NCBI GenBank assembly: GCA_015484595.1
Contig: WFMM01000095.1
Span: forward strand, 1 to 48,795
DNA from: Nitrospirota bacterium
GTDB taxonomy: Bacteria > Nitrospirota > Thermodesulfovibrionia > Thermodesulfovibrionales > JdFR-85
DNA length: 48,795 nucleotides
Reading direction: 5' to 3'
Shown: positions 1-48,795 of the stretch, piece after piece
Numbering within the stretch: the first letter of the stretch is position 1
Layout: each line of letters opens with the position of its first letter
Notes under the pieces: generated by a model
The model's input: the letters and a program-made list of their open reading frames with translations, nothing else
Told to the model about the DNA's origin: nothing
Database searches by the model: none
Position numbers and translations under genes: made by a program

Positions 1-1
1 A

Positions 2-265
2 AAGGGCAGTGCCTACTATGCACCGGCAGCATCTACCTTTCAGATGGTGCGTGCCATCTTGCTTGACGAAAAAAGACTTCTTCCTGCAGCAGCCTATCTA
101 AGAGGAGAGTACGGAGTTGAAGGTATATACATGGGAGTGCCTGTTGTGCTTGGTGCTGAAGGGGTAGAAAAGGTCGTGGAGCTAAGCCTGACAGACCAAG
201 AAAAACAGGCACTTCAGCGGTCTGTTGAGGCAGTCAGGGCACTGGTGGAGAAATTAAGAATATAG
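2..265 (+). CDS. mdh: malate dehydrogenase, C-terminal part (5' truncated by window edge)
   Basis: Frame 2 reads KGSAYYAPAASTFQMVRAILLDEKRLLPAAAYLRGEYGVEGIYMGVPVVLGAEGVEKVVEL, typical of the MDH C-terminus. Confidence 0.9.
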   Translation, partial: KGSAYYAPAASTFQMVRAILLDEKRLLPAAAYLRGEYGVEGIYMGVPVVLGAEGVEKVVELSLTDQEKQALQRSVEAVRALVEKLRI

Positions 266-268
266 TGA

Positions 269-341
269 AACGCAATGAACGCTATTAACGCGACTAACGC
301 AATCAACGCTAATAACGCTATTAACGCAAATAACCCAATAA
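269..341 (+). repeat. 9-bp-period tandem repeat (reverse orientation of TTNNTNGCG units)
   Basis: Reverse complement parses as ttatttgcg ttaatagcg ttattagcg ttgattgcg ttagtcgcg ttaatagcg ttcattgcg. Confidence 0.85.
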
Positions 342-356
342 AGAGGAGGTTTATGA

Positions 357-776
357 ATGGAAAGAACGCTGTCTATTGTCAAACCTGATGGAGTGAAGAA
401 GGGAGTCATTGGAGAGGTTATCAAAAGGTATGAATCAGCAGGTCTTAAAATCGCAGCCCTAAAGATGCTCTGGATGACAAAGGAAGAGGCAAAGGGGTTT
501 TACATTGTCCATAAGGATAAGCCCTTTTACGATAGCCTCACTGACTTCATGTCCGAAGGACCCATTGTGGTAATGGTGGTTGAGGGTGAAGGTGCGATAT
601 CAAAGGTAAGGGAGATAATGGGTGCAACCAACCCGAAAGAGGCAGCACCTGGAACAATAAGGGCGGATTTTGCCTCTGACATAGAGAGAAATATCGTCCA
701 TGGCTCTGACTCCCCTCAGTCAGCCCAGTTTGAGGTAAGCTACTTCTTTTCAGAGCTTGAGATAATGAAGGCTTAA
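357..776 (+). CDS. ndk: nucleoside diphosphate kinase
   Basis: [26 protein letters not shown]...[18 protein letters not shown]...NIVHGSDS active-site motif. Confidence 0.97.
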
Positions 777-815
777 GGGTAGGGGGCTGTCCCCCTTACT
801 CTGAACAGTCTCCTG

Positions 816-1616
816 TCAGGGTGTCCTCAGTATTGCCCTGAAAACCTCTGAGGCAGCCCTTCTGTCAATCTCTTTTAGTTTCTGATAGATGTTTAAGGCA
901 TCATCCTTTAACCCAAGGGCCAGGTAGGCATAGGCTGTCCCGGCAAGGGCGTCACTGTATCGGGGTCTTAACTTAAGGGCCCGTTCAAAGTCAAAGAGGG
1001 CCTCTCTGGGACGATTACTAAAAAGCAGGGCGTAACCTGCACCGTTAAAATACTCCGGTACATGATCATTAAGAGAGATGGCCTTTGAGAAGTTTTTGAA
1101 TGCCTCGTCGTAACGGGACTCCTTAAGGTTTACTGCACCAAGAAGCCCGTATAAACTGTGGATTTCTCCAAACTGCCTGAATGCCTCCTGTATCATACCA
1201 CGTGCCTTTGTGAGTTTGCCCTTTGAGATAAGCTCGTTTATCTCTGTAAGTCTCTCATTAAGAAGAGATTGCTCTGGACTAAAAAGCTCTACAATCTCAC
1301 GGGCGCCTCTGGTCTTGATGATACTGCCTTCTTTTATAACCCTCTTTACCTTCTTTAGTAAACTTCGGGCCTCTCTTATATTCCTGAACTTACCCATCCT
1401 CACAATGTAGAGCCTTCCTGACCTTTCAATCCTGAGAAACCTCAACTGCTCTTGCTCAAGTTTTTCTTTTAAAAGGTTAAACTGCTTTTTTGCATTTCTT
1501 AGGTGATGAAAGGCACCGGTCTGAATTGAAAAGAAGTCTCCACTTTTTGATGCCTCAACAGGGGATGAAAGAAGTGTCAAAAGCACCAGAAAAAGCATAG
1601 TGATGCTCTTTTTCAT
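816..1616 (-). CDS. SPOR-domain/TPR-repeat exported protein
   Basis: Signal-peptide-like N-terminus, SPOR-like repeat (FSIQTGAFHHLRNAKKQFNLLK), C-terminal TPR units. Confidence 0.75.
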   Translation of the reverse strand: MKKSITMLFLVLLTLLSSPVEASKSGDFFSIQTGAFHHLRNAKKQFNLLKEKLEQEQLRFLRIERSGRLYIVRMGKFRNIREARSLLKKVKRVIKEGSIIKTRGAREIVELFSPEQSLLNERLTEINELISKGKLTKARGMIQEAFRQFGEIHSLYGLLGAVNLKESRYDEAFKNFSKAISLNDHVPEYFNGAGYALLFSNRPREALFDFERALKLRPRYSDALAGTAYAYLALGLKDDALNIYQKLKEIDRRAASEVFRAILRTP

Positions 1617-1684
1617 GTATTTATTTATAATGCTTTAAAGGTGCTTCTGTAAAGACTTAGGTGGTTTAGGTTAAAATATTCATC

Positions 1685-3298
1685 ATGAAGCGGGTGGTGC
1701 TTTTAGGCTTTCTGATTTTAATCTTGACGGTCGTTGCTGCTTACACAAAACAGCATGACGATGAAAGACCTGCCTATGGAGATTCCCTCGTGGTGGGCTC
1801 CATTGGTGAGCCAAGCATACTGATACCCATGCTTGCCGGAGACAGCGCCTCCCATGAAGTGGCAGGTCTTATATTCAACGGGCTTGTTAAGTACGATACA
1901 GACCTTTCCATAATAGGAGACCTTGCAGAATCCTGGGACATATCAAAGGATGGTCTTACTATAACATTTCACCTCCGTAAAGGTGTCAGGTGGACAGACG
2001 GTGTGGAATTTACTGCAAGGGATGTGATGTTTGGCTACAGGACTATCATTGACCCCAAAACACCCACTGCCTATAAGGAGGACTTTCTTCAGGTAAAAAA
2101 GGCAGAGGTGCTTGATAAATATACCTTCAGAGTCACCTATAAAAAGCCCTTTGCTCCTGCACTGAGCAGCTGGGGAAACCTGCCCATTCTGCCTGAGCAT
2201 CTACTGAGGGGAAAGGACATCACGAAGACCAAGTTTGGCCGTAACCCTGTTGGTATGGGGCCTTTTATCTTTCAAAAGTGGGTCCCAGGGCAGAGGATCA
2301 TCTTAAAGGCTAACCCTGATTACTTTGAGGGCAGACCCTACCTGAATTACTACATCTACAGGATAATACCTGACCAGGCAACCATGTTTATGGAGCTTCA
2401 GACAGGCGGAGTGGACATGATGGGCCTTACCCCCATTCAGTACAGAAGGCAGACCAATACCGAGTATTTCAGAAAGAACTTTCAGAAGTTTCGCTATCCT
2501 GTTTTTGCATACACCTATCTTGGTTTTAACCTTAAGCATCCCTTTTTCAAAGATGTAAGGGTAAGACGGGCCATAGCCTATGCCATAGACAAACAGGAGA
2601 TTATTGATGTGGTCCTCTTCGGGCTCGGCACTGTAGCGACAGGCCCCTATGTGCCAAACACCTGGCCCTATAATCCAGATGTAAAGAGATACGAATACAA
2701 TCCTGCAAAGGCCCGTAAACTGCTTGCGGAGGCAGGCTGGCGCGACACTGACGGCGATGGATGGCTTGACAAGGATGGCAGGAGGTTTGAGTTTACCATT
2801 ATAACCAACATGGGTAACAGCCTCCGCGAAAGGACTGCCACCATTATCCAGTGGCGGCTAAAACAGATTGGCATCAAGGTAAACATAAGACTCTTGGAGT
2901 GGAGCACCTTTATAAACGAGTTTATCGACAAAAGAAGATTTGAGGCGGTCATACTTGGCTGGTCAATTGGGCTTGACCCTGACCAGTACGACATATGGCA
3001 TTCAAGCAAGACAGGTGAAAAGGAATTTAACTTTATATCCTATAAAAACCCCGAAGTAGATAGACTCCTTGAAGAAGGAAGAAGGACCTTTGATATTGAA
3101 AAGAGGAAGAGGGCCTACTACAGGATACAGGAGATCCTCGCAGAGGATGTCCCCTATGTGTTTCTCTATGTGCCTGATGCACTGCCGATTGTTCACAGGA
3201 GATTCAGGGGCATAAAACCCTCTCCAATAGGGATAACCTATAATCTGCACAGGTGGTATGTGCCACGGAGTCTGCAGCGTCACAGGATGCTACCCTGA
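1685..3298 (+). CDS. oligopeptide/dipeptide ABC transporter substrate-binding protein (SBP_bac_5)
   Basis: LAESWDISKDGLTITFHLRKGVRWTDGVEFTARDV motif and overall length. Confidence 0.93.
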   Translation: MKRVVLLGFLILILTVVAAYTKQHDDERPAYGDSLVVGSIGEPSILIPMLAGDSASHEVAGLIFNGLVKYDTDLSIIGDLAESWDISKDGLTITFHLRKGVRWTDGVEFTARDVMFGYRTIIDPKTPTAYKEDFLQVKKAEVLDKYTFRVTYKKPFAPALSSWGNLPILPEHLLRGKDITKTKFGRNPVGMGPFIFQKWVPGQRIILKANPDYFEGRPYLNYYIYRIIPDQATMFMELQTGGVDMMGLTPIQYRRQTNTEYFRKNFQKFRYPVFAYTYLGFNLKHPFFKDVRVRRAIAYAIDKQEIIDVVLFGLGTVATGPYVPNTWPYNPDVKRYEYNPAKARKLLAEAGWRDTDGDGWLDKDGRRFEFTIITNMGNSLRERTATIIQWRLKQIGIKVNIRLLEWSTFINEFIDKRRFEAVILGWSIGLDPDQYDIWHSSKTGEKEFNFISYKNPEVDRLLEEGRRTFDIEKRKRAYYRIQEILAEDVPYVFLYVPDALPIVHRRFRGIKPSPIGITYNLHRWYVPRSLQRHRMLP

Positions 3299-3341
3299 AA
3301 AAAGGATAGACCCATCACACTGTTTTAAAGGCTACTGATGC

Positions 3342-4169
3342 TTAGAGTTCTGAAAGGATGGATGACATCTGTGAGAGGTCTTCCGTTGACTGCTCTCTGA
3401 TGTTTGATAGTTTTTCCTCTGTCAGGTCAAGCTCAAGCATTATTGCGTCGTGCTCCTCTGTCCAGTAACCATCGTCTTCAAACTTGGGAAAGAAGTTTCT
3501 TGACAGTGCCTCTGCAAAGGATACCACTGCCACCACTTTCTTATAACTGTCTGCCTTTGAAGGGGTGTGGTGATACCTCACTGCATAAATCAGGGGCTCA
3601 GGCAGGAAGGCCCTTTTTAAAAACTCAGCCCCGATGGAAGGGTGATGTATTCCGAAATAGTCTAACTCCTGAATAATCAGGTCATCCGAGTCAATAATCT
3701 GGAGATATCTGTCCCTGTCTATGGTGAGAAGCACTACCCTGCCGATGTCGTGAAGAAGCCCTGCAACGAATACCTCAGATGCCTCCACATCGGCTACATG
3801 TTCGGATATCTTTGAGCCAATAACTGCCACCTCGTTTGAGTGTTTCCAGAGGTTGTTGACCGACTTTCTGCTGTGTTTACCAAGGAGTTTAAAGATGCTG
3901 GTTCCAAGACAGAGACCCTTTACGAGGTCGTAACCAAGGAGCATGATTGCCTGTTCAATTGACCTTACATTGCCAGGGATACCGAAGTAGGGGGAGTTGG
4001 CAACCCTGAGGATCTTTTCAACAAGGGACTGATCATGTTTGATAACCCTTGCAAGGTCATTAAAGGTGGAGTTTTCGTCTTGCAGCACATCAAGTAGTTC
4101 CCTGAAAATATCAGGTAATGTTGGAAGGTCTTTAATTTTGTTTAGATTTATCTTTGTGCTTGCAGTCAC
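3342..4169 (-). CDS. HDOD domain protein
   Basis: LPTLPDIFRELLDVL...VANSPYFGIPGNVRSIEQAIMLLG...GLLHDIGRVVL. Confidence 0.88.
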   Translation of the reverse strand: MTASTKINLNKIKDLPTLPDIFRELLDVLQDENSTFNDLARVIKHDQSLVEKILRVANSPYFGIPGNVRSIEQAIMLLGYDLVKGLCLGTSIFKLLGKHSRKSVNNLWKHSNEVAVIGSKISEHVADVEASEVFVAGLLHDIGRVVLLTIDRDRYLQIIDSDDLIIQELDYFGIHHPSIGAEFLKRAFLPEPLIYAVRYHHTPSKADSYKKVVAVVSFAEALSRNFFPKFEDDGYWTEEHDAIMLELDLTEEKLSNIREQSTEDLSQMSSILSEL

Positions 4170-4648
4170 TGATAATTCCTTTCTGTTTCAGGCCTTAGCA
4201 GTTCTTCGCAGTTTAGTATGATAACAGTTTTGTCTTTAAGGTTACCCAGGCCCTCTATAAACCTGCTGTTTTTACCGTTTTTTATGTCCGGTTTTGGCTC
4301 GATCATTTCACCTGGGATGTCAACGACCTTTGACAGACTATCCACTATTAAACCTGCTGTAGAATCACTGCTTTCAACCACGATGATAAGACCTTCTTTC
4401 CTCTGTCCGTCGTCTTCGAGAAAAAACCTCTTTTTCATGTTTATTATGGGAACTATCCTTCCTCTTAGGTTTGTAACCCCCTCAATGTATTCAGCACAGT
4501 TGGGTACAGGGGTGATGTCATAGTGTTTGATTATTTCCAACACATTTCTGATGTCAATACCGTAAAGTTCTGGGCCGATAAAGAAAGTTACAGTCTGTAC
4601 TGACTCACGGGATTGCTTTTTCTGATTATCAAATACTGTTGTTTCCAT
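4166..4648 (-). CDS. cheW: chemotaxis protein CheW
   Basis: FFIGPELYGIDIRNVLEIIKHYDITPVPN...GVTNLRGRIVPIINMKKRF. Confidence 0.92.
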   Translation of the reverse strand: METTVFDNQKKQSRESVQTVTFFIGPELYGIDIRNVLEIIKHYDITPVPNCAEYIEGVTNLRGRIVPIINMKKRFFLEDDGQRKEGLIIVVESSDSTAGLIVDSLSKVVDIPGEMIEPKPDIKNGKNSRFIEGLGNLKDKTVIILNCEELLRPETERNYQ

Positions 4649-4688
4649 ACTATGATCCTCTTTTTGTTTTTAAGTGTCTTTACTTGTT

Positions 4689-4715
4689 ATATCGGTCAAA
4701 GTTCTCAAAACTTTA
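4689..4715 (-). promoter_or_regulatory. sigma28 (FliA) promoter for cheW-HDOD
   Basis: Minus strand reads TAAAGTTT-N11-ACCGATAT (consensus TAAAGTTT-N11-GCCGATAA), upstream of cheW. Confidence 0.85.
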
Positions 4716-4720
4716 ATAAT

Positions 4721-4755
4721 AAAAAGGGCTGGCCGCCGGGGGGAGCGACCAGCCA
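4721..4755 (-). terminator. rho-independent terminator after cheB
   Basis: Minus strand GGCTGG...CCAGCC stem followed by CTTTTTATT. Confidence 0.75.
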
Positions 4756-4785
4756 AGAACGGAGGGGGAAGGGGAGATAGGAGGG

Positions 4786-5853
4786 TTAGACAGAGTTTAT
4801 AATCTCATAGGCAATCTCTGTTAAAGGAACAATCCTGTCGGCAAGCCCTGCTTCAACAATTGCCTTTGGCATGCCGTAGATCGTGCAGCTGTCTTTATCC
4901 TGTACAATTGATCTGCCGCCTCCTGCTTTGATCCTCTTAACACCCTGCAGGCCATCGTGTCCCATTCCGGTAAGTATCACTGCAAGGGTGGTTGATGGAA
5001 AGATCTTTGAAGCAGAGATTAATAGCATGTCAACCGATGGTTTATAGATTGCCTTTGCTGCCTCTTCAACCAATTTAATTTTTATGTTTTGTTTTGAGTT
5101 TCCAGTAACTATCATGTGCTTGCCACCTGGGGCTATGAGCACCTTGCCTGGTATTACAAGTTCACCGTCTTCTGCCTCTTTAACCTGAAGCACTGAGAGT
5201 TCGTTCAATCTTTCTGCAAGCACCTTTGTAAACTTTGGTGGCATGTGCTGGGCTACTACAACCGGAACCGGGAGGTTTTTAGGTAACAGGGGTATGATCT
5301 TTTGTAATGCCCTTGGGCCACCTGTGGAGGAGCCAATAACGATCAGGTCTGTAGTAACTGACTTGCCTTCTACTTCCGTGGAAGTGTATTTAGATTGCAA
5401 AGGTTCAGTCCTTTGTGGTTCTTTTACATTAGAGCCTGAGGCCTGCTTTATTTTGCTAATCAGCTCTTCTTTGATGTTAAGTATGTTGATAGAGCCTTCT
5501 GAGATGTTTTTTGGAATAAAATCCACTGCCCCCAGTTCCAGTGCCTTGAGGGTCTCCACTGCACCCTCTGTGGTATAGGCACTAATCATAACGACCGGCG
5601 TGGGCTGCTTGTCCATGATAAGTCTCAATGCTTCAAGACCATTCATCCTGGGCATCTCCACATCCAGTGTAATCACATCAGGCCTCAGCGAGATGGTTTT
5701 ATCTACTGCTTCAACTCCGTCTCTTGCTGTGCCTATCACCTGCAGGGCAGGGTCAGAGCTTATCATCCTTGAAATGGCACTCCTCATAAAGGCTGAGTCA
5801 TCCACGATGAGGACTCTTATCTTTCCGTTCATTTTAGACATACTGTGCCTCAC
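4786..5853 (-). CDS. cheB: protein-glutamate methylesterase CheB (REC + CheB_methylest)
   Basis: RVLIVDDSAFMRSAISRMI; VIGSSTGGPRALQKIIPLLP; GKVLIAPGGKHM; VILTGMGHDG. Confidence 0.96.
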   Translation of the reverse strand: MRHSMSKMNGKIRVLIVDDSAFMRSAISRMISSDPALQVIGTARDGVEAVDKTISLRPDVITLDVEMPRMNGLEALRLIMDKQPTPVVMISAYTTEGAVETLKALELGAVDFIPKNISEGSINILNIKEELISKIKQASGSNVKEPQRTEPLQSKYTSTEVEGKSVTTDLIVIGSSTGGPRALQKIIPLLPKNLPVPVVVAQHMPPKFTKVLAERLNELSVLQVKEAEDGELVIPGKVLIAPGGKHMIVTGNSKQNIKIKLVEEAAKAIYKPSVDMLLISASKIFPSTTLAVILTGMGHDGLQGVKRIKAGGGRSIVQDKDSCTIYGMPKAIVEAGLADRIVPLTEIAYEIINSV

Positions 5854-7612
5854 CCTGTTTGATGAATTCCATGGCGGCAGGTATGTCTATTATCAATACT
5901 ACTTTTCCTTCGCCTGTAATGGTTGCACCAGCAAAGATGTTTGAGTCGTTGAGGTTGATTATGTTTCCTTCAATTGATTTGATTACCACCTCATCCTGAC
6001 CCACCAGTCTATCCACTGCTATACCGAACCTTCTGTCGTAAGACTGGACGACTACCACATAGTGACTGTCAGCTCCATTTGAATGGTTAAATCCGATAAG
6101 CTCTGACAGTCTGACAATGGGCAGTATCTCACCTCTTAACTTTATTATCTCCTGACCATCTACTGATGAGATTTCAGAGTTATCTATCCTTACGGCTTCA
6201 AGTACAGAGGTGATGGGTATCGCATATACCATATTGTTTACCTCAACCATCAGGGTCTGGATAATCGCAAGTGTTAGTGGAAGCTTAATGGTGAACTTTG
6301 TTCCTCTGCCTTGCTGAGTCAGAGTATCTATAGAACCATTGATTCTTGCAAGATTTGTTTTTACAACATCCATCCCAACCCCTCTTCCTGATACATCGGT
6401 AACTTTGTCTGCCGTTGAAAACCCAGGGTGGAATATAAATTCAGTCAGTTCCCTTTCGCTTAGGAGTTCTGCTTCTTCAGGGCTGACTATGCCTTTTTCC
6501 ACTGCCTTTTTCCTGACCTTCTCAAGGTTTATTCCCCTTCCGTCGTCAAGCACAGATATGACGATGTTGTTTCCTTCCTGTGATGCAGACAGTATTATCT
6601 TTCCTGTCGTGGGTTTATTGAGTTTCTTCCTTTCCTCAGGGGGCTCTATCCCATGGTCAATTGCATTTCTTATAAGGTGAACCAGGGGGTCAGCGATGTT
6701 TTCAATCACTGACTTGTCAACCTCTGTTTCTTCACCTCTGATGATTAGCTCAATCTCCTTTCCATGGGAACGGGCAAGGTCTCTTACCATCCTTGGAAAA
6801 CGATTAAATACCTTCTTGACAGGTTGCATCCTTGTTTTCATAACTGCAGTTTGAAGCTCTGTGGATATTAGCTGGAGAAACTCTGCAGCCTCATTGAGGT
6901 TTATAACATCTGGGTCATTAGGGTATTTATCTGCAAGAACATTTGATAGCTTTGTCAAGCGATTTTTCCCTAAAACCAGCTCTCCCACAAGATTAAATAC
7001 TGTGTCAAGTCTCTCTACATCTACCCTTATGGTTTTTTCCACCTGTGGTTTGTCTTTATGCTCCTCTGTGTCCTGCTTCAGGGGAGCCTTCAGGGCTGTG
7101 TCGATTTTCTGATTTGATGACACAACAGAGGCGACTTTCTTATCTTCCCTTTGTGCTTCTGACTCAACTTTAGATTCTGGATCTTCTTTTATTTCATCTT
7201 TTTTAATCGGTTCAGAAATAGGTGTCTGACCTTCTTCGATCTTTTTTAGCTTTGTAAGCAAGCTATCTATATCTTCAGGGGTCTTGTCGTTGTTTTTTAC
7301 CTTGTCAACCAGTATCTTTAATTTATCAACTGACTCTAAAATTACATCTGTTATCTCTGGTGAAGGTGAAAGTAAACCGTCTCTTAGTTTTTTAAGCACA
7401 TTTTCCGATGCATGTGAAAGATCAACTATCTGATTTAGACCTAAAAATCCTGCTGCACCCTTAATGGTATGAACTGCACGGAATATTTCGTTTATCAGGT
7501 CTTTGTTGGACTGGTCCTTTTCAAGCTCAACAAACTTTTCGTCCAGTGCCTCTAAGATCTCCTCTGTTTCTACAATAAAGTCCTGCAGGATTTCATCCAT
7601 CTCAGAAGACAT
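5834..7612 (-). CDS. cheA: chemotaxis histidine kinase CheA
   Basis: Hpt IFRAVHTIKGAAGFLG; VGELVLGKNRL; DPLVHLIRNAIDHGIEPPEER; C-terminal CheW-like domain. Confidence 0.96.
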   Translation of the reverse strand: MSSEMDEILQDFIVETEEILEALDEKFVELEKDQSNKDLINEIFRAVHTIKGAAGFLGLNQIVDLSHASENVLKKLRDGLLSPSPEITDVILESVDKLKILVDKVKNNDKTPEDIDSLLTKLKKIEEGQTPISEPIKKDEIKEDPESKVESEAQREDKKVASVVSSNQKIDTALKAPLKQDTEEHKDKPQVEKTIRVDVERLDTVFNLVGELVLGKNRLTKLSNVLADKYPNDPDVINLNEAAEFLQLISTELQTAVMKTRMQPVKKVFNRFPRMVRDLARSHGKEIELIIRGEETEVDKSVIENIADPLVHLIRNAIDHGIEPPEERKKLNKPTTGKIILSASQEGNNIVISVLDDGRGINLEKVRKKAVEKGIVSPEEAELLSERELTEFIFHPGFSTADKVTDVSGRGVGMDVVKTNLARINGSIDTLTQQGRGTKFTIKLPLTLAIIQTLMVEVNNMVYAIPITSVLEAVRIDNSEISSVDGQEIIKLRGEILPIVRLSELIGFNHSNGADSHYVVVVQSYDRRFGIAVDRLVGQDEVVIKSIEGNIINLNDSNIFAGATITGEGKVVLIIDIPAAMEFIKQGEAQYV

Positions 7613-7625
7613 GACTTTCCTCCCA

Positions 7626-8015
7626 TCAGTTTTTCAGTCTTTCGTATATCTGCTCAATCTTTTGCTTCATGGTCTCAGCTGTAAAGGGCTTGACGATGTA
7701 GTTGTTCACCCCTGCCTTTATTGCCTCTATTACCTTGGATTTTTCAGCCTCTGCAGTGACCATCAAAACAGGGGTTGACTTAAGGTTTGAATCAGCCCTT
7801 ATCTCTTTAAGCATCTCGAGCCCATCCTTAACAGGCATATTCCAGTCAGAGACCACAAAGTCGAATTTATCAGAGCGGAGCTTCTTTAATGCCTCCTCAC
7901 CGTTTTCAGCTTCTTCGATGTTGGTGAATCCGAGTTGCTGAAGCACATTTTTTACTATCTTTCGCATGGTGGCAAAATCGTCAACCACGAGTATCTTAAT
8001 TCCACTGTCAAACAT
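7626..8015 (-). CDS. cheY: CheY response regulator
   Basis: Canonical REC: KILVVDDFATMRKIVKNVL...FVVSDWNMPVKDG...VTAEAE...YIVKPF. Confidence 0.94.
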   Translation of the reverse strand: MFDSGIKILVVDDFATMRKIVKNVLQQLGFTNIEEAENGEEALKKLRSDKFDFVVSDWNMPVKDGLEMLKEIRADSNLKSTPVLMVTAEAEKSKVIEAIKAGVNNYIVKPFTAETMKQKIEQIYERLKN

Positions 8016-8018
8016 GGC

Positions 8019-8396
8019 TCACCTCCCTGTATTAGGAACTTTTAAGATGTTCTTTATGGTCATGTTTACCATTGTCTCGGTAAGAGGCTTTATCAGGAAT
8101 GCGTCTGCCCCTTCCTGTATTGCAACATTTTTCTCTGCTTCATCATCTATGTACGAGGTTATAATCACAGGTGTGTCGGATTGGTAATCCTTTCGGATGG
8201 TTCTTAGGAGCTCAATTCCGTTTAGATAGGGCATATCCAGTGCTGAAACCACTACATCAAAGGGACCTTCCTTTACAAACTTCTCAAGCGCCTCTATGCC
8301 ACCAGTTGCACAGACGACCTGGTGGCCTTTGCCTTTTAGGTAAAGTGATACAATCTCAGCAGTTGTCACATCTTCCTCTGTTACCAAGACCTTCAT
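8019..8396 (-). CDS. CheY-like receiver lacking the phospho-acceptor Asp (pseudo-receiver)
   Basis: REC fold MKVLVTEEDVTTAEIVSLYL...DVVVSALDMPYLNG...FLIKPLT; aligned with cheY VVSDWNMP, the Asp is Ala. Confidence 0.85.
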   Translation of the reverse strand: MKVLVTEEDVTTAEIVSLYLKGKGHQVVCATGGIEALEKFVKEGPFDVVVSALDMPYLNGIELLRTIRKDYQSDTPVIITSYIDDEAEKNVAIQEGADAFLIKPLTETMVNMTIKNILKVPNTGR

Positions 8397-9217
8397 CCTG
8401 TAACCTTCCTGTAAACCACTGTGTGGTCAATCATCAGTGGTTTAAAAAGGGTTGTTACATTGTGCAGACTCTCGGATACGCCTACAAAGAGATAACCTGC
8501 ATCCTTCATGAGGTCATAAAGAACACTCAGGACCTTCTTCTTTGCCTCATCATCAAAATATATAAGCACATTTCTTAAAAACACTATATCCACATTTCTT
8601 ACAAAGCACATCTGTTTTTCGTCTATCAGGTTTATCTGATAGAGCTTTATCATTCTTTTAATATTATCGGAGATTTTGTAGAAATCATTAGACTCGGTAA
8701 AGTATTTTTTCAGTATATGAGATGGAACCTTTCTGATAGAATAGGAGCTGTAGATGCCCCTTCTGGCACTATTAAGGGCAGAATTGCTGATATCTGAAGC
8801 TATGATTTCAACCTTTGAAGGATTAATCTCTCTGTTTTCATTAATGAGTATTGCAATACTGTAGGGCTCTTCGCCTGTGGAGCAGGCGGCTGACCATATT
8901 CGAACCCTTTGCTGTTTTGATAAAAGCTCAGGGATGATCTTGTTTATTAACAGGTTTAATTGTTTGTCCTCTCTGAAAAAGTATGTTTCATTTGTGGTTA
9001 TAGCGTCAAAAAGATAATTCAGTTCTGACTGGTTCTTTCTGTATTTGAGCAGATATAGATAATCCTTAAAGCTGTCAAACTTGTTTTCTCTGAGCCTTTT
9101 CTGGAGGCGGTTTTCGAGTAAATACTTCTTGCTGTCCTGGATGTAGATTCCAGTTTGCTGATATACAAAGTCTCTTAACTCTAAGAAGGTATCCCTGTCA
9201 AGCTCATAGTGTACCAT
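8393..9217 (-). CDS. cheR: chemotaxis protein methyltransferase CheR
   Basis: TTNETYFFREDKQLNLL...IWSAACSTGEEPYSIAI...NVLIYFD. Confidence 0.96.
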   Translation of the reverse strand: MVHYELDRDTFLELRDFVYQQTGIYIQDSKKYLLENRLQKRLRENKFDSFKDYLYLLKYRKNQSELNYLFDAITTNETYFFREDKQLNLLINKIIPELLSKQQRVRIWSAACSTGEEPYSIAILINENREINPSKVEIIASDISNSALNSARRGIYSSYSIRKVPSHILKKYFTESNDFYKISDNIKRMIKLYQINLIDEKQMCFVRNVDIVFLRNVLIYFDDEAKKKVLSVLYDLMKDAGYLFVGVSESLHNVTTLFKPLMIDHTVVYRKVTG

Positions 9218-11048
9218 GTTTCTTCAGAAGGTTTCTTACCCTTTCACTGATTTCCCTGTCGGGATGTTTGTGAAGCTTTAAAAGCTCCTCTTTAAACCTT
9301 TCTACATCTGAGTTAGTAAGTGTCTCTAATGCCTCAAGCACCACTGGTGGGAAGCTATCCATCAGGAGTTTTCGCTTTATCCTTTCAGTCAGTGCCCTGT
9401 TCTTTTTTAGAATCTTAAGGGCATAGTACCTGACCCACTCATCCTGGTCTTCAAGTAAAAGGGCAAGCTCCTTTTTACAGCAGCCTAACCTGTAGGCACT
9501 CATGATAGCCACCCTTCGTATCTCTGCAGAGGGGTCTTTGATGAGCTCCTTTATCCTTGAGACCACTTTATTGCTTTTAAACCTGCCAAGCCTTGTAATG
9601 GCAGTTATCTTTACATCCCAGTCTTCATCATGGGTAAGCTCGAGCACCACATTTACAGAGTCTGAGTACTGGGCAATAAAGAGTTTCGTTGACTGATCTA
9701 TCAAGGGTATCAATTTCATAAACCTTTTTCTGTCTATTACTGAAAGGGTCTTGATGGCTTCCTCAAGCACATCTGAATAGGGCTCACGAGCAAGCATGGA
9801 CTCAATGCTGTCAAAAACCTTTTTAGTCTTGACATTTCGTAGAGCAATCAATGCCTCCTTCCTTACATGACCATCCGGGTCGTTAAGGAGGCTTACGATC
9901 TCCGGAACATTTTTAGAAGGTCCTATCTTCCCCAGTGCCTTCACGGCAGCCCTCCTTATATCCCTTGATTTGTCCCTCAAAAGAGGAATAATGCTTTTTA
10001 CTGCCTCCTTTATCTGAAGTCTTTCACTTAGCTCAATTGCAAGCGAGCGGGCAACAAAGGGAATGTCAGGCTTTTGTATCACTCTACATATCTGTTTTAC
10101 AGGTGCTATCCTTTGTAGAGAACTTAATATGTAATCCCTGAACTCTGTATCATAAGGATTGCCTGGTTCCAAAGAACCGGCAATTAAGAGAAGCTCCTCG
10201 GTAAATGATTTTAACCTTGCATCAGTGATTGCCTTTATAGCCAGGCTGAGATCATTTCTATCAGGGCTTTTGAGCAATTGGGATACAATGTTTTTTAGAC
10301 CTGGTATCCTTTTTGAAAGACCCAGTTTGATGAGCGCCCTTATGGTGTAGTCCCTCTCTACAGGGCTTTCAGTCTCTTTTAAATGCTTTAGCAGACAGGT
10401 CTTTGAATCTCTGGTATCAATTTCACAAAGGGCTTCAATAGTAAGGAGCCTTACCGAAGCAGAGGGGTTTTTCAGTAGGTGAATAATACTTTTTACGGTC
10501 TGAGGGAGTTTTAATATGGAAATTGCCCTCAGGGTAAAGAGGCAAACCCACTCTGCATCGTGAAGGAGCTGGTCTATGTGTTTTAAAAGGATGTCTGCCC
10601 TTTTCAGTCTTGCAAGCACCATAACAGAGGCAGCCCTTACATTTGCTGAAGGGTCATTAAGCAGATTCTCTATGAGGTATATTGAATCCTCAGGAAAGTC
10701 CCTTACTATTTTAAGTCCAAGGAGTCTCATGTAGTGGTCCCTGTCTGTAAGAAGCAGCTTTACAGCGCTGTGGTTTTCGATGTTTTTAAGGATATGAATA
10801 GCAGGGTCTCTTAGTTCTGGCTTCTGCCTTAACAGGGGAAGTAACATAAGGGCCGTGGCTTCACCACCAATCTGTATAAGGGCGTCAATGCTTGCCTCTC
10901 TGACAGCAGGGTTTTTGTCTGAAAGAGACTGGATAAGCGGATAGACAGCCCTTATGTCTTTTGTGCCAAGCTGAAGGGCTGCCCTTTTTCGTTTTAAAGG
11001 GTCACCTGATTGTAGTTCCCTTAGTAGTGTTTTAATGCTCTTGTTCAT
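9204..11048 (-). CDS. HEAT-repeat protein in chemotaxis operon
   Basis: Multiple HEAT/PBS-lyase-like repeats (DIRRAAVKALGKIGPSKNVPEIVSLLNDPDGHVRKEALIAL). Confidence 0.88.
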   Translation of the reverse strand: MNKSIKTLLRELQSGDPLKRKRAALQLGTKDIRAVYPLIQSLSDKNPAVREASIDALIQIGGEATALMLLPLLRQKPELRDPAIHILKNIENHSAVKLLLTDRDHYMRLLGLKIVRDFPEDSIYLIENLLNDPSANVRAASVMVLARLKRADILLKHIDQLLHDAEWVCLFTLRAISILKLPQTVKSIIHLLKNPSASVRLLTIEALCEIDTRDSKTCLLKHLKETESPVERDYTIRALIKLGLSKRIPGLKNIVSQLLKSPDRNDLSLAIKAITDARLKSFTEELLLIAGSLEPGNPYDTEFRDYILSSLQRIAPVKQICRVIQKPDIPFVARSLAIELSERLQIKEAVKSIIPLLRDKSRDIRRAAVKALGKIGPSKNVPEIVSLLNDPDGHVRKEALIALRNVKTKKVFDSIESMLAREPYSDVLEEAIKTLSVIDRKRFMKLIPLIDQSTKLFIAQYSDSVNVVLELTHDEDWDVKITAITRLGRFKSNKVVSRIKELIKDPSAEIRRVAIMSAYRLGCCKKELALLLEDQDEWVRYYALKILKKNRALTERIKRKLLMDSFPPVVLEALETLTNSDVERFKEELLKLHKHPDREISERVRNLLKKHGTL

Positions 11049-11146
11049 CCTGATTATTAATCCCCTGTTACTTAATCGGAAAAATTTTTTAAAACTTTAA
11101 CTGAAGGTCTTAAAAGCTAAGTGAAGCCCCCTCAGTGTTTATCCTT

Positions 11147-11890
11147 CTAAGCAATCTCCTCCATTGCTACCTTTAGTCTCATGAGTGCCTGTGAGTGAAG
11201 CTGTGAGACCCTTGACTCGGAGACTCCAAGGACCTCGCCTATCTCCTTAAAGGTAAGTTCATCCCAGTAATAAAGCGACAGTATGAGCTGTTCCCTTTCA
11301 GGAAGGTTCTTTATCTTTTCTGCAAGTATGTGTTTTTTTTCCTTGTCCTCTATCTGTTTAAAGGGATTCAGGGAGTTTTCGTCTTCAAGGTGCTCATAGA
11401 TGTTGTAGTCACCGTCGTTTTTGTTGTCTATCCTCTGGCCAATCCCCTCAATGCTCAGTGTGGTTGATTTGTGGGCACTGTTTAAGAGCTTGAAAATCTC
11501 ATCCACATCAAGCCCCATCTCTTCTGCAACCTCCTCCTCAGAGGGGGGTCTTCCGAGTTTCTTCTCAAGCTCTGAATAGGTGTTTTTGAGGTCGTTAATC
11601 TTTTTCTGAAGGTGCTTTGGTATCCACTCAGCAGCCCTGAGCTCGTCAAGCATTGCCCCCTTGATGCGGTACTCTGCATAGGTCTTGAGGGTGGCCTTCT
11701 TTGATGGATTGAATTTATCAATCGCATCTAAAAGACCTATGATACCGGCGCTTATCAGGTCGTCAACAGTGAGCTGGGGAGGGAGACGCCAGGAAAGCCT
11801 GTAGGCAGTGTACTTTATGTAGGGAAGCATCTCCTCTACTATCTTTTCTTTTTCCTCTTCCGTGACTATGTAGTTTTTATACCCCAACAT
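11147..11890 (-). CDS. fliA: RNA polymerase sigma factor FliA (sigma28); the ORF track extends to 11917
   Basis: DDLISAGIIGLLDAIDKFNPSKKATLKTYAEYRIKGAMLDELR; C-terminal LPEREQLILSLYYWDELTFKEIGEVLGVSESRVSQLH. Confidence 0.94.
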   Translation of the reverse strand: MLGYKNYIVTEEEKEKIVEEMLPYIKYTAYRLSWRLPPQLTVDDLISAGIIGLLDAIDKFNPSKKATLKTYAEYRIKGAMLDELRAAEWIPKHLQKKINDLKNTYSELEKKLGRPPSEEEVAEEMGLDVDEIFKLLNSAHKSTTLSIEGIGQRIDNKNDGDYNIYEHLEDENSLNPFKQIEDKEKKHILAEKIKNLPEREQLILSLYYWDELTFKEIGEVLGVSESRVSQLHSQALMRLKVAMEEIA

Positions 11891-12689
11891 TTCCTGATAC
11901 CTCAAAGAGATTGTCAAAGAAAAACTGAATCCCTCCCTTTGGGGATGAGCTGTTCATGTTCCTTATCCTGTCTGCAAGGGATGAAAATGCCTCTGATACC
12001 TGTGAGTGAGGGCTCTGTAACACCACAGCCTTCTGGCTCTTTACTGCCTTCTGCAAAGCCCTGTCGTAGGGTATAAACCCGATGTAATCAAGTGAGACAT
12101 TAAGGTATCGGTCTGTAACCATGTGCAGTCTCTTGAATATCTCCAGAGCCTCACTGGAGCTTCTTGCCTGGTTTATAAGTATCCTGAACTCCTTTTCCTG
12201 ATATCGGGTATTTAGAACCTTTATCAATGCATAGGCATCGGTAAGTGAGGTAGGCTCAGGGGTTACCACCACTACTGTCTCCTGCGAGGCAATGCAGAAA
12301 AAGGTTACATTTGGAGATATGCCAGCGCCCGTGTCTATGAACAGATAGTCAATGTTTTCCTGAAGTGCCTGAAACTCGTCTATCAGACGGAGCTTTTTAA
12401 ACTCATCAAGGTGGGTAAGCTCCTCCACTCCAGAGCTTGCTGGCACCACCATTATCCCCGCAGGGCCTTTAACTACTATCTCGCTCAGGGACTTCTCTCC
12501 ATTAAGCATGTGCTGTATGTTGAACCTTGGTGCCATGCCTAAAAGGACATCGATGTTACAAAGCCCCAGGTCTGCGTCAAGCACCATCACCCTTTTACCC
12601 TTTTTGCTTAAAGAGATGGCAAGGTTTGCCACGATGTTGGTCTTTCCAACTCCACCCTTTCCACTTGTTATGGCAATGGTCTTTATCAT
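11877..12689 (-). CDS. flhG: FlhG/MinD-like flagellar number regulator ATPase
   Basis: TSGKGGVGKTNIVANLAISLSKKGKRVMVLDADLGLCNIDVLLG, next to flhF. Confidence 0.94.
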   Translation of the reverse strand: MIKTIAITSGKGGVGKTNIVANLAISLSKKGKRVMVLDADLGLCNIDVLLGMAPRFNIQHMLNGEKSLSEIVVKGPAGIMVVPASSGVEELTHLDEFKKLRLIDEFQALQENIDYLFIDTGAGISPNVTFFCIASQETVVVVTPEPTSLTDAYALIKVLNTRYQEKEFRILINQARSSSEALEIFKRLHMVTDRYLNVSLDYIGFIPYDRALQKAVKSQKAVVLQSPHSQVSEAFSSLADRIRNMNSSSPKGGIQFFFDNLFEVSGNVGV

Positions 12690-12690
12690 C

Positions 12691-13695
12691 TCAACACTCC
12701 TTCGGTAGTATTAGGTTTGAGATAGTTGCTCTGTCAGGAAAGATTATGTCCTTTGGAATCCTCTGTCCATTGGTCAGATAGGCTATGGGTTTCTGATACA
12801 CCGTGGAGATGTTGTAGATGCATCCCCTCTTTGAAACCTCATCTATCTTTGTAAACCCAAGACAGTCTATGTTGAGTTTACGGTAATTATGGTAGGCATC
12901 AATCATAAAGTCCTGGTCAGAGCTTGCACTGACGATGAGGTGGGTCTCCACTGGGAGTTCAAGGCTGTGAATCTCTCTTAGCTCCTCCAGATAGTGCTCG
13001 TCCTTTGGATTGGTGCCAGCGGTGTCAACGAATATCCTGTCTTTACCGATGTGCCTGTTTACATGCTCTTTGAACTCTGAGATGTTATGGGCAACCTCAA
13101 GCGGTAGCCCAAGCACCCTTGCAAAGGAGGCAAGCTGATAGGTTGCTCCAAGCCTCAGGGTATCAAGTGTTACGATTGCAATCCTCTTACCCTTTCTTAT
13201 CTCGTTGGCTGCCAGTTTACATAGGGTGGTTGTCTTTCCAGAGCCAGTTGCTCCAACGAGCATCACTATCTTTTTTGAGTTTTTGAGATCGTAAAGGCTC
13301 AACTCTCTGTTAAGGGCATCCATAAGTGTCTCAAAGTCTGTTGCCCTTTCACATAACCTCAGGGCAAACTCCTCCTTGATTGACTGACTGATAAGTGCCC
13401 TGAGGAGCCTTCTCTTTTTCTCGGGAAGCCTTAGCTCGTAGCCGCTTTTTTTAAGCTCAAAAAGAGCATCCCTTAGCCGCTGGATCTCTTCCCTCAGGGT
13501 GTTAAGCTCCCTTTGCTCTGTTACCATTTTCTGCTCTTTAGTGTTCTTTTCTCCGTAATCCACAGCAGCCACTATCTCCACAGAGCCGTCCGCAAGCTCT
13601 TCAGAGGAAAGTATCACCGCATCGCTTCCAAGCTCCTTTTTCACCCTGAAAAGGGCCTCTGAAAACTGTTTTGCCTTGAATCTTTTAATCTTCAT
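12691..13695 (-). CDS. flhF: flagellar GTPase FlhF
   Basis: MKIKRFKAKQFSEALFRVKKELGSDAVILSS; SRP-type GTPase VGATGSGKTTTLCKLAA; IFVDTAGTNPKD. Confidence 0.94.
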   Translation of the reverse strand: MKIKRFKAKQFSEALFRVKKELGSDAVILSSEELADGSVEIVAAVDYGEKNTKEQKMVTEQRELNTLREEIQRLRDALFELKKSGYELRLPEKKRRLLRALISQSIKEEFALRLCERATDFETLMDALNRELSLYDLKNSKKIVMLVGATGSGKTTTLCKLAANEIRKGKRIAIVTLDTLRLGATYQLASFARVLGLPLEVAHNISEFKEHVNRHIGKDRIFVDTAGTNPKDEHYLEELREIHSLELPVETHLIVSASSDQDFMIDAYHNYRKLNIDCLGFTKIDEVSKRGCIYNISTVYQKPIAYLTNGQRIPKDIIFPDRATISNLILPKEC

Positions 13696-15724
13696 AGGTC
13701 ACCATCCCCAGTGAATATAGTTTAGCCTCAGGTGAGAGCTCAGCACTTGAGATTACAGAGAGGTTTGGCATGATCCGTTCTGCAATCCTTCTTAAGTGAT
13801 TTCTCACCTGAGGAGAACAGACTATCACGGGTTTAATGTTGTTTGCACCTGTCTTTTTCAGGGCAAACTCTATTGACCTCATAAGGTTCTGGATAAGCTC
13901 TGGTTTAAGGCCCGTTCCGTCCTGCATGGACTGGACTATCTCCTTTTCAAACCTTGGGTCAAGGGTAAAGACAGGCACGGTCCCATCAGGAAGCATGTGC
14001 TGACGGGTAATGACCCTTGAGAGTGCCTGTCTTACCACCTCGGTAAGCATCTCGGGGTCCTTTATGCTCTGGCCGTGGTCAAGCAGGGTCTCAAGGATGG
14101 TTATCATGTCCTTAATAGGAACACCCTCTTTAAGCAGGTTCTGTAACACCCTCTGCACCGTGCCAAGGGGAAGGACATTTGGAATAAGCTCCTCAACTAT
14201 CCTCGGGTAGACCTTTGAGACACTGTCAAGGATGTTTTGAACCTCTGCCCTGGTGAGCACCTCCCAGCCGTGTTTTCTTAGAAGCTCTGTAAGATGGGTC
14301 ACCACCACTGTGGAGGCATCAACCACGGTAAAGCCCCTCTGCTGGGCAGCTTCAATCTGCTGTTCGTCGATCCAGTAAGCAGGAAGCCCGAAGGCTGGCT
14401 CCTTTGTGGGGATTCCATCCAGAGGCTCCTGTTTTTCGTCTGGGGCAACGGCAAGCCACTTGCCAACAACGAGCTCTCCACGGGCAATCTCTATGCCCTT
14501 TATCAGGAACGCATACTCATGTGGTCTTAACTGCAGGTTGTCCTTTATGTGAATGGAGGGTATTACAAAACCAAGCTCCTGGGCAATCTGACGACGCATG
14601 GCCTTAATCTTTGAAAGCAGCTGACCACCTGGCTCCTCCACAAGAGATATCAGACCGTAGCCGATCTCAAGACTAAGAGGGTCTATCTCAAGGTAAGACT
14701 CGATTGGAGGCTCCTCTGGGGGCTTTTCTGTCTCTTCCTCTGTGGCTTCCTCCTGGGGGGGCCTTTTTGCCATCAGATAGGCAAGGGAGCCAGCAGTAAG
14801 GGCTATGATGAAGAATGGGATATGTGGAAGCCCTGGCACAAGGGCAAGCAGAAAGAGGATCCCCGATGCAGTGGAAAGGGCCTTTGGATTTACAAAGACC
14901 TGCCTTTTAAACTCCTCGCCAAGGTCTGCCTCACTGCCTGCACGGCTTACTATGATGCCTGCAGAGGTTGAGACCAGAAGTGCTGGTATTTGTGAGACCA
15001 GACCGTCACCGATGGTAAGTATGGTGTAGGTCTGGGCTGCCTCACCTATTGGCATCCCCTTCTGAAGGATACCAATGAGAAGGCCGCCTATGATGTTTAT
15101 CCCTGTGATTACCAGTCCTGCTATGGCATCACCCCTTACGAACTTGCTTGCACCATCCATTGCACCGTAGAAGTCTGCCTCCCGGGCAATCTCCTCTCTT
15201 CTGCGTCTTGCCTCTGCCTCGTCAATAAGCCCTGTGTTCAAGTCTGCATCAATGGCCATCTGTTTCCCTGGCATGGCATCCAGCGTAAACCTGGCTGCCA
15301 CCTCTGCTATCCTACCTGCACCCTTTGTGATAACCACAAAGTTGATAATCACAAGTATCAAAAACACTATCAGGCCAACCGCATAGTTTCCACCGACCAC
15401 GAAGTTACCAAAGGACCTGATGACCCTGCCTGCTGCCTCTGGTCCCTCGCTTCCCCTGAGCAGTATGATCCTGGTGGTTGCTATGTTTAAAGAGAGCCTG
15501 TAAAGGGTGACAATGAGAAGCAGTGAGGGAAAGACCGAAAAGTCAAGGGGTCTTCTTATGTAGACCGATGTAAGAAGCACCACCACTGAGACGGATATGG
15601 AGATTGAAAGCAGTATATCAAGCACAAAGGACGGCATGGGAAGAAGCATGATCCCCAAAACCATTAGCACGCTGATTCCAAGAAGCACATCACTACGCTG
15701 TCTTAGTAACTGAAGCCAGTTCAT
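13685..15724 (-). CDS. flhA: flagellar biosynthesis protein FlhA
   Basis: FHIPEP family: FPSLLLIVTLYRLSLNIATTRIILL; GDAIAGLVITGINIIGG; ATFTL-type C-domain. Confidence 0.97.
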   Translation of the reverse strand: MNWLQLLRQRSDVLLGISVLMVLGIMLLPMPSFVLDILLSISISVSVVVLLTSVYIRRPLDFSVFPSLLLIVTLYRLSLNIATTRIILLRGSEGPEAAGRVIRSFGNFVVGGNYAVGLIVFLILVIINFVVITKGAGRIAEVAARFTLDAMPGKQMAIDADLNTGLIDEAEARRRREEIAREADFYGAMDGASKFVRGDAIAGLVITGINIIGGLLIGILQKGMPIGEAAQTYTILTIGDGLVSQIPALLVSTSAGIIVSRAGSEADLGEEFKRQVFVNPKALSTASGILFLLALVPGLPHIPFFIIALTAGSLAYLMAKRPPQEEATEEETEKPPEEPPIESYLEIDPLSLEIGYGLISLVEEPGGQLLSKIKAMRRQIAQELGFVIPSIHIKDNLQLRPHEYAFLIKGIEIARGELVVGKWLAVAPDEKQEPLDGIPTKEPAFGLPAYWIDEQQIEAAQQRGFTVVDASTVVVTHLTELLRKHGWEVLTRAEVQNILDSVSKVYPRIVEELIPNVLPLGTVQRVLQNLLKEGVPIKDMITILETLLDHGQSIKDPEMLTEVVRQALSRVITRQHMLPDGTVPVFTLDPRFEKEIVQSMQDGTGLKPELIQNLMRSIEFALKKTGANNIKPVIVCSPQVRNHLRRIAERIMPNLSVISSAELSPEAKLYSLGMVTYED

Positions 15725-16758
15725 AGCCCGACACCTCTGAGTTTATAGATGTATGCAAGTATCTTTGCCACAGCACGGTACAGGCTCTCAGGTATCTCGC
15801 TACCAAGCTCAAGCTTATAAAGTGCCCTTGCAAGGGGTGGCTCCTCCACTATTGGCACATCGTGAAGCTGGGCAATCTCCTTTATCTTCTGTGCAACAAA
15901 GCCTGCTCCCTTGGCAACCACAGTTGGGGCACCAGTGCTTCCTCTTTCATACTTAAGTGCCACTGCAATGTGTGTAGGGTTTGTGATAACCACCGTGGCC
16001 TTTGGCACCTCCTGCATCATCCTCTTTCTTGCCATCTCTCTCTGGATGCTTCTGATGCGTGCCTTTATCTGCGGGTCACCCTCTGTTTCCTTGAACTCCT
16101 CCTTAATCTCTTCCTTACTCATGCGGATTGACCGCTCAAACTGCCACTTTTCGTTAACATAATCCAGAAAGGAGATAACGAAGAAGGCTACAAAGGAGAC
16201 CTTCAGCGTGTAAATGAGCATGTCTTTCATGGTAAGTGCCATCTGGTTCAGGTCAAGAAAGAACATGTTTATCACAACTGGAAGGACCTTCTTGATTATC
16301 AGATACAGGATGAGGCCACCTGCTGAGAACTTGACAAGCCCTTTAACGAACTCCATAAGGGCATTGGGTGAAAAGAGCTTCTTAAGGCCAGCCATGGGGT
16401 TTATGTTTTCAACCGAAAGCTTAAAGGGCTTATAGACGAAGCCACCCTGTATCAAGCCGCCTGCCACACCAAGGACGAGTGTAAAAAGTAGCACAGGAAC
16501 TACAGAGAGCATCCCCTTTGTAAGCAGTGCGTTAAACCTGTGTACAGGGTCTGTGTGAGCAGAAAACTGAAGACCCTGATAAAAGGTCTCCATGATTATC
16601 CTCATGCTGTAGTGTCCTAAAAGCATAAAGGACAGCACCGCTCCACCGAAGGCCAGCATCCCGCTGAATTCCCTGCTTCGTGGGATCTGTCCTTCCTCTC
16701 TTGCCTTTTGCCTCCTTCGGGGTGTCGCTTTTTCAGTTCTTTCCTGATCCTCTGCCAT
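15721..16758 (-). CDS. flhB: flagellar biosynthesis protein FlhB
   Basis: DQERTEKATPRRRQKAREEGQIPRSRE; autocleavage motif NPTH intact (VVITNPTHIAVALKY). Confidence 0.97.
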   Translation of the reverse strand: MAEDQERTEKATPRRRQKAREEGQIPRSREFSGMLAFGGAVLSFMLLGHYSMRIIMETFYQGLQFSAHTDPVHRFNALLTKGMLSVVPVLLFTLVLGVAGGLIQGGFVYKPFKLSVENINPMAGLKKLFSPNALMEFVKGLVKFSAGGLILYLIIKKVLPVVINMFFLDLNQMALTMKDMLIYTLKVSFVAFFVISFLDYVNEKWQFERSIRMSKEEIKEEFKETEGDPQIKARIRSIQREMARKRMMQEVPKATVVITNPTHIAVALKYERGSTGAPTVVAKGAGFVAQKIKEIAQLHDVPIVEEPPLARALYKLELGSEIPESLYRAVAKILAYIYKLRGVGL

Positions 16759-17534
16759 TATCTTTTGCCTCCTGTTAAAAGTAACAGGTTAAGGTCTGTT
16801 TTCATGTCTGAGAAGTATCCGTTTAAAAGCACCATCACCATTGGAATGGTTAGCAGGATTACAAGAAAACCAAGTGCAAGGTAGAGTGGATAGGCCACAA
16901 AAAAGATGTTAAACTGTGGAATCAGTTTGTAAAGCACGCCAAGCAGTATGTTTGTAATAAGCACTATGGTGATGGCAGGAGCCGAAAGCTTAACTGCAAG
17001 CACGAAGACCTTTGCACCAAGCTCTATTCCTGTCTCTGCCATGCTCTTTATGTTTGCACTTCCCACGGGAACGAAGCTAAAGCTCTTCGTAAGGGCATAG
17101 ATAAAGTAGTGATGCATGTCAAGGGCAAAGAACAGAAATATGGCAAGTATGCTGTAAAATCTTGATATCTCAGTGGACTGACCAATCTCAGGATTAAAGA
17201 CATTTGCCATTGACATGCCCGTTACCGTGCTTATTGCCTGTCCTGCTGTGTCAATTGCAAAAAACAGAACCCTCACGGTAAGACCAAGGACAACGGAAAA
17301 AAGCGTCTCTCTTATAACGAGCATACCTATCTCGTCCACACCTGCCTTTACATTGACAAGGGGGGTAAGGGCAAGGGACAGGGTGAGTATCATCCCAATC
17401 CTGAACTGTGCAGGGAAGCTCTTTGAGCCAAAAAGCGGAAGCACTGCAAACACCACAGAGACCCTGAGTAGCACGAGCAGAAAGCCTATCAACTGGTCAT
17501 TCCTTATGCCTAACTGCTGAAGCATTCGCTGCAC
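16758..17534 (-). CDS. fliR: flagellar biosynthesis protein FliR
   Basis: Membrane protein with FliR signatures and position between flhB and fliQ. Confidence 0.93.
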   Translation of the reverse strand: MQRMLQQLGIRNDQLIGFLLVLLRVSVVFAVLPLFGSKSFPAQFRIGMILTLSLALTPLVNVKAGVDEIGMLVIRETLFSVVLGLTVRVLFFAIDTAGQAISTVTGMSMANVFNPEIGQSTEISRFYSILAIFLFFALDMHHYFIYALTKSFSFVPVGSANIKSMAETGIELGAKVFVLAVKLSAPAITIVLITNILLGVLYKLIPQFNIFFVAYPLYLALGFLVILLTIPMVMVLLNGYFSDMKTDLNLLLLTGGKR

Positions 17535-17535
17535 C

Positions 17536-17805
17536 TCACTTTATGTAAGCCGGTATGTTATTGATAATGTTTCTCGTGAAGTCAAGAAGCACATTGGTTA
17601 TCCAGGGCATAAAAAACAGAAGACACAGAAACACAGCGATTATCTTAGGCACAAAGGTTATGGTGAACTCCTGTAACTGGGTGATTGCCTGAATAAAGCT
17701 TATAAGCACACCCACAAGAAGGCTTACAAGCAAAACTGGTCCAGATGCAAGAAGCATGGTTTTAAATACCTCTGCTGATATCTGTTTTATAAGCTCTACT
17801 GTCAT
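17536..17805 (-). CDS. fliQ: flagellar biosynthesis protein FliQ (likely start at MTVELIK; ORF track extends to 17844)
   Basis: ASGPVLLVSLLVGVLISFIQAITQLQEFTITFVPKI. Confidence 0.94.
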   Translation of the reverse strand: MTVELIKQISAEVFKTMLLASGPVLLVSLLVGVLISFIQAITQLQEFTITFVPKIIAVFLCLLFFMPWITNVLLDFTRNIINNIPAYIK

Positions 17806-18515
17806 TGAAAACTCCTTACCAGTGAACCTATCATAAGGTTCCATCCATCAACCAGCACGAATAGCAGCAGCTTAAAGGGCAGAGAGATAAGCACAGGTGG
17901 AAGCATCATCATACCAAGAGAAAGGAGCACGCTTGAGACCACCATGTCTATAATCAAAAAAGGCAGATATATGAGAAAGCCAATCTCAAAGGCAGTGCGA
18001 AGCTCACTTATCGCAAAGGCAGGCACCACAACCCTGAGAGGCAGTTCCTGCGGGGTCTTTACCTTTTTAAGCTTTGCCAGGTTTAAAAATAGCTTTATAT
18101 CCTTTTCCCTTGTTTGCCTTAGCATAAATGCCTTTATGCCCGGCTCAGCCTTTTTAAGTGCCTCGGTGAAGGTAATCTGATTATCCAGATAGGGGGTCAA
18201 TGCGTTTTGCTGGATGTTGTCAACCACAGGTGACATGATGTAGAGGGTGAGGAAAAGAGAAAGCCCGATAATTACAGGTGTTGGTGGTATCTGCTGCCCC
18301 CCTATTGCGTGTCTTAGAAACCCAAGAACCACAACCACCCTCGTAAAGGAGGTAAACATAATGAGTATTGCAGGCACGAAGGTAATGATGCTAAGAAAGA
18401 TAAAGAGGTTTATCAGTGGACTGTCCACTTCTTTTAAGTCAAAGCCGTAGGCAGCACCTGCAAAAATCAATGTAAAAACAACTGCTAACAGGGCTATCCC
18501 TTTTAGGCTCTTCAT
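17802..18515 (-). CDS. fliP: flagellar biosynthesis protein FliP
   Basis: FTSFTRVVVVLGFLRHAIGGQQIPPTPVIIGLSLFLT; MMLPPVLISLPFKLLLFVLVDGWNL. Confidence 0.96.
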   Translation of the reverse strand: MKSLKGIALLAVVFTLIFAGAAYGFDLKEVDSPLINLFIFLSIITFVPAILIMFTSFTRVVVVLGFLRHAIGGQQIPPTPVIIGLSLFLTLYIMSPVVDNIQQNALTPYLDNQITFTEALKKAEPGIKAFMLRQTREKDIKLFLNLAKLKKVKTPQELPLRVVVPAFAISELRTAFEIGFLIYLPFLIIDMVVSSVLLSLGMMMLPPVLISLPFKLLLFVLVDGWNLMIGSLVRSFQ

Positions 18516-18838
18516 TTAATCTCACTCCTTAGGGTGTCTTTAAGGACCTTCAGGTGGTTGATATTCCTTTTCAGGCCCTGTAGCTCTGTGGCAAACTCCT
18601 CTTCAGGATAGGCCTTGATGAGTTTGAGGTCGTTTGGGGTAACACCAATCAGTATCACCTCTTTTCCTGCCTTAACAACGGCGATTGCCTTTCTGGGCCC
18701 GAGGTTAAGAAATCCCAGGGTCTTTATAAACTGACTCTGGCCTGCTCCTATCCTGCTCATAAGAACCCTTGAGCCAATAACTATAAGGGCAAGCACGAAT
18801 AAAAGAGAAAGCCCTATCTTTAGAAGCTCCATGGTCAT
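18512..18838 (-). CDS. fliO: FliO-like flagellar protein
   Basis: Single TM plus basic domain (GPRKAIAVVKAGKEVILIGVTPNDLKLI), position between fliN and fliP. Confidence 0.8.
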   Translation of the reverse strand: MTMELLKIGLSLLFVLALIVIGSRVLMSRIGAGQSQFIKTLGFLNLGPRKAIAVVKAGKEVILIGVTPNDLKLIKAYPEEEFATELQGLKRNINHLKVLKDTLRSEIK

Positions 18839-19224
18839 TTCAGTTTCTTTACCCTTTCTTCAGGACTTATAATCTCCGTAAGCCTCACGCCAAGCTTTTC
18901 GTTTACCACCACAACCTCCCCCTTTGCAATCAGCTTGTTGTTTACCAGTATCTCCATTGGTTCGCCGGCAATCTTGTCAAGCTCAATGACAGAGCCGTGG
19001 CCTAACTTCAATAGATCCTGTATGAGTATCCTTGTCCTTCCAAGCTCAACCGTTATCTCAAGGGGAATGTCAAGCAGAAAGTCTATGTCCCTTGAGGTTT
19101 TTGTTTCTTCGGCATCGCCCTTTAGCTCTGAAAACTTTGCCTCCTCTGGCTCCTTTGACTCATCGCTATTGTGATGACCATCAGTGGCAACCTGTGTGTT
19201 TAATTCCTCAGCCATTTTTTTCAC
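18835..19224 (-). CDS. fliN: flagellar motor switch protein FliN
   Basis: LDIPLEITVELGRTRILIQDLLKLGHGSVIELDKIAGEPMEILVNNKLIAKGEVVVVNEKLGVRLTEI. Confidence 0.95.
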   Translation of the reverse strand: MKKMAEELNTQVATDGHHNSDESKEPEEAKFSELKGDAEETKTSRDIDFLLDIPLEITVELGRTRILIQDLLKLGHGSVIELDKIAGEPMEILVNNKLIAKGEVVVVNEKLGVRLTEIISPEERVKKLK

Positions 19225-20215
19225 TCCTTTCTGAAATATATGTATTAACTGGTCTTGTTATCTTTACAGCCTGACTTCCTCTGTGAAATCCAGGCAAACA
19301 GTAAAACTTCTCTATCCCCTCAACCTTGAGGAGGAATTCATCATTCATTGACTTTCCAAGGGTTATGACATCACCGGTCTGGAGGTTAAGTATGTCACGC
19401 ACCGTAAGCTCTGCCCTGTCTATCTCCACAGATATCTCCACAGGTGCCCTGAGCAGGTTGTTGATGAGCCTCTGCATCCACTGTTTGTCATCACTGGATG
19501 GGTTACTGCCAAGTCCACCTGAGTTTAATTGTTCCTTCAGAGGTTCGATCATTACATTGGGTAGAACGATGTGAAACTTTCCAACAAACTCACCAAACTC
19601 TATGTTAAAGGTGCTTTTTATGACCAGGTCAGAGGAGTTAAGGATGTTTACATAGTTTGGATTTGTTTCACTACCAACAAAGGATGGGTTAATCTCCTGT
19701 ACGGGCTCCCAGGCAGCCCTGTAGTCATTCAGACATATCTCAAGCAGTCTTGCAATCACCCTCTGCTCAAGGGCAGTGAATGGACGGTTTTCGGTTTTTA
19801 TCTCAGATACGCTGCTGTTACCAAAGAAGAACTCAAGGACAGCAAAGACAAGGGGTGCCTCAAAGACCACCAGGGCCTTTCCAGGAAGGGGTTTTAGTTC
19901 GATTATGTTTATGCTTGATGGCACGGGAATAAACTGCATGAACTCTCCGTACTTTACAAACTTCTGACCGTCAGGGGTTATCTTTATAATCTGATTAACA
20001 AGGTTTGAGATGGAGACCTTTTGAATCTTCGAAAACCTCTCGTTTATGCTTTCAAGCCCTGGAAGACTTGCCTGAATTATCTGTGCCTGAGATGTAAGGT
20101 CAAAGGGCTGTATGTCTTCAGAGTGGGGAGCCTCTTCAGGCTCTGTATCCACCTCTCCTTCCTTTACGCCCTGAAGAAGGGCATCCACCTCGTCCTGTGA
20201 TAGGATGTCACCCAT
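19208..20215 (-). CDS. fliM: flagellar motor switch protein FliM
   Basis: MGDILSQDEVDALLQGV; SPOA domain at C-terminus. Confidence 0.95.
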   Translation of the reverse strand: MGDILSQDEVDALLQGVKEGEVDTEPEEAPHSEDIQPFDLTSQAQIIQASLPGLESINERFSKIQKVSISNLVNQIIKITPDGQKFVKYGEFMQFIPVPSSINIIELKPLPGKALVVFEAPLVFAVLEFFFGNSSVSEIKTENRPFTALEQRVIARLLEICLNDYRAAWEPVQEINPSFVGSETNPNYVNILNSSDLVIKSTFNIEFGEFVGKFHIVLPNVMIEPLKEQLNSGGLGSNPSSDDKQWMQRLINNLLRAPVEISVEIDRAELTVRDILNLQTGDVITLGKSMNDEFLLKVEGIEKFYCLPGFHRGSQAVKITRPVNTYISERSEKNG

Positions 20216-20230
20216 ACCTGTTTCTCCTTT

Positions 20231-20734
20231 TTATTGCATTACGAATTCTGTGAAATAGACATTCTTAAAGATGTCCTTTCCAACTGCCGCGTTTGCCCTC
20301 ATCAGGATCTCGTCTTTTAACTGAAACTTTCCCTCTGGTGTGGTGATGGAATCAGCGGTTTTACTGCTTATCAGAGTGATAATGGCATCCCTGATCGGAG
20401 GGGTCTTTTCCTTTGCAAGGTCTTCAAAGGACTTGTCAATCAGCTCAAGCTGCATGGTGCACTTGAGAAACCTGCCTCGCTCTGAGAGGTTTACCACAAA
20501 GGGGTCAAGGGCAAACAGCACGGGCTGTTCCTCCTTAACCTTTTGCTGCTGTTGCTGCTGGTCTGCTTCTGCTTGCTTGGGCTTTGCAAGGAACTTTGTG
20601 TAAGCAAAAAAACCACCTCCACCAACAAGCACCACTGCCACTATGATTATTATCAGGAGCTTTGACTTGCCCTTTTTGGGCTTTGCCTCCTCTGATGACT
20701 CCTCTTGCTGCTGGTCTTTTTCCTCATCTGCCAT
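20231..20734 (-). CDS. fliL: flagellar basal body-associated protein FliL
   Basis: N-terminal TM, poly-Q linker, FALDPFVVNLSERGRFLKCTMQLEL...FKNVYFTEFVMQ. Confidence 0.92.
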   Translation of the reverse strand: MADEEKDQQQEESSEEAKPKKGKSKLLIIIIVAVVLVGGGGFFAYTKFLAKPKQAEADQQQQQQKVKEEQPVLFALDPFVVNLSERGRFLKCTMQLELIDKSFEDLAKEKTPPIRDAIITLISSKTADSITTPEGKFQLKDEILMRANAAVGKDIFKNVYFTEFVMQ

Positions 20735-20924
20735 CTTTGTTTACCTCCTTGAAGGTTTTCTGCCCCAAAGCGATGGGCTTACTTGCTCCACCTGATATTC
20801 AAAGACCATGCCTGAATTAAAAAGCTTGAAAAATCAATAAATTAGCCGTTCATTGTCAACAGGCTGACACGGTCTGGGCCAGAGACATCTGACACAGATT
20901 TGACAGTTGGCTGTAAGAGATTTC

Positions 20925-20951
20925 TAAAGATTGTAAGAATTTGTCCGATAC
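20925..20951 (+). promoter_or_regulatory. sigma28 (FliA) promoter for the chemoreceptor gene
   Basis: TAAAGATT-N11-TCCGATAC, upstream of the MCP at 21074. Confidence 0.8.
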
Positions 20952-21073
20952 TGCTATAGGAGCATAATCGTACTGAATGACTTACTTAACAAAACAGGGT
21001 ATTTTTTTATGGATATTCTAAGAGCCTGATTCAGGGTTTAATTCAATGAAAATGCAGAAAAAAAGGAGGCATT

Positions 21074-22693
21074 ATGAAGGGGTTACAGATTAAGTTTGTG
21101 TCTCTATTAGCCCTTTTCGTGATCTTCTTTTTTGGGAATTATCTGACAGTAAAAAGCTCAGCAGGCTCTGCAGGGGCTTACGAGGCTACAGTGGACATTG
21201 CATTTGGCTTTTTTGTCCTTTCTTTAGCCTTAGCCATGGTTGCCTATTACTATTTCAGGAGACACATACTTAAGAGGTTTTACTATATCCTTGATAAAGC
21301 CGATAAACTGGCTCGCTATGACCTTAGCTCAGAGGTGATATGCACTGGCAGAGATGAACTTTCCTCTCTATGCTCTGCAACAGGAAGGCTCTCAGAGTCG
21401 TGGCAGAAGATATTGAGAGAGCTCTTAAGTATTTCTGCATCTCTTTCAGATAGCACGGCAAATGTATGGTCTGAGATGAATAACAACATAAAGGGTGTGA
21501 ATATTCAGAACAATCAGGCTCAGCAGATAGCCAGTGCAGCAGAGGAGATGAGTAAGACCTCCGTGGATATTGCACAGAACGCCTCAAACGCTGTAAAGAT
21601 GACCACTGCCGTCACCAGGGTAGCCAATGAATCCATGACCGACATGGACAGCACCATGGATGTTATGAACGAGCTTGCCCTTTCAAGCGGAGAGCTTGGT
21701 GAAATGATGGAGAAACTCAATAGCTCCATCACCAGGATAAGCAGTGTGGTTAGTATAATAAATGACATTGCTGACCAGACCAATCTTCTTGCACTGAATG
21801 CAGCCATTGAGGCTGCAAGGGCAGGAGAGCACGGAAAGGGCTTTGCGGTGGTTGCCGATGAGGTAAGAAAACTCGCTGAAAAGACCGTAAAGGCCACAGA
21901 CGAGATAGCTCAAACTATTAAATCCATACAGGAGGAGTCCCTTAAAACCAAAGAGCAGGTTGAGCATTCCATCAGCAAGGTGGGAAGATCAATCGAACTT
22001 ATCAACAAAACCAAGGCTGCCCTTAACAGGATAGTTGACCATGCAAGGCTTTCTGAGGATGAGGTCACAAAGATTGCTGCAGCAACTGAGCAACAGTCAG
22101 CCACTACTGAGGAGATAAGCCAGACACTTGAGGCCTCTGTAAGTGCTTCGAGAGAACTTTTTGAAAACCTGAAGTCAACCATCAGTGAGGCAAACAGGAT
22201 GTCAGAAAGGCTGATATACCTTTCTGGAGTAATCGACAGGTTTAAACTCCCCGAGGATATGCATATTGAACTTGACAGGGCAAAGGCGGCACACAAAAAC
22301 TGGGTAATCAGACTTTACAGGATGTACTACAGTGGTGAGCACATAGACCCTTCGGAGCTTACAGACCACACTGCCTGTGCCTTTGGTAAGTGGTATTACG
22401 GCTCCGGGGCTGAGGTCCTGGGTGACCTTAAGCAATTCAGAGAGATAGAGTCACCTCACAGAGAGATACACGCACTGGCAAGGGCAGCAGTTGAGGCATT
22501 TCAGCAAGGTGACAGACAGAGGTGTCTTGAGCTGATAGAGCAGGTTGACAGGACAAGTAAGACCATAGTAGAGCACATAGATGCCCTTAAAGGCATAGGA
22601 AAAGGGGAGGGGGTATCAGAGCAGTCATCCCCTGAGAGACAACGCCTTGCCGAATCCCCTTCGTTTTCATATTTTTTAGCAGATAAATTATAA
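21074..22693 (+). CDS. methyl-accepting chemotaxis protein with C-terminal CZB-type zinc-binding domain
   Basis: MCP signalling tip ([42 protein letters not shown]); C-terminal [22 protein letters not shown] matches CZB. Confidence 0.9.
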
Positions 22694-22701
22694 TCTTAAT
22701 T

Positions 22702-24135
22702 ATGAGTAAAACCCACAGAGGTGGTGCTATCAGAGAGGGGCTAAGGGGGATCTCTGTCCTTGTAGTGGATGAAGATGACGAAAGGCTCGAGTCCTTTATT
22801 GATGAAATGGCACCCTATGGTGCCGAGATTTACACGACCAGTGATGTATCAAGACTTGGAGAGATAGTCAGGGAAAAGGATTTTGATTACCTCTTTTTTT
22901 CAGCCAGTAGTATCTCTGAGTTAGACATCATAAACAGCATACTAAGAGACACCCCTAAGAGGGCAAGACTGATTTTGCTTGCAGATGTAAAGCTCCTTGA
23001 AGAGCTTGACGAAGATGACCTCAGCACGCTTCATGATATATATTTAAAACCAGTAAACCCAATGCGCATAGCCCTTAACATATCTTCATCATACAGGAGT
23101 TCTGATGTGAGCACCTCTCTTACACCTGTTGAGAGTTATGTTAAGCAGCTAAAACCCTACATGATATTTCGTTCTCCCCAGATGAAACGCATCATGATGA
23201 CTCTGCCGCGGATTTCTGCCTCTGAGCAGCCTGTATTAATAACCGGTGAGACTGGAACTGGAAAGGAACTGGCTGCAAGGGCAATACACTTTCTAAGCAA
23301 AAGACGGGAGGGAAATTTCGTTGCAGTAAACTGCGGTGCTATTCCTGACACCCTTATAGAGGGTGAACTCTTCGGTCACGAAAAGGGTGCCTTTACAGGT
23401 GCCTTAAGGACACATAAGGGAAAGTTTGAGATTGCTAACAGGGGCACCCTGTTTCTTGATGAGATAGGCGATATGCCCCTTTCGCTTCAGGTAAAACTGC
23501 TCAGGGTGCTTGAGGAGGGAGAGATATACCGAATCGGTGCGGAAAGGCCTGTTAAGATTGATGTCCGGGTGATTGCTGCAACGAGAAGAGAACTGCATAA
23601 GGCGGTACAGGAAGGGCTTTTCAGGGACGACCTTTACTATAGATTGAATGTCCTGAAGGTACACCTTCCACCCTTAAGGGAAAGGACAGAGGATATCCCT
23701 TTGCTGGCAATACACTTTTTTCACAGGGCACTGTCTGAGCTTGGGCTTAGCCCTCCACACCCTGAACTTTCTAACGGCTCTATTGACATGCTCGAAAGAC
23801 TGCCCTGGAGAGGAAACATAAGGGAACTTCGTAACCTTATGACCAGGGTAGCCACCTTTTTTGCTCCCCGAAAAAGACCTGTTCTTCCTGCTGACATCCT
23901 TCACCATCTTGACGAATTCTCTATTCAATACCTTATGGAGCATCAGGACATACCCCATCATAAAGAGGGTATCTTTATTCCAATTGGCACTCCCCTTGAA
24001 AAGGCTGAAGAGATAATCATTAAAGAGACCCTTAGATTTACCAGGGGCAATAAAAGCAGGGCTGCAAGGATTCTTAACATCGGTATCAGGACGATCAGAA
24101 GAAAGCTGAATAAGTACAGTAATAGGCCACAATGA
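22702..24135 (+). CDS. sigma54-dependent activator (degenerate receiver + AAA+ + Fis-type HTH)
   Basis: GETGTGKELAARAIH Walker A, GAFTGA loop, TLFLDEIGDMPLSLQVKLLRVLEEGEIYRIG; N-terminal REC-like with Asp replaced (DYLFFSASS); C-terminal GNKSRAARILNIGIRTIRRKL HTH. Confidence 0.93.
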   Translation: MSKTHRGGAIREGLRGISVLVVDEDDERLESFIDEMAPYGAEIYTTSDVSRLGEIVREKDFDYLFFSASSISELDIINSILRDTPKRARLILLADVKLLEELDEDDLSTLHDIYLKPVNPMRIALNISSSYRSSDVSTSLTPVESYVKQLKPYMIFRSPQMKRIMMTLPRISASEQPVLITGETGTGKELAARAIHFLSKRREGNFVAVNCGAIPDTLIEGELFGHEKGAFTGALRTHKGKFEIANRGTLFLDEIGDMPLSLQVKLLRVLEEGEIYRIGAERPVKIDVRVIAATRRELHKAVQEGLFRDDLYYRLNVLKVHLPPLRERTEDIPLLAIHFFHRALSELGLSPPHPELSNGSIDMLERLPWRGNIRELRNLMTRVATFFAPRKRPVLPADILHHLDEFSIQYLMEHQDIPHHKEGIFIPIGTPLEKAEEIIIKETLRFTRGNKSRAARILNIGIRTIRRKLNKYSNRPQ

Positions 24136-24194
24136 CCTACTGCGGTCATCCTGACCTTCCTTGAATAAATAATTAATTAGGCCAAATTGACCTA
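24123..24194 (+). promoter_or_regulatory. three putative enhancer (UAS) dyads, consensus TAGGYCA-N3-TGACCTA
   Basis: TAGGCCAcaaTGACCTA 24123-24139; (gc)GGTCAtccTGACC(tt) 24142-24158; TAGGCCAaatTGACCTA 24178-24194. Confidence 0.75.
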
Positions 24195-24256
24195 CAAAAG
24201 AGAGGGCATTCCAGACAGCTGTTCCTAACCTCTTGAAATTAAAGGAAAAATAAAAC

Positions 24257-24272
24257 TGGCACGGCTATTGCT
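24257..24272 (+). promoter_or_regulatory. sigma54 (RpoN) -24/-12 promoter upstream of hsp20
   Basis: TGGCACG-gcta-TTGCT, with the canonical GG...GC spacing. Confidence 0.92.
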
Positions 24273-24342
24273 ATTCTATTTAATGAAATCGTCAAAAAGA
24301 TGAGTCAATTTGATGAAATAAAAATCATTAAAGGAGGTGGTA

Positions 24343-24801
24343 GTTATGTTAGTCAGGGACATTGAGAGGACCTTAAATCCATGGAGGATGCTCAGAGAGT
24401 TTGAAAGAGAGTTTGACAGGCTTCACAGGGAGTTTGATAACCTCTTTTCACAGTTTGGTGAGGTTGCTGAGGTTGAGTATCCAAGGGTTAACCTGCTAAG
24501 TGATGCTGATAAGGCCCTGGTGCAGGTAGAGATTCCAGGTGTAGAGCCAGATAAGATTGACATCACTGCCCACGAAGACACCCTCGTGATAAAGGGTAAG
24601 AGAGAGCCTGTGGAGCTTAAAGAAGGCCAGAGGTATCATCTAAGGGAGCGTTACGAGGGTGAGTTTTCAAGGACCGTAAAGCTTCCATTCAGGGCTCAGA
24701 TTGACGGTATCAAGGCAAGATACTCACAGGGTATCCTGACGATTGAGGTTCCCCGTGCTGAGGAGGACAAACCTAAAAAGATAGCCATTGAGAAGGCATA
24801 A
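24343..24801 (+). CDS. Hsp20 small heat shock protein 1 (ORF track starts 24337)
   Basis: Alpha-crystallin domain PRVNLLSDADKALVQVEIPGVEPDKIDITAHEDTLVIKGKRE...GILTIEVPRAEE. Confidence 0.93.
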   Translation, partial: VMLVRDIERTLNPWRMLREFEREFDRLHREFDNLFSQFGEVAEVEYPRVNLLSDADKALVQVEIPGVEPDKIDITAHEDTLVIKGKREPVELKEGQRYHLRERYEGEFSRTVKLPFRAQIDGIKARYSQGILTIEVPRAEEDKPKKIAIEKA

Positions 24802-24808
24802 GAGACTT

Positions 24809-25075
24809 GGTTATTGGGTTAATTGCGTTCTTTGCGTTTATCGCGTTGATTGGGTTAATCGAGTTCATTGCGTTCTTTGCGTTAATCTCGTTAGTTGCAT
24901 TAGAGAGTTTGTAGTTTGAGATTTGGAGTTTGGGATTTGTTTAGGATTTAGGATTTAGGATTTAGGATTTAGGATTTAGAAATTAGAATCTGGTTAGTGG
25001 TTATTGGGTTAGTTTTGTGTAGGTGAGGTAGTTTACTACACCCTACACGCTACCCCTTACACCCTAAAATAAAGG
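24809..25075 (+). repeat. composite intergenic repeat: 9-bp GCGTT-type array + 63-bp core + TTTAGGA tandem + CACCCTACACGCTACCCC tail
   Basis: Core ttgcattagagagtttgtagtttgagatttggagtttgggatttgtttaggatttaggattta at 24895-24957 is repeated exactly at 45862-45924. Confidence 0.88.
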
Positions 25076-25087
25076 AGGTGAGCAGTT

Positions 25088-25444
25088 ATGGCTGAAGTGC
25101 TAAAACATGAACTTAAGACGGTTGTGCCAGCTATAGACATCATAGAAAGGGATGACCACTATGAGATGTTAGCTGACATACCTGGTGCAAAGGAAGATAC
25201 AATTGATGTTACTGTAAATCGTGACCTTCTAACTATTACTGCTGAGGCTAATATCGCCAGTCCTGAGGGTATGACCGTGCATTACAACGAGTATGGACCG
25301 TGCAGGTATCAGAGAACCTTCAGGATACTCGATGACATTGACAGAGAAAACATAAAGGCTCATTACAAAAACGGGGTGCTGAGCCTTAACATTCCAAAGG
25401 CTGAGCAGATGAAGACCAAAAAGATTGCGATTGAGGCGAAGTAG
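25088..25444 (+). CDS. Hsp20 small heat shock protein 2
   Basis: DDHYEMLADIPGAKEDTIDVTVNRDLLTITAEA...GVLSLNIPKAEQMKTKKIAIE. Confidence 0.92.
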   Translation: MAEVLKHELKTVVPAIDIIERDDHYEMLADIPGAKEDTIDVTVNRDLLTITAEANIASPEGMTVHYNEYGPCRYQRTFRILDDIDRENIKAHYKNGVLSLNIPKAEQMKTKKIAIEAK

Positions 25445-25516
25445 GGTGGGGACTCAAAGGGTCTCCGCCCCTTTGAAACCCCGATAAGGAATAATAATTT
25501 GACCATATAGGGGGAT

Positions 25517-25541
25517 TTTGAGGGGGCTTAGCCCCCTCAAA
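25517..25541. terminator. strong hairpin between hsp20 genes 2 and 3
   Basis: TTTGAGGGGGC-tta-GCCCCCTCAAA, 11-bp perfect stem; no U-tract, so termination is uncertain. Confidence 0.55.
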
Positions 25542-25622
25542 GCCCTTGTGAAGGATTTTGAAAGAGGAAGATTATTTTAAGCCTGTTAAAGTAGGTTAAA
25601 CTTAAAGAAAGGAGGTGTGATT

Positions 25623-26111
25623 ATGTCCATCAGGGATCTCATTCCTTCAAGGTTTACCAGGAAGGAGGTGCCTGTAAGGAGAGTGGAAGACCCCTTCAGG
25701 AGCTTTATCTCCGAGGTTCACGACCTGTTTGACAGGTTTTTCAGTGACCTTGCTGTTGAGCCAACCACGCTTAGGGGTGATTTTGTTCCCAGAGTGGATT
25801 TCGTTGAAGAAGACAAGGAGTACCTCCTGAAGGCAGAACTGCCAGGGCTTTCAGAAAAGGACATTGATGTAACCATGGACGAAGATAGCATCACAATAAG
25901 GGGAGAGAAAAGGGAAGAAAAAGAGGAAAGCAGAAAGGGTTACTACTATGCTGAAAGAAGCTTTGGTAGCTTCCATAGGGTAATACCTCTTCCCCATGAC
26001 ATAGACAGAGACAAAGTTAAGGCAACCTTTAAAAACGGTCTCCTTACAGTGCACCTTCCAAAATCTAAGGAGACCCTGAAGGATGTAAAAAAGATAACCA
26101 TCGAGACCTGA
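25623..26111 (+). CDS. Hsp20 small heat shock protein 3 (ORF track starts 25617)
   Basis: FVPRVDFVEEDKEYLLKAELPGLSEKDIDVTMDEDSITIRGEKREEKEE...GLLTVHLPKSKE. Confidence 0.93.
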   Translation: MSIRDLIPSRFTRKEVPVRRVEDPFRSFISEVHDLFDRFFSDLAVEPTTLRGDFVPRVDFVEEDKEYLLKAELPGLSEKDIDVTMDEDSITIRGEKREEKEESRKGYYYAERSFGSFHRVIPLPHDIDRDKVKATFKNGLLTVHLPKSKETLKDVKKITIET

Positions 26112-26120
26112 GGGGTGTTA

Positions 26121-26166
26121 AAACTCCCCGTCCTCTTCAAGGTTATAGAAGACGGGGAGTTTTTTT
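26121..26166. terminator. bidirectional rho-independent terminator
   Basis: AAACTCCCCGTC...GACGGGGAGTTTTTTT between convergent genes. Confidence 0.92.
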
Positions 26167-26347
26167 ATTCTTCAATGTGAAAGGTGGCAACCTCCTTCAT
26201 GCCAGGCAGGTACTCACCAACAGGAACGAGTTTTTTATTCTGGTTTACACAGTCAATAATTATGTTCCAGAGCTGGTTTAACTCCTCCTTTTCCCTGTCG
26301 TTTTCAGGAATCATCTTAATCAATGTTCCTTCAAGCTCAATCTTCAT
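26165..26347 (-). CDS. small conserved hypothetical protein (60 aa)
   Basis: Good SD on the minus strand (CGGAGGTCTTTATG), divergent TATAAT box, shares the bidirectional terminator. Confidence 0.65.
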   Translation of the reverse strand: MKIELEGTLIKMIPENDREKEELNQLWNIIIDCVNQNKKLVPVGEYLPGMKEVATFHIEE

Positions 26348-26404
26348 AAAGACCTCCGTGTTTTTTTATTTATTATACTATAACAACAAGAGGGATTTTT
26401 AAAT

Positions 26405-26434
26405 TTGCATATAGAGTATTTTTTAAGGTATAAT
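26405..26434 (+). promoter_or_regulatory. sigma70-type promoter for thrS operon
   Basis: TTGCAT-N18-TATAAT. Confidence 0.65.
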
Positions 26435-26467
26435 TTTCAGTTAATCCTTGGTGCTTGGAGGCGTAAA

Positions 26468-28372
26468 ATCAGGGTCATTTATAAGGGAAAAGAAAAGGAA
26501 GTAGAAAAAGACAGGGTTCAGGATTTCCTCAAGAGTATAGGTGCAGTTGCCATCAGGGTTGATGGCAGGGCGTGTGACCTGTCAATCCTAAGTGAGCTTC
26601 AGCAGGGTGCCACTGTTGAGGCCATACTGCCTGATGAGCCTGAGGGGCTTGAGATATACCGTCACAGTACATCGCACATCATGGCACACGCTGTAAAAGA
26701 GCTGTTTCCAGATGCCAAGGTCGCCATAGGTCCAGCCATCGAAGATGGTTTTTACTATGACTTTGATGTCCCGGCGCCATTTACTCAGGAAGACCTTGAG
26801 AGGATAGAGCAGAAGATGCAAGAGATAATAAAGGCCAACACCCCATTCAGAAGAAAGACAATGAAAAGAGATGAGGCAGTGGAGTTTTTCCGTAAAAGAG
26901 GGGAGCAGTACAAGGTAGAACTCCTTGAGGAGATGGAAGATGACGAGGTCTCGCTCTACGAAGAAGGGGATTTTATAGACCTATGTAGGGGGCCCCACAT
27001 CCCTTCAACAGGCTACATAAAGGCTTTTAAGTTGCTCAACACAGCAGGTGCCTACTGGCGTGGAGACGAGCGTAACAAGATGCTTCAACGCATATACGGC
27101 ACCGCCTTTTCTGATAAAAAGAAACTGAAAGAGTATCTTGACTTCCTTGAAGAGGTTAAAAAGCGTGACCACCGAAGGCTTGGAAAGGAGCTTGACCTGT
27201 TCAGCATAAACGAAGAGATAGGCCCAGGGCTTATTCTCTGGCACCCAGAGGGCGCACTTATAAGAAAGACCATAGAGGATTTCTGGCGTGATGAACACCT
27301 GAAGGCAGATTATCAGCTCCTTTATACACCACACATTGCAAAGCTTAACCTCTGGGAGCGGAGTGGTCACTGGAACTTCTATCGTGAGAATATGTACTCA
27401 CCCATGGAGATAGAGGGGATAAACTATGAGATAAAACCCATGAACTGCCCATTCCACATTGCTGTTTATAAGAGTGCCCTTCGAAGTTACAGGGATTTCC
27501 CGATAAGATACGCTGAGCTTGGCACGGTGTACAGATACGAAAGGTCAGGGGTCCTCCATGGTCTTTTGCGCGTAAGAGGTTTTACACAGGATGACGCACA
27601 CATTTTCTGTCGTGAAGATCAGATAGAGGACGAGATTTTAAGGGTGCTCGACTTTACCCTCTTTATACTTCAGACCTTTGGATTTTCAGAGTATCAGGTT
27701 TATCTTTCAACAAGGCCTGAAAAGTATGTGGGTTCACTGGAGAACTGGGAGCGTTCAACCAATGCCCTGAAACTTGCCCTTGAACATAAGGGCCTTAACT
27801 ACGAGGTTGACCCTGGTGAGGGTGTCTTTTACGGGCCAAAGATAGACATAAAGGTAAAGGACTCACTTGGTCGTCAGTGGCAGTGTAGCACCATTCAGGT
27901 TGACTTTAACAACCCTGAGCGTTTTGATGTAACCTATCGTGGCCCGGATGGCAAGGAGCACAGACCGATAATGATACACCGTGCCCTTATGGGTTCCCTT
28001 GAGAGGTTTTTCGGCATACTGATTGAACATTATGCAGGGGCCTTTCCCCTCTGGCTTTCGCCCACTCAGGTTGGTGTTATTACCGTGGCTGAAAGGCATG
28101 TTGAGTACGCTGAAAGGGTGCTTAAGAGATTGAAGGACGAGGGGATCAGGGCAAGGGGTTATTTCGACAACGAGAAGGTTAACTACAAGATCAGACAGGC
28201 ATCTTTAAGAAAGATACCCTATTTGGTTATAATAGGTGACAGGGAAGTTCAGTCTGGAGAGCTCCCTGTAAGAAAGCGCGGGAGGGTACAGAGCGGTCCT
28301 TACAGACTTGAGGATTTTATCAAGAGGCTTAAAGAGGAGATCGCCACAAAATCACTTGAACTGAATATTTAG
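26468..28372 (+). CDS. thrS: threonyl-tRNA synthetase; apparent AUC start (ORF track uses TTG at 26405)
   Basis: TGS domain begins [14 protein letters not shown] directly after GGAGG-N6; [41 protein letters not shown]. Confidence 0.9.
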
Positions 28373-28457
28373 TAAAAAGGGTAGGCAGTAGGGAATGTTG
28401 AGTGTTTAGTTTTGAGTGTTGAGTTAATTTCTTAAAAAATATGTAGGAGGTGAGGTT

Positions 28458-28952
28458 ATAGCACAGGATTATCGAGTAAACGAGCGTATCAGGGCAAGAC
28501 AGGTCAGGCTGGTTGACTCTGACGGAAAGCAGGTAGGGATAGTTTCCCTGAGAGAGGCCCTTGACCTGGCTGACGAAAGAGGGCTCGACCTGGTAGAGGT
28601 TGCCCCCAATGCAAACCCACCGGTTTGCAAGATAATGGATTATGGGAAGTTTCGATATCAGCAGAGCAAGAAACATTCACACAGAAAAACGATTGATGTA
28701 AAAGAGGTAAAGGTAAGGCCAAATATTGACAAGCATGACCTTGAACTGAAGATAAGGAACATAAAGAGATTCCTCGAACAGGGTAACAAGGCAAAGGTTA
28801 CCATGTTTTTCAGGGGAAGAGAAATAGTCAGACCTGAGCTTGGAATGCAGGTCTTTGAAAGGATAATCGAAAGCCTGGAAGGTAAGTACAATATAGAGAA
28901 CAAGCCCAAACTTCAGGGTAAAAGCATGACAATGGTAATTTCGCCTAAGTAG
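28458..28952 (+). CDS. infC: translation initiation factor IF-3, AUA start codon
   Basis: Frame reads (I/M)[72 protein letters not shown]; no ATG/GTG/TTG between the in-frame stop (28425-28427) and ATA. Confidence 0.93.
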
Positions 28953-28965
28953 AAAGGAGGACAGG

Positions 28966-29163
28966 ATGCCCAAGCTCAAGACCCACAGAGGAGCAGCAAA
29001 GAGGTTTAAGATAACAGGCTCTGGCAAGGTAAAGAGATACAAGGCAAACAAGAGCCATCTCCTTACCGGCAAGCCAGCAAAGCGCACGAGAAGACTCAGA
29101 CAGGCCGGTCTTGTGGATAAGACAGAGGTGAAAAAGGTCAAGACCCTGTTGCCCTACGGGTAG
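28966..29163 (+). CDS. rpmI: 50S ribosomal protein L35
   Basis: [36 protein letters not shown]. Confidence 0.97.
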
Positions 29164-29169
29164 GGCAAA

Positions 29170-29290
29170 ACTCTAAGCACTAAATTCTAATTTCTAAACT
29201 ACATTAATTGAAAAGACTTATTTTAAGTTTGAATAATTAGAATTTGGAAATTGTTTAGAGATTAGGGCTTAGAATTTAGAATTTATAAAC
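29170..29290. repeat. AT-rich imperfect inverted repeat between rpmI and rplT
   Basis: TCTAAGCACTAAATTCTAATTTCTAAAC ... GTTTAGAGATTAGGGCTTAGAATTTAGA. Confidence 0.75.
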
Positions 29291-29306
29291 ATATTGGAGG
29301 TTATGT

Positions 29307-29666
29307 ATGCCAAGGGCTAAAGGTGGATTCAAGACAAGAAGGAGAAGAAAAAAGGTACTGAAGATGGCAAAGGGCTTTTATGGTGCCCGTAGCCGTTGCT
29401 ATAAGGTAGCAAAGCAGGCAGTTGAGCATGCACTTCAGTATGCCTACCGTGACAGAAGGGCAAAGAAGCGGGATTTCAGGAGGCTCTGGATCGTTAGAAT
29501 CAATGCTGCTGCGAGACAGGCAGGTGTAAAGTACAGTGAGTTTATTTACGGTCTTAAAAAGGCTGGCATAGAGCTTGACAGGAAGGTGCTTGCTGACATT
29601 GCCTACAACGACCCCAAGACCTTTTCCGAGCTAATTGAAAAGGCAAAGGCTGCCCTTGCTGCATAG
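29307..29666 (+). CDS. rplT: 50S ribosomal protein L20
   Basis: [39 protein letters not shown]. Confidence 0.98.
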
Positions 29667-29669
29667 TTG

Positions 29670-30710
29670 ATGGAAAAGCTCTCTGAAATCAAAGAGGCAT
29701 TTAATAGGGAAAAGGGCTCTGTTTCTGACCTGAACGACCTCAGACAGTTCAGGGCAAGGTATATTGGTAAAAGGGGAGCCATAACCGAGCTTTTAAAATC
29801 ACTTTCTGCACTTCCAAAAGAGGAGCGTCCCCGGGCAGGCAAACAGATAAACGAGCTTAAAAAATTCATCGAGGCTGAACTAAAGGCACTTGAGGCGGAT
29901 TTAAAGAGCAGGCAGGCAAGGAAGGAATTACAAAAGGACCTTTTAGACATCACTCTGCCAGGGAAGTTTGTTCCACCTGGAAGTTATCATCCCGTAAGTC
30001 AGGTTCTTCAGGAGATAATAGATATTTTCGTTACCATGGGCTTTTCAGTTGAGGAGGGGCCTGAGGTAGAGCTTGATTACTACAACTTTGAGGCATTAAA
30101 CATCCCAAAAGACCACCCTGCCAGAGACATGCAGGATACCTTTTACGTAAAGACCGAAACCCGGGATGACCTGATCGTTAGTGATGTGGTACTTCGCACC
30201 CACACCTCACCTGTTCAGATAAGGGGAATGGAGAAGCGAACACCGCCTTTGAGGTTTATTGCTCCGGGCAAGGTCTACCGCTGCGACTCTGATGTCTCCC
30301 ATACCCCGATGTTTCATCAGGTCGAGGGATTGATGGTTGGTGAGGATGTGACCTTTGCAGACCTTAAGGGTGTGCTTGAGGTCTTTGTGCATCATCTCTT
30401 TGGCCCTGACACCCCTGTCAGGTTCAGGCCAAGCTACTTCCCCTTCACTGAGCCATCAGCAGAGGTGGATATAGGCTGCATACTCTGTGGTGGTGAGGGA
30501 TGCAGGGTCTGTAAGGGCACTGGCTGGCTTGAGGTGCTTGGCTCTGGAATGGTTCATCCAAAGGTTTTTGAAGCCGTGGGGTATGATACAGAAAGATACA
30601 GGGGATTTGCCTTTGGTATGGGGGTAGAAAGGCTTGCAATGCTCAAATACGGTATTGACGACATCCGACTGTTTTTTGAAAATGACCTGAGATTCTTAAG
30701 GCAGTTCTGA
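29670..30710 (+). CDS. pheS: phenylalanyl-tRNA synthetase alpha subunit
   Basis: [64 protein letters not shown]. Confidence 0.97.
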
Positions 30711-30732
30711 ACACCTCAGGAAGGCCCTTTCC

Positions 30733-32688
30733 ATGAAACCCCTCAGGGACCTGCCTTTAAGAGTAAAGTTTTTTATTGGCATCGGTCTGATAGTATTGAT
30801 ATTCTGGATACTCTTTAATGTGCTCATCTATCTTAACCTCAAGGATAACATAATTGAGCAGACCTACCAGAAGACCGACATCCTGTTTGCACACATTCAG
30901 GCCACTGTAAACTATGTAAGAAGGGTGCTGAGACCAAGGCTTTTTCATGTCCTGCCAAGGGATAAATTCATCAAGGAGGCCATGAGTGTATCCATACTGA
31001 ACAAGGGTATCATGTCAGAGTTTAGAAAGAACTTCCCGAGCTTTCAGTACAGAAGGGTCGCCATAAATCCTCTTAATCCTGAAAACAGCCCAACAGAGTT
31101 TGAGCTCCGTTTAATCAGAAACTTCAGAGAAAGAAAACTCCTTGAATACCGGGGGGTGATAAAGCGCAGAGGACTTCGATATTATGTTCATGCCCGACCT
31201 GTGGTGGTGGAAAAGGAGTGTCTAAACTGCCACGGAAGACCAGAGGATGCCCCACCTGAGATTATAAAGACCTATGGCACCAGAGGTGGGTTTAACAGAA
31301 AACTGGGTGAGATAATAGGTGTTGAGTCAATAACCATCCCTCTTGGAGATACCTTTTCACAGATACAGGGGCTTGTGTTTTCCATCTTCATAATGGGGAT
31401 ATTTGGAATGATGTTTCTGTTTCTTGCCCTTAACTATTACATAAACATTCTCGCTGTAAGTCCAATAAAGAGTATGAGCCGGTACTTCAGGTCAGTGGTT
31501 GAGGGAAAGGAACCACTTAAGGCACCACTTATTGTAAGGACAAAGGACGAGATAGGCGAGCTTGCCCATTCCTTCAAACAGATGATGGAGTATCTAAGAG
31601 ACTATCAGGAGCAGTTAAAGAATTCCGAAAGGAAGTACAGGAGGATTTTTGAGGGCTCAAAGGACACCATAATCGTGGCAGGTTGTGATGGAATAATACA
31701 GGACATAAACCCCTCAGGCCTTGAGATGCTTAAGTGTAACAACAAGGGCAAACTGCTTAACTCCGTTGCCCTCAATGACCTTTTTACCACCCACGATGAG
31801 TATGTGAGATTTATCAAAAAGATGGAATCCCAGGGTTATGTGAAGGAGTACGAGACTAAACTAAGGGCACTGGATGGCTCGGAGATAGACGCACTTATAA
31901 CCGCAAACTACAGAACCGACGAAGAGGGAAATGTATGTGGCTATGAGGCCATAATAAAGGACATCACTTCCTGGAAGAGGTTTCAGGAGCAGTTAAAAGA
32001 GGCAGACAGGCTTGCATCCATAGGTGAGATGGCTGCAGGGCTTGCGCACGAGATCAACAACCCCCTGAGCATAATAATGGGTTACACCGGGATACTGTTA
32101 AAAGACCTTGACAGGGATGACCCAAAAAGGGATGACCTTGAGATAATTTATAAAAACACCGAGGCCTGTAAAAAGATAGTTGAAGACCTGCTTAAGTTTT
32201 CAAGAAAGACTGAGACAAGACCACAGAGAACAGACCTAAACAGGATTGTTGATGAGGTGGTGGAATTTCTTTCCTACAGGCTTGAGGAAAAGCATGTGAA
32301 CATTTACAAAGAGCTCGACCAAGGAATGACAGAGATTATGGTTGACGCAGAAAAGATAAAACAGGTACTGGTTAACATGTTAGTCAATGCCTGGCAGGCC
32401 GTAAATGAGGGCGGCAGCATATGGATAAGAACCTACATGAACGGAGATATGAACAGGGCAATAATAGAGATAGAGGACAATGGTTGTGGCATAAAACCTG
32501 AGCACAAAAGCAGGGTCTTTGAGCCCTTTTTTACAACCAAAGAGCCTGGTGAGGGAACAGGGCTTGGACTTTCGGTTAGTTATGGTATAGTAAAGGAGCA
32601 CGGTGGAGAGATATTCCTTAATTCAACCCCTGGTGAGGGAACGGTGTTTGTGATAGAATTGCCCACAGAACAGGGAGGAGAGGCATGA
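30733..32688 (+). CDS. sensor histidine kinase: Tll0287/DUF3365-like periplasmic domain with CxxCH haem motif, HAMP, PAS, HisKA, HATPase
   Basis: CLNCHGRPEDAPPEIIKTYGTRGGFNRKLGEIIGVESITIPL; SERKYRRIFEGS PAS; GLAHEINNPLSIIMGY. Confidence 0.9.
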   Translation: MKPLRDLPLRVKFFIGIGLIVLIFWILFNVLIYLNLKDNIIEQTYQKTDILFAHIQATVNYVRRVLRPRLFHVLPRDKFIKEAMSVSILNKGIMSEFRKNFPSFQYRRVAINPLNPENSPTEFELRLIRNFRERKLLEYRGVIKRRGLRYYVHARPVVVEKECLNCHGRPEDAPPEIIKTYGTRGGFNRKLGEIIGVESITIPLGDTFSQIQGLVFSIFIMGIFGMMFLFLALNYYINILAVSPIKSMSRYFRSVVEGKEPLKAPLIVRTKDEIGELAHSFKQMMEYLRDYQEQLKNSERKYRRIFEGSKDTIIVAGCDGIIQDINPSGLEMLKCNNKGKLLNSVALNDLFTTHDEYVRFIKKMESQGYVKEYETKLRALDGSEIDALITANYRTDEEGNVCGYEAIIKDITSWKRFQEQLKEADRLASIGEMAAGLAHEINNPLSIIMGYTGILLKDLDRDDPKRDDLEIIYKNTEACKKIVEDLLKFSRKTETRPQRTDLNRIVDEVVEFLSYRLEEKHVNIYKELDQGMTEIMVDAEKIKQVLVNMLVNAWQAVNEGGSIWIRTYMNGDMNRAIIEIEDNGCGIKPEHKSRVFEPFFTTKEPGEGTGLGLSVSYGIVKEHGGEIFLNSTPGEGTVFVIELPTEQGGEA

Positions 32689-34085
32689 GACAAAGGATTC
32701 TGGTGGTTGATGACCATAGGGATATGCTCAGGATGTTAAAGAGACTCCTTGAGTCTGAGCTTGAGGTGGAGGTGCTTACTTCTGAGTCTGCAACCAGTGC
32801 AGTAGAGATAATGAACAAAGAGCAAGCAGCACTTGCTATCCTTGATGTAAAGATGCCTGGCATGGATGGCATAACACTTCTTAAAGAGCTAAGAGCAATT
32901 GACAACAACCTGATAGTGATAATTCTTACCGGTTTTGGCACTGTAGAGATGGCAGTGGAGGCCCTGAAACTGGGGGCCTATGATTTTCTTACCAAACCAG
33001 TAAATAACGAAAGGCTCGTCCACACGGTAAAGAGGGCACTTGAGTACCGAAGGGTGCTTGATGAAAAGTCAGCCCTTGAGAAGAGGATCGCACAGGAGAC
33101 CCTGAAAAGGGAGATTATCGGTGAAAGCAGGGCAATAAAGGAGTTGCTTGAGAAGATTTCAGCCGTTGCAGTGACTGACGAGACCATACTGATAAGGGGT
33201 GAGACCGGAACAGGCAAGGAGCTTGCCGCAAGGACCATCCACCGTCTGAGCAACAGGGCTGAGGGGCCATTTATTACCGTGAACTGCCCTGCCATCCCTG
33301 AAAGCATACTCGAAAGTGAGCTTTTTGGTTACCGAAAAGGCGCCTTTACATCAGCCACTACTGACAGAAAGGGGCTCTTTGAAGAGGCAGACCGTGGCAC
33401 CATATTCCTTGATGAAATAGGCGACATACCTCCATCAGTTCAGACGAAGCTACTCAGGGTATTGCAGGAAAAGGAATTTAAACCCCTTGGTGATACCCGC
33501 ACCGTTAAGGTGGATGTAAGGGTTATTGCATCTACCAATCAGGACCTGGAGGCAAAGATAGAAAGGGGAGAGTTCAGGGAAGACCTTTATTACAGACTCA
33601 ATGTGATTACACTGAGGATGCCATCATTGAATGAGAGAGCAGAGGATATACCGATGCTTGCAAACCACTTCCTTAAGGAGTATGTGATAGAGTATGGAAA
33701 GGACATAAGCGGTTTTGACCCGGATGCCATGGAGTATCTTATGAGCCGAAGCTGGAAGGGCAATGTAAGGGAGTTACAAAATGTGGTTAAAAGGGCGGTA
33801 ATATTTTCAAAGGGTAATAGGATAGGAAGGGCTGACTTTGAGTCACCAGTCCTTGAGAATCCCTGCTCTGATGATGTTATAGAAAGGCTGCTTAACATAG
33901 ATTACAGGACGGCAAAGCAGAAGGTGCTTGAGCGCTTCACAAGGGAGTATGTAAGCCATGTCCTTAAAAAGACAGGTGGAAATATAACCCATGCAGCTAA
34001 GATGGCAGGCATGGAACGACAGGCCCTTCAGCAGCTAATGAAGCGTTATGGCATTGACCCATCAGAATACAGACCTTCTCCTTAA
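32685..34085 (+). CDS. NtrC-family sigma54 response regulator
   Basis: REC ILVVDDHRDMLRML...LAILDVKMPGMDG; AAA+ GETGTGKELAARTIH; GAFTSA variant; C-terminal HTH GNITHAAKMAGMERQALQQLMKR. Confidence 0.94.
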   Translation: MRQRILVVDDHRDMLRMLKRLLESELEVEVLTSESATSAVEIMNKEQAALAILDVKMPGMDGITLLKELRAIDNNLIVIILTGFGTVEMAVEALKLGAYDFLTKPVNNERLVHTVKRALEYRRVLDEKSALEKRIAQETLKREIIGESRAIKELLEKISAVAVTDETILIRGETGTGKELAARTIHRLSNRAEGPFITVNCPAIPESILESELFGYRKGAFTSATTDRKGLFEEADRGTIFLDEIGDIPPSVQTKLLRVLQEKEFKPLGDTRTVKVDVRVIASTNQDLEAKIERGEFREDLYYRLNVITLRMPSLNERAEDIPMLANHFLKEYVIEYGKDISGFDPDAMEYLMSRSWKGNVRELQNVVKRAVIFSKGNRIGRADFESPVLENPCSDDVIERLLNIDYRTAKQKVLERFTREYVSHVLKKTGGNITHAAKMAGMERQALQQLMKRYGIDPSEYRPSP

Positions 34086-34108
34086 TCCTGATTTACCTGC
34101 CCTCCAGG

Positions 34109-34149
34109 TGCAAAAATAACCTTGCATATCGCAATGAATTTTTTGCATT
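34109..34149 (+). promoter_or_regulatory. putative UAS: TTGCAT half-site dyads/direct repeats
   Basis: TGCAA-aaataacc-TTGCA-tatc-GCAA; TTGCATA (34122) and TTGCATT (34143) spaced 21 bp. Confidence 0.5.
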
Positions 34150-34223
34150 AAAGTATGTAGTGTAAACCCAATAATAGATAAAATATCTTTAATTAATAAA
34201 GCGATAGCCTTCCTTTCCCCTTT

Positions 34224-34240
34224 GGGTATGACAATTGCAT
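34224..34240 (+). promoter_or_regulatory. sigma54-like promoter upstream of YeiH transporter
   Basis: GGGTAT-gacaa-TTGCA; GG (34225-34226) to GC (34237-34238) spacing matches -24/-12. Confidence 0.65.
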
Positions 34241-34298
34241 TGACACAGTTCAGGGAAGGGGCTGTTTTACAGCTCAGATCATGGGAAGGGAGGTGTCT

Positions 34299-35693
34299 AT
34301 GGCAGAGGAAAAACAGACAGTGCAGCCTCCATCCTCGAGTATGGGATGGAAGGAGCTATGGCTTAAGGAGGACTGGTGGGCAGTCTGGCTTGGACTTGGT
34401 ATCGTTATCGTGGCCTACATCTTTTTTGCAAGTGGAAGCACCATTAAACCCATTGCCATCAAGCCTGCCAAGTGGCACACCTTTGCACAGTTGTGGTCAC
34501 ATTTCATCGGACACATTGGAGCCTACATCGCTAACTTCATCATCTGGTTAGTCATCTTTTCCATAAGCACCGCCATACTGGGGTTCAAACAGTCTGAGTT
34601 CATTCCGTCCTTCATCTTTGTTTACATCTTTTCGGTCATTATCTTCATGATCGGTGCATGGGACAAGGCCCACCACTACAATCTCGAACCACCACTCGTT
34701 GCACTTGCTCTTGGTATGATTATATCCAATGTATTCAGGCTACCCAAGTGGATGGATACTGGATTCAGGGTGGAGTATTACATCAAGACAGGTATAGTGC
34801 TCCTTGGTGCAACACTTCCATTTACTCTGATAGTCTGGGCAGGTCCTATCGCCTTTGTGCAGGCTACTATAGTTGCAGTAACCACATTTCTGGTTATTTA
34901 TTTTGTGGGGACAAAGGTGTTCGGTCTTGACAAGAGGCTCAGTTCCTGCCTTGGTGCAGGCGGTGCGGTGTGCGGTGTTTCTGCAGCCATTGCCATAGGT
35001 GGTGCGGTTAAGGCAAAGAAGGAGTATCCCTCGATTGCCATTACGATGGTTATTATCTGGGCTATCATTATGATCTTCTTCCTGCCTCTGGTCTCAAGGG
35101 CCATGCATCTGCACTCAGGTATCGTGGGTGCATGGGTAGGCACATCAGAGTTTGCCGATGCAGCAGGTTTTGCAGCAGCCCAGGCCTATGGAACCATGGC
35201 ACAGAACCTGCCGAACATCCCAGGCACAGAGGATGCCGCGGTCTGGGGTTTCACCCTTATGAAGGTCATCGGAAGGGATATCTGGATTGGAATATGGGCC
35301 TTCGTGCTTGCCCTTATATCCTGTATGAAGTGGGAAGTAGAGGAGTGTGGGGTTAAGCCAAGCCCTGCTGAGATATGGTGGAGATTTCCAAAGTTTGTGC
35401 TTGGATTTTTTGTGGCATCACTTCTCATGACCGCCATCTCAAGTGGCTATACCCTTGAGACCTACAACAAGGTGGTCAAACCAATGCTTGTGGGTCCGAT
35501 TAAGACCATGAGAACCTGGTCGTTTATATTCTGCTTCTTCAGCATAGGTCTTACCACAAGGTTCAGGGAGCTTACGAAAACAGGTGCAAAACCCTTCTGG
35601 ACCTTTACGGCAGGTGTTGTGGTTAATGTGATTCTCGGTTTCATCCTCTCGGTGTATATCTTTGGTCATTACTGGTCGAGTCTTGGGAAATAG
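34299..35693 (+). CDS. YeiH/UPF0324 family putative sulfate exporter-like membrane protein (ORF track starts 34281; SD GGGAGGTG favours 34299)
   Basis: VEYYIKTGIVLLGATLPF; GAGGAVCGVSAAIAIGGAVKAKKE; VGAWVGTSEFADAAGFAAAQAYG. Confidence 0.88.
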   Translation: MAEEKQTVQPPSSSMGWKELWLKEDWWAVWLGLGIVIVAYIFFASGSTIKPIAIKPAKWHTFAQLWSHFIGHIGAYIANFIIWLVIFSISTAILGFKQSEFIPSFIFVYIFSVIIFMIGAWDKAHHYNLEPPLVALALGMIISNVFRLPKWMDTGFRVEYYIKTGIVLLGATLPFTLIVWAGPIAFVQATIVAVTTFLVIYFVGTKVFGLDKRLSSCLGAGGAVCGVSAAIAIGGAVKAKKEYPSIAITMVIIWAIIMIFFLPLVSRAMHLHSGIVGAWVGTSEFADAAGFAAAQAYGTMAQNLPNIPGTEDAAVWGFTLMKVIGRDIWIGIWAFVLALISCMKWEVEECGVKPSPAEIWWRFPKFVLGFFVASLLMTAISSGYTLETYNKVVKPMLVGPIKTMRTWSFIFCFFSIGLTTRFRELTKTGAKPFWTFTAGVVVNVILGFILSVYIFGHYWSSLGK

Positions 35694-35722
35694 GGTTCAG
35701 GTAACCTGGCGCTAATAACCCT

Positions 35723-35746
35723 GGGGGTGGCCCGGAGGCCACCCCC
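35723..35746. terminator. hairpin downstream of YeiH gene
   Basis: GGGGGTGGCC-cgga-GGCCACCCCC, perfect 10-bp stem; lacks a strong U-tract. Confidence 0.55.
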
Positions 35747-35761
35747 ATTATAAAGTTGAGT

Positions 35762-35971
35762 ATGAAAGTGAAGGGTACGATGAAGAGGTGCTGCATTAAT
35801 TGTTTATATTTCAATAATGACCCTGCCTATCTTGAGGAGGTCTTTAAGGGGCTAATAGTGTTGAGCTCTGGTTATGCATCGGTAAAAAGAGACGACGGGA
35901 TATGCAGTGTCTCCGACAGATATCTTTCTGGTAATAATCTCTGTGATAAATTCCAGTGGAGAAAGGCTTAG
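35762..35971 (+). CDS. small Cys-rich protein (putative metal/Fe-S binding)
   Basis: CCINCLYF...DGICSVSDRYLSGNNLCDKF pattern. Confidence 0.6.
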   Translation: MKVKGTMKRCCINCLYFNNDPAYLEEVFKGLIVLSSGYASVKRDDGICSVSDRYLSGNNLCDKFQWRKA

Positions 35972-36123
35972 TCCTGGTTTAACTAAAAGGCTCCTTTAAA
36001 TTATTTGGGCTCCTTAAAAGTCTTGGTATGCAGAGGGAGCCAATTTAGTAAAATAAAACCCTTACACGCATATCGAAGACCCCCTTTGAAAAGGCTGGAG
36101 GGTTTTCATTCCTGCCTGACTGT

Positions 36124-36139
36124 TATGATTTTTATCATA
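36124..36139. promoter_or_regulatory. Crp/Fnr-type operator
   Basis: TATGATTTTTATCATA palindrome containing the FNR core TGAT-N4-ATCA. Confidence 0.65.
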
Positions 36140-36201
36140 GAAAACACCCCTTTTTTCTGATATCCTAAAAACAACAAAAAGGTTAAACAGGAGGTTCGGT
36201 T

Positions 36202-36615
36202 ATGGACAGGTTTGTAAAGAACTTTATTATAGCAAGCATTGTGTATCTTGCACTTTCATCGGTTATAGGTGTGCTGATGGCAGTAAATACAGACTTTCAG
36301 ACACTTAAGTTCATGCATTCCCACTTTATGCTTCTTGGATGGGTCTCTATGATGATTTACGGCGTGGGGTATCACATACTTCCAAGGTTTTCAGGCAGGC
36401 TCTTAAAGAGCAAGACCATTGGTGAGCTTCAGTTCTGGCTCTCAAATATAGGGCTTATAATGCTAACGGTATTTTACACCATGAGAATATACAATCCTGA
36501 GGCAGGCATTTACACCACATTGATTGCTATCGGTGGTTTTACAGAGGTGCTGAGTATTGTCCTCTTTCTCTACAACATGCTTGCCACCATTGTGCCCAAA
36601 GAGGAACAATTTTAA
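36202..36615 (+). CDS. small 4-TM protein resembling a fragment of cbb3 oxidase subunit I (CcoN-like)
   Basis: LKFMHSHFMLLGWVSMMIYGVGYHILPRFSGR resembles CcoN TM segments with His ligands; good SD. Confidence 0.75.
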   Translation: MDRFVKNFIIASIVYLALSSVIGVLMAVNTDFQTLKFMHSHFMLLGWVSMMIYGVGYHILPRFSGRLLKSKTIGELQFWLSNIGLIMLTVFYTMRIYNPEAGIYTTLIAIGGFTEVLSIVLFLYNMLATIVPKEEQF

Positions 36616-36622
36616 GTGTTCT

Positions 36623-37297
36623 TTATTCATAGAGTTCTGACAGAGTTTCAGGGTCGGTTATTATTATCCGGCCCTTTTCTTCTTTGACGAGCCCCTTGTT
36701 TTTGAACTTTGACATGGTTCTTATGGAGGTCTCAACGGTGGTCCCAACCATGTCAGCAATGTCCTGTTTGGTAAGCCTCATGTCTATCAAGATGCCATCG
36801 CTTGTCTCTTTTCCCATCTTTGATGCAAGCTTTGCAAGCAGGGATGCTATGCGGGATTCTACACGCTCGAGGGCTATGTTTTTTAGCATCTCCTGGGAGC
36901 CCCTCATCCTTTCTCCAATGTCCATGGCAAGACGCATCATTAACTGAGGAAACCTGTCAAGCAGTTTCATAAGGGATGCCCTTGAAATCCTTACAAGCTC
37001 TGTATCTTCCATGGCTATGGCAGAAGCAGGGTAGGGAAATCCCTTCATGACAGCCACTGCTCCGAAGAACTCACCTTCAGAGATAATCTCAAGTATGAGT
37101 TCCTTGCCCTCATTGGAGTACTTGATGATCTTAACCCTGCCTGATTTTATCAGATAGAAACTGTCAGGCTGTGAACCTTCATGGAAGATGGTGCTTTTCT
37201 TTGGGTATTTTTCCACCTTGATGTACTTGCTTAGCTCTTTTAGCTCCTCGTCGTCAAGGTCACTGAATAGTTCAAATTTGCGAAGCCAGTCAGCCAT
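36623..37297 (-). CDS. Crp/Fnr family transcriptional regulator
   Basis: cNMP-binding fold, HTH LTKQDIADMVGTTVETSIRTMSKFKNKGLV. Confidence 0.93.
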   Translation of the reverse strand: MADWLRKFELFSDLDDEELKELSKYIKVEKYPKKSTIFHEGSQPDSFYLIKSGRVKIIKYSNEGKELILEIISEGEFFGAVAVMKGFPYPASAIAMEDTELVRISRASLMKLLDRFPQLMMRLAMDIGERMRGSQEMLKNIALERVESRIASLLAKLASKMGKETSDGILIDMRLTKQDIADMVGTTVETSIRTMSKFKNKGLVKEEKGRIIITDPETLSELYE

Positions 37298-37440
37298 TGA
37301 ATATACTCCTTTCCTTTATGGTAAGTTCTGATATAGGATACTAAATGAAACAAAGAACAGGCAATCATCTACTCACCCCTATCCCCTACACCCTATAATC
37401 CCCCTACCCTCTGACAAAACATTTAGGTTAAAATATAAAG

Positions 37441-38433
37441 ATGGATTTTAGCAGAATAATAAAGAGGTTTTCAAAGGTAAACATAGCTGTGGTTGGTGAC
37501 CTTATCCTTGACCATTACATCTGGGGACTGGTTGAAAGGATATCACCTGAGGCACCTGTGCCTGTTGTGGATGTAAAGAGGGAAGACTACAGCCTTGGCG
37601 GTGCAGCAAATGTAGCGTCCAATGTGGTAGCCCTTGGTGCCAGGGCAACTGTTGTCGGTGTAAGGGGCGATGACCTTCATGGTGATGTGTTAGAAGGCTT
37701 ACTTAAGGAGAGAAAGATAGACACAGAGGGCCTGTTTGTCGGGCTCAGGCCAACGACTGTAAAGACCAGGGTGATTGCCCATAACCAGCAGGTTGTGAGG
37801 TTTGACAGAGAAGACCGCCGCAGGGTAAGCAAAAAGAGGTTTAAGGAGATAAAGGAGTTTCTTGGTGATAACAAAAACAGATTTGACGCAATCATTGTCT
37901 CTGACTATAAAAAGGGGATAGTTACTGATGCCCTTATGCGATTTATTGTAAAGGAGTTCAGAGATAACGGTGGTTTTGTCTCGGTTGACCCAAAGGTGGG
38001 ACACTTCAACCTTTATAAACGGGTGTCCATAATCACTCCAAACCTGAAAGAGGCATCACAGGGAGCCTCTGTTGAGATTGAGGACGAAGGCACACTGATC
38101 AGGGCAGGTAAAAGGCTTATGAAGAAAATGGGGCTTGATTCAGTGCTGATTACCCGTGGTGAACAGGGGATGAGCCTTTTTGAAAAAGACAGGATTACCC
38201 ACATCCCAACGGTTGCAAAAAGCGTATATGATGTTACAGGAGCTGGTGATACGGTCATTGCCACTTTGACGGTTGCCCATGTTGCTGGTGCCGACCTCAG
38301 GGATGCTGCAATACTTTCAAACCATGCAGCCTCTGTGGTTGTAAGCAAACTCGGCACTGCGACGGCTACACCGTCAGAGATAAGGGAATCACTGAAGAAA
38401 AACAGCACAGAGATAAGGGAGGTAAGCAGGTAA
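37441..38433 (+). CDS. rfaE1: D-glycero-beta-D-manno-heptose-7-phosphate kinase (RfaE1-type)
   Basis: VVGDLILDHYIWGLVERISPEAPVPVVDVKREDYSLGGAANVA; DVTGAGDTVIATL. Confidence 0.93.
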   Translation: MDFSRIIKRFSKVNIAVVGDLILDHYIWGLVERISPEAPVPVVDVKREDYSLGGAANVASNVVALGARATVVGVRGDDLHGDVLEGLLKERKIDTEGLFVGLRPTTVKTRVIAHNQQVVRFDREDRRRVSKKRFKEIKEFLGDNKNRFDAIIVSDYKKGIVTDALMRFIVKEFRDNGGFVSVDPKVGHFNLYKRVSIITPNLKEASQGASVEIEDEGTLIRAGKRLMKKMGLDSVLITRGEQGMSLFEKDRITHIPTVAKSVYDVTGAGDTVIATLTVAHVAGADLRDAAILSNHAASVVVSKLGTATATPSEIRESLKKNSTEIREVSR

Positions 38434-38434
38434 G

Positions 38435-39505
38435 ATGGAAAAAAAACAGCCAACAGCGGTTGCACTTCTGTCAGGGGGGCTTGACAGCACCCTTGCCATA
38501 CTGGTGCTCCTTAAACAGAACATCAGGGTAAAGGCAATTACCTTTCTCACACAGTTTGGTTGTGATATAACGGACAGTTCCTCCTGCTCAAAGAACCCCT
38601 TTCCTGCTGCCAGGAAGTTTGGCTTTGAGGTTAAGCTCTGTCATCTATCAGACAAGTTCATGGAGATAGTGAAAAACCCGAAGTTTGGACATGGCAAGAA
38701 CATGAATCCCTGTATAGACTGCCGCATACTGATGCTTAAGGAAGCAAAGGTTTACATGGACCTCATTGGTGCGGACTTCCTCGTGACAGGAGAGGTTTTA
38801 GGGCAGCGTCCGATGAGCCAGAGAAGGGAGTGCTTTCCAATGATAGACAGAGAGGCCGGTGTAGAGGGCCTTGTTCTAAGGCCATTAAGTGCCAAACTGA
38901 TGCCTCCCACCATACCTGAACTGAGGGGGCTTGTTGACCGTGAGAGGCTTTACGACTTTAAGGGAAGAACCCGTAAACCACAGATGGCACTTGCCGAGGA
39001 ACTTGGGCTCGATGATTACCCCTCCCCTGCAGGGGGATGTTTGCTTACTGAGCCCACTTACTCAACGAGGCTAAGGGATTTACTGAAGCACAATCCTGAC
39101 CCTGACATCAGGGATATCCACCTTCTCAGAGTGGGCAGGCACTTCAGGCTTTCTCCGACTACCAAATTAGTGGTTGGCAGGAACCGCTCAGAAAACGAAA
39201 GGATACTCTCCATGGCCCATAAGGATGACACGCTACTCAGGGTGCCAGGCGTGGGAAGCCCTGTTTCTATGCTAACCGGAGTGGCATCCCAGACTGATAT
39301 ACTGGTTGCCGCTTCTATCACTGCAAGATACTCAGATGCAAAAAACCTTAGCACCGTCAGGGTGCTCATCTATAACATAAAAGAAGACCTCTATAATGTA
39401 GAGGTGGAACCGGCTGAAGACAGTGTTTTAGAGGGCTACAGGATTCAGTATGTTGAAAAGAAAAGGAGGAAAAGGAAAAGACAGAGAAGGGCAGTTGAGG
39501 TTTAA
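38435..39505 (+). CDS. PP-loop ATPase, tRNA thiolation-like protein
   Basis: ALLSGGLDSTLAI PP-loop; NPCIDCRILM; TGEVLGQRPMSQR; GGCLLTEP. Confidence 0.85.
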   Translation: MEKKQPTAVALLSGGLDSTLAILVLLKQNIRVKAITFLTQFGCDITDSSSCSKNPFPAARKFGFEVKLCHLSDKFMEIVKNPKFGHGKNMNPCIDCRILMLKEAKVYMDLIGADFLVTGEVLGQRPMSQRRECFPMIDREAGVEGLVLRPLSAKLMPPTIPELRGLVDRERLYDFKGRTRKPQMALAEELGLDDYPSPAGGCLLTEPTYSTRLRDLLKHNPDPDIRDIHLLRVGRHFRLSPTTKLVVGRNRSENERILSMAHKDDTLLRVPGVGSPVSMLTGVASQTDILVAASITARYSDAKNLSTVRVLIYNIKEDLYNVEVEPAEDSVLEGYRIQYVEKKRRKRKRQRRAVEV

Positions 39506-39516
39506 AAACTGAAGAG

Positions 39517-41316
39517 TCATTTTCCAAGTGCTTTTTCAAGCCTCTTTACAAACTCTTCAGGCCCTACGAATCCGATAAGTCTGAGACTTTCAATTTCTCT
39601 TCCGTCCCTTCCAAGGAAGACCACCGTTGGAACGCCCTTTATTTTGTACTTTCTTTTTATCTTCTGAACAAAGGGGCTGCTGTCGTTTGTAAGATCCACC
39701 TTTAAAAAGAGGACCCTGCCGTCATAGCTTACCACTGAAGGGTCGGAAAATGTTATGGTATCAAGCTCCTTACAGGGTATGCACCAGTCAGCAAAAAAGT
39801 CTATCACCACTGGCTTTGAGCTTGCCTGAGCATCCCTGACAAGGGTTTCTGTGTACTGTCTCCATTGTATCTCTGCTGTGTGGGTTTGTCTGCCTGAGAC
39901 AAAGACCCATGTGGCAACCACTATCATGGCTATGGCTATGATGGACTTGATGATGTGAAAACCCCTTGCATTCAGACCAGAGCGGTCAAACAGGATAAGC
40001 CATGCACCACTTACAAAAAGTGCCAGAGAGAAAAGGTGGTTGTAGGTTGACTTACTAAGGACTGGGTCAAGAAAGTAAACTGCCATTATTATCAGAATAA
40101 AGCCGAAGATCCTTCTTACCCCGAGCATCCATTCGCCAGAGCGGGGCAGTGAAGATATCTTGCTTGAGAAGGTTCCAAGTATCAGATAGGGCAGGCCAAG
40201 CCCCATGGCAAGAAAGAAAAACATGATAAATCCTGTAAAGGGGTCACCCTTTGCTGCCACATAGGTAAGAAGCCCCAATACAAAGGGCCCGATACAGGGT
40301 GCAGCCACTATTCCCATGGTAACACCCATTACAAAGGAGCCTGCTACTCCAGAGCGTGCCTCACCACCGGTAAGCCTCATAAGAAAGGACGGCACCCTTA
40401 TCTCGTAAAGCCCGAACATGCTAAGTGACAGTATTACCATTATGGCTGCTATTGCGATGCTTACTGCAGGTGATGTAAGCTGGGTTCCGAGCATGTTTCC
40501 CGAAAGAGCGGCTGCTGTGCCAAGGGCAGAATACATTACCGAGATGCCAAGGACATAAAACAGGGCATTGACAAAACCCTTTCCTCTGTGCTCCATTCCA
40601 CCAAAGTAGGAGATGGTAATGGGAATCAGCGGATAGACACAGGGTGTGAGGTTAAGGGCAAGGCCACCAAGGAATATAAGTAAAAGCGTAAGTAAGAGCC
40701 CCTTTTGGGCAATCAGGGCTGATACATCACCCCCTGAAGTAACTGAAAATCCAGTGGATCTTTTGACCGTCTTTTCTCCAGAGGGTTGAGTTTCTGAAAA
40801 GATGTCTTTGTTTAGCCGCCTTACTTCAGTGCCTGCTGAAGCAATATTTAGCGTAAAATTCAGCGTCTTTCTGGTTGGAGGGAGACAGACCTGGTCGTTA
40901 CATGCCTGATATGTGAGAACTGCCGGTATTTTGTAGGCACCAGGTTTTAAGGTTTTATCAGAAAGGGCATGAATTATTATGTTTATCCTGCCACTGAATA
41001 TTTCTACCCTGCCAACTGACTTGAGGGTCATTACCTCGTGTTCGGGGAAGGTGATGGCTGTTATCTTTATACCTTCCGGTAATTTAAAATCTAATTTTGT
41101 GGGAACGGCAAACTCGTTTGAAGGTTTATTGCTGTTAATGTGCCATCCCTTTTTGATGTTTACGCCAAGGGCAATCTGGAATTCACTTCCAGCGATAACC
41201 TTATCAGTAGCGTAATAGGGTTTTATCTCGAGGACCTCTTCAGGTGTGATTGAAAGACACAAAGACGGAAAAAAAAGAATGACGATAACGAAAAGTGAAA
41301 TTAATCTACCTCGCAC
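39517..41316 (-). CDS. dsbD: thiol:disulfide interchange protein DsbD
   Basis: N-domain CNDQVCLPP; membrane domain LTPCVYPLIPITISYFGG; C-terminal thioredoxin FADWCIPCKELD. Confidence 0.94.
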   Translation of the reverse strand: MRGRLISLFVIVILFFPSLCLSITPEEVLEIKPYYATDKVIAGSEFQIALGVNIKKGWHINSNKPSNEFAVPTKLDFKLPEGIKITAITFPEHEVMTLKSVGRVEIFSGRINIIIHALSDKTLKPGAYKIPAVLTYQACNDQVCLPPTRKTLNFTLNIASAGTEVRRLNKDIFSETQPSGEKTVKRSTGFSVTSGGDVSALIAQKGLLLTLLLIFLGGLALNLTPCVYPLIPITISYFGGMEHRGKGFVNALFYVLGISVMYSALGTAAALSGNMLGTQLTSPAVSIAIAAIMVILSLSMFGLYEIRVPSFLMRLTGGEARSGVAGSFVMGVTMGIVAAPCIGPFVLGLLTYVAAKGDPFTGFIMFFFLAMGLGLPYLILGTFSSKISSLPRSGEWMLGVRRIFGFILIIMAVYFLDPVLSKSTYNHLFSLALFVSGAWLILFDRSGLNARGFHIIKSIIAIAMIVVATWVFVSGRQTHTAEIQWRQYTETLVRDAQASSKPVVIDFFADWCIPCKELDTITFSDPSVVSYDGRVLFLKVDLTNDSSPFVQKIKRKYKIKGVPTVVFLGRDGREIESLRLIGFVGPEEFVKRLEKALGK

Positions 41317-41788
41317 ACTCTTCCTCCGAGCCTTTTATCTTCTCTATAGCGTGGGGTAATACATCTATGATAACATCAAGACCTTCCTTAACAGCCTTGG
41401 GACTTCCAGGAAGATTTACGATCAGACACTCTCCCCTTACACCTGCCAGTGCCCTTGAAAGCATTGCCCTTGGGGTTTTCTTAAGCCCCTCAAACCGCAT
41501 GGCCTCTGCAATGCCAGGTATCTCCCTGTCTATGACTTCACTGGTTACATCAGGTGTGATGTCCCTCGGGGAAAGCCCTGTGCCACCGTTTGTTATTATA
41601 AGGTCAACGGTCTCTGAAAGCGTTGTCAGGAGCTCTTTTAACTGAGACCGTTCGTCAGGTATGATCTCGTATCTGACTACCCTGAAGCCTTTACTTTCCA
41701 GGATTTCCTTGACTGTCTGACCACTTAGGTCCTGCCGTTCTCCCCTTGAGCCCCTGTCACTGAGAGTAATGATAGCAGCGCTGTACAT
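41306..41788 (-). CDS. mogA: molybdenum cofactor biosynthesis protein MogA/MoaB
   Basis: AAIITLSDRGSRGERQDLSG; DLIITNGGTGLSPRDITPDVT; IVNLPGSPKAVKEGL. Confidence 0.92.
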   Translation of the reverse strand: MYSAAIITLSDRGSRGERQDLSGQTVKEILESKGFRVVRYEIIPDERSQLKELLTTLSETVDLIITNGGTGLSPRDITPDVTSEVIDREIPGIAEAMRFEGLKKTPRAMLSRALAGVRGECLIVNLPGSPKAVKEGLDVIIDVLPHAIEKIKGSEEECAR

Positions 41789-41791
41789 AGG

Positions 41792-42232
41792 TCAGTTTTT
41801 TATCTCTATTGGGTCGCCCTTTTTTATTTCACCACCCTTTAAGACCTTTACAAATATGCCCTCCTTTGGCATTACACAGTCACCTGCCTGGTGATAGATG
41901 GCACACCGGCTGTGACACTTCTTTCCAATCTGACTTACCTCCACCTCAACGGTTTCTCCGATCTTAAGCCTTGTGCCCACAGGTAGGCTGAGAAGGTCAA
42001 TGCCCTCGGTGGTTATATTTTCTGCAAAGTCGCCAGGGCCTACATCGAGCCCTTTATGCTTCATCTTCTGGATGCTTTCAACTGCAAGGAGGCTTACCTG
42101 TCTGTGCCAGCTTGATGAGGCGTGGGCATCACCAGAGATGCCGAAGTTCTCCTGAATAACCACCTTTTCGACGGGTTTCTTTCTGACACCCTTTCGGTCA
42201 CTTATATTGATTGATACGACCCTTCCGTTCAT
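41792..42232 (-). CDS. MOSC domain protein (likely start MNGRVV; ORF track extends to 42292)
   Basis: GISGDAHASSSWHRQVSLLAVESI; PGDFAENITTEGIDL; CHSRCAIY. Confidence 0.88.
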   Translation of the reverse strand: MNGRVVSINISDRKGVRKKPVEKVVIQENFGISGDAHASSSWHRQVSLLAVESIQKMKHKGLDVGPGDFAENITTEGIDLLSLPVGTRLKIGETVEVEVSQIGKKCHSRCAIYHQAGDCVMPKEGIFVKVLKGGEIKKGDPIEIKN

Positions 42233-42340
42233 ATAGGATAGTATAACCAAAAGTAAGGTGCTAAATCTACAGCCTGTGTTACATAAAAACAATCCGTTAT
42301 GGTATTTTATATGAAAACCTCAGACAATGGATGAAAACTC

Positions 42341-43489
42341 ATGAGTAAACAAAGGACCATACTGATCGTAGACGACGAAAAAACCAACCTCAAACTTCTT
42401 TCTGCAATGCTTGCGCCCGAGGGATACAGGATAATCACTGCCGAAAGTGGTAAAAAGGCCCTCGAACTCGTTAAAGAAGAAGACCCTGACATCATACTCC
42501 TTGACATAATGATGCCAGAGATGGATGGATACGAGGTGTGTAAAAGGTTAAAGTCAGATAAAGAGACGAGGATAATTCCCATAATCATGGTTACTGCTTT
42601 AACTGACAAAAAGGACAAGATAAAGGCAGCTGAGTCAGGCGCTGATGAGTTTATATCAAAACCAGTTGACAGAACAGAGCTTCAGGTGAGGGTAAAGTCA
42701 CTTCTCAGGATTAAACAGTATCATGAAGAACTGATTCAGAGTTTTAAGGAGCTTGAAGCTCAGAACAGAAAGCTTCGTGAGCTTGAGCACATGAAGGAAG
42801 AACTTACCAACATGGTGGTTCACGACATTAAAAACTCCCTGTTTGAGATGTCCTTTATCTTGCAGCTTTTTCTCAAGCACAAAAGGATGTTCAACGAAAA
42901 GCAGCTTAACTTTCTAAAGATAGGTATCGACAACTGTGATCACATGAAGTCCATGATACAGAACATACTCGACATCTATAAGATGCAGGAGGGGAAGCTT
43001 TCGTTGAATAAAGAATTGACCTATATTGACGATATAATAAATCAGACCACCGAGATGTTCGTTCCTTCACTGGAGCTTAACGACCTGCAGATAGGTGTTT
43101 TCGTTGACGATGAACTGCCAGTTGTGGAGATTGACAGGATTTTGATTACAAGGGTGCTTTCAAATCTGATATACAATGCAATAAAGCACACCCCAAGGGG
43201 TGGAGACATAACGGTCAGGGCCTATCCTGAAGGTGGAGATACCATCAGGGTGGATGTGGAAAACGACGGTGATACCATACCTCCTGAGTTCAGACAGAAG
43301 ATATTTGACAGGTTTGAGCAGCTTGAGATCAGGGAAAAGGGTATAATATCCGGAAGTTGTGGCCTTGGGCTTACCTTTTGCAAGATGGCAATCGAGGCAC
43401 ATGGTGGCAGGATTTGGGTAGAGGACAGAGAGGATTCTCTGGGAAGTAAGTTCAGCTTTTCCCTGCCAGTTGCAGAAGGGAAAGACTAA
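42341..43489 (+). CDS. REC-HisKA-HATPase hybrid histidine kinase
   Basis: ILIVDDEKTNLKLLSAML...IILLDIMMPEMDGYEVC; MVVHDIKNSLFEM; C-terminal HATPase. Confidence 0.92.
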   Translation: MSKQRTILIVDDEKTNLKLLSAMLAPEGYRIITAESGKKALELVKEEDPDIILLDIMMPEMDGYEVCKRLKSDKETRIIPIIMVTALTDKKDKIKAAESGADEFISKPVDRTELQVRVKSLLRIKQYHEELIQSFKELEAQNRKLRELEHMKEELTNMVVHDIKNSLFEMSFILQLFLKHKRMFNEKQLNFLKIGIDNCDHMKSMIQNILDIYKMQEGKLSLNKELTYIDDIINQTTEMFVPSLELNDLQIGVFVDDELPVVEIDRILITRVLSNLIYNAIKHTPRGGDITVRAYPEGGDTIRVDVENDGDTIPPEFRQKIFDRFEQLEIREKGIISGSCGLGLTFCKMAIEAHGGRIWVEDREDSLGSKFSFSLPVAEGKD

Positions 43490-43587
43490 AGAATAAACAC
43501 ACGGCAGTTCTGGAGGGCCTTTTTTTAAGGATCTGCTGGTGATTAAAGGGTGTTTCTGAAAGCACAACGACATCTATCGAGAGTTTA

Positions 43588-44190
43588 ATGAAGACATTAA
43601 GGGCTATCAGAAATCTGATTTTTACACTGTTTATTGTTTTCCTGACCATTACTTCAGCCCATGCTGCAGTTGAATCTGACAGTGTGGTGTCCTCAGAGTA
43701 CCTGTTAAAGGCAGCCTTTTTGTACAAATTTATAAACTTCGTTGACTGGCCTGAGGAGTTATTTAAACAAAGTGAGTACTTCAACCTCTGCATCCTTGGC
43801 AAAAACCCCTTTGGTGATGCCATATTCGTTTTTGATGAGCGGCAGGTAAGAAACAGGACCCTGAAGATAAAACTCATCCGATCGGTATCGGAAGTCAAAG
43901 ACTGCAGGATTCTCTACATCAGTCCATCCAGAAAGAAACAGATCGACAGAATAATAAAAAAAGTTAGCACCGCCCCTGTGTTAACAGTTGCTGACCTGAA
44001 GGGGTTTGCAAAAAAGGGGGTTATTATCAACCTTATAAGGGTGTCAAACAGGATAAGGTTTGAGATAAACCTTGCCTATGCCCGAAGGGCAGGGCTTAGA
44101 ATAAGCTCAAAATTACTTAGGCTTGCTGTGAAGGTGTACGATGAAAAGAAGGTATCAGTTCGGAGAGATATTAAAGAATCTTTCAATTAG
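43588..44190 (+). CDS. YfiR-family periplasmic protein (DUF4154)
   Basis: Signal peptide; EYLLKAAFLYKFINFVDWPEE; FNLCILGKNPFGD; LTVADLKGFAKKGVIINL. Confidence 0.88.
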   Translation: MKTLRAIRNLIFTLFIVFLTITSAHAAVESDSVVSSEYLLKAAFLYKFINFVDWPEELFKQSEYFNLCILGKNPFGDAIFVFDERQVRNRTLKIKLIRSVSEVKDCRILYISPSRKKQIDRIIKKVSTAPVLTVADLKGFAKKGVIINLIRVSNRIRFEINLAYARRAGLRISSKLLRLAVKVYDEKKVSVRRDIKESFN

Positions 44191-45778
44191 AGACAAGATC
44201 ACCCTGATAATAATGGTAACGAGCACTGTAGTGCTTCTTACTGCCACTGTGGCCTTTGTCCTTAATGACCTTTACAAGGTCAAAAGGAACATATCAGAAA
44301 ACCTAAAAAGCATTGCAAAGATAATTGCCAACAATTGCACGGCTGCGATTGAGTTTAGAGATAGCCAGACCGCAAAGGAGATACTTAGCTCTCTGGAGAA
44401 CGAACATACCATTGCCTCTGCCACACTTTACAATAACAGGGGCATTAAATTTGCTGAATACCGAAACAGTGATCTTTTAAAAGAGGCAGACCGTGATGAG
44501 GATGAAGGGCTGCCTATTAACTGGAAGGGCCTGTGGGATGAGGTAAAGATTGAAGGTGATTACTTTGTTGCCTTTCAGAAGATATACCTTGATGGAAAGA
44601 TTATAGGTGCCTTAAAGGTCAGATACGATTTAAGTGAGATGAAAAAACGGATAGGGGGCTATCTCTTTATAGCACTTGTGGTATTTTTTGCTTCCATAAT
44701 AATTGCCTATCTGATTGCCACAAGGATTCAGGGCGTAATATCAACGCCCATAATCAGGACGACCCAGACGATTCGCAGCATAACAGAATCAGGGGATTAC
44801 TCTTTGAGGGTTAAGACAGGAATAGACAGGGTTGATGAGATAGGAGTGCTCGTCAGGAGTTTCAATGACATGGTCTCCCAGATACAGGCTCGTGACAGGG
44901 AGCTTGAAGAGCACAGAGAGCATCTTGAGGAGCTGGTTAAGCAAAGGACGAGGGAGCTTGAGTCTGCATCACAGAGGGCATTACAGATGGCAAGACAGGC
45001 AAAGGCTGCCAGCCTTGCAAAGACCACATTTCTTGCAAATATGAGTCACGAACTCAGGACCCCCCTTAATGCAATAATCGGCTTTTCAGAGGTGCTGTTA
45101 GATAAACACTACGGTGAGATAAACAGGATACAGGAGGAATACATAAACGACATCCTACACAGTGCAAGGCATCTGCTGTCACTGATTGATGACATCCTTG
45201 ACCTGTCAAAGATAGAGGTTGGGAAGATGGAACTCCACAAGGATTATGTAAACTTCAGGGAACTGATAGAACGATCCCTTATTATGATAAAGCAGAAGGC
45301 TGCAAAACACGGGATAAAGATAACCACAATAATAGAGGAGATACCAGAGGTTGTGATGCTTGATGAGAGAAAGATGAAGCAGGTGCTTTTTAATCTGTTA
45401 ACCAATGCAGCAAAGTTTACCCCTGATGGTGGAAACATAGACATCCATGTCAGAATTGTGGACTTTCAATGGATAAAGGATAATGTGCCTTCCAGATTTA
45501 AAGAGGATGTATTTAAGGTGATTAACAGACCAGAGGAGCAATACATTAAGGTCACCGTAAGAGACACGGGGGTTGGGATAGCACCTGAGGCGATAAAGAA
45601 GATATTTGAGCCCTTTCAGCAGGAAGACAGCTCCACCTCTCGCCGTTTCGGTGGAACAGGTCTCGGTCTTGCCCTGAGTGCTGAGATAATAAGACTTCAT
45701 AAAGGTGCCATATGGGTTGTGAGCGAACCTGACAGAGGCAGTGAGTTTACCTTTGTCGTGCCGGTTGAGGAGATATAA
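44141..45778 (+). CDS. sensor histidine kinase with CHASE8-like periplasmic domain, HAMP, HisKA, HATPase
   Basis: SIAKIIANNCTAAIEFRDSQTAKEILSSLENEHTIASATLYNNRG; KTTFLANMSHELRTPLNAIIGFSEVLLDKHYG. Confidence 0.9.
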   Translation: MKRRYQFGEILKNLSIRDKITLIIMVTSTVVLLTATVAFVLNDLYKVKRNISENLKSIAKIIANNCTAAIEFRDSQTAKEILSSLENEHTIASATLYNNRGIKFAEYRNSDLLKEADRDEDEGLPINWKGLWDEVKIEGDYFVAFQKIYLDGKIIGALKVRYDLSEMKKRIGGYLFIALVVFFASIIIAYLIATRIQGVISTPIIRTTQTIRSITESGDYSLRVKTGIDRVDEIGVLVRSFNDMVSQIQARDRELEEHREHLEELVKQRTRELESASQRALQMARQAKAASLAKTTFLANMSHELRTPLNAIIGFSEVLLDKHYGEINRIQEEYINDILHSARHLLSLIDDILDLSKIEVGKMELHKDYVNFRELIERSLIMIKQKAAKHGIKITTIIEEIPEVVMLDERKMKQVLFNLLTNAAKFTPDGGNIDIHVRIVDFQWIKDNVPSRFKEDVFKVINRPEEQYIKVTVRDTGVGIAPEAIKKIFEPFQQEDSSTSRRFGGTGLGLALSAEIIRLHKGAIWVVSEPDRGSEFTFVVPVEEI

Positions 45779-45812
45779 AAGGGGAGGTTATGGTAGAATA
45801 TGAAAGTCAGGG

Positions 45813-46078
45813 TTTATTGCGTTAATTGCGTTATTTGCGTTCATTGAGTTTATTGCGTTAATTGCATTAGAGAGTTTGTAGTTTGAGATTTGGAGTTTGG
45901 GATTTGTTTAGGATTTAGGATTTAAAAATTAGAAATTGGTATATTGGTGTATTAGTTATTGGTTATTAAGTTGGTAGCGTTTGTTGGGAGTGATGGCGTT
46001 AAATGCGTTAGCAGGGATTGGGCGTGGGTGTTTTGTACTCCCTACCCCCTGTCTTTTTACACGCTACCCCCTATAATT
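45813..46078 (+). repeat. composite intergenic repeat, second full copy
   Basis: Same module order as 24809-25075; identical 63-bp core at 45862-45924. Confidence 0.88.
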
Positions 46079-46129
46079 TATAGGATTTAAAAAAGAAAGG
46101 AGGAAGGCAGAGGGTATCCAGATACCTCT

Positions 46130-46489
46130 GTGCTGAAACAGAGTATGCCAGAGTACAAGGAATTTTCAAAGGAAGAAGAAGAGCTTTATGACCGTGAGAT
46201 GAACGAACTGCTAAGACTCGTGAAGGAAGGTGCAACCATACCGGATGCCTGTAAGAGGATAAAGACAGAGAACCCGGAAATGGTGCAGATTCTGAAGGAT
46301 GACCTGCTGAAGATAATGATTGCCGAGCTTCACTACGGAAAGAACATGCCCTTCAATGAGATATCCAGTTTACTTGATGTTGGAGTGGAGGAGATAATGG
46401 AGGCAAACAGGATCATGATTGAAGATGTCATGCACACGGTTAAAGAGACTCACCTGAAGGGCTTTTCAGGAAGTGACCTGACCCATTAA
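46130..46489 (+). CDS. conserved hypothetical helical protein (start uncertain: GTG 46130 or ATG 46145)
   Basis: MPEYKEFSKEEEELYDREMNELLRLVKEGATIPDACKRIKTENPEMVQILKDDLLKIMIAELHYGKNMPFNEISSLLDVG; HTH-like C-terminal. Confidence 0.65.
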   Translation: MLKQSMPEYKEFSKEEEELYDREMNELLRLVKEGATIPDACKRIKTENPEMVQILKDDLLKIMIAELHYGKNMPFNEISSLLDVGVEEIMEANRIMIEDVMHTVKETHLKGFSGSDLTH

Positions 46490-46505
46490 TAATCGAAGAG
46501 TGCCA

Positions 46506-46533
46506 TTCCGTGGTCATGCCATGGGGTTTTTTT
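46506..46533 (+). terminator. rho-independent terminator
   Basis: CCGTGG-tcatg-CCATGG then TTTTTTT. Confidence 0.65.
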
Positions 46534-47555
46534 CATTTTGCGACGCTGTCTTTTTTTGACTCATCAATCCTTCTCAGGGTATCAAGCAGAAGCCCCTCGG
46601 CAGAGGCTCTGAAGCCAATCTTCTGAATTGCCTGGGGAACCTCCACATCTTCAAGGAGAAAGTGCCCGTTGTTTATCGAGAGGGCGCTAAACAGCGTTTC
46701 CTGGACGATCTCCTTTATGGCTGCCCTCGTGTCATCCCAGCTTACGATGCCTTTGTTTACAGCACATATCTCAACTGGAAGGTCATTGTGCTCTGCCTCT
46801 GAAATGAGCTCTGAAAGCCCTTTGTGGTTTATCCTGTTTTCCCTTGCCAGGTAGTCAACAAAGGAGAGGCTTTTTTCGTCAGTGCTGAGGATTGAGTACA
46901 GTATATCTCCCTCTTTAAAGTAGAGCTCTGCGTTCAGACCGATGGAGATGATGGTAAGTTTACCAGAGAGCTTTACCATGGAGATAAACTGGATTATGTC
47001 AGAGACTGAAACCTGTCCTAAGCGGCCTGAAAGGATAACATTTCCTGAAGATATGGTGTCTGTCTCCTTCAGCACCTCGTAGATTGCGGTTTTTATGGAG
47101 GGCCTTAGTTCTTCCCTGAAAAGTGTCCTGAGGGTATTTCTTAACTGAGCTATGTCTGTTTTTTCCTCTTTTTTTCTGTCAGTGGATTTAAAGATGAGCT
47201 CGTTTATCTTTGACAGTATCTCGGTTGGATGAAAGGGTTTGTTAAGGTAGTGGGAGATGCCGAGTCTTTGCTGAAAGGTCTTTATCACATCCTCTTTCTT
47301 TTCAGTAAGGACAACCACGGGGATATCCCGGGTTGCAGGGTCAGAAAGTAGCATTTTGCAGAAGCGGTATCCATTTACCCTTGGCATAATAAAGTCAACG
47401 AAGATAATGTCAGGTTTTATCTGTTTAAGTATCTCAAGCCCCTGGTCACCGTCTTCTGCGGTGATAACATCAAAGCCCGCCTCTTTAAGCAATGAGCCTG
47501 TCTGTCTTCTTATCTCTGGTGAGTCGTCGATTAATAATATGGTTTTTTTTGACAT
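46533..47555 (-). CDS. response regulator with PatA/DUF4388-like output
   Basis: REC ILLIDDSPEIRRQTGSLL...IIFVDFIMPRVNGY; GRLGQVSVSDIIQFISMVKLSGKLTI...YFKEGDILYS. Confidence 0.85.
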   Translation of the reverse strand: MSKKTILLIDDSPEIRRQTGSLLKEAGFDVITAEDGDQGLEILKQIKPDIIFVDFIMPRVNGYRFCKMLLSDPATRDIPVVVLTEKKEDVIKTFQQRLGISHYLNKPFHPTEILSKINELIFKSTDRKKEEKTDIAQLRNTLRTLFREELRPSIKTAIYEVLKETDTISSGNVILSGRLGQVSVSDIIQFISMVKLSGKLTIISIGLNAELYFKEGDILYSILSTDEKSLSFVDYLARENRINHKGLSELISEAEHNDLPVEICAVNKGIVSWDDTRAAIKEIVQETLFSALSINNGHFLLEDVEVPQAIQKIGFRASAEGLLLDTLRRIDESKKDSVAK

Positions 47556-47578
47556 CTGAAGCCTTTATACCTGTGAGT

Positions 47579-47932
47579 TCACTCCTGAAATATAAAGACC
47601 AGTTCGTCAGGTCTTGAAAGGTTCAGTTGCTCCCTTGCAAGTTTTTCCATGTAGAAGGGGTCTTCCTGTATGCGGTTAATCTCCGCTTTAAGCTGTTTGT
47701 TTTCCTCCTCAAGGAGACTTATCTCGTTGGTTAACTCAAGGTGCTTTTCTTTCAGGTTAAGGTACTTAAAGATGCCGTTGTCGTCAAATATGAGGCTCCA
47801 GAGGAGATATAGATTTACGGCAATAAGCAGAAGATATATGATTAGAGACTGTTTCCTCTTTTCCTGATAAACCTGTTTTCGAAGGAGGTTTCTTTGTAGC
47901 ATAAAGTAATTATAGCATATTTCACTTTTCAA
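47579..47932 (-). CDS. FtsB/DivIC-like septum formation initiator
   Basis: TM followed by coiled coil LELTNEISLLEEENKQLKAEINRIQEDPFYMEKLAREQLNLSRPDELVFIF. Confidence 0.85.
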   Translation of the reverse strand: MKSEICYNYFMLQRNLLRKQVYQEKRKQSLIIYLLLIAVNLYLLWSLIFDDNGIFKYLNLKEKHLELTNEISLLEEENKQLKAEINRIQEDPFYMEKLAREQLNLSRPDELVFIFQE

Positions 47933-48557
47933 TCACTTCCATCTTCATCTCAATCCGTTTCAGTGGTATGTCCCGCCAGTCCCTTGGCTGGGAGACGATC
48001 CTGTCGACCACATCCATCCCCTCTTCGACCTCTCCAAAGACCGTGTACTTGCCGTCAAGGTGTGGAGCAGGTGCTACGCATATGAAGAACTGAGAGCCTG
48101 CACTGTCAGGGTCTGCCCTTCTTGCCATTGACAGGGTGCCACGAAGATGGTGTTTTTTGTTAAACTCTGCCTTAAGGGTATAGCCAGGTCCACCAAGACC
48201 ATAACTTGCCCTGTTTGGCGTCTTTGTGTTGGGGTCCCCACCCTGAATAACAAATCCAGGGATTATGCGGTGAAATATGGTCCCATCGTAAAATCCTTTT
48301 TTGGCAAGGCTGATAAAGTTGTACACATGGTTTGGAGCCACTTCAGGGAAGAACCTGAGCTTTATGTCACCGAATTTCGTATGGATGATTACCTTCGTTC
48401 TCTTCATGGCCTCTATCTCCTTCTTGCTGAACTTCCTGTAACGAACCTCTGCCTTCAGTGGTGACGAAAGCAAGGCCACTAAACCCAGGCACAGAAAAAT
48501 CAGAACAAGGTATCTCTTCAATTTTAACCTCCTCATTTTTAAATTTCTAAATTCCAA
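47922..48557 (-). CDS. cyclophilin-type peptidyl-prolyl cis-trans isomerase, exported
   Basis: YDGTIFHRIIPGFVIQGGDP; SMARRADPDSAGSQFFIC; LDGKYTVFGEVEEGMDVVD; signal-like N-terminus. Confidence 0.95.
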   Translation of the reverse strand: MEFRNLKMRRLKLKRYLVLIFLCLGLVALLSSPLKAEVRYRKFSKKEIEAMKRTKVIIHTKFGDIKLRFFPEVAPNHVYNFISLAKKGFYDGTIFHRIIPGFVIQGGDPNTKTPNRASYGLGGPGYTLKAEFNKKHHLRGTLSMARRADPDSAGSQFFICVAPAPHLDGKYTVFGEVEEGMDVVDRIVSQPRDWRDIPLKRIEMKMEVIEK

Positions 48558-48652
48558 GCACTAAATTCTAAACAAATTTCAAATCCCAATTTGCCAAATA
48601 ATCCATTCCTTAATGTAGTTTAGAATTTAGATATTAGTGCTTCGAATTTTTT
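48536..48652. repeat. AT-rich inverted repeat (MITE/REP-like) between ppi and eno
   Basis: AAATTCCAAGCACTAAATTCTAAAC ... GTTTAGAATTTAGATATTAGTGCTTCGAATTT. Confidence 0.8.
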
Positions 48653-48663
48653 TTCCATACTCC

Positions 48664-48795
<132 letters not shown>

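Follow-up and report, generated by a model that had tools for sequence, protein, structure and literature searches.

Phosphate-sink CheYs, of which CheY1 of Sinorhizobium meliloti is an example, are second CheYs that occur beside a motor-acting CheY and that must accept phosphate. CheY4 of V. cholerae does not bind FliM (PMC3774744). Receivers that have lost the phospho-acceptor aspartate are likewise a known kind: published rates are about 4% for Asp-less receivers and about 6% for pseudo-receivers (PMC12632262), and Ala makes up 9% of the substitutions at the acceptor position (PMC4395418). In Myxococcus xanthus, the receiver domain of the well-studied protein FrzS carries Ala in place of the acceptor, has an Asp nearby, retains the Lys and an intact (beta-alpha)5 fold, and is linked to a chemosensory motility pathway; it works independently of Asp phosphorylation, by way of its output face (PMC1974792, PMC4395418). 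CmrT of the Clostridioides difficile CmrRST system is a pseudo-receiver within an otherwise normal two-component operon (PMC12632262). The Asp-less receiver described here, from a Nitrospirota bacterium, shares the Ala, the nearby Asp, the Lys, the predicted fold, the chemosensory link and probably the independence of Asp phosphorylation with FrzS, and its operon setting with CmrT. However, FrzS is longer, contains a coiled coil, steers type IV pili and has Ser at DD2 and Gly at the Thr position, whereas the present protein consists of a receiver alone, belongs to a flagellar che operon and has Glu-Glu and Ser at the corresponding sites. Unlike CmrT, which is an OmpR-family regulator, it has no output domain, and unlike the phosphate sinks it cannot accept phosphate at the canonical site, as the acceptor Asp is missing. 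Within the incomplete coverage of our literature search, we found no Asp-less stand-alone CheY in a flagellar che operon.

The gene lies in a window of 48,795 nucleotides, the whole stretch of DNA that was analysed (Table 1). Its product matches the Pfam receiver profile Response_reg (PF00072) with an E-value of 2.4e-18 and 66.8 bits, against a curated cut-off of 30.2. As the receiver is recognised and the acceptor Asp is missing, the product is an aspartate-less receiver (ALR), or pseudo-receiver, under a published definition that covers receivers without the acceptor Asp or without other catalytic residues (PMC12632262). The initial annotation had placed a receiver between cheY and cheR in the core chemotaxis operon, which is confirmed by the gene order HEAT-CheR-[CheY2]-CheY-CheA-CheB-CheW-HDOD; this operon comes after the genes for flagellar export and the switch. 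The cheY1 gene begins 3 bases after the pseudo-receiver ORF.

Table 1. Features of the chemotaxis locus and of the pseudo-receiver gene, with positions in the window.
Feature	Positions	Strand	Basis
HEAT-repeat protein, upstream of cheR across the order	9204..11048	(-)	profile match; synteny
CheR methyltransferase; stop overlaps pseudo-receiver start codon (ATGA)	8393..9217	(-)	sequence, profile
CheY2 pseudo-receiver, Asp-less, 125 aa	8019..8396	(-)	PF00072 66.8 bits; synteny; AlphaFold pLDDT 92.8
Glu7-Glu8 at metal-binding Asp12-Asp13 positions	8373..8378	(-)	Asp-Asp in all 85 other same-order orthologues
Ser51, side-chain hydroxyl beside the lost acceptor	8244..8246	(-)	orthologues: Thr or Ser
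Codon 52, GCA = Ala, at phospho-acceptor position (Asp57, E. coli CheY)	8241..8243	(-)	sequence; Asp in 85/85 same-order orthologues
Asp54 at position 59 (D+2)	8235..8237	(-)	Asn in all 85 other same-order orthologues
Ser81-Tyr82-Ile83 in place of Thr-Thr-Glu (T, T+1, T+2)	8148..8156	(-)	orthologue alignment
Lys103 = pocket lysine (Lys109), kept	8088..8090	(-)	orthologue alignment
Leu105 at K+2; residue class reported to favour active conformations (PMC12632262)	8082..8084	(-)	alignment and paper
CheY1, canonical, full catalytic residue set	7626..8015	(-)	profile, alignment
CheA kinase: Hpt, dimerisation, ATPase and CheW domains	5834..7612	(-)	profile
CheB methylesterase	4786..5853	(-)	profile
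CheW	4166..4648	(-)	profile
HDOD-domain protein, downstream of cheW	3342..4169	(-)	profile
FliM, N-terminal LSQDEVDALL motif	19208..20215	(-)	sequence

Residue equivalences were taken from an alignment with the adjacent CheY and E. coli CheY. In this alignment Ala52 corresponds to Asp57, Glu7 and Glu8 to Asp12 and Asp13, Asp54 to Asn59, Ser81 to Thr87, Tyr82 to position 88, Ile83 to Glu89, Phe100 to Tyr106 and Lys103 to Lys109. The Asp-to-Ala change at residue 52 that the initial annotation reported is read directly from the codon, its residue numbers are correct, and the pocket Lys is kept as it had stated. With Ala at the acceptor position, the protein, whose receiver fold is maintained, is predicted, as proposed, to be non-phosphorylatable at the canonical site. 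The description of the acidic pocket as retained holds in so far as the pocket is still acidic, but both Asp are now Glu (DD to EE), which had been overlooked. Of the hallmarks of a canonical CheY, the acceptor Asp and the metal-binding Asp pair are thus missing, and a pocket Thr/Ser with Lys is present as Ser81 and Lys103. In E. coli numbering the active-site changes are D12E, D13E, D57A, N59D, D64N, T87S, T88Y and E89I; as read from the alignment, the loss affects much of the CheY2 active site, beyond the single acceptor residue. The Ala52 change is known from one draft genome assembly. As more than 12 otherwise conserved positions are altered together with the Asp, a point sequencing error is unlikely.

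Orthologues were collected by using CheR as query in 177 genomes of the order and retrieving the matching loci. Nearly all of the 88 genomes compared within the order have the arrangement HEAT-CheR-CheY2-CheY1-CheA, and so do 15 genomes outside it. This conserved slot between cheR and cheY1 identifies the pseudo-receiver as the orthologue of the second CheY (CheY2). In a receiver tree that included the genome's own receivers, it nests within the CheY2 clade (SH-aLRT 97-99). A grouping with its own family is compatible with the data (p-AU 0.515), and the long branch blurs its exact placement inside the clade. The canonical CheY2 orthologues share its locus, gene order, length, helices, structural Gly and Pro residues and pocket Lys, but they differ at the active site: the 85 other same-order sequences aligned in full have the acceptor Asp, Asp12, Asp13 and Asn59 without exception (the same-order table has 87 rows, namely these 85, the pseudo-receiver and genome G097, in which CheY2 is absent). 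The acceptor Asp is also present in 16 of 16 further CheY2 loci, of which 15 come from outside the order and one lies within it, on a separate contig. As all 101 other orthologues examined have the Asp, its loss is specific to one lineage. The change of Asp13 to Glu is unique to the pseudo-receiver among CheY2 orthologues, and the neighbouring CheY1 has its catalytic residues in 82 of 82 cases. Identity to CheY2 orthologues is 34-46%, with none closer than 46% in 396 genomes of the phylum, and no closer Asp-less relatives were found in these 396 genomes or in 17 of the family. The initial annotation had itself named Asp in most orthologues as evidence against its claim. In these alignments, that outcome overturns a conserved "pseudo-CheY" family and leaves the Ala state of the present protein untouched.

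In the relative G097 (L111:2524-3818), CheY1 directly follows cheR, so this bacterium can do without a second CheY, at least in this position. The CheR, FliM and CheA of the operon had no match in the only same-genus genome examined (G001); one contig edge there carries the end of a CheZ gene, and the flagellar genes are either lost or in an assembly gap. An apparent CheR-CheY2 fusion in G190 was considered as a clue to the partner and rejected, as the upstream part of the 388-aa frame is not CheR and CheR occupies a separate frame.

To what extent has the protein departed from its orthologues? Among 37 sites conserved at 90% or more, 18 are lost in the pseudo-receiver, against at most four in any other orthologue. 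The lost sites include D12, D13, D57, N59, M63, D64, T87, T88 and E89, and G29, A36, G39, M60, P61, G65, P82, G102, K109 and P110 are among those retained. The losses are concentrated in the active site, at 11 of 15 conserved positions versus 7 of 22 elsewhere (Fisher p 0.015, with the partition of sites drawn after seeing the data). The helices are about as similar to the orthologues as those of sister species, whereas the active-site loops depart strongly, a comparison that is partly inflated because active-site positions were the most conserved from the start and that the Fisher test avoids.

Within its own genome the protein is the only receiver with Ala at the acceptor site: of the 65 receivers covering this site, 62 have Asp and two, both degenerate, have Asn. 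It is also the only one of 66 with Glu at position 13. The genome's share of receivers without Asp is close to the published 4-6% (PMC12632262). Another pseudo-receiver of this genome is found in tandem receivers within a 1131-aa frame (L205; G000 contig C53:47408-48121), where the second receiver is degenerate, with Asn at the acceptor and Pro at DD2.

The remaining phosphorelay looks intact at the sequence level, with the CheA Hpt domain and the catalytic residues of CheY1 and CheZ all present. The motif at the N-terminus of FliM is the CheY-P binding motif. CheZ is encoded elsewhere in the genome as a CheW-CheZ fusion (L230:3947-5161; G000 contig C56; CheW at residues 11-144, CheZ at 233-392), and long CheZ frames of 420-485 aa in family relatives suggest the same architecture. 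We considered a degenerate CheZ as a co-change and rejected it: its low score reflects divergence, and both the QDLTGQ catalytic Asp/Gln motif and the C-terminal CheY-binding helix are present. Neither CheC nor CheX was found in the family as an alternative phosphatase. The HEAT-repeat protein, about 614 aa long, is encoded upstream of cheR in virtually every che operon of the order and also in other classes of the phylum, and no known chemotaxis role was found for it. Its terminal branch is mildly fast (8.2% vs 5-6%), a difference too small to be kept as a hint of partnership.

The initial annotation had suggested a constitutive adaptor, a phosphate-independent binder or a CheA competitor, and the protein may be any of the three. 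On balance, we favour the reading that a canonical CheY2 became an Asp-less pseudo-receiver in one lineage and probably still docks to its old partner as a phosphorylation-independent adaptor. The ancestor would have been a canonical second CheY, possibly a phosphate sink, whose active site was taken apart without loss of the receiver fold or the helical faces. CheA would then no longer phosphorylate it, and it would drain no phosphoryl groups. It would most likely occupy the old CheY2 docking site, on the HEAT protein, CheR, the CheA P1 domain or the array, as an adaptor in one fixed conformation, and the possible phosphate sink would be removed. Phospho-signalling for run-reverse behaviour would be carried by CheY1 and the CheW-CheZ fusion alone. 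It is solely from the retained helices, which favour partner binding, that we infer the adaptor role. A bulky T+1 residue and Leu at K+2 are among published pseudo-receiver trends (PMC12632262), and Tyr at T+1 together with Leu at K+2 would be consistent with a protein that cannot be phosphorylated and leans towards an active-like state. As canonical orthologues have V, A or T at K+2, an activating residue at this position is not itself new. More tentatively, the conversion may have taken place within the core flagellar che operon, yielding a constitutive phosphate-independent adaptor and leaving the rewired pathway with one phospho-accepting CheY instead of two.

A competitor or brake that binds CheA (P1 or the kinase core) or CheZ, takes no phosphate itself and thereby restricts transfer to CheY1 would be compatible with the shared operon, the tight translational coupling with cheR and the retained helical surfaces, and a similar proposal has been published for CmrT (PMC12632262). 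However, a profile search detected no P2 docking domain in CheA, so binding to CheA may be weak for a receiver that lacks a functional pocket, and the strong differences around the pocket affect the face that meets the CheA phospho-histidine. We regard such a role as rather unlikely.

The pseudo-receiver has evolved fast: on a fixed tree of 57 genomes its terminal branch takes up 13.9% of the CheY2 tree, compared with 4.1% for CheY1, 4.4% for CheR and 3.9% for CheA. Together with the absence of CheY2 from G097 and the overlap of its start with the cheR stop, this would suit a relic whose function is lost and whose ORF persists through that overlap and the closely following cheY1. Yet when five sister genes were evolved neutrally to equal divergence, a frame free of stops survived in just 50 of the 2000 runs, and the receiver profile in none (74 bits for the real protein vs a simulated maximum of 42.7 bits). 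AlphaFold, given an alignment of the window's receivers only, predicts a complete (beta-alpha)5 fold of five alternating strands and helices (pLDDT 92.8) that resembles CheY structures with a TM of about 0.89, and the structural Gly and Pro residues and Lys103 are all retained. This survival of the fold argues against a decaying pseudogene, and by these models the protein is constrained at the level of its fold. We therefore consider a relic improbable.

The E. coli CheY variant D57N can be phosphorylated at Ser56, and in the present protein Ser51, beside the lost Asp, and the new Asp54 flank a pocket in which Lys103 is retained. Phosphorylation at either residue is nevertheless highly improbable, as the change of the metal-binding Asp13 to Glu and the bulky Tyr at T+1 are both unfavourable, and motility was unaffected when the Asp closest to the site in FrzS was mutated (PMC1974792). 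That an unrelated receiver was swapped into the locus, or that the gene is an assembly artefact, is scarcely credible: the low identity to CheY2 orthologues might suggest it, but the best matches in the 396 phylum genomes are the syntenic CheY2 genes, the protein nests in their clade and keeps the CheY2-typical alpha1 residues (TT..SLYLKGKG), its frame is intact and its neighbours fit the family.

How bacterial pseudo-receivers act has been called an open question, and only two of 20 characterised ones are not orphans (PMC12632262). The CheY2 pseudo-receiver sits among the genes of its likely pathway, and about 100 canonical orthologues occupy the same slot, so orthologue swaps could show what the lost phosphorylation changes. 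It is also relevant to what a second CheY does in these operons. If the conversion in place is true, the pseudo-receiver and its orthologues would offer a natural comparison of before and after, from which the origin and the working of pseudo-receivers could be studied.
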